This document shows, piece by piece, positions 1 through 64,000 of a DNA stretch of 64,000 bases; positions within the stretch are counted from its first letter, which is position 1, and every line of letters begins with the position of its first letter. The notes under the pieces were generated by a model that was given only the letters and a program-made list of their open reading frames with translations, ran no database searches and was not told the DNA's origin. The translations under genes were made by a program, and so were the position numbers. The stretch is from Anaerobaca lacustris (GTDB lineage: Bacteria; Planctomycetota; Phycisphaerae; Sedimentisphaerales; Anaerobacaceae). The stretch covers positions 1-64,000 of the forward strand of contig NZ_JASCXX010000017.1 in the NCBI RefSeq assembly GCF_030012215.1, written 5' to 3'.

Positions 1-61
1 AGTTCGCCTCTACGACAGGGCACTGTCGGCCGAGGAGGTCGCAGCGCTGGCCGGTCTGTAA
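1..61 (+). CDS. C-terminal end of a LamG-like (concanavalin A-fold) protein, partial
   Basis: Only the last 19 codons and the stop are in the window; the gene begins upstream of base 1. The visible tail reads VRLYDRALSAEEVAALAGL and then stops. This matches the usual end of LamG/LamGL-type laminin G-like domains (consensus VRIYNRALSxxEIxxL), which are common at the C-terminus of large secreted planctomycete proteins that bind carbohydrates or other surface ligands. Nothing can be said about the rest of the protein. A strong hairpin follows the stop and separates it from the convergent aldo/keto reductase gene. Confidence 0.6.
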   Translation, partial: VRLYDRALSAEEVAALAGL

Positions 62-108
62 CGGCATCGGCACGAGCCGTTCAAGACGGGCGAAACGTGT
101 ATGCAGTA

Positions 109-145
109 CTGCGGGGCCCACGCCATATTGGCATGGGCCCCGCAG
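109..145. terminator. bidirectional intrinsic terminator between convergent genes
   Basis: A perfect 12-bp stem (CTGCGGGGCCCA at 109-120, TGGGCCCCGCAG at 134-145) with a 13-base loop lies between the stop of the LamG-type gene and the stop of the convergent aldo/keto reductase gene. On the + strand it is followed by a short T-containing stretch. Position and symmetry suggest that it ends both transcripts. Confidence 0.7.
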
Positions 146-153
146 TGTCATTT

Positions 154-1068
154 CTATGGGACATCGTGGCCGGTCGAAGCGCACCAGATCTCGAACCACT
201 GGTCGCGGGACAGGGACAGTCCCAGGACCTCCACGGCCCTCCTGATGCGGGAGAGGCGTCCGGTGCCCAGGACCGGAACGAATCGGGCCGGGTGCGCGAG
301 CAGCCAGGCCAGCGCCACCTGGTCCATCGAGGCCCCTCCGAACTGGCGCCCGATCCGGCCCAGGACGTCGCGAAGCCGTCGGGCCCGATCGGAGTCCTCG
401 TGAAACAGCCGGCCGCCCCCCATCGGGGACCACGCCATCGGTCGGATGTCGAGCCGCTGGCACAGATCGAGACTGCCGTCGCTGTGGGGGTCGAGGCACA
501 TCACCGAGTACTCGATCTGGTTCGTTACGAGCGGCACATCCAGCTTCGAGGCCAGCATCTCGAACTGAGAAGGCAGGAAGTTCGAGACCCCGAAGTGACG
601 GACCTTGCCCGAATCCCGCAGGGCCACGAACGCCTCGTTGACCTGGTGCGGGTCCATCAGTGGATCGGGGCGGTGAATCAGAAGCAGATCGATGAAATCG
701 ACGCGCAGGGACTTCAGCGAGCTCTCGACCGAGGCGACGATGTGGGCGGTGCTGGTGTCGTAACACTTGATTCCATGTCCCGGCCGATTGTGCGAGACCA
801 GCTTGATGCCGCACTTGGTCACCAACTGAATCTGCGACCGGTCGATCCCGCTGTCGGCCAGCGCCCCGCCGAAGAGGGATTCGCAGGTGTAATCGCCGTA
901 GATGTCGGCGTGATCGAACGTTGTGATGCCGAGTTCAAGGCAGCCGGCGATCAGCTCTCGAATCTCCGCCGGGTTCTTGTTCCAGTCCGCCAGCCGCCAG
1001 AGGCCGTGAACGATCCGGGAACAGCGAGGCCCGTCCTTGCATAGATCGATCTGTGGAACCATCATCAT
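154..1068 (-). CDS. aldo/keto reductase, YdhF-like
   Basis: A 304-residue cytoplasmic NAD(P)H-dependent oxidoreductase of the aldo/keto reductase superfamily. The catalytic tetrad is visible: Asp52 and Tyr57 in FDHADIYGDY, Lys85 in LVTKCGI and His132 in LIHRPDPL. The phrases GVSNFLPSQFEML and MAWSPMGGGRLF fit the YdhF/oxidoreductase subgroup of aldo/keto reductases. The substrate cannot be read from sequence. The open frame extends 23 codons further upstream, but the run of ATGs beginning at 1068 is preceded by GGAG at suitable spacing, so that start was chosen. The gene stands alone, with a bidirectional terminator after its stop. Confidence 0.85.
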   Translation of the reverse strand: MMMVPQIDLCKDGPRCSRIVHGLWRLADWNKNPAEIRELIAGCLELGITTFDHADIYGDYTCESLFGGALADSGIDRSQIQLVTKCGIKLVSHNRPGHGIKCYDTSTAHIVASVESSLKSLRVDFIDLLLIHRPDPLMDPHQVNEAFVALRDSGKVRHFGVSNFLPSQFEMLASKLDVPLVTNQIEYSVMCLDPHSDGSLDLCQRLDIRPMAWSPMGGGRLFHEDSDRARRLRDVLGRIGRQFGGASMDQVALAWLLAHPARFVPVLGTGRLSRIRRAVEVLGLSLSRDQWFEIWCASTGHDVP

Positions 1069-1199
1069 ACGAGACTCCAGTGACGCAGGAAGGTTCGTCG
1101 TTTGGAGCATCATACAACGGGACCGGTAGACACACAACCACCCGCTCGTTGTGCGTCCGGTCGAGCCGACCGGCAGGGGGTGTTCGCAGCGTAGGTGGC

Positions 1200-1994
1200 C
1201 TATGTCCCGGCGAAGCTGGGCGCGCTCGTGCGCAGGCGGGCCTCGATCTCATCCACCAGCGTCGCATACTCGCGCGCCGCTTTGCTGTCGGGTGCAAACG
1301 TGAAGATCGACTTGCCGGCGTCGGGCGCCTCGACCAGCCGAATCGTCTTGTGGATGACCGTGTCGAAGACGAGATCGCCGAACAGCTCGCGCAGTTGCAG
1401 TTGGATCCTGCGCGTGTAGGTCGGCCGGTCCTCGACGAACGTCAGCAGCAGGCCCAGCGTCCGCGCCGAACAGGGGTGAAACCGCTTCTTGAGCAATCGG
1501 ATGGTTTCGAGCAGACGCTTGAGGCCCTCGAAGGCGTAGAAGTGGACCTGCACCGGGATGATGACGTCGGAGCTGGCGACGAGGGCATTGAGCATGAGCA
1601 GTCCCAGGGCAGGGGGGCAGTCGATCAGGCACATGTCGTAGTGGTCGGCGACGCCGTGCAGCCATTCGCCGAGCACGAGTTCCTTGCCGAGGGCGTAGAC
1701 CAGATCCAGCTCCGCCCTGGCCAGACCGACATTGCTGGGCGCCAGGTCGAGCCATTCGATGTCGGTGCTTACCGCCACACGGGAGACAGGCAGGTGCTCG
1801 CCGGTCAGTCCATCGTAGACGGTCCTCTCAAACGAATCGGGGTCGAACCCCATGCCCATCGTTGCATGGCCTTGGGGGTCCAGGTCCACCAGAAGAACGC
1901 GACGGCCCGCCTTGGCGAACGCCACGGCCAGATTGACTGCGGTGGTCGTCTTTCCACAACCGCCCTTCTGGTTGACAACAGCAATTATCTTCAT
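1200..1994 (-). CDS. ParA/Soj family ATPase
   Basis: A 264-residue deviant-Walker ATPase of the ParA/MinD superfamily. KGGCGKTT (about residues 10-17) is the deviant Walker A with its signature lysine, LLVDLDPQGHAT is the A' motif and YDMCLIDCPPALG is Walker B. The length and the direct MKIIAVVNQKGG start match chromosomal Soj-type ParA proteins without an N-terminal HTH. Such proteins form ATP-dependent dimers on DNA and position chromosome regions or other cargo. No ParB gene is adjacent, so this may be an orphan ParA acting on something other than the origin. The ATG at 1994 has AGGGA upstream; ten extra in-frame codons before it were rejected. Upstream lies a long AT-richer intergenic region. 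Confidence 0.85.
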   Translation of the reverse strand: MKIIAVVNQKGGCGKTTTAVNLAVAFAKAGRRVLLVDLDPQGHATMGMGFDPDSFERTVYDGLTGEHLPVSRVAVSTDIEWLDLAPSNVGLARAELDLVYALGKELVLGEWLHGVADHYDMCLIDCPPALGLLMLNALVASSDVIIPVQVHFYAFEGLKRLLETIRLLKKRFHPCSARTLGLLLTFVEDRPTYTRRIQLQLRELFGDLVFDTVIHKTIRLVEAPDAGKSIFTFAPDSKAAREYATLVDEIEARLRTSAPSFAGT

Positions 1995-2516
1995 CGTCCG
2001 GTCCCTATGTGTTCGGCGTCTCACGCCGCAGCATGGCCTGCTCCCTCATCGGCCAGATCCGCGCCGCACTGAATCAGCAAGCCGTCACACCGCCACAATC
2101 CGGCGTTTCGTCTCAGTCAAGCCCGATAACGGCTGGAGTCAAGCCGAATCCGTTGCGCCCACACCGCGGAGAAGCCAAGGCAAGAGAGAAAGGAAAGGAA
2201 GAACAAGGGGTTTACCTGTCACCATGCGCAAGGACAGCTTTGGTTCCAAGTGCCCGGAAGGACCATCTCTGCCCATAGCACCAGATGGTATTCTTTCTAA
2301 ATTAACAATGGGGGCCGTCAAAAAGCCAGATCCCAAATTAACAGAATCTGGCTTCGGAGGAGGGTGATGAAAAGCTAGTCACATGCCTTCGGAAAGGCCT
2401 TGTTTGCTTTCAACTGTATCCCTGTCTTTATCATCGTAGGAAACCACGGAAATTCTTTAACGAAAAGCACATGGATACTCAGAAAATACTCGCTTGCGTC
2501 CAAGAATCAAGGATTA

Positions 2517-2540
2517 AATGCCAAAACGGGCATTTTTTTT
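2517..2540 (+). terminator. terminator-like hairpin upstream of panB
   Basis: AATGCC (2517-2522) and GGCATT (2529-2534) form a 6-bp stem with a six-base loop, running straight into eight T residues (2533-2540). This has the form of a Rho-independent terminator on the + strand, but no protein gene lies upstream on that strand. It may end a small RNA or act as an attenuator. Confidence 0.5.
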
Positions 2541-2594
2541 GCCTGGCGCGGTCCAAATGCCTCATTTGGGACCCTCAAACGTCTTATTTTACGC

Positions 2595-2623
2595 TTGCCG
2601 AAGGGCGTGTGTTCTGCTATTTT
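2595..2623 (+). promoter_or_regulatory. putative panB promoter
   Basis: TTGCCG at 2595-2600 and TATTTT at 2618-2623 are separated by 17 bases, about 38 bases before the panB ATG. It lies downstream of the terminator-like hairpin at 2517-2540, so panB transcription starting here would bypass that hairpin. The call rests on sequence similarity to sigma-70 boxes only. Confidence 0.35.
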
Positions 2624-2660
2624 CACGACGACCCTGTTACTTGTCTCGGATTGGCACTGC

Positions 2661-3515
2661 ATGAACGGTCGCATCACGATTTCCGATTTGCTTCAAGCCA
2701 AGCGCGACGGTCGCGCCATCGCGGCCGTAAGCTGCTACGACTACACCACGGCGCGTCAGGTCAGTCAGACCGGCGCTGAGATGATCATCGTTGGCGACTC
2801 TGCCGCGCAGCTCATGTTCGGCTTCGACTCCACGTTGCCTGCCACGATGGATATCATGGTGGCGTTGACGGCGGCGGTCCGTCGAGGCGCCCCGAATGTG
2901 TATCTCGTCGCCGACATGCCCTTTCTATCTTACCAAGTCGCCGTCGGCGAGGCGATTCGTAACGCGGGTCGGTTCCTGGTGGAGGCCGCCGCGCAGATGG
3001 TCAAGATCGAGGTCAGCGGCGCCCATCTCGACACCATCCGAGCCGTTAGTGATGCGGGGATCGCCGTGATGGCTCACATTGGCATCCGGCCGCAGAGGAT
3101 CAGCACCGTCGGTCGGCTTCGCGCTGAGGGCACGACGGCGGAGATCGCCATGCAACTGATCGACCTGGCCGACCAGATGGTTCGCGCCGGGGCCGGCGCT
3201 CTGCTCATCGAGGGGGCGGCCTCTGAGGTTTCCCAGATTATCACCGAGCGGACGGAGGTCCCTGTGATCAGTTGCGGGTCCGGTGCGGCCTGCGACGGGC
3301 AGGTTCTGGTCGCGCCCGATATCCTCGGGCTGACGGAAGGCAAGTTGCCCAAGTTCTCCAAAGCCTACGATGACCTGGGTCCGCGTTCGGTCGAGTCCTT
3401 CCGCCGGTACGCCGACGAAGTGAAGACCCGCCGGTTCCCCGACGATGAGCACAGCTACCACATGAAACCAGGGGAACTGCAGCGTCTCGGGGCTTTGCTG
3501 AGCCGCGAGAGTTGA
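2661..3515 (+). CDS. panB: 3-methyl-2-oxobutanoate hydroxymethyltransferase (PanB)
   Basis: A 284-residue cytoplasmic enzyme that adds a hydroxymethyl group from 5,10-methylene-tetrahydrofolate to 2-oxoisovalerate, giving ketopantoate for coenzyme A synthesis. Family landmarks are ITISDLLQAKRDG at the N-terminus, the metal-binding VGDSAA and VADMPF aspartates, MVKIEVSGAH with the active-site lysine, ALLIEGAASEV with the catalytic glutamate and CDGQVLVAPDILGL near the end. Two usually conserved stretches are altered: GDSLG reads GDSAA, and GHLGLTPQ reads AHIGIRPQ. The function is therefore likely but not certain. The open frame continues 87 codons upstream, but that part is AT-rich and unlike PanB, so the ATG at 2661 was chosen. 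No other pantothenate genes are nearby. Confidence 0.8.
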   Translation: MNGRITISDLLQAKRDGRAIAAVSCYDYTTARQVSQTGAEMIIVGDSAAQLMFGFDSTLPATMDIMVALTAAVRRGAPNVYLVADMPFLSYQVAVGEAIRNAGRFLVEAAAQMVKIEVSGAHLDTIRAVSDAGIAVMAHIGIRPQRISTVGRLRAEGTTAEIAMQLIDLADQMVRAGAGALLIEGAASEVSQIITERTEVPVISCGSGAACDGQVLVAPDILGLTEGKLPKFSKAYDDLGPRSVESFRRYADEVKTRRFPDDEHSYHMKPGELQRLGALLSRES

Positions 3516-3546
3516 TCTTCTCTGTCACCCCGGCGGCCTGCCGCCA

Positions 3547-3572
3547 GCGGGCCCGGCCGCGACCAGGCCCGC
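3547..3572. terminator. possible hairpin between convergent genes
   Basis: GCGGGCC (3547-3553) and GGCCCGC (3566-3572) form a 7-bp GC stem in the 106-bp gap between the stops of panB and the convergent beta-helix gene. There is no T-run, so the terminator role is inferred from position. Confidence 0.35.
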
Positions 3573-3621
3573 CGAGTCATCTCCTATTCGCAGCGACCGT
3601 TCTCAGCATCCAACGGCGCGC

Positions 3622-6600
3622 TCAGTTTGCCTCAGGGGCGATGCTGGCCTGGGCTGTTCCGCCGTAGGCGCCCATGTCGATTCGCGAATTCGTCGCGGCG
3701 ACGCCGTCGAGAGTCACAGGCTCATCGCCGATCGGCACAGCCGGGTCGCCCGCGTCGATACAGGGGCTGGTGGCAGCGTCCGATCTCCATACACCGGCTG
3801 TGTCGTCCCAGCGGGCCCCCTGGCTCTGGAGGTGATAATCGCCGGCCGTCCATGCGAGGCCCGACCAGTGCCCGCGAGCGACGAAGAGCGGATCGGCGTC
3901 GATGTTGCCCACACCGGGCCAACCGCCCTGCACGTTGGAATAGGTCGCTTCCGTGCGATTGTCGCCGATCTGAACGCCGCTGCTGTCGTTGAAGTAGATG
4001 ATCGAGTTCGCTACCGTGGCGCCGGAGGTATTCAAACCGGCGTCGAGATTCTCCACAACCGTGCAATTGGTAAGCACGGGCCGACCGCCAAGGAGACCGC
4101 TGCCGCGGTTGCCCGCTATGAGGCAGTTTGTGAAGGTCGGAATGCTGGGTCGAATCGTGCGCGATCCGGCCGGAAGCCACATCTCCGCCCCCGCGCCGGC
4201 GTTGGCCACGATGCGGGACCGAACGACATTGGGCCTGCACTGGTTGATGATGAACATGCCCGTCCGATTGCCTGTGATGACACATCGCCTGACGGTCGGA
4301 TCGGACGCCGAGAGGAAGAGGCCCACGTTTCCACCGGTGATGGTCACGCCGTCGAGAACGCTTTCGGCTCGTTCCTCCTCGGCAAACGTGACGACGTTGG
4401 CGCGTCCTTCGATGACGGTGGCCGCCACCACCGCCGGATCGTCCGGGGCCGACGAGCGGACCGTCACGGCCTTACCGGCGAAGTGGATCGACTCGCGATA
4501 GACGCCCTGGGGCAGCACGATCTCGTCGCCCGCCTCGGCGGCGGCGATCGCGTGCTGCACGTAGTCGAATCGCTCGCCCGTCGTGGCGTTCTGCACGGCT
4601 CCGTCGAAAATGGCGTAGCCAAAGGCCAGTCTCAGGCCCTGGATCGGTCCATACGGCCCGCCCAGCCATACCAGTGAGGCGCCCTGCAACGACGGAGACA
4701 GCCCGTAAGGGACGCCGGGCAGATCAAGGTTCATCACGCCATAGTTGGCCGTGATGCAGGCCAGCTTGATCTGGCCGCCCGTCTCTTCGCCGTCGAGATA
4801 GGCCACCAGAGACCCGTTTATGGTCGGCTGCCGCTGGCCTCTCCTGGCTTTGGCGATCTCGAACACCTTGACGCGCTCGGGATCGGAGACGTCGGCGCCG
4901 TAGATGTCGCCGGCGTCGTCGCGTTCATCGGTCCAGACGACATACCGACCGGAGACCGACGGATCGCGCTGCCGGCCTGGGGCGTCACACACCGTGAACA
5001 CCCGGATGTTGTCCAGGTCCGAGAGATCGGCGGCGTAGATATCGCCATCGCCTTCCCAGACCACCAGATCGCCGCAGATATCGACGACGTCATCGTAGTC
5101 GTTGGCCGGATTCTGAATCGGCAGCGGGTCTCTCCGGCCCACGTTCGTGGCCACGGTGAAATAGACGGGGTTCTGCGGGTCGCCGATGTCGGCGCCGCAG
5201 ATATCGTACGGCATGTTGTTCCATTGGCCGGGGACGTTCTTGTCGATGTCCAGGAGCCGGACCCAGACGACCTTGCTGCCTGAGATCGCCGGGTGGCTGT
5301 AGGACTCGTAATCCGTGTGCGTTCGCAGGGCGAACTGCTCTTCCGTGGCAAGGTTGCGGACGAAGATCCCGGTACACATTCGCGTCAGAACGCCGCTGAC
5401 GCGGTCTCCACCGGCCCATACGACCAGGTTGCCGTCCACTCTGGGCTGCGTGCTGAACCCGCCGGCCGAGAAGGTCTCGGTCAGTTGCGTGGCGAAGTCG
5501 GTGCAGGCGATCTGCCAGTTGTAGTCCCCCGGATCGGAGACCGCGACGATCTTCGTCCCCGAAACATCGATGTAGCGCGGGATCTGGTTGCCGATGGGCT
5601 CGATCGTCAGAGGCCGCATGTTGGTTGTCGTCTTGACCGCCACGATGCGCACCTGGCTCGGTTCGCTATCGCCGAACCCGTCGCTGACGATCAGTTCGAA
5701 GGTGTAGACCTCACCCGGTTCGGCGTCGAAGGCGGGTGTGGCCGTATCTGCGGCCCGCAGGACGACGCTCGGACCGGTCAATTGGGTCCACTGATAGCTC
5801 AGCCGACCCACCGGGTCGGGGTCGTGGGAGCCGCTGCCGTCCAGCGTGATCTGTCCGGGGGCCCGCCAGACGCGGTCCTCGCCGGCGTTGGCCACCGGAA
5901 GGTTGTTGGGCCCGACGTAGACCAGGACCTCGTCCGGCCCGCTGGTGTAGCGGCTGTCGGCGACCACCAACTGGAAGACGTAGCTGCCCCCGGCCGGTGC
6001 GACGAACGAGGGATACGCCGAATCAGCGTTCTCGAGGACAACATTTTCTCCGGAGACCTGGGTCCACTGGTACGTCTGGATATCGAAGGGGTCGTAGAAG
6101 AAGCTGTCGGCGCCGTCGAGCACGACGATCTGGCCTGCTTCGAGGACGTGCACGTCGTCGCCCGCCGAGGCCACCGGCTTGACATAGCCGACGTACTCAT
6201 CGGCGCCGATGTCGATCCGGGCGGCGTAGATGCGCGGCTCGCCGTCGATATCGGTCTGGTCGGACGGAGGGAAGAAATCCGGGTCGCCCGCATTGACGCA
6301 GGGCGAGTCCAGCGTCAGCCGGAAGTTCCTGCTCATCGGCGCCAAGAACAGCGGATTCTCGCTGATATTGCCGTTCATGCCGGTCTGGTCCCCATCACCA
6401 TCGTACACAGCCGAGTAGGTCTGTGGATCCAGATACCCGTAGTTGCCGGGCACGTTGCCCCAGACGTTGTTGAACGCAACCGAGGCGTATTCGAGATCGC
6501 CCTCCCAGAATAGGCCTCCCCCCGATCCGGCCTCGCAGAGGATGTTGTTGAAAACGCGGGCGTATCCGTACTCCGGCACGGCGACGAGGTACAGGTTGCC

Positions 6601-7359
6601 GCCCATGCCCTCGCCGATCCCGATGCCCAGCGTCGATCCGAAATCGCAGTTGTTCCGCACGAAGGTGTTGTTGTAGACCTCCCCGGCGAACGTTACCAGA
6701 CCGCCGCCGAGGTACGCCGAGTTCTCGAAAATCATGTTGTTGTGGATCGTGGGCGCACCGAAGTACCCGATGATTCCGGCCCCGATGTAAGCGCTGTTGT
6801 TGCGAATGGTGTTGTGCGTGATGACGGGGCTGCACTGCCAGCAGCCGATCCCGCCGCCGAAGCAGAGGTCGACCTGCATGCCGTCTGGCGAGATGCGGAA
6901 GATCCCCTCGTTGCGGACGATTACGTTCTTCGTGATGGTCGGCGAGCTGCGATTGCAGTAGATCCCCGCGCCCAGATAGAGCTTCTCGACGTCGCTGCCA
7001 CCGATTTCGGGGTGGAGCGTGCCGGCCCCGCCGGTGATCGTGAAGCCGGCCAGCACGGCCTGAGAGGTCTGCCCCCCCGCAAACGTGACCACGGAGCCGT
7101 TGCCGTCACCTTTGAGAACGGTGTAGCTGACGATTCTGGGATCGTCGGGGTCCGTGCTGGTCACCGTGATGTTCTTGCGTCGGAAGTCGATGGTCTGGAA
7201 GTAGACCCCCGGCGCCACGAGCACGGTGTCGCCGTCGTTGGCGGCATCGATTCCCGCCTGAATGGTCGGATAGTCGCTCGGAACCCTTCGCACCTCCGCA
7301 AAGCCGGCCCCTGCGCAGACCACCACCACAAGGACCGCCAGTACGCTCGTTCTTTTCAT
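3622..7359 (-). CDS. secreted parallel beta-helix / PKD / beta-propeller protein
   Basis: A 1245-residue exported protein with a clear signal peptide (MKRTSVLAVL then a Val-rich core ending GAGFA). Domains in order: a right-handed beta-helix starting VPSDYPTIQAGIDAANDGD (about residues 25-400); two PKD/REJ-like domains, each starting with PVASAGDD- or PVANAGED-type strands followed by YQWTQ (about 410-590); a set of TolB/WD-like propeller blades with repeated VVW and DIYGADVSDP motifs (about 600-960); and a second beta-helix (about 970-1240) ending DMGAYGGTA. This looks like a surface or extracellular adhesion or polysaccharide-binding protein. No PEP-CTERM or other sorting tail is visible. 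The ATG at 7359 has AAGGTGAGG upstream; 44 further in-frame codons lie upstream, where the promoter also sits, so they were rejected. Confidence 0.8.
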   Translation of the reverse strand: MKRTSVLAVLVVVVCAGAGFAEVRRVPSDYPTIQAGIDAANDGDTVLVAPGVYFQTIDFRRKNITVTSTDPDDPRIVSYTVLKGDGNGSVVTFAGGQTSQAVLAGFTITGGAGTLHPEIGGSDVEKLYLGAGIYCNRSSPTITKNVIVRNEGIFRISPDGMQVDLCFGGGIGCWQCSPVITHNTIRNNSAYIGAGIIGYFGAPTIHNNMIFENSAYLGGGLVTFAGEVYNNTFVRNNCDFGSTLGIGIGEGMGGNLYLVAVPEYGYARVFNNILCEAGSGGGLFWEGDLEYASVAFNNVWGNVPGNYGYLDPQTYSAVYDGDGDQTGMNGNISENPLFLAPMSRNFRLTLDSPCVNAGDPDFFPPSDQTDIDGEPRIYAARIDIGADEYVGYVKPVASAGDDVHVLEAGQIVVLDGADSFFYDPFDIQTYQWTQVSGENVVLENADSAYPSFVAPAGGSYVFQLVVADSRYTSGPDEVLVYVGPNNLPVANAGEDRVWRAPGQITLDGSGSHDPDPVGRLSYQWTQLTGPSVVLRAADTATPAFDAEPGEVYTFELIVSDGFGDSEPSQVRIVAVKTTTNMRPLTIEPIGNQIPRYIDVSGTKIVAVSDPGDYNWQIACTDFATQLTETFSAGGFSTQPRVDGNLVVWAGGDRVSGVLTRMCTGIFVRNLATEEQFALRTHTDYESYSHPAISGSKVVWVRLLDIDKNVPGQWNNMPYDICGADIGDPQNPVYFTVATNVGRRDPLPIQNPANDYDDVVDICGDLVVWEGDGDIYAADLSDLDNIRVFTVCDAPGRQRDPSVSGRYVVWTDERDDAGDIYGADVSDPERVKVFEIAKARRGQRQPTINGSLVAYLDGEETGGQIKLACITANYGVMNLDLPGVPYGLSPSLQGASLVWLGGPYGPIQGLRLAFGYAIFDGAVQNATTGERFDYVQHAIAAAEAGDEIVLPQGVYRESIHFAGKAVTVRSSAPDDPAVVAATVIEGRANVVTFAEEERAESVLDGVTITGGNVGLFLSASDPTVRRCVITGNRTGMFIINQCRPNVVRSRIVANAGAGAEMWLPAGSRTIRPSIPTFTNCLIAGNRGSGLLGGRPVLTNCTVVENLDAGLNTSGATVANSIIYFNDSSGVQIGDNRTEATYSNVQGGWPGVGNIDADPLFVARGHWSGLAWTAGDYHLQSQGARWDDTAGVWRSDAATSPCIDAGDPAVPIGDEPVTLDGVAATNSRIDMGAYGGTAQASIAPEAN

Positions 7360-7697
7360 GTCCTCACCTTTCTCAGAGACCCGCACGCAGTGAACAGGTA
7401 TGCCGGGAGATCCGCCTGCCTCCAGGTACAGGCCAGACACAAAAGTATACCCGAATCCGGCTGCTATTTCAAGGCAGTCCACGGCCTGCACGCTATGGTG
7501 CTATGGGGTGCGCGGCTCCTGCCTTCCTCTACATAGACGCGCCCGGCGGGCCGACATTGCGCGGAAAATGGCCGATTCGCCCGGAACCAGCGGCATCGTC
7601 TACGCGGGCCAGCCTACATCGGGCGTGTTACCGGGCTGTTACGGATGTGCCACTTTCGTGTGATTTCCGGGGTCTCTCAGGTCTCTACGCCGGCGAA
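7360..7697. other. 338-bp intergenic region upstream of the beta-helix gene
   Basis: Lies between the udg stop and the start of the beta-helix gene, both on the - strand. It contains the predicted beta-helix promoter at 7444-7472. Nothing else recognisable was seen: no RNA gene and no strong terminator for udg. Confidence 0.4.
7444..7472 (-). promoter_or_regulatory. sigma-70-like promoter of the beta-helix gene
   Basis: Reading the - strand, TTGAAA (7472-7467), a 17-base spacer and TATACT (7449-7444) form a near-consensus promoter. Transcription would start near 7437, giving a leader of roughly 77 bases that includes the ribosome binding site. Confidence 0.55.
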
Positions 7698-8459
7698 CTA
7701 CCCCTTGCCGCGCTCCGGGACGGGCAGACCCAGCTCGACGAGGACTTTCTTCATGTCCTCCCAGACCCTGCCCCGCGTCTCGGGGGTGTAGTTCCGCAGA
7801 ATGTAGGCGGGATGGTAGGTCGCCATGAGTTTGATCGGGGGCCGGCCGATTCCGACCGAATACTCGTGGAAGTGGCCGCGAAGCTGGCCGATCGGCTTGT
7901 CTGTCTCGAGGAGTGTCCTGGCGGCATGGGCGCCGAGAGCGATGATGACCTCCGGCCCAATCGTCTCGATCTGTCGCTGCAGGTACGGAAGGCAGTTGAA
8001 GATTTCCTCCTCCCTGGGGTCGCGGTTGCCCGGCGGGCGGCACTTGAGGATGTTGCCGATGAAGACGTCTTCGCGCTTCAGGCCGCAGGCGGCGATGATC
8101 TTGTCCAGAAGCTGTCCCGCACGCCCGACGAAGGGCCGGCCCTGGGCGTCTTCATCGGCCCCCGGCGCCTCGCCGACGAACATGATGCGGGCCGTCGGAC
8201 TGCCCTCGCCCGGCACCGCATGGGTCCGGGTGGAACCCAGACCGCATTTGCAGCACTGGCGGACCTCGCCCGCAATGGCCTCCAGGTCTTCTGCGGCATT
8301 GCCGGCCTTCGATCCGGAAGGAGGCTTCTCGTTCGATTCACCTCGAAGCGGCTCGACGGACGGATGCGATTTGGCGCTGCGAATCACGTAGCCCGCGAAG
8401 AACCCTTCCATATCGAGGTGCTGGCGCACCACTTTTTCTGTATCGACTTGCCGTGACAT
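7698..8459 (-). CDS. type 4 uracil-DNA glycosylase (iron-sulfur)
   Basis: A 253-residue family 4 uracil-DNA glycosylase, which removes uracil from DNA to start base excision repair. The active-site motifs GEAPGADED and HPAYILR are present. Four cysteines are placed to hold the [4Fe-4S] cluster typical of this family: a pair in QCCKCGLG, one in LKCRPPGN and one in FNCLPYL. The first 70 residues are longer than in minimal members and look poorly ordered. The ATG at 8459 was chosen over an in-frame start at 8498 because a near-consensus promoter lies between them, with its -10 box only six bases before 8459. The gene is monocistronic. Confidence 0.9.
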   Translation of the reverse strand: MSRQVDTEKVVRQHLDMEGFFAGYVIRSAKSHPSVEPLRGESNEKPPSGSKAGNAAEDLEAIAGEVRQCCKCGLGSTRTHAVPGEGSPTARIMFVGEAPGADEDAQGRPFVGRAGQLLDKIIAACGLKREDVFIGNILKCRPPGNRDPREEEIFNCLPYLQRQIETIGPEVIIALGAHAARTLLETDKPIGQLRGHFHEYSVGIGRPPIKLMATYHPAYILRNYTPETRGRVWEDMKKVLVELGLPVPERGKG

Positions 8460-8898
8460 GGCCGGATTATATCCCCGCTGGCCGGTGGCTGCAACCATCG
8501 ATATCGAGTGACACCTGTAATGGCGTCGGCGGTCTTATCGGGCCCATTCCGGCGGCCCTGCCCGAGGCCGGCCGGGCGTGGGACCACAGCCGCAACACGT
8601 GTGTTTGTGGGAGGTTATGCGCGACCAATTCTCGTCGAATATGTTGGAGAAAAAATAATGGACAGGCCGAAGTAGATGAAGATGACCCCCAAGGGTTTGA
8701 TGGTCGCCGGGGGAAGCTCTCGCTCCTCGGCTCCAGCAAAGGGAATCGGTGTTGTTTCGAGGTACAATCGTGACACTTGGCAACGTCGCGGCAGAATTAC
8801 TGTCGCGACATCGGCATTGGGTTCATGGACCGCCGCGTCCGCTAAGAAGCGAACCGTTGTGCGGCAGGTGGTCCGAGTCAAAGAGAAAGGATTCAGTT
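8460..8898. other. divergent spacer between udg and the autotransporter gene
   Basis: A 439-bp region. It contains the udg promoter at one end and, at the other, AAAGGA just before the autotransporter ATG. No confident promoter for the autotransporter could be picked. A short - strand frame near 8620-8740 has a hydrophobic end but no good start signal and was not called. Confidence 0.35.
8466..8494 (-). promoter_or_regulatory. promoter for a leaderless udg transcript
   Basis: On the - strand, TTGCAG (8494-8489), a 17-base spacer and a perfect TATAAT (8471-8466) are followed after six bases by the ATG at 8459. The expected transcription start coincides with the A of the start codon, and there is no room for a ribosome binding site. 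Confidence 0.65.
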
Positions 8899-11800
8899 AT
8901 GACGAAGCAAGCGAAGGGACGTATCCGATTGATCGCCGTGGTTTTTCTGCTATTGGGCTTCGGCCTGCTCGGTGCGAATCAGGCCCGAGCCGCCATCACG
9001 GACGTCGGGGAGGTCCTTCCCGTCTATGACGGCGTCTCAGACCCGTGGATTATCACTGAGAATTTCTGGGTCGGGATCGATGCCGATGGTGGGCTGACCG
9101 TCTCAGGTGGGAGCGCTGTCACCAATCCCTACGCGGTTCTGGGCGTCTTTGACGGCGTCACAGGCAGTGCGACGATTACCGGACCTGGCTCGTCCTGGCT
9201 TACCTCCGGTTTCCTGGTGGCAGGCTACGAAGGGATCGGCAACCTGCTGATCGAAGCCGGCGGCCTGGTCGGAAGTGACATCGGCATTCTGGGCGAGGAG
9301 GCGACCGGCGAAGGCAATGCCCTCGTCACCGGAGCCGGTTCGACCTGGACGATTGACGATTACCTGACGGTCGCCCACGAGGGTCAGGCCGCGATGAGCA
9401 TCGAGGACGGCGGTCTCGTCGAGGCGCCTGAGGTCTATATCGGCAACCTGGCCGGCAGCGACGGCATCATCTATGTCATGGATGCTGACTCGCTGCTCAG
9501 TGCGACCGAATCGATCTTTGTCGGTTACGATGGACAGGGCGAGATGGAGGTGACCGACGGCGGCCAGGTCAGCAGCTTCTACGGCGGGATCGGCTACGAT
9601 ATCGGCAGCGACGGCACGGTCACCGTCAGTGGCCTCGATTCCCTCTGGGACAATGAAGGCAGCCTCGGTGTGGGCGTCTTCGGTGACGGGACGCTGACCA
9701 TCACCAACAGCGGGACCGTCGAGAGCCAGGAAGCCGGAGTGGCGGTCGGGCCCGATAGTGTGGCCACCGTCGAGGTCAGCAACGGCGGCACATGGAACAA
9801 CACCGGTGCACTGGCCATAGGAATCCTGGGCGATGGGACCATGACCATCGAGGCCGGCGGGCAGGTTATGAACACGGATGCGTACCTCGGCGGCATGGAC
9901 CCCGAAGCACCCAATGTGGACGTGAGCCCGTTTCTGGGCGATGATCCGCTCGACGGGACCGGCACGGTGTTCGTGACGGGTGCCGGATCTCGCTGGGACA
10001 GTTCGGGCGATCTGTACGTCGGCTACAGCGGCACCGGTGAGTTGGAGGTCAGCCACGCCGGCGTGGTGACCAGCGAATCGGGTATGCTCGGCTTCGAGGT
10101 CGAGGGCGATGGGACCGTCACCGTCACGAATCTCGGCTCGGAATGGGATGTGAACGATGTGCTTACCGTCGGCGGCGCCGGTGAGGGCACGCTGGTGGTG
10201 TCCGACCGCGGCCTCGTGACCGCCGGGGATGTGCAGATCGGTGGCTACATCCCCGAAGAGGGCTTCGAGACCCTCGCCGATTTCCTCGACCCCGACGCCG
10301 TATTGCCGGAAGGGACGGGAACCATCACGGTGATCACGGAGGCGATTCTGGAATCGGACGGTCTGTCCGTCGGCTTCTGGGGCGACGGCACGCTGGACGT
10401 CAACGATGGTGGCCAGGTCGTCAGCGCCTGGGCCGAACTCGGCGTCGGTCCCAATGCGGTGGGTACCGCCACCGTGCGAGGCGCGACCTCGACGTGGACG
10501 ATCGACGACGAATTGACCGTGGGTGTCTATGGACAGGGCGATCTGACCATCGCCGGAGGCGGCCAGGTCTCGGCCTATGATGTGTACGTCGGCGGGGCGC
10601 CTCTGGAGTTGATGACCGATGAGGGTTATGATCCCGATCTGCTGCCCAACGGCACCGGCACGGTAACCGTGACCGGGGCCGACTCGCGTCTGACGGTTGC
10701 CGCTGAGGAGAGCCTCTACGTCGGCTATTTCGGCGACGGTACCCTCGACGTCAACGATGGCGGACAGGTCGAAAGCGCGATGGTTGTTGTCGGCGCCGGG
10801 CCGGATGCCGTCGGCACCGTACGGGTCGAAGACGCCGGTTCGCTGCTGTCGGCCGAGGAGCTGCTCGTCGGCTTCTGGGGCCAGGGCGACGTGACGGTCG
10901 CCGGTGGCGCCCAGACCCTGGTTGGACAGGTTGTGATCGGTGGCGGCCAGATGCCTGACAACATGGATCCCGATATGCTTGCCGACTTCGGCGATCCGAT
11001 GGGAGTCGGGACAGTCACAGTGACCGGGGCGGGCTCCCGGCTGGACGTCGATGATTTTCTCTACGTGGGCTACACGGGCACCGGCACGCTGGATGTCAAC
11101 GACGGTGGCGTCGTCACAAGCGATTACGGCGCCGTGGGCGCTGATCCGGGCAGTACGGGTACGGTGACGGTCAGCGGAACCGATTCGCGCTGGTGGATTG
11201 ACGAGGATCTGGCCGTGGGGGCGTTTGGTGAGGGCGATCTCACGGTTGCGGCCGGCGGTCGGGTCGATGCTGTCGATATCTATGTCGGCGGCTTCGACAC
11301 CGACGCAATGGGCGACCCGGACATGAATGATATCCCCCAAGGCATTGGGACGATCGCTGTGACCGGGGCGGGTTCCCGGCTCGATGCCGATAACTTCCTG
11401 TTCGTCGGCTACACGGGCGACGGCACGCTTGACGTCAACGAAGGCGGCCGCGTCACGAGCTATTACGGCGCCGTCGGAGCCGATGCGGGTAGCACAGGCA
11501 CCGCCACGGTGACCGGCGCCGGTTCCGAGTGGTTGGTATCAGAGGCTCTGGTGGTCGGTGCGTTCGGCCAGGGCGATCTGACCATCTCCGACGGCGGTGG
11601 GGTCTATGCAACCGAAGTCTACATCGGTGGTTTCGATACGGACATCCTGGACGAAGAGATCGAAGAGACGCCGGAAGGAACCGGTACGGTGACGGTTACC
11701 GGGGAAGACTCTTATCTTCAGGCCGGCGGTCCCTTGACCCTCTACGTCGGCTACAGCGGCGACGGCACGCTGGATATCCTCGAAGGCGGTACGGTGCTCA

Positions 11801-14244
11801 GCCAGACGAGCTACATCGGTTACGAAGAAGGCAGCACCGGCACGGTGACGGTCTCCGATCCGAACTCCTCCTGGACGGCAACTGGCAGCCTCCATGTCGG
11901 CTATGGGGGAACGGGCTCTCTAAACGTTTCCGGAGGCGGACTCGTGGATTCGGGCCAATCCTATCTTGCAACTGACGTCGGCGCCGTCGGTGAAGTGATT
12001 GTTGAAGGAGCCGATTCAACCTGGCTGGCGACCAGTATAGCCGTTGGCCAGGAAGGTGAAGGGCGCCTCGTGATTCGTGATGGTGGCGAGGTGACGGTTG
12101 ACGATTGGGTCATCGTGGGTCGGCATGCGGGCTCCGTTGGAGAGGTCACCGTCACGGGGGCCGATTCGCTGTGGGAAATCGGTGGATCTCTTCGGGTCGG
12201 CTGGCTGGGCGAGGGCGAATTGATCGTTTCCGAGGGTGGACAGGTGTGGAGCGGCGCCGGAGTGCCCGACGCCGGCTACATCGGTGGAGTGCCCGACGGC
12301 ATCGGCTCGGTGACCGTGACCGGCGAAGGCTCTGAATGGATCGAAGAGGGCAACGTGTACGTTGGATACGACGGCACAGGCAGCTTGACCGTTTCTGACG
12401 GCGGCTACGTCAGGAGCGGTGAAGATCTCTTCATCGCATACTCTCGGGAGATCTTCGGCGACGAAGCCAGCGAAGGGCTCGTGACTGTGACGGGCGACGA
12501 CTCCCTGTTGCGCGTCTTCGAAAGCATTTATGTCGGCGGAAGCAGCACACAGGCGGCGGGCACGGGTGTGCTGGCCGTCAACGATGGGGGCCGGGTGATC
12601 GCCGACGAGGTGACCATCTGGGAAACCGGTACGCTGACCGGTGACGGTACCGTCTCGGTGATGGTGCCGACAACCGTGCATAACTATGGCACCATCGCCC
12701 CCGGCGACGATGGCATCGGGACGCTGACGGTCGAAGGCGACGTGGTCTTCCATGAAGGCTCGACGTTCGACGTTCAGATCGGCGGCACCGAGGCCGACAA
12801 GCTCGCGGTCGATGGTGACGTGACCATTCATGAGTATACGACGGTGCAGGTCCGCTCGGTGGGCACCGTCGTCGGGACCCAGGAGTACGAGATTATCGAG
12901 GCCGATTCGGTGACTGGGACCTTCGACGTTCTCGACACGGCTCTGCTGACCCTCTACTTCAATGAGATCGGGCTGGAGTACGAGCCCGGCTCAGTGTGGC
13001 TGTGGATCGACGCGATGCGATTCGACGATCCGAACATCGTGCGGACGTACAACCAGCGCCAGGTCGCCGGAGGATTGCAGGAGATCGCCGATGAAGGTGG
13101 CAATGCGATTACCGCAGACCTTCAGATGGTCGAGACGAACGAAGAGTTGCTGGACAACTACGACCAGCTCGCCGGGCGGAGCCGGCCTTCGCTGGCGCCG
13201 ATTGCGGCGGCCGGGACGGGACGGTTCCTGGGCAGCGTTTCCAGCCGGCTGCGGAACCCCAGCGCGGTGGTGGCCTCCGGCAACTGGACCGGCTCGCAGT
13301 TGTCCGGCTCGGCCGGCCCCGACGGCGCCTTGGGCAGCCGCACGTCGTACGACATCAACATGGGCGGCTACAACTTCGCCGTCGGCAACGGCAGCCCCTA
13401 TCTGAGCGACAGCCCGTGGGGAGTCTGGGCCAAGGGCTATGGCCTGTTCGGCAACCGGGACCACAGCCTCGAGGCCCCCGGCTACGACTACCGGACCTAC
13501 GGCGTCAGCATGGGGCTCGACTACCAGTTCACCGAGACGCTGCTGATCGGTCTGACCGGCGGCTATGCCGACACCCACGTCAATTACGACCGCTCGCGGG
13601 ACAACAGCGACCTGCGGGCGATGCACTTCGGGTTCTACGGAAGCTGGAGTCTCGGAAGCGGCTATCTCGATTCCCTCCTGACCTACAGCGACCTCGACTA
13701 CGACACGCAGCGCTACGTCGATCTGACCGGCGAGCGGCTCGAAGGCGAGTTCGGCGGCTACGCCGTCAGCGGCTACTTCGAGACCGGCTTCGACTGGCGG
13801 CACGTCGCGGGCTGGCTGGTCCAGCCGCTGGCCAGTTTCCAGTTCTCCTATCTCGGCCTCGACAGCTACCGCGAGTCCGGCGGCGACGCCGCGCTGGGCT
13901 TCAAACGCCAGAACTTCGAGTCCTACATTGGCTCGCTCGGCGCCAAAGTGAGCAAGGACCTGCTCCGCGACAGCGCCACCAGCCGTCTGGCCGTACAGTT
14001 CCGGGCCCGCTGGCTGCATGAGTTCGGCGATACGCGGTCCGACGTGAATACGTACTTCGCCAGCGATCCGACCGTGGTCTTCAATATCCGCAACGAGCGG
14101 ATCGACAGGGACAGCGCGGTTCTGGGCCTGGGCCTCGGCGCCGAACTGAACCGCCGCACGCGGCTCTACGTGGACTACGACACCCGGCTGAACGCCGACG
14201 ACACCGCTCACCTCATCAGCGCTGGTCTCCAGCACCGCTGGTAA
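8899..14244 (+). CDS. large autotransporter (type Va secretion) with repeat passenger
   Basis: A 1781-residue outer-membrane autotransporter. A signal peptide (RLIAVVFLLLGFGLLGANQARA, split here only for description) covers about residues 1-32. Residues 60-1290 are about twenty tandem units of roughly 45-65 residues, each with a GTGTVTVTGAGS-like strand, a LYVGYxGxGTLDVNDGG turn and a short spacer; this predicts a long beta-helical stalk. A linker with TYNQRQVAGGLQEIAD follows, typical of the region before the barrel. Residues from about 1504 (SPWGVWAKGYG) to the end form the autotransporter beta-barrel, finishing in the aromatic tail LQHRW that BAM recognises. The ATG at 8899 has AAAGGA upstream. 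The passenger may be an adhesin; the ligand is unknown. A strong terminator follows. Confidence 0.88.
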   Translation: MTKQAKGRIRLIAVVFLLLGFGLLGANQARAAITDVGEVLPVYDGVSDPWIITENFWVGIDADGGLTVSGGSAVTNPYAVLGVFDGVTGSATITGPGSSWLTSGFLVAGYEGIGNLLIEAGGLVGSDIGILGEEATGEGNALVTGAGSTWTIDDYLTVAHEGQAAMSIEDGGLVEAPEVYIGNLAGSDGIIYVMDADSLLSATESIFVGYDGQGEMEVTDGGQVSSFYGGIGYDIGSDGTVTVSGLDSLWDNEGSLGVGVFGDGTLTITNSGTVESQEAGVAVGPDSVATVEVSNGGTWNNTGALAIGILGDGTMTIEAGGQVMNTDAYLGGMDPEAPNVDVSPFLGDDPLDGTGTVFVTGAGSRWDSSGDLYVGYSGTGELEVSHAGVVTSESGMLGFEVEGDGTVTVTNLGSEWDVNDVLTVGGAGEGTLVVSDRGLVTAGDVQIGGYIPEEGFETLADFLDPDAVLPEGTGTITVITEAILESDGLSVGFWGDGTLDVNDGGQVVSAWAELGVGPNAVGTATVRGATSTWTIDDELTVGVYGQGDLTIAGGGQVSAYDVYVGGAPLELMTDEGYDPDLLPNGTGTVTVTGADSRLTVAAEESLYVGYFGDGTLDVNDGGQVESAMVVVGAGPDAVGTVRVEDAGSLLSAEELLVGFWGQGDVTVAGGAQTLVGQVVIGGGQMPDNMDPDMLADFGDPMGVGTVTVTGAGSRLDVDDFLYVGYTGTGTLDVNDGGVVTSDYGAVGADPGSTGTVTVSGTDSRWWIDEDLAVGAFGEGDLTVAAGGRVDAVDIYVGGFDTDAMGDPDMNDIPQGIGTIAVTGAGSRLDADNFLFVGYTGDGTLDVNEGGRVTSYYGAVGADAGSTGTATVTGAGSEWLVSEALVVGAFGQGDLTISDGGGVYATEVYIGGFDTDILDEEIEETPEGTGTVTVTGEDSYLQAGGPLTLYVGYSGDGTLDILEGGTVLSQTSYIGYEEGSTGTVTVSDPNSSWTATGSLHVGYGGTGSLNVSGGGLVDSGQSYLATDVGAVGEVIVEGADSTWLATSIAVGQEGEGRLVIRDGGEVTVDDWVIVGRHAGSVGEVTVTGADSLWEIGGSLRVGWLGEGELIVSEGGQVWSGAGVPDAGYIGGVPDGIGSVTVTGEGSEWIEEGNVYVGYDGTGSLTVSDGGYVRSGEDLFIAYSREIFGDEASEGLVTVTGDDSLLRVFESIYVGGSSTQAAGTGVLAVNDGGRVIADEVTIWETGTLTGDGTVSVMVPTTVHNYGTIAPGDDGIGTLTVEGDVVFHEGSTFDVQIGGTEADKLAVDGDVTIHEYTTVQVRSVGTVVGTQEYEIIEADSVTGTFDVLDTALLTLYFNEIGLEYEPGSVWLWIDAMRFDDPNIVRTYNQRQVAGGLQEIADEGGNAITADLQMVETNEELLDNYDQLAGRSRPSLAPIAAAGTGRFLGSVSSRLRNPSAVVASGNWTGSQLSGSAGPDGALGSRTSYDINMGGYNFAVGNGSPYLSDSPWGVWAKGYGLFGNRDHSLEAPGYDYRTYGVSMGLDYQFTETLLIGLTGGYADTHVNYDRSRDNSDLRAMHFGFYGSWSLGSGYLDSLLTYSDLDYDTQRYVDLTGERLEGEFGGYAVSGYFETGFDWRHVAGWLVQPLASFQFSYLGLDSYRESGGDAALGFKRQNFESYIGSLGAKVSKDLLRDSATSRLAVQFRARWLHEFGDTRSDVNTYFASDPTVVFNIRNERIDRDSAVLGLGLGAELNRRTRLYVDYDTRLNADDTAHLISAGLQHRW
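9100..12640 (+). repeat. degenerate tandem coding repeats in the autotransporter passenger
   Basis: About twenty imperfect units of roughly 135-200 bp with recurring segments such as GACGGCACGCTGGA(C/T)GTCAACGA. Units between about 10250 and 11800 are the most alike and include an extra METPEE/DPDxL-like acidic insert. The pattern suggests expansion by internal duplication. These are protein-coding repeats, not a CRISPR array. Confidence 0.75.
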
Positions 14245-14262
14245 GCACACGACAAGAAGGCC

Positions 14263-14295
14263 GACGCGCCGACCGGTCCCCCCGGTCGGCGCGTC
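14263..14295 (+). terminator. strong terminator after the autotransporter gene
   Basis: A perfect 14-bp stem, GACGCGCCGACCGG (14263-14276) with CCGGTCGGCGCGTC (14282-14295), and a five-base loop lies 19 bases after the stop. The 3' side lacks a long T-run, but stem strength and position make it a likely terminator. Confidence 0.7.
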
Positions 14296-14360
14296 CGGCC
14301 GAGCTTCAACGTTGGATCCCCCTGAGAGTCCTTCGGTCCCATGCGCCCCGCTGGCATCGC

Positions 14361-14888
14361 TCAGAACCCCGCCCTCTGCCTCTCGCTCTCGTCGATCAGC
14401 GCATCCATCCGCTTGCGGTACTTGGCGTTCAGAGCATAATCAGGGTCGAAGTACCACAGTCCTGGAATCAACTCTCGTTCTCCGTGCTTGAAGCCGGTGG
14501 ACGGGGGCTCATAGTTCTCGCGATAGGCTGTGACGCCACGACGGCTGAGGAAATGCCCCAGGTTGATGCTGACGCGCCCTTGGGTGTGGATGTCTATGGA
14601 GGAAGGATTGAGCTGCGTGATGACGTCGGGCAGTTCGAGCCACCGTCCAACGTCGACGGGTTCAGCGGCGTAGCGTCCCGGTTCGAGTTTGCCGGATGCC
14701 TGCCGGGCCGACAGCTCACGGCACGCCTCCAGCAGGGCCGGGTAGTCGGTGTGGAAGAACAACTGCCTGAGGTTACGGTGTTCGTCCGCCGCCAGACGCC
14801 GGAAAACGTACCAGACGTACAGCACGTAAGCCAAAGGCAAGGCAAGTAATCCACCCGCCACGATGTGAAGCACTCGTCTCCTCTTCAC
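14361..14888 (-). CDS. hypothetical membrane-anchored protein
   Basis: A 175-residue protein of unknown function. One N-terminal membrane segment (about residues 5-27, HIVAGGLLALPLAYVLYVWY) follows a positively charged KRRR start, so the rest is probably outside the cytoplasmic membrane. The body is charged, with QLFFHTDYPALLEACREL and a C-terminal YFDPDYALNAKYRKRMDAL. No catalytic motif was recognised. The GTG at 14888 was chosen because GGAG lies six bases upstream; a GTG 33 bases further out has no such site. It stands alone, convergent with the autotransporter. Confidence 0.55.
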   Translation of the reverse strand: MKRRRVLHIVAGGLLALPLAYVLYVWYVFRRLAADEHRNLRQLFFHTDYPALLEACRELSARQASGKLEPGRYAAEPVDVGRWLELPDVITQLNPSSIDIHTQGRVSINLGHFLSRRGVTAYRENYEPPSTGFKHGERELIPGLWYFDPDYALNAKYRKRMDALIDESERQRAGF

Positions 14889-15058
14889 GCTCGTCTCCGA
14901 TTGCCTGGTATCCTCAAGCACACACCGGCTCAGTCCATTCTATCGTTATGCCGGCCAGAGGGCAATGTCAGGTCTCGGCCGGGAGCGCCTATCGGTCTGA
15001 ACCTGCCTGTGTCGGTCGGGGGCAGGCGAGAAAACGGCAAAATTGCCAGGAAGGGGGC

Positions 15059-15088
15059 TTGACGGACGAGACGGAATGCGAATATGAT
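15059..15088 (+). promoter_or_regulatory. putative distal promoter upstream of the DUF362 gene
   Basis: TTGACG (15059-15064), an 18-base spacer and TATGAT (15083-15088) give ten of twelve consensus positions. It is some 280 bases ahead of the nearest start codon, so it would give a long leader or a separate small RNA. Confidence 0.45.
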
Positions 15089-15292
15089 AGCTACGCAACT
15101 GAATTGACAACTGCAAATGGTTGATAGGCAATTTCAGGGTGGGGGACCGTGACCACCAGGGGTGGTTGTCGTGCGAAACAAAGCCAATTCGGGCAATAGC
15201 GGAGTATTGATAAGGCAAGTGGTAGCAACGGGTTATGGTAGTGGTGCCGACGGGGCCTGCTGTGAAGAACAAAGCCAATCAAACCCAATCTG

Positions 15293-15321
15293 TTGTGTCC
15301 CGGGGCCGGGGTGCGTATACG
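15293..15321 (+). promoter_or_regulatory. putative proximal promoter of the DUF362 gene
   Basis: TTGTGT (15293-15298), a 17-base spacer and TATACG (15316-15321), about 50 bases before the TTG start. A weaker match than the distal promoter but in the usual place. Confidence 0.35.
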
Positions 15322-15371
15322 ATGGGGCCGACCGGCGGGCATGGCTCGGCTGATTCTGGGAAGGGCAGGAA

Positions 15372-16451
15372 TTGAGTTCGAAGGTGCATTTCATCAGGGC
15401 GTCGATGGACGAAGGCGAGGCCGCAATCTCGCAGAAGGCCCGGGCCTTGTTCCGGGCCGGGGCCTTTGCGGACTGCTTCAAGACCAACGACTTCACCGCC
15501 GTGAAGGTCCACGTCGGCGAGCAGACCAACAACACGTACATCAAGGCCCCATGCCTCAAAGGGCTCGTCGAGGAGCTACTGTCGCTGAAGACCAAGCCGT
15601 TCATCACCGACACCAGCACGCTGTACACGGGCCGACGGCACAACGCCATCGACCACACGGTCCTGGCGACCGAGCGGGGTTTCAGCGTCGAGGGGCTGGG
15701 CGTCCCGTTCATCGCCCCCGATGGCCTGTTCGGGACTGCCGAGACGGCGGTGCCCATCGAAGGCGAGCTGGACAAGGAGGTGATGATCGCCGCCGACATC
15801 GTCCGATGCCAGTCGATCCTGTCGATCGCGCACTTCACCGGCCATTGCGCCGCCTGCGTTGGCGCGACGATCAAGACGCTGGGGATGGGCTGCTCCAGCC
15901 GCAAGGGCAAGATGCGCCAGCACGCGTCGCTCAAGCCCCACGTCAAGAAGGGCAAGTGCACCCGCTGCGGCGAATGCCGGCAGCACTGTCCGGCCGACGC
16001 CATCACGCTCGACGACGTCCAGGCCCACATCGACCAGGACAAGTGCATCGGCTGCGCCGAGTGCGTCGCGGTCTGCCGCTTCGACGCCGTCGTCTACGAC
16101 TGGCAACAGGAAAACGAGATTTTGCAGAAGAGCGTCGCCGAACACGCCCTCGGTGCCCTCCGGGGCAAGCAAGGGCGGGCGACGTTCTATAATTTTGTGA
16201 TGTCGGTAACTAAAGATTGCGATTGCTTCGCCCAGGCGAATATGCCTAAGATAGTCGAGGATATCGGCATCCTGGCCTCGACCGATCCGGTGGCGGTGGA
16301 CAAGGCGTCCATCGATCTGGTGGAAGGTCGGGGCGGGCGCGGCGTGCCCAAGCTGATCGGCAATGCCCGGCTGGACTGGCGCTACCAGATCGAGCACGCC
16401 GTGCGGATCGGGCTGGGCAGTGCGGAATACGAACTGGTGGAAGTGAAGTAG
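15372..16451 (+). CDS. DUF362 domain protein with two [4Fe-4S] ferredoxin motifs
   Basis: A 359-residue cytoplasmic iron-sulfur protein. DUF362 spans the outer parts: VKVHVGEQTNNTYIKAP near the N-terminus, and the SIAHFTGH and LASTDPVAVDKASIDLV segments. A two-cluster ferredoxin domain is inserted at about residues 190-240, with CTRCGECRQHCP and CIGCAECVAVC. The family is common in anaerobes and probably has an electron-transfer role, but no reaction is established for this subgroup. The TTG start at 15372 is supported by an AGGA-containing site just upstream and by similarity starting at VHFIRA. The LexA-like gene follows after 27 bases on the same strand, probably as an operon. Confidence 0.8.
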   Translation: MSSKVHFIRASMDEGEAAISQKARALFRAGAFADCFKTNDFTAVKVHVGEQTNNTYIKAPCLKGLVEELLSLKTKPFITDTSTLYTGRRHNAIDHTVLATERGFSVEGLGVPFIAPDGLFGTAETAVPIEGELDKEVMIAADIVRCQSILSIAHFTGHCAACVGATIKTLGMGCSSRKGKMRQHASLKPHVKKGKCTRCGECRQHCPADAITLDDVQAHIDQDKCIGCAECVAVCRFDAVVYDWQQENEILQKSVAEHALGALRGKQGRATFYNFVMSVTKDCDCFAQANMPKIVEDIGILASTDPVAVDKASIDLVEGRGGRGVPKLIGNARLDWRYQIEHAVRIGLGSAEYELVEVK

Positions 16452-16478
16452 GCCTTCGGGCCGGATTGGGGAGCGGCT

Positions 16479-17255
16479 ATGTCTCTCGGGCAGATCATCC
16501 GACAGAAGCGTGAGCAGTTGAACATGACCCTCGACGAGGTGAGCAACCGCGTGGGGTTCTCCAAACCTTACCTGTCCACGATTGAGACAGGCAAGGTCAA
16601 GAACCCGCCGAGCGATGAGTTGCTGACCAAGCTCGAACGCACGCTCAAGTTCGAGTCGGGTCTGTTGTTGCACATCGCCCACCTGGAACGCATGCCGTCG
16701 GACGTCCGCGAGGAATACGAATCGCGAGAGGCCGAGAACCAGAAGCTCCGGCAGTTCCTCAAGAAGCTGGCCGCCAAGAAGCAGGGCGGCCGGGAGGTCA
16801 AGGCGCTTCTGACCCGCAACCGCCTGAACGTGGAGGAGGGCAAGCGGACGCTCGCCGCCGGGCGGCTCGTCCCGATCATCAACAAGGTCACCGCCGGCTA
16901 CCCTGCCGAATTTAACGATCTGGATTATCCCGTTGGTGTGGCCGACGATTACGTTCGCTGCCCCGACCTGCACGATCCGAACGCCTTCGCCGTGCGCGTG
17001 GTGGGCGACTCGATGGAGCCGAAGTTTGTCGAGGGCGACATCGTGATCTTCTCCCCGGCCGTCGAGGTGCACAACGGCGACGACTGCTTCGTCCGCTTCA
17101 CATTGCCGCACGAGACGACGTTCAAGCGGGTCTTCTTCGAGACCGGCGACCAGATCCGCCTCCAGCCTCGCAACGAGAAGTATTCGCCGACCGTCGTCGA
17201 GGGCAAGCGGATCAACGGCGTCTATCGCGCCATCGTCAAGTACCAGCGGCTCTGA
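16479..17255 (+). CDS. XRE-type HTH / S24 peptidase (LexA/CI-like) regulator
   Basis: A 258-residue transcription regulator. Residues 1-65 are an XRE helix-turn-helix (IIRQKREQLNMTLDEVSNRVGFSKPYLSTIE). A charged coiled stretch follows (about 70-110). The C-terminal half is an S24 self-cleaving peptidase domain with the catalytic serine in VVGDSMEP and the lysine in TTFKRVF. A candidate Ala-Gly cleavage site is visible in KVTAGYPAEF, ahead of the serine as expected. Such proteins repress genes until RecA-type filaments or another signal trigger self-cleavage. The XRE rather than winged-helix N-terminus separates it from classical LexA and makes it more like phage CI/ImmR-type or Phycisphaerae-type regulators. 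Its targets are unknown; it is probably co-transcribed with the DUF362 gene. Confidence 0.85.
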   Translation: MSLGQIIRQKREQLNMTLDEVSNRVGFSKPYLSTIETGKVKNPPSDELLTKLERTLKFESGLLLHIAHLERMPSDVREEYESREAENQKLRQFLKKLAAKKQGGREVKALLTRNRLNVEEGKRTLAAGRLVPIINKVTAGYPAEFNDLDYPVGVADDYVRCPDLHDPNAFAVRVVGDSMEPKFVEGDIVIFSPAVEVHNGDDCFVRFTLPHETTFKRVFFETGDQIRLQPRNEKYSPTVVEGKRINGVYRAIVKYQRL

Positions 17256-17257
17256 CC

Positions 17258-17282
17258 GAGCGTCCCAGGGTCGACGACGCTC
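17258..17282. terminator. shared hairpin between convergent genes
   Basis: GAGCGTC (17258-17264) pairs with GACGCTC (17276-17282) in the 36-base gap between the stops of the LexA-like gene and the convergent glycoside hydrolase gene. No T-run is present. Confidence 0.45.
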
Positions 17283-17291
17283 CGCCGCCCC

Positions 17292-19457
17292 CTATTCGAT
17301 GACGAGGCACGTGACGCCGGCCGCGTCGATCCGAACGGGGACCGTGACGTTGTAATGCCGGTCGAGCTTGTAGGGTCTGGATTCGCCTTCTTTCTCACGG
17401 ATCCGAGCGGTATCGGCCAAGCCCGTATAGTAGAGCGGCAGTTTCAACTCTCGTTCGACGGGGCGGTCGAGCGGATTGTAGATCATCGCCAGGCCCTTGA
17501 TCTTCCCTTGGGGGTTGACGTGCAGCAGGCCGTCGATGTCACGACCATCCGCCCGGCGCAGATGAATCACGTCGGATTCGAGAATGTCACGGTATCGCTT
17601 GTAGAAATCCACCCACTTCTTGACCACGGCCTTGGTTTCGTCGGAATCGTACAGGCGCGGGCCCCGATAGCACGCCTGGACGCCGGCGCCGAAGTTGTTG
17701 GCCAGGTGCGCCTCGTAGGCGTCGAGATGGTCGCGGAGCGGCTCGATGGTCGCCGCCGGCCCGCCCCCGTGGTATTCGGTCAGCGGCACGAACATCCAGC
17801 CCATGCTCGGTGTTTTCGTCCAGGTCCCGTCGTAGATGTTCTGCCGACCGTGGAGGATCTGCTGGGCGCGCGGCAGCGACCAGTTCGTCTCGCGATACCC
17901 CATGCCGCACTTCGTCGAGCCGGTCAGGTAGTAGAAGTCCGGGACGTTGAGATAGACGCCGCGTCCCCGGCACCATTTGTAGAAGTCGCTGATCGTCTTC
18001 CACTGGGTCCATTGCGAATCCTCGTAGCCGCGATGGCCCGGATGGCTGCGTGAGGCGCAGGTGTCGCCCGGATAGGAGCCGTCGTGTTCGAGCAGGTCGA
18101 ATCCGGTCTTCTCATAGAATGCGTACAACTTACGGAAGTAGTCCTGTCCCCATCGGCTGCCGAGGCAGGGGGCGTTGCCGAAGGTGGCCCCGCCGGGTTT
18201 GCCCGTGGCGACGTCGATCACGTCATGCTCGTCGCTGATCCGCCGGCTCGACAGCAGCGAGTAGCCGCCGATCTCGATGCCCTTGCCGTGGGCATAGTCG
18301 GCCAGTTCCTTCAATTGGGCCAGATACGCCGGGTCTTCGCTCTCGATGTTGAACCCGCTTCCGAAGGTCATGATGACCATCTCGAATCCGACCTCGGCGC
18401 ACTGGTCGATGGCCAGCCGCACCGAGTTCGGATCGGCCCGGCGGACGTGCATCATGATCGGGTTCTCCGTTGCCCACGGCGCGATGGTGCGGTACATGCG
18501 GCGGACCGCCAGGCCGTTACGCTCGCGCTCGGTGCTGTCGAAGGCGAGCTCGAACGTGCGGAACGACTCGAACGTCTCGCCCGGCGCGATGTCCACGTCG
18601 GGCCCGACCGGCGGCCGTGACTCCAGCAGGCACGGGTTCTTCCGCAGGTAGTTCACCTGCGTGAGGTAGTCGGGGTCGGGCACCCAGTGGGTCGTATGAT
18701 TGGCCACCGAGGCGTTCATGCCGCCGAAGGCGTAGTCGCTCTCGACATGGAGGTTTGGGACACGCCACAACTGGTAGTTGTCCACTTCCGACTCATACTC
18801 GACCATCGCCAGGATCTCGCTCGTGAAGCGGTTCAGCCGGACGATCTTCTCCGAACCGTTGCGCACCGTCAGCCATTTGCACAGCAGGGGGATGCCTTCA
18901 TACATCTCGTAATGGATCGTCACCGTCAGGTCTTCTGGCAGTGTGGATTGGCTGCGTTCGGGCGGTCGGTAGCTCATGGTCAGCGACACGCCACGCGGCG
19001 GCCACGGCAGATCGGCACAGTGGCGCACCCGCTTCCAGGCGAAGCGGGGCTGAGTCTTGCCGACCTCATAGCCGACGAAGACGAACGCATTCGGATCGGC
19101 CGTCAGATCGTCCTTCCACTCATCGAGCAGGTAGGCATAGTTGGGCTGTCCCTTCAGGCCGCCGACGTCGAAAGAATGGCCGTCAATCGTCACTCGGGCC
19201 TCGGGTTTGACGCCCCGCAGCATCGACTCGCCCGTCATGAGGTTGTCGAACGCCACCGTCGCGGCGTTGGGGCGCAGGCGAAACCGCCGGGCGACGAGCC
19301 CGTTGGAGAGAACCAGCTCCTTGCCGTCGTCGCTCATCCGGACGGTCGCCGGCGTCGTCACCGGTGTCACGAGCCAGTCGGTGTCGAGGGTCCCGGCGTA
19401 GTGGGGCGGTGCGGCGAGGAGCATCGTCAGGGCGGTCAGTACGGCGGCGTTCAGCAT
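17292..19457 (-). CDS. secreted alpha-galactosidase-like glycoside hydrolase
   Basis: A 721-residue protein with a short signal peptide (MLNAAVLTALTMLLAAPPHYAG). An N-terminal beta-sandwich (about residues 30-290) is followed by a TIM-barrel-like region (about 300-620) containing EMVIMTFGSGFNIES, a KGIEIGGYSLL strand, and LLEHDGSYPGDTC, where the aspartate is placed like the nucleophile of GH27/GH36 alpha-galactosidases. The chain ends in a small beta domain with NPLDRPVERELKLPLYYTGL. I place it in the melibiase-like clan, but the exact family and sugar are uncertain. The ATG at 19457 has AAGGA upstream; a 42-codon extension into comF was rejected. It overlaps nothing and ends convergent with the LexA-like gene. 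Confidence 0.65.
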   Translation of the reverse strand: MLNAAVLTALTMLLAAPPHYAGTLDTDWLVTPVTTPATVRMSDDGKELVLSNGLVARRFRLRPNAATVAFDNLMTGESMLRGVKPEARVTIDGHSFDVGGLKGQPNYAYLLDEWKDDLTADPNAFVFVGYEVGKTQPRFAWKRVRHCADLPWPPRGVSLTMSYRPPERSQSTLPEDLTVTIHYEMYEGIPLLCKWLTVRNGSEKIVRLNRFTSEILAMVEYESEVDNYQLWRVPNLHVESDYAFGGMNASVANHTTHWVPDPDYLTQVNYLRKNPCLLESRPPVGPDVDIAPGETFESFRTFELAFDSTERERNGLAVRRMYRTIAPWATENPIMMHVRRADPNSVRLAIDQCAEVGFEMVIMTFGSGFNIESEDPAYLAQLKELADYAHGKGIEIGGYSLLSSRRISDEHDVIDVATGKPGGATFGNAPCLGSRWGQDYFRKLYAFYEKTGFDLLEHDGSYPGDTCASRSHPGHRGYEDSQWTQWKTISDFYKWCRGRGVYLNVPDFYYLTGSTKCGMGYRETNWSLPRAQQILHGRQNIYDGTWTKTPSMGWMFVPLTEYHGGGPAATIEPLRDHLDAYEAHLANNFGAGVQACYRGPRLYDSDETKAVVKKWVDFYKRYRDILESDVIHLRRADGRDIDGLLHVNPQGKIKGLAMIYNPLDRPVERELKLPLYYTGLADTARIREKEGESRPYKLDRHYNVTVPVRIDAAGVTCLVIE

Positions 19458-19503
19458 GTCATTCCTTTCAGAGTGTCTTCCGATGGTCGGCCGATTGCTC
19501 TCT

Positions 19504-20280
19504 TTACCCTGTCTCCTGTCCGGCGACGGCCAGGACCAGGGCGTAGACGTTGGCGGCGCCGGCCTGCTTGAGTGTTCCGGCACACTCGTTGAGGGTCGCG
19601 CCGGTGGTCTTGATGTCGTCGATGAGGCAAACGGTCCGGCCCGCGTAGCGATGATCGGGCCGGACGGCGAAGGCGCCCTTGACGTTTCGTTCCCTCGCGG
19701 CGGGAGTCGCCGCGACGGGTTGCGCCTGGGTCCGGCGGATGCGAACGAGGTCCGTATCGATCCGCGCGGTCGGATGACGCAACCGCTTGGCGATTCGATG
19801 CGATTGATTGTAGCCCCGGACCAGTCGCCGGGTCCAGTGCAGCGGGACCGGGACGAGCAGGTCGATCTCGTCGTAGAAGCTGCTGCCCTGAAAGGCGGAA
19901 TCCGCCAGCGAACCGAGCAGGGCTTCGAGCTCGGTTCGGTCGTGCTTGAACGCGAGGATGATCTGCCGGAGCGTCTCGGTGTAGATTCCCGCGCGGGCGA
20001 TCCCGTCGAACTGGACGTCCGTCGCCTGGCAGGCCGGACAGGCCCCGTTCACGAGCCCATATCGGCTCGCGTCGCGCCCGCATCGCGGACAGTACTCGCC
20101 GGCGGTGCAGGCCAGGAGCTGGTCCCAGCAGGCCGAGCACAGCCCGCTGTTGTCGGGCCCGGCGTCGCGTCCGCAGCACAGGCAGACCGGCGGCCAGAGC
20201 ACTTGATTGACCCCGTGCCACGCCAGGAGGGAGGCTCGTCTGGCTCGACCGAGAGCGACATGAATCTTCGCCGACCGCAT
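19504..20280 (-). CDS. comF: ComF family phosphoribosyltransferase-like protein
   Basis: A 258-residue cytoplasmic protein related to ComF/GntX. The N-terminus carries a zinc-finger-like set of cysteine pairs (CLCCGRD, CSACW, CPRCGRD, CPACQ) and the C-terminus a type I phosphoribosyltransferase fold with the PRPP-loop motif VCLIDDIKTTGATLNE. Family members assist DNA uptake or replication restart linked to competence; no substrate has been shown for most. The start at 20280 fits the family and lies seven bases after a TATAAT box, so the transcript is probably leaderless. It sits 28 bases downstream of a pseudopilin gene on the same strand, and its promoter lies in the end of that gene. Confidence 0.85.
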   Translation of the reverse strand: MRSAKIHVALGRARRASLLAWHGVNQVLWPPVCLCCGRDAGPDNSGLCSACWDQLLACTAGEYCPRCGRDASRYGLVNGACPACQATDVQFDGIARAGIYTETLRQIILAFKHDRTELEALLGSLADSAFQGSSFYDEIDLLVPVPLHWTRRLVRGYNQSHRIAKRLRHPTARIDTDLVRIRRTQAQPVAATPAARERNVKGAFAVRPDHRYAGRTVCLIDDIKTTGATLNECAGTLKQAGAANVYALVLAVAGQETG

Positions 20281-20287
20281 GACCGCT

Positions 20288-20317
20288 ATTATAGGCTGGC
20301 GGGGCCGGTCATTTCAA
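20288..20317 (-). promoter_or_regulatory. comF promoter embedded in the end of the pseudopilin gene
   Basis: On the - strand, TTGAAA (20317-20312), an 18-base spacer and TATAAT (20293-20288) lie seven bases before the comF ATG. The -35 hexamer is made by the last two sense codons (TTG AAA) of the pseudopilin gene, immediately before its TGA. The transcript would start at or next to the ATG. Confidence 0.6.
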
Positions 20318-21103
20318 ATCATAGATGTCGTTGCTCGCGGACAGGAAGCCGATCTGAACGTCGCTTGTGGCGTTGTGGCTGTCCAGGATCTGCCTGGCCG
20401 CCGGATCGGTTTCGGTGTGGATCGGCCGCCAGGGTTGGGCGTGACCGTCGCAGAAGGCGACGTTGGTCCGGCCCAGGTGGCGGTAGCCCTGAGCGCCCGC
20501 GTGTCGCGCGGAATCGGGGAGCAGGGTGTCGCCCGGATGGGAGAACGGGGCTCGCATGTACTTGTTGGCGCCGCCGTCGGTGCATTGGCCGTCGCCGAAC
20601 AGGACGGTCTGCGACGGGCGGCGCACCTCGTCGGTCTTCGCCGAATTCGGCGGAGACAGGAGATCGTTGAGCCCGATGTAGCTGGTGTTGTAGTTGTAGC
20701 CGGTGTGCGGATCGGCCAGCGAGTTGTCGGGGCCGCGGAAGGCCGGACACTGTTGGATCTTCTCGATGGTCTGGCCCATCCAGAGCAGGCCCGGCTGAAC
20801 GCGGTTGGGGTTCGTCGCGTCGGACCAGTCCTTCCAGGTCGTGAAGTCCCACGCGTAGAAATACGGGACCGTGCCCTCACGGCGATTGTAATAGGCGATT
20901 GGGTAATGCCCGTCGTAGATGTTGCTGTAGCTCTGGGCGGCGATCGCCATCTGCCGGAGCTGGCTCAGGCACACCGTCCTTTGGGCCTGCTGTCGCGCGG
21001 TCTGCAGGGAGGGCAGGAACAGACCGACCAGCAGCGCCGTCGTGGAGACGACCACCAGGGTCTCCACGAGACTGAAGGCGTCACGATGTCGGTCTCTGTG
21101 CAT
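20309..21103 (-). CDS. prepilin-type pseudopilin, DUF1559-like with FCDGH signature
   Basis: A 264-residue type II secretion/type IV pilus-like pseudopilin. The N-terminus has a prepilin peptidase site (RDA before FSLVETLVVV) and then a hydrophobic helix (about residues 10-30). The exported part has the planctomycete pattern of SYSNIYDGHYP, cysteine-containing strands and a C-terminal NVAFCDGHAQPWRP, the H-x9-DG-type signature. Such proteins are encoded in dozens of copies in Planctomycetota genomes and probably form pseudopilus-like surface structures. The residue before the cleavage site is Ala rather than Gly, which is tolerated but less common. No secretion machinery genes are adjacent. 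Confidence 0.8.
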   Translation of the reverse strand: MHRDRHRDAFSLVETLVVVSTTALLVGLFLPSLQTARQQAQRTVCLSQLRQMAIAAQSYSNIYDGHYPIAYYNRREGTVPYFYAWDFTTWKDWSDATNPNRVQPGLLWMGQTIEKIQQCPAFRGPDNSLADPHTGYNYNTSYIGLNDLLSPPNSAKTDEVRRPSQTVLFGDGQCTDGGANKYMRAPFSHPGDTLLPDSARHAGAQGYRHLGRTNVAFCDGHAQPWRPIHTETDPAARQILDSHNATSDVQIGFLSASNDIYDLK

Positions 21104-21207
21104 AGGCCACCCGATACAGGCTGGAGGCTGGAGGCCGCAGGCGGGAGGAATTCCTGCCGTCTGCGGTCCATGGCCTCCGCCTTCGTTTCGGTTTTGTGCT
21201 GAGGATC

Positions 21208-22767
21208 TCAGCGTTGTCCCCAGCCGATTGTTCCTGTGTTCTCAAGGACGATCTCAAGGTCGGCCTCGTCGACGATCCCGTCGCCGTTGAGGTCGGCTGC
21301 TGCCGCCGGGTCGTCCGGATCTGTGATCTCGGCGCCCAGATGTTCGGTCACGATTGCCGCATCGCTTTCGTCCACGCGCCAATCGCCGTTGACGTCACCG
21401 ACCGGCGCCGGGTGCCTGTAGTCGCCCGGACAGCTCACGTCGGCGACGGCGTCAATCTCGGTTCCGCCGCCTCCGGGGGCGTCGTCGATACGCACGTACC
21501 GAAACCACTTACGCTGCGTATCGGGATCGATGGGCAGATCGAGTCGGGCGATGTCGTAGCCGGTCCCGCCGGCCGAATCGCCGTAGATCTGCGCCACGCG
21601 GGCGACCGAGCGGCCGGCCAGCGCCTCGAAGGACAGGCTCGGGTTGAGCGGCAGCGTGGGATTGGTCGGCTCGGCCCACCAGCGGTTCCATTCGCCAATG
21701 GACGTGTCGGCGTTGTCCGGATCGTATATGCGTCCCAGCGTCGGGGCGAAGCCATCGCAGAACGGGCCGTCCTCGGCGTCGGCGGCCAGCTTGATGAAGT
21801 TGGGGTTGCCGGCCATGAAGTTCGGATCGCTGGTGAAGCTGTACCATGTCACGCCGTCCTGGCTGACCGAGACGATGCCGGGCTCGCTGCCGCCGGAGGG
21901 GCCGACGAACACCTCGGTCGGGTCGCCGTTGTTCCAGCTCTGTCCGGCGGCCAGCGCTTGCGGCGCGTTGCCGAAGACGATGAAGTCGATGCCGTACGGA
22001 TTGTGCACGTCGTCGCGGACGGGGTTGTTGAAGGCCAGTGTGATGGACCCGCCTTCGCCGAGGAAGGCCACCTCGAAGTGTCGGAAGGCCGGGTAGACCG
22101 GCACGACCGGAGCGGGGGTGTCCAGCGGGATCGACCAGTCGTCGCCAGTCGTATCCACGGTGGGCCGGCCGAGGGCCGCGTTCGGGTCGTCGAAGGCGAT
22201 GCCGCTGAGCCAGTCGCTCATCATGCCGGCGGGCTGGTAGTCGATTACGACCGTGGCGAAGTCGTTTGGATCGTAGACGTACCCTCGATATCCGGCCAGG
22301 AAGGGGACCTCCCACGTCGGTTTCGGCGCGTCGTCGTGACCGTAGATCCAGCCGTCGGCGTCACCGTGGCGGACGATCCGGTCGGCCGCCCCGGTCCAGG
22401 GCGAGATCCAGCCCTCGCGGCTGCGTGCCTCGTCCGTCCAGTAGTGCCACCACAGGTCGCCTCCGCCGTAACCGACGTCGTTGTGGTCCTGATAGGCGAT
22501 CCCGTCGACGGCGACGCCCCAGCCGTAGTCGGCTCGCACGGTGACGAGGTCCGTCTCCGCCTCGATGATGTCCAGCAGTCCGAGACCAGTGGTCGTCTCG
22601 GTCTCGGTCAGGCCGAAGCGCACCCGATATTCGATGCGGAAACCATCGGCCCATTCGATATACACGCGGGCCTCGTTCACGCCCGTACCGACCTCCACAG
22701 GCGCTGCCGTCGCCGCCGTGACGATCGCCAGCAGCAGGCCCAATCCCAAGAACTGTATACGTCTCAT
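21208..22767 (-). CDS. B12-riboswitch-controlled secreted protein, transcobalamin-C-terminal-like plus dockerin
   Basis: A 519-residue exported protein. The signal peptide is MRRIQFLGLGLLLAIVTAATA. Residues about 25-145 resemble DUF4430, the transcobalamin/intrinsic-factor C-terminal fold: GLLDIIEAETD, YGWGVAVDGIAY, DLWWHYW, then a GA and DADGWIYG ending. Residues about 240-450 resemble the surface proteins found with B12 transport genes in Bacteroidetes (GEGGSITLAFNNPV, DFIVFGNA, PGIVSVSQDGVTWYSF). The C-terminus is a type I dockerin with two calcium loops (DVNGDWRVDESD and DLNGDGIVDEAD). The ATG at 22767 has GGAGGAAACAG upstream. A cobalamin riboswitch and terminator lie upstream on the same strand. 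I infer a B12-capturing surface protein; similarity is by eye only. Confidence 0.7.
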   Translation of the reverse strand: MRRIQFLGLGLLLAIVTAATAAPVEVGTGVNEARVYIEWADGFRIEYRVRFGLTETETTTGLGLLDIIEAETDLVTVRADYGWGVAVDGIAYQDHNDVGYGGGDLWWHYWTDEARSREGWISPWTGAADRIVRHGDADGWIYGHDDAPKPTWEVPFLAGYRGYVYDPNDFATVVIDYQPAGMMSDWLSGIAFDDPNAALGRPTVDTTGDDWSIPLDTPAPVVPVYPAFRHFEVAFLGEGGSITLAFNNPVRDDVHNPYGIDFIVFGNAPQALAAGQSWNNGDPTEVFVGPSGGSEPGIVSVSQDGVTWYSFTSDPNFMAGNPNFIKLAADAEDGPFCDGFAPTLGRIYDPDNADTSIGEWNRWWAEPTNPTLPLNPSLSFEALAGRSVARVAQIYGDSAGGTGYDIARLDLPIDPDTQRKWFRYVRIDDAPGGGGTEIDAVADVSCPGDYRHPAPVGDVNGDWRVDESDAAIVTEHLGAEITDPDDPAAAADLNGDGIVDEADLEIVLENTGTIGWGQR

Positions 22768-22908
22768 CTGTTTCCTCCGGTTTGCGTTCTGTCGCTTCGG
22801 CCTTGCGGGCCCGCATGGGCTAACGCCCATCCTACATGTGCTGAATGGTGACCCCTGATCCATCCCAACCTCCTTTCGCATTTTCCGGCCCCTGTCGCGA
22901 GGGCGCAT

Positions 22909-22945
22909 AAAAAAACCGCCGTTCCCGCAAAGCGGAACGACGGTT
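22909..22945 (-). terminator. intrinsic terminator of the cobalamin riboswitch
   Basis: On the - strand, AACCGTCGTTCCGC pairs with the complementary arm GCGGGAACGGCGGTT (one bulge and one G-U pair) and runs into seven Ts (22915-22909). It lies about 100 bases after the riboswitch and about 140 before the start codon, as expected for transcriptional attenuation. Confidence 0.8.
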
Positions 22946-23042
22946 CAATGACTGCGTACGGTCCCGGCCCGACACCACAGACCCGGACTGCGCCTTCACA
23001 CGTGCGTTCCATATCGCGAGAACACCCACAATGTGCGATCGA

Positions 23043-23237
23043 CTACAGGCAGGTCTTCTGACTTGCGTCCTACCTCGAGGCTCCTTCCCATCCGCACGCA
23101 GCGGACAGTGGATACCGGCCTCTCGGATTTCCGATGCTTCCATCGGAGCGGGCGCTCACAGCGGCGCGACCGTCGCGGATTTTCACCGCGTTCCCGTTTG
23201 AGTATCCCAGGACCAGCGTCCTGGGACCTGCAGCCGA
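23043..23237 (-). promoter_or_regulatory. cobalamin (B12) riboswitch
   Basis: Reading the - strand 5' to 3', the conserved core is present: ACGGGAACGCGGTGAAAATC, then CCGCTGTGA, then TATCCACTGTC, GATGGGAAGG, and the 3' closing GAAGACCTGCC. The outer P1 stem can be formed by CAGGTC near 23228 with GACCTG near 23050. These match the Cobalamin riboswitch family in order and spacing. An adenosyl- or methylcobalamin-bound aptamer would promote the downstream terminator at 22909-22945 and lower expression of the dockerin protein when B12 is plentiful. Confidence 0.88.
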
Positions 23238-23573
23238 GCGATGCACTTTCACAAAGAGCGTGCCATCATACATACGCCGTCCCGCCCATCCTGTCAATAC
23301 GGAAAAGCTCATCAAAGCAAAATTGTCGCCGTTCCCGGTCGGGCCGGAATCTCGGCCCCAGCGCGAGGCAGCGGGGGCGTGAGAACACCTGATTTGTGCC
23401 CATGCCGCTTCGAGCCCGAATGGCGTCCCGGCAGTTCTCAATGCGTCTTGTTCGTGCGCTTCTGGCACCCCAATCGATGTAACATTGGCCGGGCCGGCGC
23501 AACTGTGTTTCACGGGATGCTTGGGCGAAGAGTTCAATCGACTCCTATGTGCCTGGCGATGCGCGAGGTGAGA
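23238..23573. other. intergenic region between the riboswitch and the methyltransferase gene
   Basis: This divergent 336-bp stretch must hold the promoter of the riboswitch transcript (- strand) and that of the methyltransferase gene (+ strand). No clear -35/-10 pair was picked for either. The frame of the methyltransferase stays open through it, but codon content and lack of start signals argue against coding. Confidence 0.35.
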
Positions 23574-24593
23574 ATGGCAGGCGAAGAGCTGACGGCCGAA
23601 TCCAGCCGGCTTCGCGCGGCATGGATGAGGTACGATTCCAGATTGCTGGACGGCTACCTTGTCAGAGATGTCGAAGATCCACGAATCAATCTGCAGAGCA
23701 TCCTGAGCAGGTCGTTTCTCATTGATGCGATCTGGCCCGACGAATTCACGGCCCTCATCCGGGAGGAATTCCGCTTCAGCATTTGTCTCAACTTCATCCT
23801 GAAGGCGCTCAAGACCAGGTGTCCGCAGGTGAACCGGCAGTCGATTCTGAATGCATTGGCTGACGGTCGACAGACATGCGGCGATGTACGAATCCCCTCC
23901 TACCTCAGGCATGCGTTCGAGCTGACCTCTCGCGATTCACAGGGACTGCCCGACTACATCAGTCAAGCTCTCGTCGGTCCCGTGTCGGATGAGAACGTGT
24001 GGCTGCCGGACTGCGCTCTGTCTGCGTTCGAGCAGATCTGGCACAGCGTGCTGCGCCACAGAGAGGCGAGCAGGATTTCCGTGCTGGAGCCGGGGTGTGG
24101 GTCGGCGAACGACTACCGTTGTCTGTATTCGTTTGGGGTCGCGAGATTCCTGGAATACACAGGACTTGACATCTGTGACAAGAACATCGCCAATGCGCGT
24201 CGGCGGTTTGGCTCTGTGGATTTTCGAATCGAAGACTTCCTTGCCACTGGCGCCGAGAACAAGTCGTATGATTTTCTGTTTGTCCACGATCTGTTCGAGC
24301 ATCTTTCCGGCGCGGCGATTGAGCTTGCGCTGAGCCACATCGCCAGAGTCACTCGCAAGCAGGCGTGTCTGTCCTTTTTCAACATGGCGGACATCCCTGA
24401 GCACGTCATCAGACGCGAAGGCCTCTACCACTGGAATCGGGTCAGTATGCAAAGAATCCGAGAATCTCTCCTGGCATCGGCGCGATCCATCGACGTGGTG
24501 CATATCGGCGCCTTCCTGCGGGACAACTATGGCTGCACGGATTACCACAACAATGGAGCGTACACGCTTATCGTCTCCTTTGACACCGATTAG
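23574..24593 (+). CDS. class I SAM-dependent methyltransferase
   Basis: A 339-residue protein. The second half carries a Rossmann-like methyltransferase fold: the SAM-binding loop SVLEPGCGSANDYRCLYSFG (about residue 168), TGLDICDKNIANAR, and HDLFEHLSGAAIELAL as the motif IV-like strand. The first half (about 1-160) is a separate helical region with no recognised domain. The acceptor is unknown. Base composition is a little more AT-rich than in neighbouring genes, and codon use looks less biased, which could mean it was acquired. The ATG at 23574 was chosen because GAGGTGAGA precedes it; several upstream in-frame ATGs have poorer sites. Confidence 0.7.
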   Translation: MAGEELTAESSRLRAAWMRYDSRLLDGYLVRDVEDPRINLQSILSRSFLIDAIWPDEFTALIREEFRFSICLNFILKALKTRCPQVNRQSILNALADGRQTCGDVRIPSYLRHAFELTSRDSQGLPDYISQALVGPVSDENVWLPDCALSAFEQIWHSVLRHREASRISVLEPGCGSANDYRCLYSFGVARFLEYTGLDICDKNIANARRRFGSVDFRIEDFLATGAENKSYDFLFVHDLFEHLSGAAIELALSHIARVTRKQACLSFFNMADIPEHVIRREGLYHWNRVSMQRIRESLLASARSIDVVHIGAFLRDNYGCTDYHNNGAYTLIVSFDTD

Positions 24594-24790
24594 ACTTCGG
24601 TGCCTGGGCGACCCTCTGCCATCGCTTCGCCAGTCAAGGCCCCCATCCCCAGATCTCCGCTGCGCTACTGCTGGACGCTGCCACACGAACGCCAGGATCT
24701 CTTCACACATACCCGCAGCGGCGCGGGGTTTGCCGCACTGGCCTTGCGGGGTGGGCAACAATAAGGGTTTCTATCGTTCCTGCCGTCCCT

Positions 24791-24796
24791 TATAAT
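24791..24796 (+). promoter_or_regulatory. -10 box upstream of the ECF sigma gene
   Basis: A perfect TATAAT, 24 bases before the sigma factor ATG, with a ribosome binding site (AAAGAGG) in between. No good -35 box was found at 16-18 bases, so the promoter may be activated or recognised through an extended element. Confidence 0.4.
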
Positions 24797-24820
24797 ACGG
24801 CACTTTCTTGGAAAGAGGTT

Positions 24821-25432
24821 ATGGAGCACACATTCGACAAACTGACGGATTCCGAGCTTCTCCAGCGTTACATGGAGGGCGACGAGGCCGCCTTTCGTGA
24901 GATCGTCGGCCGGTACAAGAACAGCCTGTATGCGTTCCTGCGGCAGTTTCTCAACCGGATGGACCTGGTCGAAGACGTATTTCAGGAGACGTTTCTCCAG
25001 CTTTTCACCAGTCGGGAGAGCTTCGATCCGAGCCGGCCGCTGAGGCCCTGGCTGTTTACGATCGCGGCCAACAAGGCCAAGGACGCGCTGCGCAAGGCGC
25101 AGCGGACCAGCGCCGTGCCCATCGGCGCCATCTCGGACGAGCAGGACATGTCGTTCGACGAGATGCTCAATACGCTGTCGTCCAATAATAGTATCCCCTA
25201 CGACGAACTGGAGAAAAACGAGACCAGCGCTCGCGTCGGCGAGGTAATCGCGAACATGCCTGAGAACCTGCGGGAGATCCTCGTTTTGGCCTATTTCCAG
25301 AAATTTTCCTATAAACAAATGGCCGACGCGCTCAGTATACCCATTGGGACTGTGAAGAGTCGTCTGCACACAGCCGTGGCCAGGTTCGCCAAAGATTGGA
25401 ACGCGTTTACAGGGAGTCAAGAGGTCAAATGA
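24821..25432 (+). CDS. ECF-type RNA polymerase sigma factor
   Basis: A 203-residue group 4 sigma-70 protein. Region 2 spans about residues 20-90 (YKNSLYAFLRQFL, DLVEDVFQETFLQLF, RPWLFTIAANKAKDALRK) and region 4 about 140-195 (LPENLREILVLAYFQ in the form MPENLREIL, then YKQMADALSIPIGTVKSRLHTAVARF, the helix-turn-helix). It would direct polymerase to a small regulon, possibly for envelope or pilus-like functions. The gene overlaps the next by four bases (ATGA). The neighbour encodes a membrane protein that is probably its anti-sigma partner. Confidence 0.92.
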   Translation: MEHTFDKLTDSELLQRYMEGDEAAFREIVGRYKNSLYAFLRQFLNRMDLVEDVFQETFLQLFTSRESFDPSRPLRPWLFTIAANKAKDALRKAQRTSAVPIGAISDEQDMSFDEMLNTLSSNNSIPYDELEKNETSARVGEVIANMPENLREILVLAYFQKFSYKQMADALSIPIGTVKSRLHTAVARFAKDWNAFTGSQEVK

Positions 25433-26475
25433 AGCCGTTCAATGATCAGCATCGAGAACTGCTGTTTGATTACTCTTTGGGTCTGACATCCGAAAGCGAA
25501 ACGACCGCGGCCGAGAGGCTATTGGCGGAGTCTCACGAGGCCGCGAGTCTGTACGAGGCCTTGCGGAGCGTCCTGGTCCCGCTCGATGCCCTGGAGGTCG
25601 AACCCTGTCCGGAGGAGTTGGCGGAGAGAACCGTCCTGCGGCTGAAGGAAACGTCGCGAGCCACTTCACAAGTGGATCGGCCCCAAGAGCTGCTCTCGGC
25701 CGCAGAGGTCGGGGGCGAGACGATTCGGATTCCTTTCTGGCGGAATTGGGGGGATATTGCCGCCGTGGCCGCCGTGCTGGTCCTCTTCGTAGGGGTGGGG
25801 TTGCCGACCCTGAGCTTCGCCCGGCAGAAGTACTGGCAGACTCACTGCCAGGCGAATTTGGCCAACGTTCGGGAAGGATTTGTCAATTACGTTGCCGACC
25901 ATGACGGCCGACTTCCCAGCTTGGCTGTGGGGGCCGGATCGCCCTGGTGGAAGGTCGGATATCAGGGTCCGGAGGACCACTCCAACACCCGCCAAGGTTG
26001 GCTTTTTGTCCGCCAAGGCTACGTGTCCCCGGAGAAGTTCCTCTGTCCGGCCAGGCGGGTCGAAGGCAAGGTGTCTTTCGATCGGTTGAAGGTCGAGGAG
26101 TACAGCGATTTTCCGGGCCGCAAGTTCATCGGGTTCAGCATTCGCATCGGGTGCCCGCAATCGAAGGAGAACGACTGGACGTCGCGCAAGGTGCTCATCG
26201 CCGATTTGAATCCCATTGCCGAAGAGCTTCCCACGGACCACTCCGCCGAGGTGAATCTGCGTCTCTCCGAGGAGCTGTTGCGCTCGAACAGCCGGAACCA
26301 CGGCGGACGCGGACAGAGCGTTTTGTTTGGCGACGGATCGGTCCGGTTCCTCCGAACGCGGTATACGAGTTTCTCCAACGACGACATCTACACGATTGCG
26401 GAGATGTCGAGCGGTTGCCGCATCCGTGGTTACGAGCGGCCCTCCTGCGAACAGGATGCATTCGTCGCCCCGTGA
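25429..26475 (+). CDS. putative anti-sigma factor fused to a pseudopilin-like sensor domain
   Basis: A 348-residue membrane protein translated with the sigma gene (4-bp overlap, AAGAGGT site). Residues 1-75 look like a cytosolic anti-sigma region without the zinc HxxxCxxC motif (HRELLFDYSLGLTSESETTAAERLL). One membrane helix follows at about 105-130 (DIAAVAAVLVLFVGVGLPTLSFA). The outer part (about 130-348) has the pattern of planctomycete pseudopilins: CQANLANVREGFVNYVADHDGRLP, FLCPARR and QSVLFGDGSVRFLRTR with the DG signature. I infer that it holds the sigma factor at the membrane and senses something outside through the pilin-like domain. The anti-sigma role is inferred from context. Confidence 0.65.
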   Translation: MKPFNDQHRELLFDYSLGLTSESETTAAERLLAESHEAASLYEALRSVLVPLDALEVEPCPEELAERTVLRLKETSRATSQVDRPQELLSAAEVGGETIRIPFWRNWGDIAAVAAVLVLFVGVGLPTLSFARQKYWQTHCQANLANVREGFVNYVADHDGRLPSLAVGAGSPWWKVGYQGPEDHSNTRQGWLFVRQGYVSPEKFLCPARRVEGKVSFDRLKVEEYSDFPGRKFIGFSIRIGCPQSKENDWTSRKVLIADLNPIAEELPTDHSAEVNLRLSEELLRSNSRNHGGRGQSVLFGDGSVRFLRTRYTSFSNDDIYTIAEMSSGCRIRGYERPSCEQDAFVAP

Positions 26476-26500
26476 TCGTGTTCGCACATCGGACGGCAGG

Positions 26501-27463
26501 TCAGCTCTTGGCGCCAAGGCCCTTCTGAGCGTTCCTCATACAGATTCGCGCGTTGCGTTGGAGCCCTTCCAGTGTGGCCCTGTGGATGGGTGAGCCGGCA
26601 AACCGGGCCTCAAATGACGTCGGTGTCAAGCTCAGCACCTGTACCAGATCCAATTGTGCATCTCGCGGACGAGACCCAAGCCGGGTGCTCTTGCACGTCG
26701 GGGCGGCATGCTGATGGGGGCAGGCCAGCACACACGCGTCGCAGCCGAAGACCCGATCGCCGATCTTCGTCGCCAGGTCGGGCGGGATATCCCCTTTGTG
26801 CTCGATGGTCAGGTAGCTGATGCATTTCTCCGCATCGAATTCGCCGACCGCTCCGAGCGCGCCGGTGGGACAGGCCCGGACGCAGCGGTCACAGGCGGCG
26901 CACGTTCCAGGGTCCGGCCCGTCCGGCTCGAGTGCGACCGTAGTCACCAGCTCGCCCAGGAAGACCTGCGGCCCCAGCGTTGGATGGATCAGCATGTGAT
27001 TGGTCCCGATGAAGCCCAGGCCCGCCCGGACGGCCAGGGCTCGTTCGGCCAGCGGGACCGAGTCCACACAAACCTTGAATCGGTGCGTCCGCTCTGTCCG
27101 CTCGCCAAGGAAATCCGCCAGTTCGAACAGCAGTGGTTTCATGACATGGTGATAGTCCTCGTACCACGCGTACTGGGCGACAGTTCCGGTTTGCTGAGAG
27201 GTTTGCGGGGGCGGCGATGAATGCTCCGGCTTGTAGTTCAGCGCCACGACGATCACCGATCGGACCCCTTCCAGCAGGGCCGCCGGATGGATGCGCTTCT
27301 CGCCGTTGCGGTGCATGTAACCCATCCGGCCGGCATGACCGGCGCGCAGCCACGCGTTCAGCCGTGCGATGTCGCTATCGGATATGGGCGCAGCGTTGGT
27401 GATCCCTACGGCGTCGAAGCCGAGCGTAAGCGCGCGAGCCTTAATCTCCTGTTCCAGGGTCAT
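26501..27463 (-). CDS. queG: epoxyqueuosine reductase (QueG)
   Basis: A 320-residue cobalamin- and [4Fe-4S]-dependent enzyme that reduces epoxyqueuosine to queuosine in the wobble position of GUN-anticodon tRNAs. Conserved parts include VIVVALNYKPE, YAWYEDYHHVMKPLL, CVDSVPLAERALAVRAGLGFIGTN with the catalytic aspartate, and two ferredoxin-like cluster sites (CAACDRCVRACPTGAL and FGCDACVLACPHQ). It is about 50 residues shorter than the E. coli enzyme because the C-terminal HEAT-like repeats are missing, as in many bacteria. The ATG at 27463 follows a TATAAT by seven bases. It is a single gene, divergent from a large secreted protein gene, with no other queuosine genes in the window. Confidence 0.92.
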   Translation of the reverse strand: MTLEQEIKARALTLGFDAVGITNAAPISDSDIARLNAWLRAGHAGRMGYMHRNGEKRIHPAALLEGVRSVIVVALNYKPEHSSPPPQTSQQTGTVAQYAWYEDYHHVMKPLLFELADFLGERTERTHRFKVCVDSVPLAERALAVRAGLGFIGTNHMLIHPTLGPQVFLGELVTTVALEPDGPDPGTCAACDRCVRACPTGALGAVGEFDAEKCISYLTIEHKGDIPPDLATKIGDRVFGCDACVLACPHQHAAPTCKSTRLGSRPRDAQLDLVQVLSLTPTSFEARFAGSPIHRATLEGLQRNARICMRNAQKGLGAKS

Positions 27464-27470
27464 GGAGACG

Positions 27471-27499
27471 ATTATACTACGACCGGCTTGCAGTTTGAA
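27471..27499 (-). promoter_or_regulatory. promoter for a leaderless queG transcript
   Basis: On the - strand, TTCAAA (27499-27494), a 17-base spacer and TATAAT (27476-27471) end seven bases before the queG ATG. No ribosome binding site fits in the gap. Confidence 0.55.
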
Positions 27500-27526
27500 A
27501 CGACAGACAGGAATCGGAGGTCGCTT

Positions 27527-30238
27527 ATGAAGAATCTCAATCAGATTTCAACCTCGCCGTTGCATGGCTGTCGGCGGTCCCTTTCTATTGCGGCATGTGT
27601 GCTCCTGGTCTGTCTGTCCTCATCGCTACGGGCGGAGACTGTCGTCACGTGGGATTTCACCGAGGGGGCCCAGGGCTGGGTCGGGAATCATTTCGTCAAG
27701 GACCTGACCGCCGGGCCGGATGGCCTGGCATTCGTTTCGAACGGGATCGATCCCTGGATCGAGGGTCCGCCCATCGATCTGCCGCAGGAGGGAATGACGC
27801 GAGTTACTGTGACGATGAAGTCCGACGCCGATGCCGGGGCCGAACTCTTCTACGGTCGGCATTTCGAGGCCGGCCGATCCGTTCGGTTCATGGTCACCAA
27901 CGACCGGCAGTGGCACAACTACGTGCTGACGATCCGCGAGCCGCTCGGACCGGGCGCCCGGTTTCGCCTCGATCCGGCCGCCGGACCGGGCTCGGTCGTC
28001 GTTCGTTCCATCCGCGTCGAATCGCTGCCCGGCGTGGCCCAGCCTCCGTTGAAGACACCCCGCCGACTTGATGCAGACCGGACCGAACTCGCGTCGATAC
28101 GGTCGGGCGATCTGATCGTGAAGCACTCGCGACTTCGGTGGGGCGACTTTCTGATCGAGGTTTCCGGCGTTGAAATGGCCGCAGGACACGCGTCTGACAT
28201 CATCGGCGTCATGTCCGACGGGCAACCCCGGTGGCTCGATCTCTCCTCCGCTCAGTTCACCTGCGACGAGATTGCAGGGGCCCTCGTGTGCGTCGCAACC
28301 TTGTCCGACCCCGATGGTGGGCAATGGCGTCTGACGCGGCGGTTCTCGCCGGGGCGCACCCCTGGAACGCTCGTGGTCGATATGGAATTTGCGACCGACC
28401 GCGACCGCCGGGCGGTCTATCTGCCCTGGCTGACTCTGTTTCCGGGTCTGGAGACCTACGGCCCGCGCAAGGCCCAGGGACTGCTGGCGGGCCTGGAATA
28501 CCTCGCCGACGAGCCGAGCAGCAGCCGGCTCGATATCACCACGCCCGAGCACGTCCGCCGCGCGCCCGACCCGGTCAAGATCACGTTTCCGCTGATGGCC
28601 ATCACCCACGAGGATCGCTATATCGGTTTGATCTGGGAGCCGTCCGATCTGGTGGCGCCCGTCTTCGATTCGCCCGACACGATCTACGGCAGCGGGGCCC
28701 ACGTGATGGCGCTGACCGCTCCGGCGGTGGGCGATCTTCGCTTCGAGAACGACTTGGCGGCCCACACCCCGTTCCCGCTTCTGGCGGGCCGGCCGGTCCG
28801 CTCGCGCGCCATGATCGTAGCCGGAGAGGGGCTGACGATCGTCTCTGCCGTCGAGAAGTATGTCCAGATTCGAGGACTTCTGCCCGTCCCCGCGTTCGAG
28901 GGCGGCTTCGAAGCAGCCGTAACCCTGCTCGCCCGTGGCTGGCTCGACTCGGCGATCAACGAGGAGGGCCTGTTCCGCCATGCGGTCTGGGGAACCAGTT
29001 TCCGAGCCCAGCCTGCCAGCGATGCGCCCGTGTACATGGATTGGCTGGCTCGCCACTGTGCGGACACAGACCTCGCCGAGCGGCTGAAGGACGGTCGTGA
29101 CCTGGCCCTGAGCAAGCTGCCGGCTGGCGGACCTTATTGGGGGACGGTCTCGCACGTGCGGACCCCGGCGCCGGCGTTGGTCCTCGGTGACGTCGAGGCC
29201 TACGTTCGATCCAGGCGATCCGAGGCCGCGGTCCTACTGCGGAATTTCGATTCACAGGGAATCAAACGCTATCAGCCGGGCAAAGTGGACTATGCGAAAG
29301 GCCACTTCGCAGACCATGCCAACGGCCTGGCGGCCGCCGATGTCACGCGGATTCTCGAAGCGGCGACCCTGTCGGCCGACCCGCAGCTCATCGAGCAGAG
29401 TCTGGCCCTGCTGGACAAACAGACGGCACTCTACGCCGGCACCGTTCCGCGCGGCGCGCAGACCTGGGAGGTTCCTCTGCACACGCCCGACATCCTCGCC
29501 TCGGCCCACATGGTCAAGGCCTACACGCTCGGTTACGTCCTCTCCGATGACCCCGACCATCTCGAACAGGCCCGGTATTGGGCCTGGACGGGCGTGCCAT
29601 TCGTATATCTTGCCAACCCGACGCCGGGCGAGGTCGGTCCCTATGCGACTATTGCAGTGCTGGGAGCGACCAACTGGCAAGCGCCGATCTGGTTCGGCCT
29701 GCCTGTGCAGTGGTGCGGCCTCGTCTATGGCTCGGCCCTGCATCAGCTCGGCCAGTACGATTCGTCCGGCCCTTGGCGGATGCTCGCCAAGGCCATTACC
29801 GCTGCCGGTCTGCAGATGACCTGGCCCGAAAGTGACCGGGAACGGCAGGGTCTGCTGCCCGACTTCTTCCATCTCCGGGCGCAGATCAGCGATGGGCCCG
29901 CCATCAATCCGGGCACGGTCCAGGCGCACGTGCCCGAGCTGTTCGGCCGGGGGCAGCTCTACGACGTTCGCAGGGTGGACAGGCGGAACTGGTTCGTCCA
30001 CGCGCCGTGCGAGATCGATGACCTGGACACTTCGGACGACTCGTTGCGGTTCGCCGTCGATGGCTGGGGCGACGCCACTTTCCACGTCCTGATCTCCGGC
30101 GTGCCAAACGAGCTGTCCAGTGTGACGGTCGGTGCGCCCGGAGAGGATGCGACAGACGCCAAGACGCATTTCAATCCCGAACTGAAACTGTTGACCATCA
30201 CACTGACCGGGCCCTCGGAGATCCGGTTGCGCGACTGA
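27527..30238 (+). CDS. large secreted protein of unknown family, possibly carbohydrate-active
   Basis: A 903-residue protein with an N-terminal signal (CRRSLSIAACVLLVCLSSSLRA). Residues about 35-160 look like a jelly-roll carbohydrate-binding module (VTWDFTEGAQGWVGNHF, then TVTMKSDADAGAELFYGR). The middle (about 200-480) is a beta-rich region with RFSPGRTPGTLVVDMEF and YIGLIWEPSDLVAP. The remainder, about 480-830, is mainly helical with aromatic-rich segments (YMDWLARHC, VPLHTPDILASAHMVKAYTLGY, FVYLANPTPGEVGPYATIAVLG), reminiscent of alpha/alpha-toroid glycosidases or lyases. I do not recognise the family. The ATG at 27527 is preceded by GGAGG at ideal spacing. It is divergent from queG by 63 bases. 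Confidence 0.6.
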   Translation: MKNLNQISTSPLHGCRRSLSIAACVLLVCLSSSLRAETVVTWDFTEGAQGWVGNHFVKDLTAGPDGLAFVSNGIDPWIEGPPIDLPQEGMTRVTVTMKSDADAGAELFYGRHFEAGRSVRFMVTNDRQWHNYVLTIREPLGPGARFRLDPAAGPGSVVVRSIRVESLPGVAQPPLKTPRRLDADRTELASIRSGDLIVKHSRLRWGDFLIEVSGVEMAAGHASDIIGVMSDGQPRWLDLSSAQFTCDEIAGALVCVATLSDPDGGQWRLTRRFSPGRTPGTLVVDMEFATDRDRRAVYLPWLTLFPGLETYGPRKAQGLLAGLEYLADEPSSSRLDITTPEHVRRAPDPVKITFPLMAITHEDRYIGLIWEPSDLVAPVFDSPDTIYGSGAHVMALTAPAVGDLRFENDLAAHTPFPLLAGRPVRSRAMIVAGEGLTIVSAVEKYVQIRGLLPVPAFEGGFEAAVTLLARGWLDSAINEEGLFRHAVWGTSFRAQPASDAPVYMDWLARHCADTDLAERLKDGRDLALSKLPAGGPYWGTVSHVRTPAPALVLGDVEAYVRSRRSEAAVLLRNFDSQGIKRYQPGKVDYAKGHFADHANGLAAADVTRILEAATLSADPQLIEQSLALLDKQTALYAGTVPRGAQTWEVPLHTPDILASAHMVKAYTLGYVLSDDPDHLEQARYWAWTGVPFVYLANPTPGEVGPYATIAVLGATNWQAPIWFGLPVQWCGLVYGSALHQLGQYDSSGPWRMLAKAITAAGLQMTWPESDRERQGLLPDFFHLRAQISDGPAINPGTVQAHVPELFGRGQLYDVRRVDRRNWFVHAPCEIDDLDTSDDSLRFAVDGWGDATFHVLISGVPNELSSVTVGAPGEDATDAKTHFNPELKLLTITLTGPSEIRLRD

Positions 30239-30299
30239 GATTCGGCCGCAAAAAACGACATCCGCCCCGTCCAGACCGATGCCGGTTGATTCACGGGTG

Positions 30300-30328
30300 T
30301 TGACCGCTTGTGGTTGCTCGTGTACAGT
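30300..30328 (+). promoter_or_regulatory. putative promoter of the MATE gene
   Basis: TTGACC (30300-30305), a 17-base spacer and TACAGT (30323-30328) lie about 75 bases before the MATE start codon, after the stop of the preceding gene. Confidence 0.5.
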
Positions 30329-30403
30329 ACGCCGAGCACGAAATGCAACAGTCACATTCCGGCCGGGTGCGGTTGACGATTCGCCGGTTTGAGAGCAGGG
30401 GGC

Positions 30404-31858
30404 ATGACACACACGGAACAGTTGAACCTGAAGGCCCCCTCGGATTCTGCCCGCGCCGGCGGGCTGCGCGAGTTGCTTGCGATCGCGCTGCCGATGGTGA
30501 TCTCGCACGCCTGCGATACGGTCATGATGTTCACCGACCGGCTCTTCCTGTCCCGGCTTGGCCCCGAGCAGATGAACGCCTCGATGGCCGGCGGGCTGAC
30601 CTGCTTCGTGATGATGACGTTCTTCCTCGGTCTGACGGGCTACTCGACGGCGCTGGTGGCGCAGTATCTCGGCGCCGGGCGCAAGGACCGCTGTGCGACG
30701 GCGACCACGCAGGCGATGCTGATTGCCTTGACGGCCTACCCGTTGATTCTGCTGGCCCGTCCGCTCGTTCACATGGTCTTCGCCAGGACGGGGATTTCTC
30801 CCGGCCAACTGGCCCCGCAGATCGAGTATTTCGACATCGTGGTCTATGCGACTGTGGTCGGCCTGTTGCGCAACTGCCTGAGCAGTTTCTTCAGCGGCAT
30901 CGGGCGGACGCGGATCGTCATGGTCAGCGCCTTTGCGGCCATGCTGGTCAACGTGGGAATGAACTACATCCTGATCTTCGGCAAGCTCGGTTTCCCGGCT
31001 TTGGGCATTCGCGGGGCGGCCTACGGGACGATCATCGGGGGGGTCGTCGGGCTGGGCGTCCTGCTGGCGATGTATCTGGGCGGAGGGATTCGTCGGACGT
31101 ATCGCGTGTGGCACTCGCTGCGGTTTGACGGAGATGCAATGGCCAAGCTGCTGCGATTCGGCTATCCGGCCGGCGTCGAGATGTTCCTGAACCTCCTGGC
31201 GTTCTATGCCATGATCGTCGCGTTCCACGCCCACGGCCCGACCACCGCCACCGCGGTAACCGTCATGTTCAACTGGGACATGGTCTCGTTCGTCCCGCTG
31301 ATCGGCATCCAGATCGGTGTCATGAGCCTCGTCGGACGCTACATGGGGGCCGCCCGGCCTGACATCGCCCATCGTTCCGCCATGTCGGGGCTCAAGTGCG
31401 GGTGGCTCTATTCGATCGTTATCTTGATTCTCTTCGTCGGTTTCCCACGGCACCTGGTCGCCATGTTCCGGCCGGAGCAGGCCGATGCGATCTTCCACGC
31501 CGCGGCCCCGATGGCCGTCCGGATGATTCGCATCGCGTCGATCTACGTCATGCTCGAAGCGGTGGTGGTCGTCTTCAGCGGGGCCCTGCGCGGCGCGGGC
31601 GATACGGTCTGGGCGATGTGCGTCTCGGTGGCGCTGCACTGGCTGATGCTGGGCATCCTGGTCGTTATGCTCTACGCGCTGAAGCTCTCGCCGGAGGCCG
31701 CCTGGACGGGCGTCGTGCTGTCGTTTCTATCGTTCTCGGTGGTGTTCTACCGGCGCTACCGAGGCGGCAAATGGCGAACGATTCGGATGGTCCGCACTCA
31801 GGCCGAACTGCTCGCCACCGATCACGACCACGACTTCCACGAGCCCCGCGACCTATAG
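30404..31858 (+). CDS. MATE family efflux transporter
   Basis: A 484-residue inner-membrane exporter of the MATE superfamily, which expels drugs or metabolites in exchange for Na+ or H+. About twelve hydrophobic helices can be drawn, in two similar halves starting at LLAIALPMVISHACDTVMMFTDRLFLSRLG and LLRFGYPAGVEMFLNLLAFYAMI. Other family features are ALVAQYLGAGR, LRNCLSSFFSGIGRTRIVM, and GALRGAGDTVWAM. The tail ends in a histidine/aspartate-rich stretch (ATDHDHDFHEPRDL), which could bind metal. The ATG at 30404 follows GGGGG; a TTG 15 bases upstream is possible but less likely. The substrate is unknown. Confidence 0.88.
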   Translation: MTHTEQLNLKAPSDSARAGGLRELLAIALPMVISHACDTVMMFTDRLFLSRLGPEQMNASMAGGLTCFVMMTFFLGLTGYSTALVAQYLGAGRKDRCATATTQAMLIALTAYPLILLARPLVHMVFARTGISPGQLAPQIEYFDIVVYATVVGLLRNCLSSFFSGIGRTRIVMVSAFAAMLVNVGMNYILIFGKLGFPALGIRGAAYGTIIGGVVGLGVLLAMYLGGGIRRTYRVWHSLRFDGDAMAKLLRFGYPAGVEMFLNLLAFYAMIVAFHAHGPTTATAVTVMFNWDMVSFVPLIGIQIGVMSLVGRYMGAARPDIAHRSAMSGLKCGWLYSIVILILFVGFPRHLVAMFRPEQADAIFHAAAPMAVRMIRIASIYVMLEAVVVVFSGALRGAGDTVWAMCVSVALHWLMLGILVVMLYALKLSPEAAWTGVVLSFLSFSVVFYRRYRGGKWRTIRMVRTQAELLATDHDHDFHEPRDL

Positions 31859-31859
31859 G

Positions 31860-31876
31860 ACCCGCGACCCGCGGGT
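31860..31876. terminator. small hairpin between convergent genes
   Basis: ACCCGCG (31860-31866) and CGCGGGT (31870-31876) form a 7-bp stem with a three-base loop in the 21-bp gap between the MATE and TIGR04076 stops. No T-run. Confidence 0.35.
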
Positions 31877-31879
31877 GGC

Positions 31880-32167
31880 TCAGCGGACCTTGCTGATCTC
31901 GTAGACGACGGTGCCGCCGCCGGTGTATTGGCAGACGTCGGGGCACTGGACGTAGGCCTTGGTCTTGTCCTCTTTGCCGTCGAGGCCCCAGTCAGCCGGC
32001 TCGGAGACGCGCAGAGCGTTGTACCACGGCATCAGCGACGCCAGCCCGTGCATGCAGACGGGGATCTCGCTGACCAGTTGATAGCAGGCCTTCAGTGTGA
32101 AGGAATCGCCGACCTTGTGCACGGGGCAGTGCCCCTTGACCTCTTTGACCGTCACCAGCAAATCCAT
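31880..32167 (-). CDS. TIGR04076 family protein
   Basis: A 95-residue small soluble protein. It matches the TIGR04076 pattern: MDLLVTVKEVKGHCPVHKVGDSF at the start, CMHGLASLMPWYNALR in the middle and VQCPDVCQYTGGGTVVYEI near the end. The conserved cysteines (about residues 14, 38, 75 and 79) could bind a metal or cluster. The family is frequent in anaerobes and has no established function. The ATG is preceded by GAGGAGAACCG. It stands alone, convergent with the MATE gene. Confidence 0.8.
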   Translation of the reverse strand: MDLLVTVKEVKGHCPVHKVGDSFTLKACYQLVSEIPVCMHGLASLMPWYNALRVSEPADWGLDGKEDKTKAYVQCPDVCQYTGGGTVVYEISKVR

Positions 32168-32273
32168 TCGGTTCTCCTCAGGATAGAATTCGGATGGCTG
32201 TTATTATGCCGGTCGGCATGCTTTGTTCAAGCGAATTCGACAGGACCGGTTTGGATTCGGGTTTACTCTTCGC

Positions 32274-32316
32274 CGACGACAAGGTAAGATCGTCTCGCCG
32301 AGCGACCCTGTCGTCG
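32274..32316 (+). other. hairpin in the apt leader region
   Basis: CGACGACA (32274-32281) pairs with TGTCGTCG (32309-32316), with an extra GG/CC pair inside. It ends 76 bases before the apt start codon. It may be part of the 5' leader. No known riboswitch was recognised. Confidence 0.3.
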
Positions 32317-32392
32317 TCGCAAGGCAATGGCTGGGGGGAAATCGGACCGACGGGCCTGGGAGGTCTGTCCCTTTTGGATTGCGAGGGAACGC

Positions 32393-32905
32393 ATGGAGTT
32401 AGCCCGATACATCCGCGACATCCCCGACTGGCCGAAGGCGGGGATCCTCTTTCGTGATATCACGCCGCTGCTGGCCAATCCGCAGGCATTGCGGGCGGCG
32501 GTCGATGCCATGTGCGCCCCGTACAAGGACGCCGGCATCGCGCACGTCGCGGCCGTCGAGGCCCGGGGGTTCATCTTCGGCACGGCGGTGGCCGCCCGGC
32601 TCAATGCCGGCTTCGTCCCGATCCGCAAGAAGGGCAAGCTGCCCTTCGAGACCGAGAGCATCACCTACGACCTGGAGTATGGCACCGACACGCTCGAAAT
32701 CCATCGCGACGCGGTGCCCGCCGGCGCCAAGGTCCTGATGGTCGACGATTTGCTCGCCACCGGCGGCACGATGAAGGCCGCCTGCGACCTTATCGAGAAG
32801 GTGCAGGGCCATATCGTCGGCATCACCTGCCTGATCGAACTGGCCGACCTCCAAGGCCGCCCGCGCCTCGCCCCCCACACCATCCACACCGTGATCTCAT
32901 ACTGA
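32393..32905 (+). CDS. apt: adenine phosphoribosyltransferase
   Basis: A 170-residue cytoplasmic enzyme that makes AMP from adenine and PRPP in purine salvage. Visible features are RYIRDIPDWPKAGILFRDITPLL at the N-terminus, VEARGFIFG, FVPIRKKGKLP and the PRPP-binding loop VLMVDDLLATGGTM. Length and order match bacterial Apt throughout. The ATG at 32393 has GAGGGA upstream; 22 extra in-frame codons were rejected because Apt similarity starts at ELARYIRD. It is a single gene with a small hairpin in its probable leader. Confidence 0.93.
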   Translation: MELARYIRDIPDWPKAGILFRDITPLLANPQALRAAVDAMCAPYKDAGIAHVAAVEARGFIFGTAVAARLNAGFVPIRKKGKLPFETESITYDLEYGTDTLEIHRDAVPAGAKVLMVDDLLATGGTMKAACDLIEKVQGHIVGITCLIELADLQGRPRLAPHTIHTVISY

Positions 32906-32934
32906 CTTGTGGCTGGCGTTTTGTCCTTGGAGCT

Positions 32935-33504
32935 TCAGTTGTCGAGAAGGTTCTCGATCGTGCAGCCCATTTGTTGGCTCTTGTCGCGGAGTCTCTCATA
33001 GAACTCCTTGAAGGACGGGTTGCCAAGCCATTGGCGCAGAGGGGCCCGTTGGACCAGCATCGCTATTTCCTCTTCCTTCCGGTCGAATCCTGTTATGCTC
33101 ATCGCCTTCTCGAAAGGCCCCTTCGGATCGGCTACTGTGAACTTGCCCGGCTGATGCTGCGTCTGACCAGCGATCCAATTTGCGTCCGTGCAGAGCCAGC
33201 ACTCGATGTTCCGGTCGCAGACACCGAATACGATGAGGTGGTTGTGCTCGGAGCGACACCTGTCTTTATCGCCCTTGAGAACGTCTCGCCAGTCCTCATT
33301 GTTGGCATCCCGGAGAAAGACGATCAGATCTACCCCCTTCGCCATGAGCTCGATACACGTCTTGGGTATCTCACGATGCTGGCTCTTTCCCGATGTGCCC
33401 CGAAAGCGGCCTTCGATCAACTGCGCGTGCGGGCACCATCGATTCCGCAGCCCCTCCAGCACAGCCCGGTCTGTACTTCCTTCCACGGAGTAGCCGATCT
33501 TCAT
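32935..33504 (-). CDS. TOPRIM/DUF4276-like partner of the AAA ATPase
   Basis: A 189-residue protein encoded four bases into the end of the ATPase gene, so the two are translationally coupled. The N-terminus KIGYSVEGSTDRAVLEGLR has the glutamate-centred first motif of OLD-type TOPRIM nucleases, and DLIVFLRDANNEDW has the acidic second motif (Asp in place of the usual DxD). NIECWLCTDANW resembles the DUF4276 pattern ExWLL. Such proteins pair with AAA15/OLD-like ATPases in anti-phage modules. The codon use and lower GC of the two genes differ from their neighbours, suggesting transfer. The nuclease role is inferred. Confidence 0.65.
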   Translation of the reverse strand: MKIGYSVEGSTDRAVLEGLRNRWCPHAQLIEGRFRGTSGKSQHREIPKTCIELMAKGVDLIVFLRDANNEDWRDVLKGDKDRCRSEHNHLIVFGVCDRNIECWLCTDANWIAGQTQHQPGKFTVADPKGPFEKAMSITGFDRKEEEIAMLVQRAPLRQWLGNPSFKEFYERLRDKSQQMGCTIENLLDN

Positions 33505-34703
33505 CCGAGCATCTCCCTGAAGTGCATCTCACCAAGTGGCATCTCATCGAGCAGCTTGCCGGTCTTTTCAGGGTCGGGCTTCTTGATTTCAGACGAGGGC
33601 ACACCCGGCTTAACCAGATGGACTCCGTCGAGGCAACTGTCGAACAGGTCGATGAAGTAGGGGCTGTGTGTGGTGAAGATGAACTGGTCCTTCCGGCCGG
33701 GGCCGGTCAGCTTCTCGAAGAGTGGCTTGAGATGTCCCACATAGAGCCCGTTCTCCGGTTCTTCGATAATTGTCAGCCCCGGTGGCGAATCATGGTTGGC
33801 GTCTTCGCCGGTGAGAATCAAATAGGCCATCGCCATGAAACGAAGAGTGCCATCGGAAATGCTCTGAACGCCAAATCGATTCCCCTTCTGATCCTCCATG
33901 AACAGGTAGACCGAATCGGGATCCGGAGACGTGTATGTAAACAGATCGAGTCGAGGTTCCAGCGTCTTGATGATCTCAATCAGCTTCTTCTCCGTGCGTG
34001 GCTTCTCGTTGTGCAGCGAAAAATAGGTTCGCGTCAAGTTCTTGCCATCGGAAGACAGCACAGGCGATTCTCGCACGACAACGGGAGAACGCAGAGAATA
34101 TGGACTGAAAGCGTAGTAACTCCAATTGTGGAGGTATTCTCTGAAAAGGCGGGCAAGTCCATCGCTGGCAGGGTGTTGCTGACAGATCGCCGTGGTCCCG
34201 ATAGACAGACGCTCCGTGAAGTGACTCAAGGCAAAACCTTCGGGGTGAAGTCCTGGCTTTCCAGACCAGCCTTCAGAGGCCGATCTGACCTCGCCTCTGC
34301 TGTTCTCCAGAAGGGGCGTCTGCACGAAGCCAACGCCGGTCACCCGGAGTGTTTCTTTCCAAACGGATAGTGCATGCCCATAACCCGACGGTGCAGTGCG
34401 GACAGCGAGGCTTAACGAGTACTCGAAGTCAATCGTGTCGCCTTTGTATGGTAGAGAGCATTCCAGTTCGATCTCGATGTTCTTGTCTGGCGTGTAGACA
34501 TTGCGGATGTTCCACGTCTCGCCGACAGAGGCGCGGATGGCGTCTTCCAGAGAGAGACTGGCGGACAGGCCGAGAAACCGCAGCGCCGAGCACAGGTTCG
34601 TCTTGCCGGCGTTGTTCGGGCCGATCAGGACATTGACGCCGACGGGACGGAATTCTACGTTCAGCAGACTCCTGAAGTTGTTGACGCGGAATCGTTTCAA
34701 CAT
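33501..34703 (-). CDS. AAA15-type ATPase, OLD/RecF-like
   Basis: A 400-residue ABC-type ATPase of the OLD/SMC-like clade. Walker A is IGPNNAGKTNL (about residues 27-37), the signature is VQSISDGTLRFMAMAYLIL, Walker B is LTIIEEPENGLY, and the H-loop is FIFTTHSPYFIDLF. The first line, MLKRFRVNNFRSLLNVEF, is typical of AAA_15/AAA_21 proteins. No TOPRIM domain is fused; the short downstream gene supplies a TOPRIM-like partner. Family members sense phage or DNA structures and activate a nuclease. The ATG at 34703 follows GGAGACAGG, and a separate promoter lies upstream. Lower GC than its neighbours suggests acquisition. Confidence 0.82.
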   Translation of the reverse strand: MLKRFRVNNFRSLLNVEFRPVGVNVLIGPNNAGKTNLCSALRFLGLSASLSLEDAIRASVGETWNIRNVYTPDKNIEIELECSLPYKGDTIDFEYSLSLAVRTAPSGYGHALSVWKETLRVTGVGFVQTPLLENSRGEVRSASEGWSGKPGLHPEGFALSHFTERLSIGTTAICQQHPASDGLARLFREYLHNWSYYAFSPYSLRSPVVVRESPVLSSDGKNLTRTYFSLHNEKPRTEKKLIEIIKTLEPRLDLFTYTSPDPDSVYLFMEDQKGNRFGVQSISDGTLRFMAMAYLILTGEDANHDSPPGLTIIEEPENGLYVGHLKPLFEKLTGPGRKDQFIFTTHSPYFIDLFDSCLDGVHLVKPGVPSSEIKKPDPEKTGKLLDEMPLGEMHFREMLG

Positions 34704-34747
34704 GGCCTGTCTCCGAAAAGCCTGAATTCACAGCCGATTACGCTCCC

Positions 34748-34775
34748 ACTATACCATATCGTCAGTCCAGGACAA
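34748..34775 (-). promoter_or_regulatory. putative promoter of the ATPase/TOPRIM pair
   Basis: On the - strand, TTGTCC (34775-34770), a 16-base spacer and TATAGT (34753-34748), about 45 bases before the ATPase ATG. It gives the pair its own transcription start, separate from the upstream prmC gene. Confidence 0.5.
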
Positions 34776-34801
34776 CATGCAGCTTCGTCCAGGAAGGCGC
34801 G

Positions 34802-35674
34802 TTATGCTCGGCGGGCGATGACGATGCGGTCGTGGTTCTGGTGGTCTTTCTCGACGGTGATGGTGGCGAACAGGGCGGTGCGTTCGAGCAGGTCGCGCAC
34901 GGCCGGACCCTGAGCGTAGCCGATTTCGAGCATCAGGGCGCCGTCGGGTTTGAGGAATCGGTCGATCTGCTCGCAGAGGCGGCGGTAGACGTCGAGGCCG
35001 TCTTCGCCGGCGAGGAGGGCGAGTTGCGGCTCGTAGTCTTTGACGTTCTTGTCGAGCGCTTCGTACTCGGCGGTGCTCACGTACGGCGGGTTGCACACGA
35101 TCAGGTCCCACTGCGTCACGTCGAGCTGCGGCACAAGCGGGTCGAACAGGTCGCCGCAGAGCAGCTCGATCCGGTCGGCGACGCCGTGCTTGTCCACGTT
35201 CCGCGCGGCCACCGCCAGGGCCTTATCGCAGAGGTCCGTGGCCACCAGGCGGGCGTCGGGGCAGCCCTTGGCGATGGCGATGACGATGCAGCCGCAGCCG
35301 GTGCACAGGTCGCAGACATGCTGCTGTCCCTCACGCGTGCGCAGGAATTCGATCGCCCGCTGTACGAGCAGCTCGGTCTCGGGCCGGGGGATCAGGCAGT
35401 CGGCGGTGACCTCCATCTCGAGCGAATAGAACTCCTTCCGCCCGACCAGATAGGCCACGGGCTCGTGGTTTCCGGCCCGCTTGACCAGGTCGTGCAACCG
35501 GTCGAGTGCGTCTTTCTCGACGACGCGGTCGAACTGCGTGTACAGCTCGATCCGTTTGAGACCGAGCACGTGGCTCAGCAGCATCTCGGCGCTGAGGCGC
35601 GGGGCATCGACCTCGTTCTTGGTCAGGTACTCGGCGATCCACGCCAGCAGTTTCCGGATCGTCCAGGCCGTCAT
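34802..35674 (-). CDS. prmC: peptide chain release factor N5-glutamine methyltransferase
   Basis: A 290-residue cytoplasmic methyltransferase that modifies the GGQ glutamine of release factors 1 and 2. The substrate-binding motif NPPYVS is clear (about residue 187), with the SAM loop CDLCTGCGCIVIAIAKG before it and the N-terminal helical domain (WTIRKLLAWIAEYL, then GLKRIELYTQFDR) typical of PrmC. IPRPETELLV is also conserved. The gene begins within the last four bases of comB, so the two are coupled. No prfA gene is next to it here, unlike in many bacteria. Confidence 0.93.
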   Translation of the reverse strand: MTAWTIRKLLAWIAEYLTKNEVDAPRLSAEMLLSHVLGLKRIELYTQFDRVVEKDALDRLHDLVKRAGNHEPVAYLVGRKEFYSLEMEVTADCLIPRPETELLVQRAIEFLRTREGQQHVCDLCTGCGCIVIAIAKGCPDARLVATDLCDKALAVAARNVDKHGVADRIELLCGDLFDPLVPQLDVTQWDLIVCNPPYVSTAEYEALDKNVKDYEPQLALLAGEDGLDVYRRLCEQIDRFLKPDGALMLEIGYAQGPAVRDLLERTALFATITVEKDHQNHDRIVIARRA

Positions 35675-36357
35675 GCGTGCGGCCTCGCGACGAGCAGGCC
35701 GTCCTCGCGGGCCACGCGAATGGCGAAGTCGTACCGGTTGACGTCGAGCGCCATGTCACAATCTTCGGGATGGAAGTGCGGCTGGGCCGGGTCGTAGAAC
35801 TTGCCGACCTGGCCGCTGGCCTGCACGAGCTGCCGCAAGGCGTCGCTGCTCGGCTCGCGGCCCTCCAGCAGGTTCCGCAGATACAGCGCGCACAGTTCGT
35901 CCTCGTCGGTTCGCAGATCGGCGTTCCAGCCCATTGCGACGATTGTCACCAGCGATGGGTTGTCCCGCAGGATCGCCCGGGCGGTGGCCCTGGCGACGAC
36001 GAACGATGCGGCGTAGACGGCGGAGGCCTCCGTCGCGGCCGCGACGCCTGTGGTGCCGGCCCGCGTCGATTGGACGACGACCTTGCCTTCGAGGTCCGCG
36101 CCGGCCATCTCGAAGGGGGAGTTGCCGAAGTCGAAACCTTTGGGCCGGATGCCGTTGACCTCGCCGACGCACAGATCGCCCATGCCCCGGGCCCTTAGCG
36201 CCAGCGCTTCGTCCGGCTCGGCGACCATGACGATCTTGGGCGCGCCGCGCGAGAATGCGACCGCCGCCGTGGTGAACGCCCGAAACACGTCCACGATTAC
36301 CGCGACGCCCCGCGCCCGGCGGGCCCCTTCGAGCAGACTGTCGATCCGAATCTCCAT
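35671..36357 (-). CDS. comB: 2-phosphosulfolactate phosphatase (ComB) family
   Basis: A 228-residue protein of the ComB family, first known for removing phosphate from 2-phosphosulfolactate in coenzyme M synthesis. Family motifs are VIVDVFRAFTTAAVAF near the start, GEVNGIRPKGFDFGNSP, VVQSTRAGTTGV and ALDVNRYDFAIRV at the end. In bacteria outside the methanogens the family is widespread and its substrate is often unclear. No other coenzyme M or sulfolactate genes are in the window, so the role may be different. It is first in a two-gene unit with prmC (4-bp overlap). Confidence 0.85.
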   Translation of the reverse strand: MEIRIDSLLEGARRARGVAVIVDVFRAFTTAAVAFSRGAPKIVMVAEPDEALALRARGMGDLCVGEVNGIRPKGFDFGNSPFEMAGADLEGKVVVQSTRAGTTGVAAATEASAVYAASFVVARATARAILRDNPSLVTIVAMGWNADLRTDEDELCALYLRNLLEGREPSSDALRQLVQASGQVGKFYDPAQPHFHPEDCDMALDVNRYDFAIRVAREDGLLVARPHA

Positions 36358-36466
36358 GCGGCTTCATCCTGACGGTGCTATCGCGTCAGAGGATACCGCA
36401 GGAGAGCTGACAGACAAAGGCAATTCCGGCTCAGACGCCTGCGTCGGCGCCTCGGCCGGTCCGCCG

Positions 36467-36522
36467 AAAAGCAAGACAGCCGCCGATGGAGGCCTCGTGC
36501 TCTGCCTCGATCGACGGCTGTC
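36467..36522 (-). terminator. intrinsic terminator of the PEP-CTERM gene
   Basis: On the - strand GACAGCCGTCGAT (36522-36510) pairs with ATCGGCGGCTGTC (36487-36475) with one G-T mismatch, and is followed by TTGCTTTT (36474-36467). It begins 22 bases after the stop codon. Confidence 0.75.
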
Positions 36523-36544
36523 GATGTGTCGATTCAACTCGTCG

Positions 36545-37264
36545 TTACAGCGTCTTGCGTCGCCGCATCCAACCGACTAGGCCGGCGCCGATGCTGCCCA
36601 GCAGAATCGCGCCCGGAGCGGGAATGACCGGATTCACCTGTTCGATGGTCCCGACGGTCATCTGATCGAAGCCGAAGCCATCCACTCCGCCACTGTCGTT
36701 GCCGAAGACCAGAGACGTGAACGGATTGTCCGTATCGATCAGGCCCCAGAACAGAACGGCGCCGTCCGGAGGCGAGCCCTCGCCCGTACCGGTCGAGTGC
36801 GAAATCGTATAGACGGTGCCGTCGTTCGTCGTGACCGTCATCTGACCGCCGAAATCGCCGACGTCGATCCCGAAGAACCCAAAGGCCGCCACCGGCTCGC
36901 TGAACTCGATCGAGAACGTCCCGGTGTACCCGGTGAGGTACTGGTCCCCGTCGGTGGCGTAGCGGCCACGGAAGACGCCGTCGCCGACTACCATATCACC
37001 GGTGAAGTTCGCGGTGATCGTGCCGCCCGGCACCGGAAAGGTCAACGTCGTGGGCGCCGCACCGACGGTCATTGCCTCGAAGCTCTCCGTCCCGACGCCG
37101 TCGAGCCACGACATGAAGCTGTTGCTGGCTGCAGTCGCGTTCGGCCATGCGGCGAGGGGGACCGTCGGACTGCCGTTCAGGTCCTCACCGAAGAACGTCT
37201 GCGCCGCCTGGGCGCCGATGCCGGACACCAGCACGATCAGACCAATGAAGAACAACCTTTTCAT
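36545..37264 (-). CDS. PEP-CTERM sorting domain protein
   Basis: A 239-residue secreted protein with a signal peptide (MKRLFFIGLIVLVSGIGAQA) and a C-terminal PEP-CTERM tail: IPAPGAILLGSIGAGLVGW followed by MRRRKTL. The tail is the VPxPxA-type motif, a membrane helix and a basic end, recognised by exosortase. The body (about residues 25-205) is beta-rich with FSIEFSEPVAAFGFFGIDVGDFG, as in DUF-type surface proteins of this kind, and its ligand is unknown. No exosortase gene is in the window. The ATG at 37264 has AGGAGAT upstream. A good terminator follows the stop. Confidence 0.88.
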   Translation of the reverse strand: MKRLFFIGLIVLVSGIGAQAAQTFFGEDLNGSPTVPLAAWPNATAASNSFMSWLDGVGTESFEAMTVGAAPTTLTFPVPGGTITANFTGDMVVGDGVFRGRYATDGDQYLTGYTGTFSIEFSEPVAAFGFFGIDVGDFGGQMTVTTNDGTVYTISHSTGTGEGSPPDGAVLFWGLIDTDNPFTSLVFGNDSGGVDGFGFDQMTVGTIEQVNPVIPAPGAILLGSIGAGLVGWMRRRKTL

Positions 37265-37902
37265 CACATCTCCTCTCTGTCAGTGAAACACGAAGACCAC
37301 CCGGATATCCCCGTCCTTGCCGTTGGAGCGGCCCCTTAGGCCACTCCGTTTGCTTTTTCCTGAGATGCGCAAGCTGCTTTGAATTGTGATTACTGCAAAC
37401 CCTGCCTGTGTTTCCTATTTTACCGTTTTTGCCTGATTTGTCAAGGCGTCCCACGGATTATTTTCAGGATTGCCTGGAAAATCAATCATTCCAGGCCAAA
37501 TGAAGCCGGGCTCAGGTTCTGGGTTGGTTGCCAGGCTACTTGGCGACCATCCGATACGTGTCGCGATACCAGCCTCTCGTGCGAGGTTCAACCTCACCGA
37601 TGCGGATGTTATGGGGACTGTACGTGGTCTTGATGGCAGTCGGTTCCATAAAAACAGATAGAATGCGAAATATGGGACGCTTTTTCAGGCTCGGTTGTCC
37701 GATCCGGCCGCCGATGGAGTTTTCGCTTCTGTGGCGGGCGAAAGACTCGTACCGATTCCTAAGGTTGGATTGGACAAGCGATTACCACCGACAGAAAGTA
37801 CTTGAAAGATCGCAGCCGGTCGGGTAGAGACGGGCCGGACGTCCCGTATCGCCCGGTGCGCGGGCGCTGGGAGGTGCGGTCCGACGGTCAGGGAAGGCGG
37901 CG
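37265..37902. other. 638-bp divergent intergenic region
   Basis: Lies between the PEP-CTERM gene (-) and addB (+) and is AT-richer than its surroundings. It contains an 8-bp perfect hairpin, GCCTGGAA (37472-37479) with TTCCAGGC (37489-37496), and an imperfect one at about 37526-37549. A TAGAAT box lies near 37660 without a good -35 partner. Short frames here have no family features or good start sites and were not called. Confidence 0.4.
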
Positions 37903-40900
37903 ATGGCGGTTCGATTTGTTCTGGGCAGGAGCGGGACGGGCAAGACGACGCACTGCGTCGAGGCCGTCGCGCGGGCGCTGCGCGAGCCTTCGGGCCCGTC
38001 GCTGCTGTTTCTGGTGCCCGAGCAGGCGACGTACGAGGCCGAGCGGGCGATCCTGTCGAGCGGTCCGGCGGGCTATCACCGGCTGCGGGTCCTGTCGTTC
38101 AACCGCCTGCAATTCTTCCTGACCGGCCCGGCGGCGGGGCGGACCGTCTCGTCCATCGGCCGGCAGATGATCGTCCACAAGGTCCTGCGCGACTGCCGCG
38201 AGCGGTTGCTGCTCTTTCGCTCGACGGCGCTATTGCCGGGCTTCGCTCGTCAGATCGCCGAGACGATCCGCGAGTTGCACCGCTACAACACGACCCCCGA
38301 CGACCTCGATGTTCTCCAGGCTGTGGGGACGGGGAATGCCTCGCCCGTGGCGGCGATGAAGTTCGCCGACCTGGCCCTGGTCTTCCGCGCGTACACCGAG
38401 TCGATTCGCGGGCGGTTCGTCGATCCCGACGCCCGCGCATCGCTGGCCTGCAAGCGGATCGCCGACGCCGAGTTCCTTCATGGCGCGCAGCTCTGGGTCG
38501 ATGGCTTCGCCGGCTTCACCGGCGCCGAGATGGCGATGCTCGTCGAGTTGCTCAAGGTCGTCGATCGCGCCGAGATCGCGCTGAACCTCGATCCGGCCCT
38601 CGATTGCGGATTGCCGAGTGCAGATTGCGGATTGTCCGGCGGTTTGTTTGAGCCGACGGTGCGGACGTACCGCGAGTTGCTGGCGCGGATCGAGGCGCTC
38701 CAGCTCGACCTTCGCCCGCCGCTGCTGCTCAAAGACGCCAAGCGATTTGCTGACTGTCCGCCGCTGGCGCATGTCGAGAGGAACCTGTTCCGTCCCGGCG
38801 CCGCCCAGGCGAAGGCCGATGGGCGCATCCGCCTGGTGGCGGCGCCCGATGTGCGGAGCGAGGTGCGATTCGTCGCCCGGCAGATCCGAAGGCTGGCCCA
38901 ACGCGAGGGCTATCGCTATCGTGACATTGCCGTCGTCGCCTCGGACCTCGGCCGCTACGAGCATGCCCTCGTCGCCGGCTTCGACGATTACGAGATTCCC
39001 TACTTCATCGACCGGCGCAAGCCGCTGAGCCGGCACCCGGTCGTCGAGCTGGTGACATCGGCCCTGGCGGCGGCGACGGGCGGATTCGCCGGCGCCGACG
39101 TCTTCGCCTACCTCAAGAGCCCGCTGGCCCCGGTCGATCCCGTGCAGGTCGATGCCCTGGAAAACTACTGCCTGGCCTTCGGCGTCGACGGCCGCGACTG
39201 GCTCAAGCCCGAGCCGTGGCGGTTCAGAGGCCCCAACGACACCGACTTCGACGAGGACGCCATCCACAAAATACGCACGGGAGCCCTCGCGCCGCTGCTG
39301 GATTTGCAGGCCGCCGTTGTAGGTCGTGCGTCCCCGCACGACAAGGCGAGCGAGGACGCTCGCCCTACGCGGACGGCCGCCGACTTCACGCGGGCGGTCT
39401 TCACGCTGCTCGATACGCTGAAGGTCCAGCGGACGCTGGCCGACTGGGTCGATGAAGCGCAAGCGGCGGGCGATCTGGCGGCGGCCGACGAGCACAGGCA
39501 GTTCTTCGAGCGGTTCGTGGACGTCTTCGACGAGCTGGTCGAGGTCTTCGGGGCCGATCCGATGCCGCCGGAGGACTTCCTCGCGATCCTGACGGCGGCG
39601 TTCGCGCAGATGACGATGGCGTTTATCCCGCCGAGCCTCGACCAGGTGCTGGTCGGCTCGATCGAGCGCAGCCGGCATCCGAACCTCAAGGCCGTCTTCC
39701 TGCTGGGCGCCACGCAGAAGCAGTTCCCCGTGCCGGTGCCCGCGACGGGCGTGCTGACGGACGCCGACCGCGAACTGGCCGAGACAGCGGGCGTGCGCCT
39801 GGCCCCGGCGACGACGCAGACGCTGGCCGAGCGGCAGTACCTGGCCTATATCGCCTTCACGCGGCCGTCACAGTTTCTGTGCATCAGTCATCCGGCGGCC
39901 GATGAGAAGGGCGGGCCCGTGACGCGGTCGCAGTTCGTCGATGACCTGGCGGACCTGTTCGACGACCTGCCCGTTGACGACGGGGCGGACGCGGCGGACA
40001 TTCATACCGAGGCCGAATTGGCCGAGTGGCTGTGCAGCGGCCTGGGCCGCGACGTCTTCGCACGGGACGAGCGGGCCGATTCGCGGCTCGAAGGGCTGCT
40101 CGGTGCGATGGCGGCCGACCCAGCCCATCGGGCCACCGCCGATTCGGTCGCGGTGTCGCTGGCCTATGACAACGTCGCGACGCTGGCCGGCCCGGTCGTC
40201 GCACGGCTGTTCGCAGGCCCGCTGAAGGGCTCGGCGACGCGGCTGGCGACCTTCGCCGCCTGTCCCTACAAGCACTTCGCCCGCTACGCGCTCGATCTGC
40301 AGCCCCGTCGGGAGTTCAAGCTCGAACCGCTCGACCTGGGCAACTTCTATCACGCCGTGCTCGATGGCCTGCACAAGCGCCTGGCCGCCGACGGGCAGAA
40401 CTTCGCCACCGTCGCCGACGACCGGCTGGGCGAATTGCTGGCCGAGCAGGTCGAGGTCTTCGCTTCGCACGACCCGTTCATTGCCAAGTTCCGGGCGCGC
40501 TGCGAGCACAATGCGTTCATCATCGCCAATGCCGCCGAGACTCTGGGCGAGTGCGTGCTCGACATCGCGCGCATGGCCCGCGCCGGCGCGTTCCGGCCGG
40601 TCCGCTCCGAGCTGCCCTTCGGCGACGTCGCTGACGAGGCGGGCCTCAAGCCGCTGGAGTTGTCCCTGCCCGATGGACGCGCGTTGACGCTGCGCGGCAA
40701 GATCGACCGGCTCGACGTCGCCGAGATCGACGGCCGACGCATCGCCCTGGTTTTCGACTACAAGCGAACGAAGGCCGGCGCGACGTTCGATTGGTCGCAG
40801 TTCCATCACGGCTTGAACGTCCAGCTTCCGATGTACCTGCTGGCCCTGGCCGGCGAGAAGAACATCGACCACGTCGCCGGGGCGTTCTGCCTGCCCATCG

Positions 40901-41334
40901 AACAGACGCCCGACAGCGCCTCGATCGAGACGGTGGCGCAGAAGGCCGAGCGTTCGATCCGCAAGGCCAGGGGCCTGTTCGACGGCCAGTACGCCGGCGG
41001 TCTCGACCCCGAGGCGGGCGCGCATTGGAGCCGGTTCTACAACTTCTGTGTCACGAAGGACGACGGCCAGTACGGGCGCTACGCGACCAGCGGGTCGCTG
41101 AGGCCCGACGACTTCAATCGCGTGCTGGCGTTCACGAGGGAAACGATCGTCGCGCTGGCCGGCGGAATCGTCGGCGGGCGGATCGACGTACATCCCTATC
41201 GGCTGGGCACCGCGTCGGCCTGCTCGTCGTGCGACTTCAAGGCGGTGTGTCGCTTCGACTGGCAGATCAACGACTATCGCTTCCTCGACGCCAAGGGCAA
41301 GCTCGACGTGATCGGAGGGCCGGTGACATCATGA
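37903..41334 (+). CDS. addB: AddB-type subunit of the ATP-dependent helicase/nuclease
   Basis: A 1143-residue subunit of the AddAB recombination nuclease, which resects double-strand breaks to start RecA-dependent repair. Walker A is GRSGTGKTT (about residues 8-16). The C-terminal PD-(D/E)XK nuclease has LRGKIDRLDV and LVFDYKRTKAG. The iron-sulfur cysteines sit in FAACPYKHFARYAL and, near the end, in CSSCDFKAVC. Between about residues 233-245 and 472-490 the frame runs through short repeat elements that do not look like AddB. The gene overlaps addA by four bases. GGAAGG precedes the ATG. Confidence 0.85.
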   Translation: MAVRFVLGRSGTGKTTHCVEAVARALREPSGPSLLFLVPEQATYEAERAILSSGPAGYHRLRVLSFNRLQFFLTGPAAGRTVSSIGRQMIVHKVLRDCRERLLLFRSTALLPGFARQIAETIRELHRYNTTPDDLDVLQAVGTGNASPVAAMKFADLALVFRAYTESIRGRFVDPDARASLACKRIADAEFLHGAQLWVDGFAGFTGAEMAMLVELLKVVDRAEIALNLDPALDCGLPSADCGLSGGLFEPTVRTYRELLARIEALQLDLRPPLLLKDAKRFADCPPLAHVERNLFRPGAAQAKADGRIRLVAAPDVRSEVRFVARQIRRLAQREGYRYRDIAVVASDLGRYEHALVAGFDDYEIPYFIDRRKPLSRHPVVELVTSALAAATGGFAGADVFAYLKSPLAPVDPVQVDALENYCLAFGVDGRDWLKPEPWRFRGPNDTDFDEDAIHKIRTGALAPLLDLQAAVVGRASPHDKASEDARPTRTAADFTRAVFTLLDTLKVQRTLADWVDEAQAAGDLAAADEHRQFFERFVDVFDELVEVFGADPMPPEDFLAILTAAFAQMTMAFIPPSLDQVLVGSIERSRHPNLKAVFLLGATQKQFPVPVPATGVLTDADRELAETAGVRLAPATTQTLAERQYLAYIAFTRPSQFLCISHPAADEKGGPVTRSQFVDDLADLFDDLPVDDGADAADIHTEAELAEWLCSGLGRDVFARDERADSRLEGLLGAMAADPAHRATADSVAVSLAYDNVATLAGPVVARLFAGPLKGSATRLATFAACPYKHFARYALDLQPRREFKLEPLDLGNFYHAVLDGLHKRLAADGQNFATVADDRLGELLAEQVEVFASHDPFIAKFRARCEHNAFIIANAAETLGECVLDIARMARAGAFRPVRSELPFGDVADEAGLKPLELSLPDGRALTLRGKIDRLDVAEIDGRRIALVFDYKRTKAGATFDWSQFHHGLNVQLPMYLLALAGEKNIDHVAGAFCLPIEQTPDSASIETVAQKAERSIRKARGLFDGQYAGGLDPEAGAHWSRFYNFCVTKDDGQYGRYATSGSLRPDDFNRVLAFTRETIVALAGGIVGGRIDVHPYRLGTASACSSCDFKAVCRFDWQINDYRFLDAKGKLDVIGGPVTS
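38602..38634 (+). repeat. short direct repeat inside addB
   Basis: GATTGCGGATTG occurs twice (38602-38613 and 38623-38634), separated by nine bases. In protein terms it gives DCGLPSADCGL. The repeated unit is unlike its surroundings and looks like inserted repetitive sequence that keeps the reading frame. Confidence 0.5.
39319..39367 (+). repeat. palindromic REP-like element inserted in frame in addB
   Basis: A 49-bp element bounded by GTAGG and CCTAC, holding two perfect 8-bp hairpins back to back: GTCGTGCG/CGCACGAC and GGCGAGCG/CGCTCGCC. It is translated as VGRASPHDKASEDARPT within AddB. Elements of this form are usually intergenic in GC-rich bacteria. Confidence 0.65.
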
Positions 41335-44300
41335 CGGGCGAGAAGAAGATCCAATGGACCGACCAGCAGCGGCAGGCGATCTCGGCGCACGGCGCCAACG
41401 TGCTGGTTACGGCGTCGGCGGGCACGGGCAAGACGGCGGTGCTGTCGGGCCGGTGCGTGCGGATCGTCTCCGATGCGGCGCTCTGTCCGCACGTGCTGAA
41501 CGTGCTCGTGCTGACGTTCACCGAGGCGGCGGCCGAGCAGATGCGCTCGCGGATCGGCCGACGGCTCCGGGAGGAATACGAGCGGACGCGGGACGGTCGG
41601 CTGGCCCGCCAGCTCGTGCTGCTCCAGGGCGCCGACATCAGCACGATCCACGCGTTCTGCAAGCGGGTCCTCAGCGAGAACTTCCACGAGGTCGCCCTTG
41701 ATCCGGCGTTTCGCGTGATCGACGCGGACGAGGCCATGCTGCTCAAGGCCGAGGTGCTCGACGAGACGGTGGCGTGGGCGTGGACGCAGCCGCACCTGGC
41801 CGCCAATCTCGAAGCGCTGCTTCGCCGTCGTGACGTGCGCGACGGCGGCGGCTTTCTGTCGAGCGTGGTCTGGCTGCACGGCTTCCTCGACGGCGTCGCC
41901 TCGCGGGACGCCTGGTGCGAGCGGGCGCGGCTCCTGGCCGAGGCGACGGATCCGCGCTCCGGCGACTTGGGCACGGCGCAGAAAGAGATTGTCGCCGAGA
42001 CGCTCGAATCGATCCTGGCTCGTTTGTGTGCGGCGCAGCGGCTCTACGAAACCGAATCGTCCGGCGGCAAATGGGGCGCATCACTCGAAGCCGATGTGAT
42101 TGCGCCCATCGCCGCCTGTCGCGACCGGCTGGCCGGCGGCGATTGGGACGCCTGCGCCGAGGCGATCCGCACCTTCGTCAAGCCGCGAGCACCTGCGCTG
42201 AAGGGCTTCGACGAAGCCCTCGGCGATTTCATCAAGACCTTACGGACCAAGGCGATGGACGACTTCGTGGCGCTGGGCGATCTGGCGATGGTCCATCCCG
42301 ACTATATGGACGTGGTGGGCCGGGCCGTGGGGGGGCAGACGACGGCGCTGATCGAACTGGTCCGCCGGTTCGATGCGCTCTACACCCAACGCAAGAGGAC
42401 GCTCAACGGCCTGGACTTCGCCGACCTGGAGCACTATGCGCTTCGCGTGCTGACGAAGTCGGCCGAGTCGGGCGATGGCGCTGTGCCGTCCGGGACGGCC
42501 CTGGGCCTGCGCGACCGCTACAAGCACATCTTCGTCGATGAGTACCAGGACATCAACCCCATCCAGCAGGCGATCCTTGACGCCCTGAGCTCGGGCGACA
42601 ACGTTTTCGTCGTCGGCGACGTCAAGCAGAGCATCTACGCCTTTCGCGGGGCCGAGCCGACGATCTTCCTGCAACGGCTGCGGGCCTCGGCGTCGAGCGA
42701 GGCGGCGCGCGGGCTTCGCGTGGACCTGAATTACAACTTCCGTTCGGCCAAAGGGATTCTCGATTTCGTCAATCTCGTCTTCGGTCGGATCATGACGGCC
42801 GAGCTGGCGAACATCGACTACGACGAGGCGGCCCGTCTGCGGCCTGGACCCGATGCCGCCGATTCGACCCCCGCGCCGCTCGTCGAGCTGCACATCCTCG
42901 ACGAGAAGGCCGAAGACCCGAATGCGAACCAGGACGACGGCAACGGAGAGACCGGCAGCACTGAGGTGGTGCGGCCCCGCCAGAGGCAGGCGGCCCTGAT
43001 CGCCTGGCGGATTCGGCAGATCGTCGGCGGCGAGCCGGGGCAGCCGGCGACGCAGATCTTCGACAAGGACGCCGGCGGCCTGCGCGACGTCGAATACCGT
43101 GACATCGTCGTGCTGATGCGCTCGCTGGCGGCCAAGGCCAACGACTACGTCGAGGTCCTCCGCTTGGCGGGCATCCCCGTCAGTTGCGACGCGACCGCCG
43201 GCTACTTCGAGACGACCGAGATCGCCGACGTGCTCTGCCTGCTCAAGGTGCTCGACAATCCTAAGCGAGACATCGAGCTGGCCGCCGTGCTGCGGGGGCC
43301 GTTCTTTCGATTTACCGACAGCGAACTGGCGACGATCCGCATCGCCGCCCGTGAGGCGATGCCGTCCGCCGATTTCCATACCTCGGCGATCCGATATCGC
43401 GACAGCGGCGCCGACGCGGCGCTGGCCGATAAGCTGCGAAAGGCGTTTGCGACGCTCGAACGCTGGCGCGAGATGGCCCGGCGGGGCCAGTTGGCCGACT
43501 TGCTCTGGCGGATCTACCGCGAGACGCAGTTGGTCGCCTTCGTCTGCGCGCTGCCCAACGGCCAGGCCCGCAAGGCCAACCTGCTTGAGTTGCATGACCG
43601 GGCGATCCAATTCGAGGGCTTTGCCAGCAGCGCGGGCGTGCCGTCGCTGACGCGGTTCGTCGCGTTCGTCGAGAAGCTCCAGGAGGCCGGGCAGGACTGG
43701 ACGCCGTCGGAGCCGGCCGGCGCGGGCAACGCCGTCCGCATTCTCAGCGTCCACAAGAGCAAGGGGCTCGAATTCCCCATCGTGTTTCTGGCCGAGTTGG
43801 ACAGCGAGGTCAACTTGCGTGATGTCCGAAGCGACCTGGTGGCCGACACCGATTACACGCTCGGGCTGCGCGTGATCGACGCCCGCTCGAACGCCAAGCT
43901 GCCGACGCTGGCGCATCAGGTGATCGCCGAGAAGAAGCGAGCCGTGACGCTGGCCGAAGAGATGCGGATTCTCTACGTCGCGATGACGCGGGCGAAGGAC
44001 CGGCTGATCGTCACCGCCTCACAGAAGCGGACCGATTGCGGCAGGGTGCTGGCGAAGGGCCTGCTGCTGAGCGACCCGGCGGTGCCGACGTGGCTGCTCA
44101 AGAGCGCGCGGAGTCCCATGGAGTGGCTGCTGTACGGCCTGGCCGATCAGCGGGCCCTGCACGAGGCGTTCGAGACGCACCTGGCGGCTGCGGCCGACGA
44201 TGCGGCCCTGTTCGAATTGCACGTGCACCGGGTCGACGCGATGCAGCAGTTGACGCAGCAGGTCCGGGCCCTTCGCGACCGCAAGCGGGCGGCCGCCGCG

Positions 44301-45041
44301 AAGCCGAAGGCCAAAGCCCGTCCCGATGCGCAGAGCCGGGCGCTGCTGGCTGAGTTGAAGGACCGGCTGGACTGGTGGTATCCGTTTGCCTGGGCCACGC
44401 GCGAGGCGGCCAAGCAGTCGGTCACCGCACTGACGCACCACGATGACGAGTTCGCTCGCCTGGACTATTCCCGTGCGCTGGACCGTCGGCCGGTGGCGCT
44501 GGTCGCCTCCGATCCGGCCGCCGTGCCGCCGGGCTCGGCTCGGCAGATCGGCACGACGGTGCATCTGGTGATCTCCAGCGTCGATCTGGCGCAGCCGGTG
44601 ACGCGTCAATCCCTCGAACGCACCCGCGACCGGCTCTTCGAGATCGGGGCGATCGTGCCCGACGTCGCCGCCGCGATCGATCTCGATGCGATCCTGTCTT
44701 TCTTCGAGAGCGAGCTTGGCGCGCTGGCGCTGGATGGGGACAACGCTGTCCATCGCGAGTGGCCCTTCACGTTCGGCCTGCGGGTCGGCGAGCCGGAGGC
44801 GAGCGAGCTGGTCGTCGTGCAGGGGATCATCGACATGCTGGTGCAGACGTCCGACGGCCTCGTCGTGATCGACTTCAAGAGCGACCGCGTCGCGGGCGAG
44901 CAGATCGCGCAGCGGGCCGAGGCCTATCGTGGCCAGTTGGACCTGTACGGCCGGGCGGCGAGTGACATTCTTCAGTGTCCTGTCCGGCAGAAATGGCTCT
45001 ACTTCCTGATGCCACGGACGGCCTTGGCGGTATCGAGATGA
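41331..45041 (+). CDS. addA: AddA-type helicase/nuclease subunit
   Basis: A 1236-residue UvrD-type superfamily 1 helicase with a C-terminal nuclease. Motifs in order: Walker A TASAGTGKTAVLS (about residues 27-39), FTEAAAEQMRSRI (Ia), STIHAFCKRV, HIFVDEYQDINPIQQ (II), VVGDVKQSIYAFRGA (III), NYNFRS (IV), VHKSKGLEFPIVFLAEL (V), LYVAMTRAKDRLIV (VI). The PD-(D/E)XK nuclease at the end shows GIIDMLV, GLVVIDFKSDRV and YRGQLDLYG. Together with AddB it unwinds and degrades broken DNA ends. ATG at 41331 overlaps the addB stop (ATGA), and its stop overlaps avtA in the same way. Confidence 0.92.
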   Translation: MTGEKKIQWTDQQRQAISAHGANVLVTASAGTGKTAVLSGRCVRIVSDAALCPHVLNVLVLTFTEAAAEQMRSRIGRRLREEYERTRDGRLARQLVLLQGADISTIHAFCKRVLSENFHEVALDPAFRVIDADEAMLLKAEVLDETVAWAWTQPHLAANLEALLRRRDVRDGGGFLSSVVWLHGFLDGVASRDAWCERARLLAEATDPRSGDLGTAQKEIVAETLESILARLCAAQRLYETESSGGKWGASLEADVIAPIAACRDRLAGGDWDACAEAIRTFVKPRAPALKGFDEALGDFIKTLRTKAMDDFVALGDLAMVHPDYMDVVGRAVGGQTTALIELVRRFDALYTQRKRTLNGLDFADLEHYALRVLTKSAESGDGAVPSGTALGLRDRYKHIFVDEYQDINPIQQAILDALSSGDNVFVVGDVKQSIYAFRGAEPTIFLQRLRASASSEAARGLRVDLNYNFRSAKGILDFVNLVFGRIMTAELANIDYDEAARLRPGPDAADSTPAPLVELHILDEKAEDPNANQDDGNGETGSTEVVRPRQRQAALIAWRIRQIVGGEPGQPATQIFDKDAGGLRDVEYRDIVVLMRSLAAKANDYVEVLRLAGIPVSCDATAGYFETTEIADVLCLLKVLDNPKRDIELAAVLRGPFFRFTDSELATIRIAAREAMPSADFHTSAIRYRDSGADAALADKLRKAFATLERWREMARRGQLADLLWRIYRETQLVAFVCALPNGQARKANLLELHDRAIQFEGFASSAGVPSLTRFVAFVEKLQEAGQDWTPSEPAGAGNAVRILSVHKSKGLEFPIVFLAELDSEVNLRDVRSDLVADTDYTLGLRVIDARSNAKLPTLAHQVIAEKKRAVTLAEEMRILYVAMTRAKDRLIVTASQKRTDCGRVLAKGLLLSDPAVPTWLLKSARSPMEWLLYGLADQRALHEAFETHLAAAADDAALFELHVHRVDAMQQLTQQVRALRDRKRAAAAKPKAKARPDAQSRALLAELKDRLDWWYPFAWATREAAKQSVTALTHHDDEFARLDYSRALDRRPVALVASDPAAVPPGSARQIGTTVHLVISSVDLAQPVTRQSLERTRDRLFEIGAIVPDVAAAIDLDAILSFFESELGALALDGDNAVHREWPFTFGLRVGEPEASELVVVQGIIDMLVQTSDGLVVIDFKSDRVAGEQIAQRAEAYRGQLDLYGRAASDILQCPVRQKWLYFLMPRTALAVSR

Positions 45042-46297
45042 TGCGGCTATCGAAATTCGGTCGGCAGATCGCGGTCCAGTCGGGCATCGGGCAGCTCATG
45101 GACGATCTCGGCGCTGCGCCGTCGCAGCCGGGGCCGGTCTACATGCTCGGCGGCGGCAATCCCGCGCAGATTCCTGAAGTCGAACGCGGCTTTCGCGACG
45201 GCATCGCGACGCTGCTCGCCGACGGGCGGCGTTTCGAGCGGGCGGTGGGGCAGTACGATCCGCCCGAAGGCGACCGCGAATTCATCGCCGCCCTGGCCGG
45301 CCTGCTGCGAGAGCAGTTCGGCTGGGACATCGGCCCGCGCCACATCGCGCTGACCAACGGCAGCCAGTTGGCGTTCTTCATCCTGTTCAATCTCTTCGCG
45401 GGCGAGCAGGACGACGGGACAGTGAAGAAGGTGCTGTTCCCGCTGACGCCCGAATACATCGGCTACTGCGACGTGATGCTGGCGCCGAACGCGTTCGCCG
45501 CGATCCGGCCCCGGATCGAGATGCTCGACGAGCACCTGTTCAAATACCATATCGACTTCGACCGGTTGACCGTGGCCGACGACATCGGCGCGATCTGCGT
45601 CTCGCGTCCGACGAATCCGAGTGGCAACGTGCTGACCAACGACGAGCTGTGCCGGCTGGGCGACCTGGCCCGCGACGGGGGCGTCCCGCTGATCGTGGAC
45701 AACGCCTACGGCCTGCCATTTCCGCACATCGTCTTCGGCGAGGCCGAGCCCGTGTGGAACGAGCACACGATCGTGTGCATGAGCCTCTCGAAGTTGGGCC
45801 TGCCGGCGGTGCGGACGGGGATCGTCATCGCGCGCGAGAAGATCGTCGAGGCGGTCGCGCGGGCCAACGCCGTGATGAGCTTGGCGCCGGGCGGCCTGGG
45901 CACGGCGCTCGTCACCGACCTGGTCCGCTCGGGCGAGATCCTTCGCCTGAGCCGTGAGGTGATCGCGCCGTTCTACGAGCGCAAGGCCCGCCGGGCCGTC
46001 GAGCACCTCGCCAGCCGTCTCGACGGGATCGACTACCGCCTGCACCGCCCGGAAGGGGCGTTCTTCCTGTGGCTATGGCTGCCGGGCCTGCCGATCTCCT
46101 GCCGGCAGCTCTACGAGCGGCTCAAGGCCCGCAACGTGATCGTCGTGCCCGGCCACTACTTCTTCCCCGGCCTGGCCGAGCCCTGGCCCCACGCCGATGA
46201 GTGCCTCCGCATCAGCTACGCCCAGGACGACGCCACCGTCGCCGCCGGCCTCGACATCATCGCCGAAGAAATCCGCCGCGCATGCTGCGCCCCATGA
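45038..46297 (+). CDS. avtA: valine-pyruvate aminotransferase (AvtA-like)
   Basis: A 419-residue pyridoxal-phosphate aminotransferase of fold type I. AvtA swaps the amino group between valine and pyruvate (alanine). The PLP lysine is in MSLSKLGLPAVRTG; other conserved parts are MLGGGNPAQIPEV, SRPTNPSGNVLTNDE, LIVDNAYGLPFPHIVF and GAFFLWLWLPGLP, the last two characteristic of AvtA rather than AspC types. The ATG at 45038 overlaps the addA stop by four bases, so it is the last gene of the addB-addA unit. Why a transaminase is tied to a recombination nuclease is not clear. Confidence 0.85.
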   Translation: MMRLSKFGRQIAVQSGIGQLMDDLGAAPSQPGPVYMLGGGNPAQIPEVERGFRDGIATLLADGRRFERAVGQYDPPEGDREFIAALAGLLREQFGWDIGPRHIALTNGSQLAFFILFNLFAGEQDDGTVKKVLFPLTPEYIGYCDVMLAPNAFAAIRPRIEMLDEHLFKYHIDFDRLTVADDIGAICVSRPTNPSGNVLTNDELCRLGDLARDGGVPLIVDNAYGLPFPHIVFGEAEPVWNEHTIVCMSLSKLGLPAVRTGIVIAREKIVEAVARANAVMSLAPGGLGTALVTDLVRSGEILRLSREVIAPFYERKARRAVEHLASRLDGIDYRLHRPEGAFFLWLWLPGLPISCRQLYERLKARNVIVVPGHYFFPGLAEPWPHADECLRISYAQDDATVAAGLDIIAEEIRRACCAP

Positions 46298-46613
46298 TGC
46301 TGTAGCACGCATCCGATCCTGCTGCATATCACGTCGAGATGGCCTCAGTGCTGCTACGCTTGCAGGCGGGACGATGTGTGTGGGATGCGGCGCCTGTTGT
46401 TCTTGTCACCCCGAGCGGAGTCGAGGGATCTGGCTATAGGCAGGTACGCTGCTGATTCGCCGCCAGATTCCTCGACTCCGCTCGGAATGACAAGATCGCT
46501 CAGAGATCGTATCCGTTCTGCTACACACTCGCAGTTCCCGGTTGCTCTTGCTGCAAATCTCGGGTAGAGTGTTATACGAAGTAAGTGGGGGCCAAGAGAT
46601 ACGGGAGGTTCAG
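46298..46613. other. intergenic region holding repeat copy A
   Basis: A 316-bp gap between avtA and the GIY-YIG gene. It contains the 101-bp palindromic repeat at 46398-46498. Apart from a GGGAGG ribosome binding site just before 46614, nothing else was recognised. Confidence 0.4.
46398..46498 (+). repeat. 101-bp palindromic repeat, copy A
   Basis: Arms of about 32 bases (CTTGTCACCCCGAGCGGAGT... and its complement ...CTCGGAATGACAAG) flank a loop of roughly 37 bases. Copy B at 47426-47526 has the same length and orientation and about 90% identity (around ten substitutions, no gaps). The shape is that of a non-autonomous hairpin element (MITE/REP class). Confidence 0.8.
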
Positions 46614-47354
46614 ATGGACGAGACGGAGATTCAATCATTTCCAGAGGAGGTGGTACGCCAGCTCAAGACCTATGTCTATAGGCTGATCGACCCGCGAAAT
46701 GGCGAGACCTTCTACGTCGGCAAGGGTCGAGGAAATCGCGTCTTTGCCCACATCCGCGCTGAACAGAACCTGGACGGCGATGAGATCGACAACAAGCTCA
46801 AACGCATCAGGGCTATCCGTCTTGCCGGTTTTCAAGTTGCGCATGTCATTCATCGTCACGGGATGGATGACAGGACAGCCCTGCACGTTGAGGCTGCACT
46901 GATCGATGCATACCCAGGACTAACCAACATTGCCGGTGGGCAAGGCAGCGACTATGGGGCAATGCATGCTAAGGAGGTCGTCCAGCGCTACATCGTGCCG
47001 GCCGCAGAGTTTCGACATAGGGCTTTGCTGATTAGCGTCAACAGAAGTGCTGCCGAGACCTCGCTGTACGAAGCCACTCGTTACGCCTGGAAGGTCAGCA
47101 GGACCAAGGCGAAGAAGGCTGAGGTGATTCTCGCCACGATACGGGGCCTGATCGTGGGGGCTTTCATTGCTGAGGATTGGCTGGAGGCGACGGCCGCTAA
47201 CTTTCCCGGCCGGGAGGATGCGCCTGGACGCCTTGGTTTTATCGGAAAGGAAGCCCCGAAGGAGATGACGTCGTTGTATGTTGGGAAGCGCGTGCCGGAT
47301 GCATACCGCAAACCCGGCGCTGCGAATCCCATCAAGTACACTTGGCGCAGGTAA
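46614..47354 (+). CDS. GIY-YIG (LEM3-like) nuclease domain protein
   Basis: A 246-residue protein. The N-terminal GIY-YIG domain (about residues 15-110) reads TYVYRLIDPRNGETFYVGKG, with the paired YVY and YVG strands, then RVFAHIRAE and a conserved glutamate in VEAALIDAYPGL. This is the LEM3-like subgroup. The C-terminal half (about 145-246) is a second domain with IVGAFIAEDWLEA and LYVGKRVPDAYRKPG, found with this nuclease type but without known function. The gene has GGGAGG before the ATG, stands alone and is flanked by direct copies of a 101-bp palindromic repeat. It could be a mobile or genome-defence nuclease. Confidence 0.75.
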   Translation: MDETEIQSFPEEVVRQLKTYVYRLIDPRNGETFYVGKGRGNRVFAHIRAEQNLDGDEIDNKLKRIRAIRLAGFQVAHVIHRHGMDDRTALHVEAALIDAYPGLTNIAGGQGSDYGAMHAKEVVQRYIVPAAEFRHRALLISVNRSAAETSLYEATRYAWKVSRTKAKKAEVILATIRGLIVGAFIAEDWLEATAANFPGREDAPGRLGFIGKEAPKEMTSLYVGKRVPDAYRKPGAANPIKYTWRR

Positions 47355-47762
47355 GAACCGTGAGTGAGACGATGGTTGAAACGGAAGTGACGTATGCGGT
47401 AGAGTTGGACAGACGCATCACTGGCTGTTCTTGTCACCCCGAGTGGCGCCGAGGGGTCTGGCCATAGGCAAGCACGCTGCTGATTCGCCGCCAGATTCCT
47501 CGACTGCGCTCGGAATGACAAGGTCGTGACCTGGATGCTCCTGCGTGAACGAGGCGGGGTGAAATATCGCGCGCATCTGCTGCGCGATATCAGAGGCCGG
47601 CACCCGGGTCCTGTTCTTCGGCTGGGTGGCAGCCTCAAGGCGTAGCGCAGCGAAGCCTTGGGGATGGCTGCAAGTCGGGCGCGACCTTGGCCTCTGGCCA
47701 GATCCTTCGACTGCGCTACGCTCCGCTCAGGATGACAGGAGGCGGAGGGCATCCCCATAGGG
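47355..47762. other. 408-bp repeat-rich intergenic region
   Basis: Convergent gap between the GIY-YIG gene and the GH43/phosphoesterase gene. It contains repeat copy B (47426-47526), a 9-bp perfect hairpin (ATATCGCGC 47564-47572 with GCGCGATAT 47582-47590), a GC-rich inverted repeat at about 47629-47672, and a fragment of the same repeat family (GATCCTTCGACTGCGCTACG, 47701-47720, ending GGATGACAGG). No gene was found. Confidence 0.5.
47426..47526 (+). repeat. 101-bp palindromic repeat, copy B
   Basis: Second copy of the element at 46398-46498, in direct orientation, 928 bp further on. Arms CTTGTCACCCCGAGTGGCGC and GCGCTCGGAATGACAAG are slightly less well paired than in copy A. Confidence 0.8.
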
Positions 47763-49589
47763 TCACTCTATTCTGACTGGGCCGTGGATGGGTTTGTCGA
47801 GGATCTTGTTCTTGTCGGTGGCCCATTCGTTTTTGGTGTAGTCGAAGGGGATGGCGACGAGGCGGTTGGCGGTGATGCGGAAGACGGTGACCTCGTCGGG
47901 CGAGCGGGGGGCGGGGCTGGGCAGTTGGATGAAGTCGATCTGGCGGTAGCGGGTCACCTTGGCCTTGTGGTAGTGGCCGCCGAGAATGCAGAGCACGTTG
48001 GCGTCGCCGAGGGCATCCACCAATTCGTCGTGGTTGGTGATTGCGTCGAAGCACAGATGCGTCGCGACGATGACGGGCTTGCCCTTGGGCACGTTTGCCA
48101 GCGTCTGGCGGAGGTAGCTCAGTGCCTCTTTGGAGATCGGCTGCGCGGGGCTATTGAGACTCTCATCGTACTCGCTGAACAGCGCGACGAACAGGACGTC
48201 GCCTTGCTCGAACGTGTACCGCAATGCACCATGGCGGGCGATGAGCCAGTCGAGCACGGTTGGCACGGGCGAGTTGCCGCCGATGTCATGGTTGCCGGCG
48301 ACATCGTAGCTGGGGAACCTCAGCCGCCTGGTGACGCGTTGCTCGTAGGCTTGCCTGGCGGCCTGGCTGGGCCATTCGGTGAGATCGCCCAGTCCGAACA
48401 CAAACGCCGGCTCGGCGACGGCGCCGCCGACGGATTCGGGCCAGGCCCGGCCCGGCAGGGCGTTCATCGCGTCGATGGCGCCGATCAGGTGATCGGCGTT
48501 GCCGTCGACCTGTACGTGCTGATCCGACCAGCCAAAGAAGGTCAGCGCCTGCTCCTCGGCCGTGCCCGGCCAACTCGTGCAGGCGACCAGGGCGTCATAC
48601 TCGGCCCGGCTGATGGCGATCATGCACCCGTGACGGACCTTGGGCGGCAGGCTGTACTTGTCCCAATCGCTGAAGGAGGTATAGCCGGAGATCTGGTGCC
48701 ACGGCCCGTCCAGGTCGGTCGCCACCGACAGGCCGTAGGAGACGCCCGGATACTGCTCGTAGTAGAGGTACCAGACTTTGCCGTCGGGCGATGGGATCAG
48801 CGTCGGGGCCTCGCGGAAGTTGGGACTGATCGGTGCCGACGGCTCGCTATATGGCCCGAGCAGCGCCGGCGATGAACTGACGCGAACGGTCTTGCCGGTC
48901 GGCCAGTCGAGCGTGGGGTATCGCTCGTCCTTGACGAGGGCATAGTAGCGATCCCGTTGCTTGTGGAGGATGACGTCGATCGTCGCCATGTCCCAGTCGA
49001 ACAGCCGTCGCGGCCGATCGGAGAAGGTCTTGAGGTCTTTCGACGTCAGAAACAGCGTTCGCTGGCTGGCCCAGTAGCGTTCGGCGTCCTCGGGCGTGCC
49101 GTGTTGGTGCGGCGTGTGCCAGGTCAGGACGTACTGCGACGAATCGGCGTCGTAGAACAGCTTCGGCGCGCCGATCCGTGGCAGCGCCTGCGCATAGTCG
49201 GGCGTACGCGGCAGGTCGGGCCGCACGTCGCTGTAGCGCTCCCAGCGAATCAGGTCGTCGGAGACCCAGAAACTGATGTCGGGCGCTGAGTCATTGCGAT
49301 TGCCCACAAGGTAGTACCGCCCGTCGTGGCCCTTGCAGATGTCCGGGTGGCCGCGATAGTCGTCACAGACGCGCCGGCCACCGTTCAGGGCGGTCCAGTG
49401 CAGGCCGTCGAGACTGACCGAGTAGTACAGCCGCCCGTAGTCCTCGTGCATCATGTGGGCGAACAGATACGCCTGATGGACCGGCTCGATTCCCACCGCC
49501 TGCCCCGGCGGGTCCGGCTGCTGTGCCCCGGCCGGGCCTACCCACAGAAGGGCCATCGCCATCACAACGCCAACACGCCAATGTCTCAT
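47763..49589 (-). CDS. secreted GH43-like propeller fused to a metallophosphoesterase
   Basis: A 608-residue exported protein (signal MRHWRVGVVMAMALLWVGPAGA). Residues about 35-330 form a five-bladed GH43/GH117-like propeller, with DICKGHDGRYYLVGN, SDDLIRWERY, MATIDVILHKQRDRYYALVKDE and EAPTLIPSPDGKVWYLYY. Residues about 355-600 are a calcineurin-like metallophosphoesterase: FFGWSDQHVQ, FGLGDLTEW, VAGNHDIGG, VATHLCFD and LGGHYHKAKV, which together supply most metal ligands, though the first GDxH is SDQH. The combination suggests an enzyme that both binds or cleaves a glycan and removes a phosphate group from it. The ATG at 49589 follows GGAGAAG. Monocistronic. Confidence 0.75.
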   Translation of the reverse strand: MRHWRVGVVMAMALLWVGPAGAQQPDPPGQAVGIEPVHQAYLFAHMMHEDYGRLYYSVSLDGLHWTALNGGRRVCDDYRGHPDICKGHDGRYYLVGNRNDSAPDISFWVSDDLIRWERYSDVRPDLPRTPDYAQALPRIGAPKLFYDADSSQYVLTWHTPHQHGTPEDAERYWASQRTLFLTSKDLKTFSDRPRRLFDWDMATIDVILHKQRDRYYALVKDERYPTLDWPTGKTVRVSSSPALLGPYSEPSAPISPNFREAPTLIPSPDGKVWYLYYEQYPGVSYGLSVATDLDGPWHQISGYTSFSDWDKYSLPPKVRHGCMIAISRAEYDALVACTSWPGTAEEQALTFFGWSDQHVQVDGNADHLIGAIDAMNALPGRAWPESVGGAVAEPAFVFGLGDLTEWPSQAARQAYEQRVTRRLRFPSYDVAGNHDIGGNSPVPTVLDWLIARHGALRYTFEQGDVLFVALFSEYDESLNSPAQPISKEALSYLRQTLANVPKGKPVIVATHLCFDAITNHDELVDALGDANVLCILGGHYHKAKVTRYRQIDFIQLPSPAPRSPDEVTVFRITANRLVAIPFDYTKNEWATDKNKILDKPIHGPVRIE

Positions 49590-49634
49590 CGGTCTTCTCC
49601 ATACGTTCTTCCGGTATCCGATTCACTGTCGATG

Positions 49635-50714
49635 TCACGGCAGGGGGGGCGGGCCGTCGAAGAGTCTCTTGAGTTCCTTCACGTGCTCGGCGGCGACCCA
49701 GCCGGCCATGCCTTTTCGCCAGACGAGCGTCTGCGGCGTGAGCCGGCCGCTCTCGATGTGCTGCTGCATCGCCGCCAGATCGAATGGGCCGGCCTGCTGG
49801 CCTTCGAGCGCCGCGTAGAAGGGGCCCGACTGCGGCAGCGGCGGGGGCGCGGTGCCCTGGTCGGCCATCGCCTGGCCCATCTGATTGGCCATCGCGAACC
49901 CCATGCCCATGCCCATGCCTCCGCCGGCCATGCCGCTGGGGTTTTTGGCCGCCTCCTCCATCGCGTTGGCCGCCTGGAACTGCGTGTACTTGTGCAGGTC
50001 ACCGATCGCGCCCATGCTCGTTCGCTTGTCGAGCGCCTCTTCGACCGTCGGCGGCAGCGAGATGTTCTCGACCAGCATGGTGGTCAGTTCGAGCCCGTAG
50101 TTGGCGAACTCCTGCTTGATCCGCTCGGTGACGAACTGCCCCAGTTCCTCATAGTTGGCCGCCAGGTCGAGCACGGGGATCTTGCTCTCGGCGAGGATGT
50201 CGGCAAATCGCGAGACGATCAGGTTGCGGAGCTGATCGGTGATCTCGCCGGTGGTGAAGTGCCCGTCGGTGCCGACGATCTCGCGGAGGAGCACCTGCGG
50301 ATCGCGGACGCGCATGACATAGGTCCCGAAGGCTCGCAGCCGCACCGGGCCGAACTCCGCGTCGCGCAGCGTGATGGGGTGTTTCGTGCCCCACTTCAGG
50401 TCGGTGAATCGCCGCATGTTGATGAAGTACACCTCGGCCTTGAACGGGCTGTGGAACCCGTGACGCCAGCCCATCAGGGTCGAGAGGATCGGCAGGTTGT
50501 CCGTTTCCAGCGTGTACATGCCCGGCTCGAAGACGTCGGCGATCTGGCCCTTGTTGACGAAGATCGCCTTCTGGGCCTCGCGCACCGTCAGTCGCGCCCC
50601 CATCTTGATCTCGTTGTCGTGCCGCCCGAAGCGGTAGACGATCGTGTCGGCGGACGAATCGGTCCACTCGATGATGTCGATGAATTCGCCGCGTATCTTG
50701 TCAAACAGTCCCAT
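49635..50714 (-). CDS. SPFH-domain protein with C-terminal GYF_2 domain
   Basis: A 359-residue protein. Residues about 5-240 are an SPFH/band-7-like domain of the YdjI type (IIEWTDSSADTIVYRFGRHDNEIKMGARL; VFEPGMYTLETDNLPIL; ILAESKIPVLDLAANYEELG; LDKRTSMG). A Gly/Met-rich linker (about 255-285, GMAGGGMGMGMGF) leads to a GYF_2 domain (about 300-350, FYAALEGQQAGPFDLAAMQQH, LVWRKGMAGW). No membrane segment is seen at the N-terminus. The family makes large oligomers of unclear function, sometimes with stress genes. It is 60 bp downstream of a zinc-ribbon protein gene on the same strand, probably one operon. Confidence 0.8.
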   Translation of the reverse strand: MGLFDKIRGEFIDIIEWTDSSADTIVYRFGRHDNEIKMGARLTVREAQKAIFVNKGQIADVFEPGMYTLETDNLPILSTLMGWRHGFHSPFKAEVYFINMRRFTDLKWGTKHPITLRDAEFGPVRLRAFGTYVMRVRDPQVLLREIVGTDGHFTTGEITDQLRNLIVSRFADILAESKIPVLDLAANYEELGQFVTERIKQEFANYGLELTTMLVENISLPPTVEEALDKRTSMGAIGDLHKYTQFQAANAMEEAAKNPSGMAGGGMGMGMGFAMANQMGQAMADQGTAPPPLPQSGPFYAALEGQQAGPFDLAAMQQHIESGRLTPQTLVWRKGMAGWVAAEHVKELKRLFDGPPPLP

Positions 50715-50774
50715 GACGCTCTCCGAACAAGACGTTTTGTCTGAAATCTCGACGCGTCGATCGATCCGCCGCCG

Positions 50775-52202
50775 TCAGAACCGCCTCTGCAACTGCTGCC
50801 AGTTCATGTTCGAGTGCTGGTTCGGGTCGAACAGGTGGTCGTTCGAGACGATGTATTCGCCCAGACCGTTGCCCCAGGCGTTGTCGTAGCCGCCGGGCAG
50901 TTGCGGGCTGAAGTCGCACGTCGGATCGATATAGGAATCGACGCCGCGAATGGCCTCGCTGGCCATATCGCCCATCCGGTCGTACGCGGCCGACCGGGCC
51001 ATGTAGCCGTCCATGATCATGTCGCCGGTTTCGCTGATCGACTTCGACACGTCGCCGAGCCGCTGGAGGGCCTGGCGCTGGCTGGCGGCCATCTGGGCCA
51101 TGGCCCGGGCCATCATCGCCCGCTCGTTCATGATCCGTCGGCTCTCCGCCTGGCAGGCCTGGAGCCACTGCGGATTGACCTGAAGCGACTTGACCGAGGC
51201 CATGCAGGCCTGACCGACCGCGTCGAGGTGGCCGGCGGAGGCGCGAAAGGCGTACAGGGCCTCGGCGGTCCAGAAGATATTCTCCTGGGCGCTGAGCCGC
51301 GAGCCGGTGCGCGTGACCACCTGGGAGACGACGCAGAACAGGTCCTCTTCAAGGGGTTTGCCGTCCAGCGTATAGGCGATGCGAATGCGGGCGCCGTCGG
51401 AGGTCATTGGGCCGCCCACCTCGAGGCCGCCCCGCAGCGCCTCGGCCAGTTTGGGCAGCGGCTCTTCGGCCACGACTCGGACGGCCACGTCGTAGGGCTT
51501 GTAGCGCGGTGCGGTGGCCTTGGCGAGGAGCTTCTTGGCCGAGTCGAGGCCCGGCAGGAACCGGCGGAGCGTCTGGACGCGCTGCTCGAAGGTCTCCTGA
51601 CCGATCAGGCCGGCCAGCAGGTTGCCCCGGCCGGACCACGGACTGCGACGGGTCTGCTCCTGGCCTTCGACCTGGCCGCGATAGCGCGGGATGACCAGCG
51701 ACCGCAGCGTTTCGATCGCGGTCAGGGGCGCCCGCTGCTCGATGCCGTCCTGCTTGAAGGCAAAGGCTTTGATCCTCCACTTGCCCAGCGCCTCGGTGAG
51801 GATGTTCTTCGACCACATGTTGGGAATGGTCGGCAGCCACTCGATCTGCTCGGAGCCGTTGGGGTTCCAGGCGCGGAAGACGGGGATGGCGGGCATGGTG
51901 GCGCTGTCCCGCCACCAGATGTCGCCGGTGAACTCCCAGTCGGCGGGGATCAGCGACTGAAAGGCGATCAGGCCGCTCTTGGGGTCCATGCAGGCGGCCC
52001 GTTTCATGCGGACGCCCCACGCTCCGGCTGCGGCGGCCGCCGGGTCGTGCGCCTCCATCGGATCAGCGCCGGCCGGACCCCGCCCCGGCGGCGGCGACAG
52101 GCGCACCAGCGACGAGCCGCAGTATTGACATGTTGCCTGGTTGCCGTACCCCGATGCAATGGCCCCGCCGCACTGGGGACACGTCTCTGCACAAATGGCC
52201 AT
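50775..52202 (-). CDS. zinc-ribbon protein, partner of the SPFH-GYF gene
   Basis: A 475-residue protein of unknown function. The N-terminus is a zinc ribbon (CPQCGGAIASGYGNQATCQYCG, cysteines at about 8, 11, 25, 28). The middle (about 65-330) has alpha/beta character with GDIWWRDSATMPAIPVFRAWNPNG. The remainder (about 330-440) is a long helical, probably coiled-coil stretch rich in Met and Ala (IMNERAMMARAMAQMAASQRQ). The end is Asn/Asp-rich. It precedes the SPFH gene in the same orientation, so the two probably form a complex. The ATG at 52202 follows GGGAG. Confidence 0.6.
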   Translation of the reverse strand: MAICAETCPQCGGAIASGYGNQATCQYCGSSLVRLSPPPGRGPAGADPMEAHDPAAAAAGAWGVRMKRAACMDPKSGLIAFQSLIPADWEFTGDIWWRDSATMPAIPVFRAWNPNGSEQIEWLPTIPNMWSKNILTEALGKWRIKAFAFKQDGIEQRAPLTAIETLRSLVIPRYRGQVEGQEQTRRSPWSGRGNLLAGLIGQETFEQRVQTLRRFLPGLDSAKKLLAKATAPRYKPYDVAVRVVAEEPLPKLAEALRGGLEVGGPMTSDGARIRIAYTLDGKPLEEDLFCVVSQVVTRTGSRLSAQENIFWTAEALYAFRASAGHLDAVGQACMASVKSLQVNPQWLQACQAESRRIMNERAMMARAMAQMAASQRQALQRLGDVSKSISETGDMIMDGYMARSAAYDRMGDMASEAIRGVDSYIDPTCDFSPQLPGGYDNAWGNGLGEYIVSNDHLFDPNQHSNMNWQQLQRRF

Positions 52203-52364
52203 GACTGCACTCCCGCAAACCTTTGGATCGCCGACCTACAGACGCACTCTCAATGGCTCCGCAAGGGAGCCTGCCGCACATGACCCCCTCATCATACCGA
52301 CCCACCCCACGCCAAGCAAGCCCGCAGGATTGCGCCGACGAGGAACGCGCCTGGTTCTTGTGTC

Positions 52365-53009
52365 CTACTCTGCCAGCGTACTCGGATAGCGCAGCGACCG
52401 GTCGATCAGCGACTCCCCAAGCGGCGACGGATCAATGGTACGATAAGGGGATGAGATCAGGCGTCTCGAAGCATACCACCGCCCCGTGATGTGCACGAAG
52501 GGCTTAAAATGGTTGAGAAACCAGTCGTCTATCTCGTTGGGATGCCGCCCATCTAACGAGAATGCCACGCCGGGACTCGCAGGCAGGATATAGGGGGGAT
52601 ATGGCTTAAATGCGATATAGGACTCGCCTCTTTCAGCGAAAATGCACCCGACGTCGCGGAAACGCTTCGCCAAGCGGTACAATGCCGTCACTTCGGATTC
52701 ACTGAACCCCATGTCCTCGGCGACTACAGGTTCCGCGCTGAGTCTACCTACACTGTTGAGAAAGACGCGTGTATACTCCGGATGTCTCTCCACTAGTCGG
52801 ATGAACTCCGTGTAGACGGCGGCTTTCTCGTCGGTGAGAGCGGGGGGTGTATACACCCACTGCAACACCCCTCGGACCATGTGGCGTCCAACCATGTGGA
52901 AGAGCAGGGCCAGAAACAGCAAAAGGAAGAGCCCGAGCGGGCTCCACCAGTGTTGTGTCCACCGCCGATACAGGCTTGTCTTGGTGTCTTCAGGCTCCGC
53001 ATTCGTCAT
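52365..53009 (-). CDS. hypothetical protein with one membrane helix
   Basis: A 214-residue protein of unknown function. A single membrane helix at about residues 24-48 (PLGLFLLLFLALLFHMVGRHMV) is followed by a soluble outer part with FIRLVERHPEYTRVFLNSVGRLSAEPVVAEDMGFSESEVTALYRLAKRF in pieces that look helical, and a Pro/Tyr-rich PYPPYILPASPGVAF segment. No catalytic motif. It lies 74 bp downstream of a similar-sized membrane-anchored gene on the same strand, suggesting an operon. AGAGGATGATAC precedes the ATG. Confidence 0.55.
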   Translation of the reverse strand: MTNAEPEDTKTSLYRRWTQHWWSPLGLFLLLFLALLFHMVGRHMVRGVLQWVYTPPALTDEKAAVYTEFIRLVERHPEYTRVFLNSVGRLSAEPVVAEDMGFSESEVTALYRLAKRFRDVGCIFAERGESYIAFKPYPPYILPASPGVAFSLDGRHPNEIDDWFLNHFKPFVHITGRWYASRRLISSPYRTIDPSPLGESLIDRSLRYPSTLAE

Positions 53010-53083
53010 GTATCATCCTCTGTTTTCAGGAGTGTTTGTATCTGAATCTGCTCCTGGCAACGGACCGGCTGTCCCGGCGATCC

Positions 53084-53623
53084 TCATCTCTTGTAGGCAT
53101 AGATGTACACGGTGTGGTGTTCGTGATCGATCAGGACTTCGAAGCGCGTGCGTTTGATGGGGCCACTCTTCAACACACGCGCCGAAGCGATGGAATTCGG
53201 ATCGAAGAGATGGATATCGAGTTGCATCTGCCAGTACATCGGGCCCACGAACATCGTTGGGCCGAAGCGTTTCATTGCACACCATTCCTCGGCGGAAAGG
53301 GTTGTGTCCGTACTGCGTGGTCGGCGAAGCGTTTCGACGATGAATGCGATGCCTTCTGCGTCCGTCGTGAATCGAACGAAGATGCCCGGGTCTCTGCCTC
53401 CCTCATAGATGGCGCGGAGATTGTCCGCCTTCTCCGGCAACTCATGCTCGGTCAGGCGCGTGAATGCCGACCTGATCTCATCGGCAGGCAGCTCGCGCCC
53501 TCGTGCCTCGACCCTGATGGCCTCCATCCATGCGGCGGCGCGCCAAACCATGAGACACGTCGACAGCCCTACTACAATCGCCACAAACACCCCGCATCCG
53601 ATCGCAAACCGCTTGTGGTTCAT
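53084..53623 (-). CDS. hypothetical membrane-anchored protein
   Basis: A 179-residue protein of unknown function. One N-terminal membrane helix (about residues 5-25, RFAIGCGVFVAIVVGLSTCLMVW) is followed by a small alpha/beta outer domain (VRVEAR-like start, then GIFVRFTTDAEGIAFIVETLR and FEVLIDHEHHTVYIYAY at the end). The ATG at 53623 was chosen because GGGAGA lies upstream and similarity to typical membrane starts begins at NHKRF; 24 codons further upstream are open but unlike it. It is probably co-transcribed with the next gene. Confidence 0.5.
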   Translation of the reverse strand: MNHKRFAIGCGVFVAIVVGLSTCLMVWRAAAWMEAIRVEARGRELPADEIRSAFTRLTEHELPEKADNLRAIYEGGRDPGIFVRFTTDAEGIAFIVETLRRPRSTDTTLSAEEWCAMKRFGPTMFVGPMYWQMQLDIHLFDPNSIASARVLKSGPIKRTRFEVLIDHEHHTVYIYAYKR

Positions 53624-53743
53624 CTCATTGGTCTCCCTCGATTTCAACGCCGTTGCAGGGCAGGATCGCTCGCCATCATCCACAACGTCAGTCATGTGCC
53701 GCTGTCTTCGGACATGTGCCGTCCCTGTGCACTGCTGCCGGAG

Positions 53744-53772
53744 AGGCTACAGGCCCGTCGCCTGGCTGTCAA
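53744..53772 (-). promoter_or_regulatory. possible promoter of the two-gene membrane-protein unit
   Basis: On the - strand a consensus TTGACA (53772-53767) is 17 bases from TAGCCT (53749-53744). The -10 match is weak. It lies about 120 bases before the 53623 start. Confidence 0.3.
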
Positions 53773-53820
53773 GTGGGTCGCCTAGCAGGGGACAGGGGGG
53801 GACTATAGCAAGGGCGGTGG

Positions 53821-55617
53821 TCAGCGGTAGGCGGCGCAGGCGGCGATGCGGCGTTCGATCTCGTCGATGAGGTGAAGGTATCGCGCGCCGCCGACCCCGC
53901 CATAGTCCGATGTGAGTTTGGCGTCGGAAATGCCCTCGGGTAGATCGTCGGCAGGCGGGAAGAAGTCGTCCACCTGGAACCCGTGCGCGAGGCGGTCCTG
54001 GATCGCGCGGGCGGAGGCCTCGTCGCGTGTGGCTCGGACGGCGAAGGTCGTGCCAGCGCGGTCGGCCAGCAGGTCGGCGAACGAGAAGCCGCTGCCGCCT
54101 GTATCGGCATCGAACTCCTCCTTGAGCAGGCCGGCGGCGTCGCTGATGACCGTGTCGGACAGCAGGGCGATGGCGGCGCTGACGAAGAAGTGTTTGGTCC
54201 AGTCGGCTCGCTCGCGAACCTGCACCTGCCACAGGGCCCGGCGGGCGGCGGCATGGGGGGGCTCGGGCAGGACCGGTCCCAGGAATTCCTCGATGCGCGA
54301 ATGGCCCAGCAGCACGCCGAGGGCGAAGATGGCCGCCCGGTTCTCAGTGACGGCGTTTGTCTCGATAGAACGTTCGCGGGCCAGGGCGAAGGCCGTCTCC
54401 AGACACATCCCGAACGTCGGCCGGCGGCCGCGCGGCAGTTTCTCGACCGCTGCCAGCAGTTGCTCGACCTGGGCTCGTGTCGAGGCCAGCACCTCTTCAC
54501 CGGCGCCCGCCGGACCGAACAGGTCCTCGCGGAAGCCAGGGGGCAGATCCACACGCGCATAGGTCGCCTCGATCCAGTCCGGCCCGGTTTGCGCCGTTCG
54601 GATTGCGTCCAGAAAGGGTTTCGACCGCCGGTCGTGACGTAACAGCGACGCGACGACCGGGCACCAGGGATCGATCAGCCAGGACGGGACCGGCATGCGG
54701 CCCAGGCGGCAGCGGTCCACCCTCACCATCAGGTCCCCATTGTCGATTCGCACCGTGCCGGTCAACTGGAAGTTCAGATAGCGTCTCGTGTTGCCGGGCG
54801 CGACCCCGATGGAGACGGCCAGCGACGCCGCATCGGGGGCGAAATCTACCTGTGCCTTCCGGTCGGGCGAGCCGAGCGAAAGGCCCCACGACAGCAGGAC
54901 GTTGACGTCGTGCTCGGTCAGTCGCAACGTGTGGGTCTGCCCGTCGCCAAGCGACCGTGGATTCTTGCTGCGAATCAGGCGCACGAGGTCGCGTTTCTCC
55001 GCTGATGTTACGTGTGCCGCTTCGAAAGGCAGAGGCGCCGACTCGACGGACAGCCACAGGACCAGGGCGGCGAGTAGAGCCGCGGCGAGGACCAGCACCG
55101 CGATCTTCGGCGCCAGCCACAGGCGGGCGCGCCGCCCGCGAAGCCACGTCGTTCCCACCCATGCTCCGAAGAGACAGCCCAACCCCGGCAGGACCAGGCG
55201 GGCCGCTGTGGTCGGGCGCCACAACGAGCCGTTCTCAATCGTCAACACGAGAACCGCAACGGCGCCGGCGATTGCCAGGGCCGCAAGACGGGCCGCAAAG
55301 CCGCGCCACCCGCGCCGATGGCATGGAACGGCCAGCGAGGCAAGAAGGCCGACGGGGACGAAACAGGCGAACGCGCAGAAGCCTGCAAAGGCCAGACCGC
55401 CGATCCAGGCGGTGAAACGGTGTGAATCCTGCAACTCCCACACGGGGACGTACGCCGCATCGCCGGCCCGATGGCGCAGCAGGGCCCGGCACACGAGGAA
55501 CGTCGAATAGGCCGCCAGCGCGATCCAGGCGATGAGCCTGTGGCGACGTCGCACCGGGGCCGAGTATTCGGTCTCCTCCCGTGAGAGGCGGACTGACTGT
55601 CGTTCGTTCGAGGGCAC
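53821..55617 (-). CDS. large hypothetical membrane protein
   Basis: A 598-residue protein of unknown function. The first third (about residues 28-185) has four or five membrane helices (LIAWIALAAYSTFLVC, IGGLAFAGFCAFACFVPVGLLA, LAALAIAGAVAVLVLTI, IAVLVLAAALLAALVLWL). The middle (about 200-330) is a soluble domain with LTEHDVNVLLSWGLSLGS and FQLTGTVRIDNGDLMVRVDRCRLG, of the type found in lipoprotein-like or LEA-like folds. The last part (about 330-598) is helical with a repeated charged pattern and ends FLHLIDEIERRI-like. The GTG start at 55617 follows AGGGA. No operon partner is evident. Confidence 0.5.
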   Translation of the reverse strand: MPSNERQSVRLSREETEYSAPVRRRHRLIAWIALAAYSTFLVCRALLRHRAGDAAYVPVWELQDSHRFTAWIGGLAFAGFCAFACFVPVGLLASLAVPCHRRGWRGFAARLAALAIAGAVAVLVLTIENGSLWRPTTAARLVLPGLGCLFGAWVGTTWLRGRRARLWLAPKIAVLVLAAALLAALVLWLSVESAPLPFEAAHVTSAEKRDLVRLIRSKNPRSLGDGQTHTLRLTEHDVNVLLSWGLSLGSPDRKAQVDFAPDAASLAVSIGVAPGNTRRYLNFQLTGTVRIDNGDLMVRVDRCRLGRMPVPSWLIDPWCPVVASLLRHDRRSKPFLDAIRTAQTGPDWIEATYARVDLPPGFREDLFGPAGAGEEVLASTRAQVEQLLAAVEKLPRGRRPTFGMCLETAFALARERSIETNAVTENRAAIFALGVLLGHSRIEEFLGPVLPEPPHAAARRALWQVQVRERADWTKHFFVSAAIALLSDTVISDAAGLLKEEFDADTGGSGFSFADLLADRAGTTFAVRATRDEASARAIQDRLAHGFQVDDFFPPADDLPEGISDAKLTSDYGGVGGARYLHLIDEIERRIAACAAYR

Positions 55618-55990
55618 GATTCCCTATCCGTTCCTGAGAGATGACCGGCGCCTCCCGATGGTTCATCGGGATCAATCCGCTGCCGGGTCACGGAGAATCG
55701 ACTCTACGAGCGGTTCGCAACACTGTCAAGCGGCGGGTCTCGTCGGTGGTTTGTGTCGTGCCGTGAGCGGGGTGTGCCTTCGGCCGGCCCGATGGCCTCC
55801 GCCGGGCCGGCGTCTGGACCGATAACTGTAGGGGGCAACGATGATTCGTCCCTGCTCGATCCCGAACGACGCGGATAGCAGTCTCTGCGCGGGTGTCCCA
55901 GCTTAAATGCAAAGCCCGGCGTGATTTCAGCCGATAGCGCAGTAGGTCCGACGGACCTGGAGTCGTTCCGTCCGGCGCATACGGTGATTC
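55618..55990. other. 373-bp divergent intergenic region
   Basis: Lies between the large membrane protein gene (-) and the hybrid kinase gene (+). No gene, RNA or clear promoter pair was seen. Confidence 0.35.
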
Positions 55991-57736
55991 ATGGACACGA
56001 TTGCGGCAAAGGACAACATGAATCTGGCCAGTACGAAGCCCCTGAAGATCCTTGTGGTCGAAGACGACGCGATCGACCGCGCGGCCATGCAGCGACTGCT
56101 CGCCGGCTCGTCCCTGCCTTTGCATGGTGTGGTCTTCGTCGCCGACCTCGACAAGGCAACGGCGGCACTGGCCGACGGTGCGTTCGATATCCTGCTGCTC
56201 GATCTGAATCTTCCAGACAGCGACGGACTCGATACGCTGATGGCTCTGGAGGCAGACTATCCCGACGTGGCGAAAGTCGTCGTCACCGGGGCCGACAACG
56301 AGGAACTCGGACTCCAGGCGGTGGCCGCCGGCGCCCAGGATTATCTGGTCAAAGGCCGGTTCAACGTCGATGCCATCACGCGAGTGGTCCATTACTCCGT
56401 GGAGCGAAAGAAGCTGGAGGAGGCGTTGCGTCACAGTCGCGGCAAGCTGAACGCGATGCTCGAATCGATCCGCGACCCGATGGTCATGATCGACAAGGAC
56501 CTGAACGTTGTCTGGAGCAACGAAGCGACCCGGGAGATCTTCGGTGACGACGGGATCGGCGGGAGGTGCCATCAGAGCTGTGACGGTCGGGACGCCGCGT
56601 ACCGAGCGCTATGCTGCATCGCCATGCAGACATTGCGGGACGGCCAGCCGCACAGTTGCGATGTCACCCTCGCCGACAAAAGCGGGCTCCTGAGATTCTT
56701 TCACTGCACCACCAGTGTTGCCCTTCGGGACAGGGAGGGCAACCCGACGGCTGTGATGGCAATCGCCGGCGATGTTACCGACCGCCGGATTGCGAAGAAA
56801 TACAGCGAATTCAAGCGTCTGGAAGCCGCCGACCACAAGCTGAAGGAGTTGCAGTCCCATCTCATCCAGAGCGAGAAGCTTGCCTCGATTGGTCAACTGG
56901 CTGCCGGCGTCGCTCACGAGATGAACACGCCGATTGGTTTCGTCGCGTGCAATTTCGAGACGCTGGAAAAGCACGTGAAGAAGATCCTGGCCCTGATCGA
57001 GCTGTACACCGGACTGGAGCGGACGGTGGAAGCGGCCGATGCTGTCGGAGGTCCGGTCCTGGTCGCGCCCATCCGGCAGTTCCGACAGACAATGCGCATC
57101 GACGCGATCCTGAAGAATCTCGACGTTCTGTTCGAGGATTCCCGCGAAGGGCTGGAACGCGTCACCGAGATCATTCAGAACCTCCGTGACTTCTCGCGTG
57201 TGGACCAGTCGAGCGATTTCGCCAGGTACAACATCAACGAGGGTCTGGCGGCCACGCTCGTCGTGGCACGAAATGCGATCAAATACAACGCCGACGTGGT
57301 GACGGAGTTCGGCGAGATCCCGGAGATCTTCTGTCACCCCGGCCAGATCAATCAGGTCTTTCTCAACCTGGTCGTGAATGCGGTCCAGGCCATCGAGTCT
57401 CAGGAGCGGCAGGAACGCGGGCGGATCACGATTCGCACGTATCCAGCCGATTCCTGCGTCGTCTGCGAGATCGAGGACGACGGGCCGGGGATTGCGCCGG
57501 AGGACCGCCGCAAGGTCTTCGATCCCTTCTTCACGACCAAACCGGCGGGCAAAGGCACCGGAATGGGACTGAGCATCTCGTACGATATTACCGTGAACAA
57601 GCACAAAGGCCGGATTTCGGTCGAGAGCGAGATCGACCGGGGAACCCTGTTCACCGTCAGGTTGCCCCTGCAACCGGTCAGGAAGACGGATGAGGATTCA
57701 CGCAATCTGCTGACTGGAGTGACCGCCGATGAATGA
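55991..57736 (+). CDS. hybrid sensor protein: receiver, PAS and histidine kinase
   Basis: A 581-residue cytoplasmic signalling protein. An N-terminal receiver domain (about residues 19-135) has LVVEDD, the phospho-aspartate in LLLDLNLPD and the KG of YLVKGRF. A PAS domain (about 150-265) contains MLESIRDPMVMIDKDLNVVWSN and a cysteine-rich C-pocket (RCHQSC, LCCIAM) that may bind a cofactor or metal. A HisKA domain has GVAHEMNTPIGF with the histidine near residue 307. The HATPase domain has NQVFLNLVVNAVQAI, DDGPGI and GTGMGLSI. The ATG at 55991 was kept; an ATG 27 bases on has a better GGACA site. Its stop overlaps the next gene by 8 bases. Confidence 0.88.
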   Translation: MDTIAAKDNMNLASTKPLKILVVEDDAIDRAAMQRLLAGSSLPLHGVVFVADLDKATAALADGAFDILLLDLNLPDSDGLDTLMALEADYPDVAKVVVTGADNEELGLQAVAAGAQDYLVKGRFNVDAITRVVHYSVERKKLEEALRHSRGKLNAMLESIRDPMVMIDKDLNVVWSNEATREIFGDDGIGGRCHQSCDGRDAAYRALCCIAMQTLRDGQPHSCDVTLADKSGLLRFFHCTTSVALRDREGNPTAVMAIAGDVTDRRIAKKYSEFKRLEAADHKLKELQSHLIQSEKLASIGQLAAGVAHEMNTPIGFVACNFETLEKHVKKILALIELYTGLERTVEAADAVGGPVLVAPIRQFRQTMRIDAILKNLDVLFEDSREGLERVTEIIQNLRDFSRVDQSSDFARYNINEGLAATLVVARNAIKYNADVVTEFGEIPEIFCHPGQINQVFLNLVVNAVQAIESQERQERGRITIRTYPADSCVVCEIEDDGPGIAPEDRRKVFDPFFTTKPAGKGTGMGLSISYDITVNKHKGRISVESEIDRGTLFTVRLPLQPVRKTDEDSRNLLTGVTADE

Positions 57737-58187
57737 GAAACGAACCATACTGTTTGTCGATGATGAAGTGCGCCTGTTGCGCTCGCTGGAGCAGGCGATG
57801 TTGGACGAGCCGTATGATACCCTCTACGCCGAAAGCGGTGCCGAAGCGCTGAAGCTTCTCGAGGACAATGAGGTCCACGTGATCGTCACCGACATGCGCA
57901 TGCCGGAGATGTCGGGGCTCGCTCTGCTGAAGATCGTGAAGGAGGAGTATCCGCACATCGTCCGACTGGTTCTCTCGGGCTACACGCAGGTGACGACGCT
58001 TCTGACGGCGATCAACCAGGGGGAGATCTTCCGCTTCATCACCAAACCCTGGAAGATGGAAAAGGAGTTCAAGACCGTCCTTGCGCAGGCCGTCGAGTAC
58101 TACAACCTCCAGGCCGAACGGGATCGGCTGGTGGCCGAATCGGCCGCCCTCAAGGATCGCCTGGTCGAGACCGGCATCACGGAGTAG
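57729..58187 (+). CDS. single-domain-type response regulator
   Basis: A 152-residue receiver protein. It has FVDDE, the phospho-aspartate in IVTDMRMPEMSG, LSGY and FITKPW, then a short helical tail (FKTVLAQAVEYYNLQAERDRLVAES) like the linker that precedes HD-GYP domains in RpfG-type proteins, but the output domain is missing. It overlaps the kinase gene by 8 bases and is therefore its likely partner. The signal may pass to another protein by binding. Confidence 0.85.
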   Translation: MNEKRTILFVDDEVRLLRSLEQAMLDEPYDTLYAESGAEALKLLEDNEVHVIVTDMRMPEMSGLALLKIVKEEYPHIVRLVLSGYTQVTTLLTAINQGEIFRFITKPWKMEKEFKTVLAQAVEYYNLQAERDRLVAESAALKDRLVETGITE

Positions 58188-58402
58188 ACCTTCCCCCGAG
58201 GCATCCGCCCGTTTTCGCATCGGCGTCAGGGTTCCTGTCCGCACCGTATGGGGGTCCTCCGACGATCAGCGTCCCTGCACACGCTGAGAAGACTTCCTGC
58301 AGACACACTCGATGGGGCAGAGGCAGGGGCGGGACGCTTGTGGCGGGACATTGCGGGCGGTACCATGGGGGTCGTTTTGTGGGCCGGTAGGAGTTTGTCG
58401 CA

Positions 58403-60259
58403 GTGCGTGCAAGGTGGCTGTACCGTCTGATTCGCCGGGTCTTCTTCGACCTGGGCAAGAGTCTCTGGCCGCTGCTGCTGTACGATTCGATTGTGGCGGT
58501 GCTGAGCTTCTTCGTGCTCAGTCCGGTGCTGTCGTGGGCAGCGTCGTCGATGGCGTCGTCGGACGGTCGGCTGTCGATCACCAACGGGGAGGTCCTCTCG
58601 TTCCTTTTTTCGTTTCGCGGTGTCCTTTTCGTTCTGCTGGTCGGGTCACTGACGGCCGTCTCGCTTTACATCAAGCACGCCGGGATGATCCTGATCGCCT
58701 GGGAGGCCCTGGCCGGACGGCCGATGGGTGCGCTGCGGGCGGTCCGAGCGGTCGTGCGAAGGCTGCCCGGATTGACGCTGCTGGGCTCCTATCACGTGGC
58801 TGCCCACGTGTTGCTGCTGGCCCCGTTTTCCGTGCTGGGTGTCCTGGTCTACCGGCTGGCGTTCTCGTCGATGCGGGTGTACTTCCTTTTTCTGGAGAAC
58901 CCGGTGGCCCGCTGGGTGGGCCTGGCCGTCGTATCACTCGTGGTCGCGGCGGCCGTGGTCGTGCACGGCGCGGTGTATCTGCATTGGGTGTTCTCGCTGC
59001 CGGCCCTGCTCGTTGACGACCGCTCGGTGGTCTCGGCGCTGGCTTACACGCACGGCCTGTTGAAGGGGACGCGTCGTCGGATCGGGGCGGTTGTCCTCGT
59101 CTTGTGGATGGCCATCATCCTGTTTCCGTTTGCCCTGGCGCAGGGCTATCACGGCCTCGGCGGCCGGGTCTTCGCGCGCCTGCCGGAGGAGCATCGGCTG
59201 GTCCTGCCGGTCGTCCTGACGCTGATGGCCAGCTACCTGGCGATGTCCTTCCTTGCGGAGTTCCTGACGGTCTCGGTCAGCAGCCTGACAATCACGCATC
59301 TCTATGCCCATCTGCGCCGGGCCCGGGGCGACGAGAAGGTCGAGGAGATGTTTGATTCGCAGGTGGCCGCTTTGCCGATGCCTCATGGGGCCCCAAGCCC
59401 ACACCCCCGACGGATTGTCGTCTTTCTGCTCCTGGGCGCCGTCGTGGCCGTGTCGGTGGCGGCGGGAATCCTCAGCGAGTTCGAGCTGCGGGACAACGTG
59501 AAGATCACGGCGCATCGCGGCAGCTCGTTCCGCGCGCCGGAGAATACGCTGGCGGCCATCCGCCAGGCCATCGAGGACGGCGCCGACTACGCCGAGGTCG
59601 ACGTGCGTCTGACCGCCGATGGATACGTCGTCCTGCTGCACGACCAGGACCTGTACCGCGTTGCCGGCGTCAAGAAGAACCTGTCCGACATGACCTACGC
59701 GCAGGTCCGGACGTTGGACGTTGGAGGCTGGTTCTCGCCGCAATTCCGAGGCGAAGGCGTACCTTTGCTGTCCGAGGCCGTGGCGACGGCCAAGGGCAGA
59801 ATCGGGCTCAACGTCGAACTCAAGGTCGAAAACGCACCGCGCCGGCTGGCCGAGCGCGTCGTTCAGGTCCTGCACGAGCACGACGCCGTAGCCGAGTGCG
59901 TCGTCAGCTCCACCAGCCTCGAAGCCCTGGAGCACGTTCGAACGCTCGATCCGCGCATCCGCAGGGGCTATATCGTCGTCCAGTCCATCGGCGAAATGGC
60001 TGCTCTCGACGTGGACTTCCTCAGCGTCTCGGCGCGTCTGGTGACGCCCGGACTGATCGACGCGGCCCGAGCAGCGGGCAAAGAGGTCCACGTCTGGTCG
60101 GTCAACAGGCCCCGCACGATGGTCAAGTTCATCGACATGGGCGTGGACAACCTCATCACGGGCGTGCCCGCCACGGCCCGGGGTCTGCTCGACGAAAGGG
60201 CGGCCCTGAGCAGCGAAGAACTCCTGTTCCTCAAGGTCCGCAGTTGGTTCCTCCGTTGA
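58403..60259 (+). CDS. membrane glycerophosphodiester phosphodiesterase
   Basis: A 618-residue protein. Residues about 15-320 form a membrane domain with six or so helices (LLLYDSIVAVLSFFVLSPVL, GVLFVLLVGSLTAVSLY, VLLLAPFSVLGVLVY, VVLVLWMAIILFPFALA), as in GlpQ-type proteins with a YckC/GlyGly-like membrane part, and a further helix at about 335-355. The C-terminal GDPD domain (about 370-600) has KITAHRGSSFRAPENTLAAI, ADYAEVDVRLTADGYVVLLHD with the catalytic Glu-Asp-His set, and VNRPRTMVKFIDMGVDNLITG near the end. It probably cleaves glycerophosphodiesters at the membrane. The GTG at 58403 follows TAGGAG. Confidence 0.85.
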   Translation: MRARWLYRLIRRVFFDLGKSLWPLLLYDSIVAVLSFFVLSPVLSWAASSMASSDGRLSITNGEVLSFLFSFRGVLFVLLVGSLTAVSLYIKHAGMILIAWEALAGRPMGALRAVRAVVRRLPGLTLLGSYHVAAHVLLLAPFSVLGVLVYRLAFSSMRVYFLFLENPVARWVGLAVVSLVVAAAVVVHGAVYLHWVFSLPALLVDDRSVVSALAYTHGLLKGTRRRIGAVVLVLWMAIILFPFALAQGYHGLGGRVFARLPEEHRLVLPVVLTLMASYLAMSFLAEFLTVSVSSLTITHLYAHLRRARGDEKVEEMFDSQVAALPMPHGAPSPHPRRIVVFLLLGAVVAVSVAAGILSEFELRDNVKITAHRGSSFRAPENTLAAIRQAIEDGADYAEVDVRLTADGYVVLLHDQDLYRVAGVKKNLSDMTYAQVRTLDVGGWFSPQFRGEGVPLLSEAVATAKGRIGLNVELKVENAPRRLAERVVQVLHEHDAVAECVVSSTSLEALEHVRTLDPRIRRGYIVVQSIGEMAALDVDFLSVSARLVTPGLIDAARAAGKEVHVWSVNRPRTMVKFIDMGVDNLITGVPATARGLLDERAALSSEELLFLKVRSWFLR

Positions 60260-60296
60260 TGCCGCCGGCGGCGGTCCGTTTTTGGGCGGTGGGGGG

Positions 60297-60324
60297 TTGA
60301 GAACCGACGGTCAGCCGGTATAAT
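60297..60324 (+). promoter_or_regulatory. promoter of pfp
   Basis: TTGAGA (60297-60302), a 16-base spacer and a perfect TATAAT (60319-60324), about 54 bases before the pfp ATG. The leader contains GGGAG as ribosome binding site. Confidence 0.6.
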
Positions 60325-60378
60325 AGCCCGTCCGTATCAGGATCGAATGCTGAAACTCACTATGGGAGACCCATTGAC

Positions 60379-61590
60379 ATGGCAGAATCGCTGAAAGGCA
60401 ACGCAGTCGTAGGGCAGTCGGGCGGGCCGACGGGCGTGATCAACGCCTCGCTGGTCGGCGTGATCGAAGAGGTCCGCAAGCACCCCGAGATCGAGACCCT
60501 CTATGGGGCCGTGCACGCGGTGGCGGGCATGGTCAAGGACGACTTCATCGACCTGGGCAAGATCGACGCCGCGACGCTGGAGACGGTGGCGGCCTCGCCG
60601 TCGTCGGCGCTGGGGTCGAGCCGGGACAAGCCGGACGCCGATTATTGCCGCAAGATCATCGAGGTCTTCAAGGAACGCAACGTGCGGTACTTCTTCTACA
60701 TCGGCGGCAACGATTCGGCCAACACCGCCCACATCCTCAACACCGTCGCCGACGAGACGAACTACAACATCCGCGCCTTCCACGTGCCCAAGACGGTGGA
60801 CAACGATCTGCTCGTGACTGACCACTGTCCCGGCTACGGCACGGCCGCCAAGTTCGTCGCGCAGGCCCTGATGGGCGACGACCTGGACAACCGTGCGCTG
60901 CCCGGCGTGAAGATCGACGTGCTCATGGGACGCCACGCCGGCTTCCTGACCGCGGCGGCCGCCCTGGGCAAGCAGCGCGACGACGACGGCCCGCATCTGA
61001 TCTACGTGCCCGAGCGGCCCGTGTCGATGGACAAATTCCTGGCCGACGTGGAGGCCGCCTATAAGAAGTACAACCGTTGCGTGATCGCGGTCAGCGAGGG
61101 CATGTGCGACCACGACCACAAGACCTGGGCCGAGAAGCTGGCCGAGAACGAGGAACGCGACGCCCACGGCAACATCCAGCTCTCCGGCACGGGCGCCCTG
61201 GCCGATTTCCTGGCCGGACAGATCAAGGGCAAGCTCAAGATCAAGCGCGTCCGCGCCGACACGTTCGGGTATCTCCAAAGGAGCTATGCCGGACTGCAAT
61301 CGAAGGTCGATGTCGATGAGGCCCGCCGGTGCGGCCGACAGGCGGTCAAGTACGCGATGGAGTTCGACAGCGGCTCGGTGGCGATCAAACGCACCGGAGA
61401 TGGCGCCGCCTATGCAGCCGAGCTGTTCCGCACGGAACTGAAGAACGTCGCCGAGAAGACCAAGTCGATGCCCGACGAGTTCATCAACGCCGACGGCAAC
61501 GGCGTCACCGACGCCTACGTCCAGTACGCCATGCCGCTCGTCGGCGGGCTGCCCAAAACCGAGTACCTCGGCACCTATCCCAAAGTCTAA
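60379..61590 (+). CDS. pfp: 6-phosphofructokinase, pyrophosphate-dependent type
   Basis: A 403-residue glycolytic enzyme phosphorylating fructose 6-phosphate. Family motifs: VVGQSGGPTGVINASL at the start, YIGGNDSANTA, VPKTVDNDL, TDHCPGYGTAAK, MGRHAGFL and GYLQRS. In the nucleotide-site loop the residue that follows Asn is an Asp (GGNDS), as in PPi-type enzymes, where ATP-type enzymes have GGDGS; the PKTVDNDL motif also fits PPi-PFK. PPi-dependence is the likely reading, but some family members with these motifs use ATP or ADP. It has its own promoter and a strong terminator. Confidence 0.85.
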   Translation: MAESLKGNAVVGQSGGPTGVINASLVGVIEEVRKHPEIETLYGAVHAVAGMVKDDFIDLGKIDAATLETVAASPSSALGSSRDKPDADYCRKIIEVFKERNVRYFFYIGGNDSANTAHILNTVADETNYNIRAFHVPKTVDNDLLVTDHCPGYGTAAKFVAQALMGDDLDNRALPGVKIDVLMGRHAGFLTAAAALGKQRDDDGPHLIYVPERPVSMDKFLADVEAAYKKYNRCVIAVSEGMCDHDHKTWAEKLAENEERDAHGNIQLSGTGALADFLAGQIKGKLKIKRVRADTFGYLQRSYAGLQSKVDVDEARRCGRQAVKYAMEFDSGSVAIKRTGDGAAYAAELFRTELKNVAEKTKSMPDEFINADGNGVTDAYVQYAMPLVGGLPKTEYLGTYPKV

Positions 61591-61609
61591 AACGAACCCG
61601 CGCAATCTC

Positions 61610-61648
61610 GGCCCCGTGCATGCGCGACGTCAGTCGCATGCCGGGGCC
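61610..61648 (+). terminator. intrinsic terminator after pfp
   Basis: GGCCCCG plus CATGCG pair with CGCATG plus CGGGGCC (61610-61648; two short bulges) 20 bases after the stop, followed by TTCT. It also separates pfp from the convergent HEPN-like gene. Confidence 0.75.
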
Positions 61649-61686
61649 TTCTGCTGCGCCGCAATGTGGGTTGCACCGCAGCTCCG

Positions 61687-62301
61687 TCAGGCGGACGGCC
61701 CGCTTCCACGCAGGTTCTTCTCAAAATGTGTAATGACCTCGCTCCCATCAGTCAGAAAATCTGACAGGATCTGGCTGAGAGGAACATACTGCCTCGTATT
61801 CTCATCGAAGAACCGCCCATCCACAGCAAGCAGAGGGCGCTGTTCTTTGATGCTGGAGTTGCCTGTCGTCAGCTTCCTTGGCCCCTCACTCGGCACCTGA
61901 TAGACCGCCACTTCTTTCCGTGCCCTGAGCTTGACCGGCCCAGCCAACGTCATTGTCTTGAGCTGGGGATCGGGAGGGACGATGCCAACTCTATGGAAAT
62001 CGTGGATTCGTATCCGTTCGATGAGATCGTACCAGCGGATATGCTGCTGGAGATACGTCTTGAGTTCTTCTCGGGTTTGGCTCAGTTGTTGCTTGTCTGC
62101 CGTCTCGTACATCAACTGGGCCACAGCTTGTGCGGAGTAGACCCCCGCCAACGGAAGGCGGAACTTCGGCGTGACATCAGGGCATGTTTCGGTCAGCGTG
62201 TGGAAGAATACCACACGTTTGTAGTGTTCCCACAGCCCGGCCAGACGAGGATCCACTAATGGCCAAGGTGCTTCGTCGTCGTTCCCTATGCAAGTGCTCA
62301 T
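61687..62301 (-). CDS. HEPN-like protein, possible toxin
   Basis: A 204-residue protein of unknown family. A helical region (about residues 22-110) contains LWEHYKRVVFFHTLTETC, FRLPLAGVYSAQAVAQLMYETADK and YDLIERIRIHDFHRVG. The last segment contains R-I-H-D-F-H, which fits the R-x4-6-H motif of HEPN RNases. The C-terminal half is beta-rich and unknown. It starts 22 bases after the nucleotidyltransferase gene on the same strand. HEPN-nucleotidyltransferase pairs are classical toxin-antitoxin modules. Base composition is less GC-rich than the surroundings. The HEPN assignment is inference from one motif and context. Confidence 0.5.
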   Translation of the reverse strand: MSTCIGNDDEAPWPLVDPRLAGLWEHYKRVVFFHTLTETCPDVTPKFRLPLAGVYSAQAVAQLMYETADKQQLSQTREELKTYLQQHIRWYDLIERIRIHDFHRVGIVPPDPQLKTMTLAGPVKLRARKEVAVYQVPSEGPRKLTTGNSSIKEQRPLLAVDGRFFDENTRQYVPLSQILSDFLTDGSEVITHFEKNLRGSGPSA

Positions 62302-62323
62302 GGGCCTGCCCGTACGTAGCGAC

Positions 62324-62863
62324 CTATTCTCTCTCTGGTGGTTGGAGTTGCTGCTTGAGTTCGTCGGTCAGGGCGTCCCACAGGTGCGGATGAGCCTCGA
62401 CGAGGCGCGCGATATCGCCGAGGTCTTTGATTCGCTTGCTCTGCCGGCGGCTGCCATCGCTCCAGGCCTTGATCCTGTCTTGTAGAGTATCGTCGAGACT
62501 GGCGACACGGAGCAGGATGCCATGCACGTCGGCAGGCACGGCCCGGCTCGGAAAGTCCCGATAGAATTCCTCCGTGCTGAGCTGGATACTGACGCGGGAT
62601 TGTCCTTTGAAGTTGACGGACCATTCGAATCGCTCCGCGCGAAAGCCCGCACCTTCCAGCAGCGAGATCGTTTGCTCGATGGCGTCGGTCGCCACGACGA
62701 AGTCCACGTCCTGTGTGACCATTGGCTCGGCCGCCCAATGGTTCACGGCCACGCCACCGATGGCGCACCAGGCGACGTCGGCGCGTTCGAGGCAATCCAC
62801 GAGTCGCATGACGTCGTTGGTGCCGCCCCCTGTTTGCCAGTCGAAGAATTGTTTCGCCGTCAT
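62324..62863 (-). CDS. nucleotidyltransferase, AbiEii/DUF6036-like
   Basis: A 179-residue protein with a nucleotidyltransferase fold. The pattern CAIGGVAVNHWAAEPMVTQDVDFVV has the GG-A-x-N-H helix and the DxD-type aspartates (QDVDFVV) of the AbiEii/MNT clan. Further parts are LLEGAGFRAERFEW, VSIQLSTEEFYRDFPSR, LRVASLDDTLQDRIKAWSDGSRRQSKRIKDLGDIARL, which is the usual helical end with a KxxDLxD-like segment. The ATG at 62863 lies six bases after a TACAAT box. The longer frame beyond it was rejected. It is paired with the HEPN-like gene downstream. Confidence 0.7.
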   Translation of the reverse strand: MTAKQFFDWQTGGGTNDVMRLVDCLERADVAWCAIGGVAVNHWAAEPMVTQDVDFVVATDAIEQTISLLEGAGFRAERFEWSVNFKGQSRVSIQLSTEEFYRDFPSRAVPADVHGILLRVASLDDTLQDRIKAWSDGSRRQSKRIKDLGDIARLVEAHPHLWDALTDELKQQLQPPERE

Positions 62864-62869
62864 GGCCGC

Positions 62870-62898
62870 ATTGTACCGCAGGGAGATGCCTTTGCCAG
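62870..62898 (-). promoter_or_regulatory. promoter for a leaderless nucleotidyltransferase transcript
   Basis: On the - strand, CTGGCA (62898-62893), a 17-base spacer and TACAAT (62875-62870) end six bases before the ATG at 62863. Confidence 0.45.
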
Positions 62899-62922
62899 GG
62901 TGTTGTCGCCTGCCGGGCGCGG

Positions 62923-63756
62923 TTAGAGGTCGGCGCCGCAGAATTTGCAGTACCGGGCGTCGATGTCGTGGCCCCCGGCGCCGCAGGTGGGGCAGGCCCG
63001 GGCGTGGGGCTGCTTTCGCATGGTCGCCTGCGACCACTCGACCGTGACGATGCCGGTGGGGACCGCGATGATCGAATAGCCCAGGATCATGACGATCGAC
63101 GCCAGGAACTGGCCCAGGGGGGTCTGCGGCGAGATGTCGCCGTAGCCGACAGTCGTCAACGTCACGATTGCCCAGTACACGCTCTGCGGGATGCTGGTGA
63201 AGCCGCTGTTGGTCGGGCCTTCGATCAGGTACATCAGCGAACCGATGATGACGACCAGCGTCAGCACGAAGCAGAGGAATACGACGATCCTTCGCCGGCT
63301 CGCATACAGGGCCGCCCGAAGGACGCCCGCCTCCTTCGTATACTGGCCGAGCTTGAGGATTCGGAAGATGCGCAACACGCGGAGGATGCGGACCACCAAC
63401 AGGTATCGGGTGCCGAACACCACCAGGTTCAGATAGCTCGGCAGGATCGCCACAAGGTCCACGATGCCGAAGAAGCTCGTCGCATAGCGCCGAATGTTGC
63501 CGACGCAGAGCAGCCGCAGGATGTACTCGACGGTGAACAGGATCGTGAAGAGCCATTCGAGGACGTACAGCCAACGACCATACCGGGCCTGAATGGACGC
63601 GACGCTGTCGAGCATGACCGTCAGGACGCTGAGCAGGATCACGACGATCAATGCGATGTCGAACCACTTGCCGGCAGGGGTGTCCGCCTCGAAGATGATC
63701 TCGTACAGGCGATCCCGCCGGGGGCGATTCGATTTGTGCTCCATCCGTTCGTTCAC
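62923..63756 (-). CDS. voltage-gated-type potassium channel with zinc-ribbon tail
   Basis: A 277-residue inner-membrane channel. Six helices can be placed: S1 at about 30-50 (FDIALIVVILLSVLTVML), S4 with regularly spaced arginines (RYLLVVRILRVLRIFRIL, about 110-127), and S5-pore-S6 at about 150-230 with the selectivity filter TVGYGD. The short C-terminus carries a four-cysteine zinc ribbon (CPTCG, then YCKFCG) instead of the usual RCK or cNMP-binding domain. The GTG at 63756 has GGAG upstream; ATG at 63744 is an alternative. It sits 59 bp upstream of the nucleotidyltransferase gene, which has its own promoter. Confidence 0.85.
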   Translation of the reverse strand: MNERMEHKSNRPRRDRLYEIIFEADTPAGKWFDIALIVVILLSVLTVMLDSVASIQARYGRWLYVLEWLFTILFTVEYILRLLCVGNIRRYATSFFGIVDLVAILPSYLNLVVFGTRYLLVVRILRVLRIFRILKLGQYTKEAGVLRAALYASRRRIVVFLCFVLTLVVIIGSLMYLIEGPTNSGFTSIPQSVYWAIVTLTTVGYGDISPQTPLGQFLASIVMILGYSIIAVPTGIVTVEWSQATMRKQPHARACPTCGAGGHDIDARYCKFCGADL

Positions 63757-63835
63757 GTTTGGCCGCTCCGTGGCTTGTGGTCGCTGGTCTGCGGTGCCGT
63801 TGCCGGCACGCCGGTGACAACGCCGTCGGATTGTG

Positions 63836-63864
63836 ATACTATAGGGTTGTCGGAGGGCGTTCAA
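63836..63864 (-). promoter_or_regulatory. putative promoter of the channel gene
   Basis: On the - strand TTGAAC (63864-63859), a 17-base spacer and TAGTAT (63841-63836) lie about 80 bases before the start codon. Confidence 0.45.
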
Positions 63865-63908
63865 GCGAGTTTTCTGCCCGGTTGGGGCATTCGAAACCGA
63901 GGAAGGTA

Positions 63909-64000
63909 TGGATCGGCGATGGCATTTCACTCTTGCCGCCGTGGCAGTGGCCTTTGTCGCGGCGATCGCGGGAGGCTGGGCCCTGCGCCATCTGGCAGGG
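63909..64000 (+). CDS. start of a secreted or membrane-anchored protein, partial
   Basis: The gene runs off the end of the window. A strong ribosome binding site (GAGGAAGG) sits just before the ATG. The 30 visible residues (MDRRWHFTLAAVAVAFVAAI, then AGGWALRHLAG) are a positively charged start and a hydrophobic core, so the protein is exported or membrane-anchored. The function cannot be told. Confidence 0.6.

Follow-up and report, generated by a model that had tools for sequence, protein, structure and literature searches.

What does a cobalamin riboswitch control when the gene behind it encodes a secreted dockerin protein? The question is raised by a 64,000-nucleotide stretch of the Anaerobaca lacustris genome (the whole of which we refer to as the window), for which a preliminary description, made by reading the letters, had proposed a B12 riboswitch core and an intrinsic terminator on the minus strand, a single secreted surface protein behind them, and a B12 capture system outside the TonB/BtuB scheme. 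When the window was scanned with cmscan, the Rfam cobalamin model RF00174 matched over its full length (model positions 1-189 of 189) with 90.2 bits (gathering score 31.5), and this match (23246-23031, minus strand) was the sole match to any Rfam family above gathering score in the window, which bears out the proposed core. The terminator stands as well: a hairpin starting approximately 80 nt downstream of the aptamer, with a 13-pair stem and seven T, folds with -22.2 kcal/mol (z -3.48), a value equalled in 1 of 200 shuffles, and in each of the 17 loci compared (the window and L036-L051) an equivalent hairpin and T run separates the aptamer from the first gene (-21.0 to -27.7 kcal/mol, with leader ends placed by hand from ORF starts). 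A crude terminator-pattern scan over 11 kb, which returned 6 sites against 6.2 expected, is uninformative by itself. Because the terminator is kept in 17 of 17 loci and only 7 of 136 shuffled leaders reached -14 kcal/mol or better, we conclude that the region has the layout of a B12 switch acting by transcription termination, through which B12 would repress the genes downstream. Further, we note that, in the window, the 5' arm of the terminator (22949-22932) is complementary to the aptamer core at 23195-23184 (GGGAACGCGGTG). The best complement of this arm is the aptamer core near GGGAAC in some loci and the linker or other sites elsewhere, and in some relatives the arm pairs with a GGAACG linker site; the complement is thus a possible antiterminator.

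Table 1. Features of the putative B12-regulated cassette in the window
Feature	Coordinates	Strand	Evidence or remark
Cobalamin riboswitch aptamer (RF00174)	23031..23246	-	cmscan 90.2 bits, E 5.4e-21, full model
Intrinsic terminator	22909..22946	-	13-pair stem 22946-22913 and seven T (22915-22909)
Gene P0001, A-B-dockerin protein, 519 aa	21208..22767	-	GGAGG at 22778-22774 before ATG
Putative signal peptide, P0001 residues 1-21	22705..22767	-	by eye, without lipobox Cys
Domain A, P0001 residues 22-152	22312..22704	-	transcobalamin/intrinsic-factor beta-domain-like, AlphaFold pLDDT 94.1
Domain B, P0001 residues 153-459	21391..22311	-	BtuH-like, AlphaFold pLDDT 92.8
Type I dockerin, P0001 residues 457-507	21247..21399	-	PF00404, E 3e-11
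Gene P0002 (C), prepilin-like H-X9-DG protein, 264 aa	20309..21103	-	TIGR04294, 20.7 bits (cut-off 19)

As shown in Table 1, the first gene behind the switch, P0001, is preceded by GGAGG six bases 5' of its start codon at 22767 and encodes a protein that, judging from its N terminus, is probably secreted. Outside the dockerin, its sole Pfam match was DUF6689 at noise level (E 0.17), neither P0001 nor P0002 matched the Plug or barrel of TonB-dependent receptors in Pfam, and a tblastn plasmid search with P0001 returned no match. To this extent the preliminary description is supported: a B12 switch with an intrinsic terminator precedes a probably secreted product that is neither a known enzyme nor a barrel, and the predicted folds and the neighbors considered below point toward B12 capture. 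A weak NCBIfam match to the Leptospira LIC_13355 lipoproteins (residues 237-322, E 0.0077) was also seen; these lipoproteins may be BtuH-like too. The dockerin gene is not, as had been stated, the sole gene behind the switch: P0002 begins 104 nt past the P0001 stop codon, and the comF reading frame follows 28 nt beyond P0002. By our reading, the position of comF (window 20280-19504) immediately behind the cassette is kept in family loci, a 258-aa XRE/LexA-like gene past comF (window 16479-17255) is syntenic across several of them, and a 1831-aa autotransporter-like secreted protein is encoded on the plus strand of the window at 8749-14244.

We modeled the two domains of P0001 from alignments of 63 (domain A) and 84 (domain B) sequences, from which rows with model coverage below 85%, rows with X and duplicates had been removed; for domain B, 85 rows were available and L087:3503-4189 was left out. 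Alignment A1 omits L039, and alignment A2 omits L037. The domain A model is predicted, by strand order and structure matches, to have a beta-grasp fold with a hairpin after the helix. In VIA-align comparisons, it matched 2pmv with Z 13.9 (rmsd 2.1, 106 aligned), 4kki with 13.8, 7qbe with 13.6 and 3u7z from Ruminococcus gnavus with 12.2, the next unrelated structure scoring 6.8. The best 19 rows of the Foldseek search were mammalian B12 carriers and 3u7z, at modest E-values (2.1e-3 at best). At the sequence level, the domain A profile retrieved solely a frataxin chain from the PDB sequences (E 0.82), and the larger domain A and B alignments retrieved nothing at E<=10. We conclude that, as modeled, domain A resembles in fold the B12-binding beta domain of intrinsic factor and transcobalamin, of which the isolated human transcobalamin domain has been solved with bound cobalamin (PMC5599065).

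For domain B, the sole Foldseek matches below 0.001 were two Bacteroides structures, 8blw (BtuG1, E 6.5e-7), the C-terminal part of which is a BtuH domain (PMC10404256), and 7biz (BtuH2, E 2.4e-6). The model aligned to 7biz with Z 12.6 (rmsd 3.7, 157 aligned) and to 8blw with Z 11.9, both at 26% identity, and the next structure scored 9.4. A profile of the 84 members retrieved no PDB sequence at E<=10, and a smaller one retrieved dockerins and EF-hand proteins alone. Two more distant B relatives provide a bridge: that of L123 (Omnitrophota) matches BtuH2 with E 2e-17 and the BtuH part of BtuG1 with E 3.9e-16, that of L121 (Phycisphaerae) matches them with E 3.1e-14 and 3.1e-18, and tblastn links the two to domain B (7e-5 and 5e-7, respectively). 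The iterated B model matches each of them in two pieces. Thus, in its modeled fold domain B resembles the B12-binding domain of BtuH, and its sequence homology to BtuH appears to be transitive, via L121 and L123. The likeness has its limits. First, P0001 has neither a Cys in its signal region nor a PKD match, the lipobox Cys and PKD domains being features of BtuH, so that P0001 contains a BtuH-like domain and is not a BtuH. Second, the loop that carries Trp-577, a B12 contact of BtuH2 (PMC8941943), seems, by eye, to be shorter and to have no Trp in planctomycete B domains including that of P0001, which implies that B may not bind as BtuH does. A shared fold is insufficient as proof that the P0001 domains bind B12; cobamide binding by A and B is what the two models suggest.

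We next consider how widely the arrangement is conserved. In the window's own family, 21 of 60 sampled genomes gave a match, A. lacustris included; three (G008, G016 and G033), in which the match was confined to or near the dockerin part, were left out. RF00174 lies upstream of the B match in 18 of 18 loci (L036-L053) from 17 other genomes of the family. Among the 16 well-matching family loci, A and B are separate genes in the order A-B-C in 12, and they are fused in one protein in the window and in L036, L037, L038 and L039; a dockerin is present on 14 of 16 B proteins and a PEP-CTERM signal on 12 of 16 A proteins, 6 of 16 of which also match DUF6689 weakly (best E 0.0044). At L038:321-9884, tandem A domains are convergent with a FecCD-type permease gene and with putative cobalamin-salvage genes, which we take to be cobQ/S/T/U.

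Searching named genomes with B as the only query yielded 70 loci, distributed over Planctomycetota and subgroups, Verrucomicrobia, Kiritimatiellae, Lentisphaerae, Armatimonadota, Desulfobacteraceae and relatives, Akkermansia and Omnitrophota. A cobalamin switch lies upstream on the same strand in 55 of the 70 according to our covariance model R1 (threshold E<1e-3, the E-values being rough because of a short calibration), at least three of the 55 (L066, L067 and L072) repeating loci of the window's own family. Rfam adds two switch-bearing loci (L081 and L100) and agreed with R1 in 7 of 8 loci, L078 giving a weak R1 match (E 0.39) and no RF00174 match. This leaves 13 of 70 loci with neither an R1 match below 1e-3 nor RF00174, the Rfam re-scan having covered the switch-less loci other than L058, L070, L082, L114 and L119. 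In nine of these 13, the B match lies within 1.4 kb of a contig end (L054, L058, L070, L078, L082, L105, L114, L117 and L119), in L122 the match is near the dockerin alone, L083 carries an AdoCbl-II riboswitch (L083:2375-2449) 4.6 kb upstream of its A-B protein, and L076 is a real miss. In L094 (Desulfobulbus elongatus, A-A-B), the first A domain lies 215 nt from the contig edge. Here, a c-di-GMP-I riboswitch is found at that edge (L094:1-59), on the same strand, where other loci carry the cobalamin switch. The locus of L123 (L123:7080-9146) consists of a switch, a BtuH-like B and then a DUF4465 (BtuJ-family) PEP-CTERM protein.

The second gene of the cassette, C, is a conserved partner. P0002 passes the cut-off for TIGR04294 and falls under those for N_methyl (13.1 against 21.2) and DUF1559 (21.8 against 23.3); the C proteins of L060, L104 and L111 pass the N_methyl cut-off. 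C was found by blast in 14 of the 16 well-matching family loci, and by reading in L036 and L037. It is also present in 45 of the 55 loci with switch and B, which range from Planctomycetota to Armatimonadota. In the other 10, no C was found within 3 kb after B: six contigs end 0.7 kb or less after B, L075 and L123 end within 1.8 and 2.2 kb, respectively, and only L092 and L093 leave room for it. A switch governing one gene alone is therefore rejected, and the phrase "single surface protein" in the preliminary description has to give way to a putative capture protein with a conserved pilin-like partner.

In two loci, transporter genes directly follow the cassette. In L060 (Phycisphaerae MAG24), a switch of 102.6 bits is followed by A-B-C-btuF-ATPase-btuC, the best NCBIfam matches being BtuF (9e-31), BtuC for the permease (1e-64) and, for the ATPase, a heme-transporter model (1.8e-74, with the BtuD model at 1.6e-45). 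In L079 (Verrucomicrobia UBA3624), a switch of 67.0 bits is followed by AB, C, a BtuF-like/BtuC-like fusion and an ATPase. The transporter scores are all below the equivalog cut-offs, so that the assignment of the transporter to B12 depends in part on its genomic context. These two loci share the B12 switch, the BtuF/BtuC-type genes and the ATPase with BtuB-BtuFCD operons, but A, B and C occupy the place of btuB. The genome of A. lacustris (97.94% complete) contains one BtuF/BtuC/ATPase set, on contig C13, in which the permease is best matched by BtuC and the ATPase by a corrinoid ATPase model. The only other RF00174 match found in this genome (101.5 bits, with 150 of 333 candidates scored) lies on contig C3 (L003:10999-4844) in front of genes that we take to be nrdD, nrdG, metE and dcd. 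Their products would be an anaerobic ribonucleotide reductase and the corresponding activase, MetE and Dcd, a group that includes B12-independent isozymes, here putatively controlled by B12.

From the switch, terminator, gene order, predicted folds and conserved association found by computation, we infer a B12-repressed cobamide-capture cassette that feeds a BtuFCD-type transporter, a reading that we consider probable. When cobalamin is plentiful, it would bind the aptamer, the terminator (22946-22909) would form, and transcription would stop; when B12 is scarce, the transcript would continue into AB (P0001) and C (P0002). P0001 would then be exported and kept outside the cell or on its surface, perhaps via its dockerin end, where cobamide would be bound by the A and B domains, perhaps gripped from both sides in the manner of the two transcobalamin domains. 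Pilin-like C may aid display, assembly or delivery of the capture protein, and the cargo would end at the BtuFCD-type ABC transporter, the genes for which lie on contig C13 here and, in some relatives, within the cassette operon itself. A caution comes from Bacteroides thetaiotaomicron, in which BtuK2 and BtuL, lipoproteins of B12-uptake operons, did not bind cobalamin (PMC12751083), and hence a place in a B12-uptake operon does not prove binding.

How the cargo would cross the outer membrane is the point on which the readings diverge. One alternative, which we hold to be a serious contender at slightly less than an even chance, is that AB is an accessory of the ordinary TonB pathway, the textbook step of which is the receptor BtuB; AB would load B12 onto an unlinked receptor, like BtuH or BtuJ, and C would only help to export or anchor AB. 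It fits the BtuH-likeness of domain B in predicted fold and transitive sequence, and it fits the two Plug-bearing TonB-type receptors of the A. lacustris genome, on contigs C4 and C30. Neither of these, by our reading, adjoins B12 genes, which speaks against it: one lies beside a YfiR-like gene and histidine kinases, and the other is a protein of 968 aa with, by eye, a carboxypeptidase-regulatory-like start. Plug proteins are present in 27 of 47 cassette genomes and in 10 of 16 genomes of the window's family, which again favors the accessory role, but the Plug domain was not found in the remaining 20 of 47 (19 of 44 with C, plus the L123 genome) and 6 of 16, and none of these 26 Plug-less genomes has a PF00593 barrel above cut-off (G370 has one sub-threshold match). 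The 47 genomes derive from the 55 switch-bearing loci (44 of 45 with C, L064 being omitted, plus L092, L093 and L123) and the 16 from the 18 family genomes (without G014 and G043); because G362, G363 and G366 are apparently G044, G022 and G003 (identical match places), the two counts overlap. The Plug-less genomes include those of L060, L079, Botrimarina colliarenosi strain Pla108 (L115, G394) and G045 (96% complete). Since metagenome assemblies make up most of the Plug-less set, some absences may be gaps. FecCD permeases were detected in 23 of the 26 (22 above cut-off), some of them weak, that of Botrimarina at 4.5e-9.

Within the locus stretches, which were searched with a receptor model trained on 13 receptors, that of L092 among them, TonB receptors were found in 2 of 101 sources. 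In L092, from a Desulfobacteraceae relative, a receptor confirmed by Pfam comes first behind the switch, with AB later, an order that suits the accessory role; the other, located upstream of the L084 switch, is a fragment. The model found none inside the planctomycete and verrucomicrobial cassettes examined, L060 and L079 included. The proposal of a system outside the TonB/BtuB scheme therefore survives in part: the window cassette has no receptor gene, and no Plug protein was found in many relatives, but two TonB-type receptors in the same genome, the receptor of L092 and the likeness of B to BtuH count against it.

A bolder alternative, which we regard as unlikely, is a TonB-independent route in planctomycetes and related phyla without any TonB-dependent receptor, in which a pilin-like protein assembled by a type II/IV system would take the place of BtuB and carry either the capture protein or the cobamide bound to it across the outer membrane, for handover to the BtuFCD-type transporter. 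Secretion ATPases (PF00437) were found in 8 of 8 genomes tried and likewise in control genomes; pilin assembly is thus possible, and the evidence is unspecific. Planctomycete pili-like fibers are reported to bind dextran, alongside mention of an uptake system that awaits characterization (PMC5394234), and as a hint to a role of C at the outer membrane, which such a route would need, these fibers are suggestive only.

That the capture protein serves extracellular or biofilm storage of B12, or its denial to neighbors, and not uptake by the cell, seems improbable to us: the dockerins of B and the PEP-CTERM signals of A would agree with anchoring to a matrix or surface, but L060 and L079 carry BtuFC-type transporter genes within the operon, and a B12-repressed switch would suit uptake better than storage. 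Finally, a chance association of the pilin-like gene with the cassette is scarcely credible and was discarded, because, even though pilin-like genes are common (P0002 has 62 matches in its own genome, itself included), C is enriched behind B (178 per Mb compared with 4.9 per Mb-strand in the remainder of those loci) and the cassette C proteins of 14 loci are 42-61% identical to P0002 over nearly the full length, compared with 29% (58.7 bits) for its best paralogue in the A. lacustris genome.

The proposed B12-repressed capture cassette resembles several known systems and coincides with none of them. In Bacteroides, BtuH binds B12 at the cell surface and has been proposed to act together with BtuB and BtuG (PMC10404256, PMC8941943); P0001 shares with it (BtuH2, 7BIZ; H domain of BtuG1, 8BLW) the predicted B fold and the transitive sequence similarity, and control by a B12 riboswitch and a surface location also appear alike (PMC8941943, PMC10404256). 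Unlike BtuH, P0001 joins its B domain with a transcobalamin-like domain and a dockerin in one chain, without PKD match or lipobox and with a seemingly different Trp-577 contact loop, and the window cassette has no BtuB or BtuG gene. With the beta domain of animal transcobalamin, intrinsic factor and haptocorrin, P0001 shares the predicted A fold and a presumed extracellular location, but it has no alpha/alpha toroid; its remainder is the mostly-beta, BtuH-like B model and the dockerin. A transcobalamin-like SLBB clade was placed in planctomycetes in 2007, and its extracellular members were predicted to be B12 scavengers (PMC1796856); the words riboswitch and dockerin are absent from the main text of that paper. 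The DUF4465/BtuJ proteins, secreted B12 binders tied to B12-uptake loci in many phyla (PMC13398666, PMC12751083), are likewise secreted and B12-linked, and one stands beside B in L123, but they are a different family: a classification of P0001 as a DUF4465 protein was rejected, PF14717 giving no match at E<=1. The DUF4465 members tested bind B12, among them that of the planctomycete Mucisphaera calidilacus (PMC13398666), which, although from a family other than that of P0001, is the one planctomycete biochemical datum that we met.

Overall, the parts of the cassette are of known kinds (riboswitch, BtuH-like and transcobalamin-like domains), and no example that combines switch, A and B with a pilin-like partner in the absence of a receptor gene was encountered in the part of the open-licence literature surveyed, to which extent the combination is new. 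If the predicted folds are correct, the cassette would unite the fold of an animal B12 carrier and that of Bacteroides BtuH in one B12-regulated bacterial protein. A BtuB-type TonB receptor, the textbook uptake step, was not found in many of the genomes that carry the cassette. The defined gene set A, B and C, accompanied by btuF/btuC in two genomes, together with Botrimarina colliarenosi Pla108, offers an entry to the question of whether TonB is dispensable for the passage of B12 across an outer membrane.
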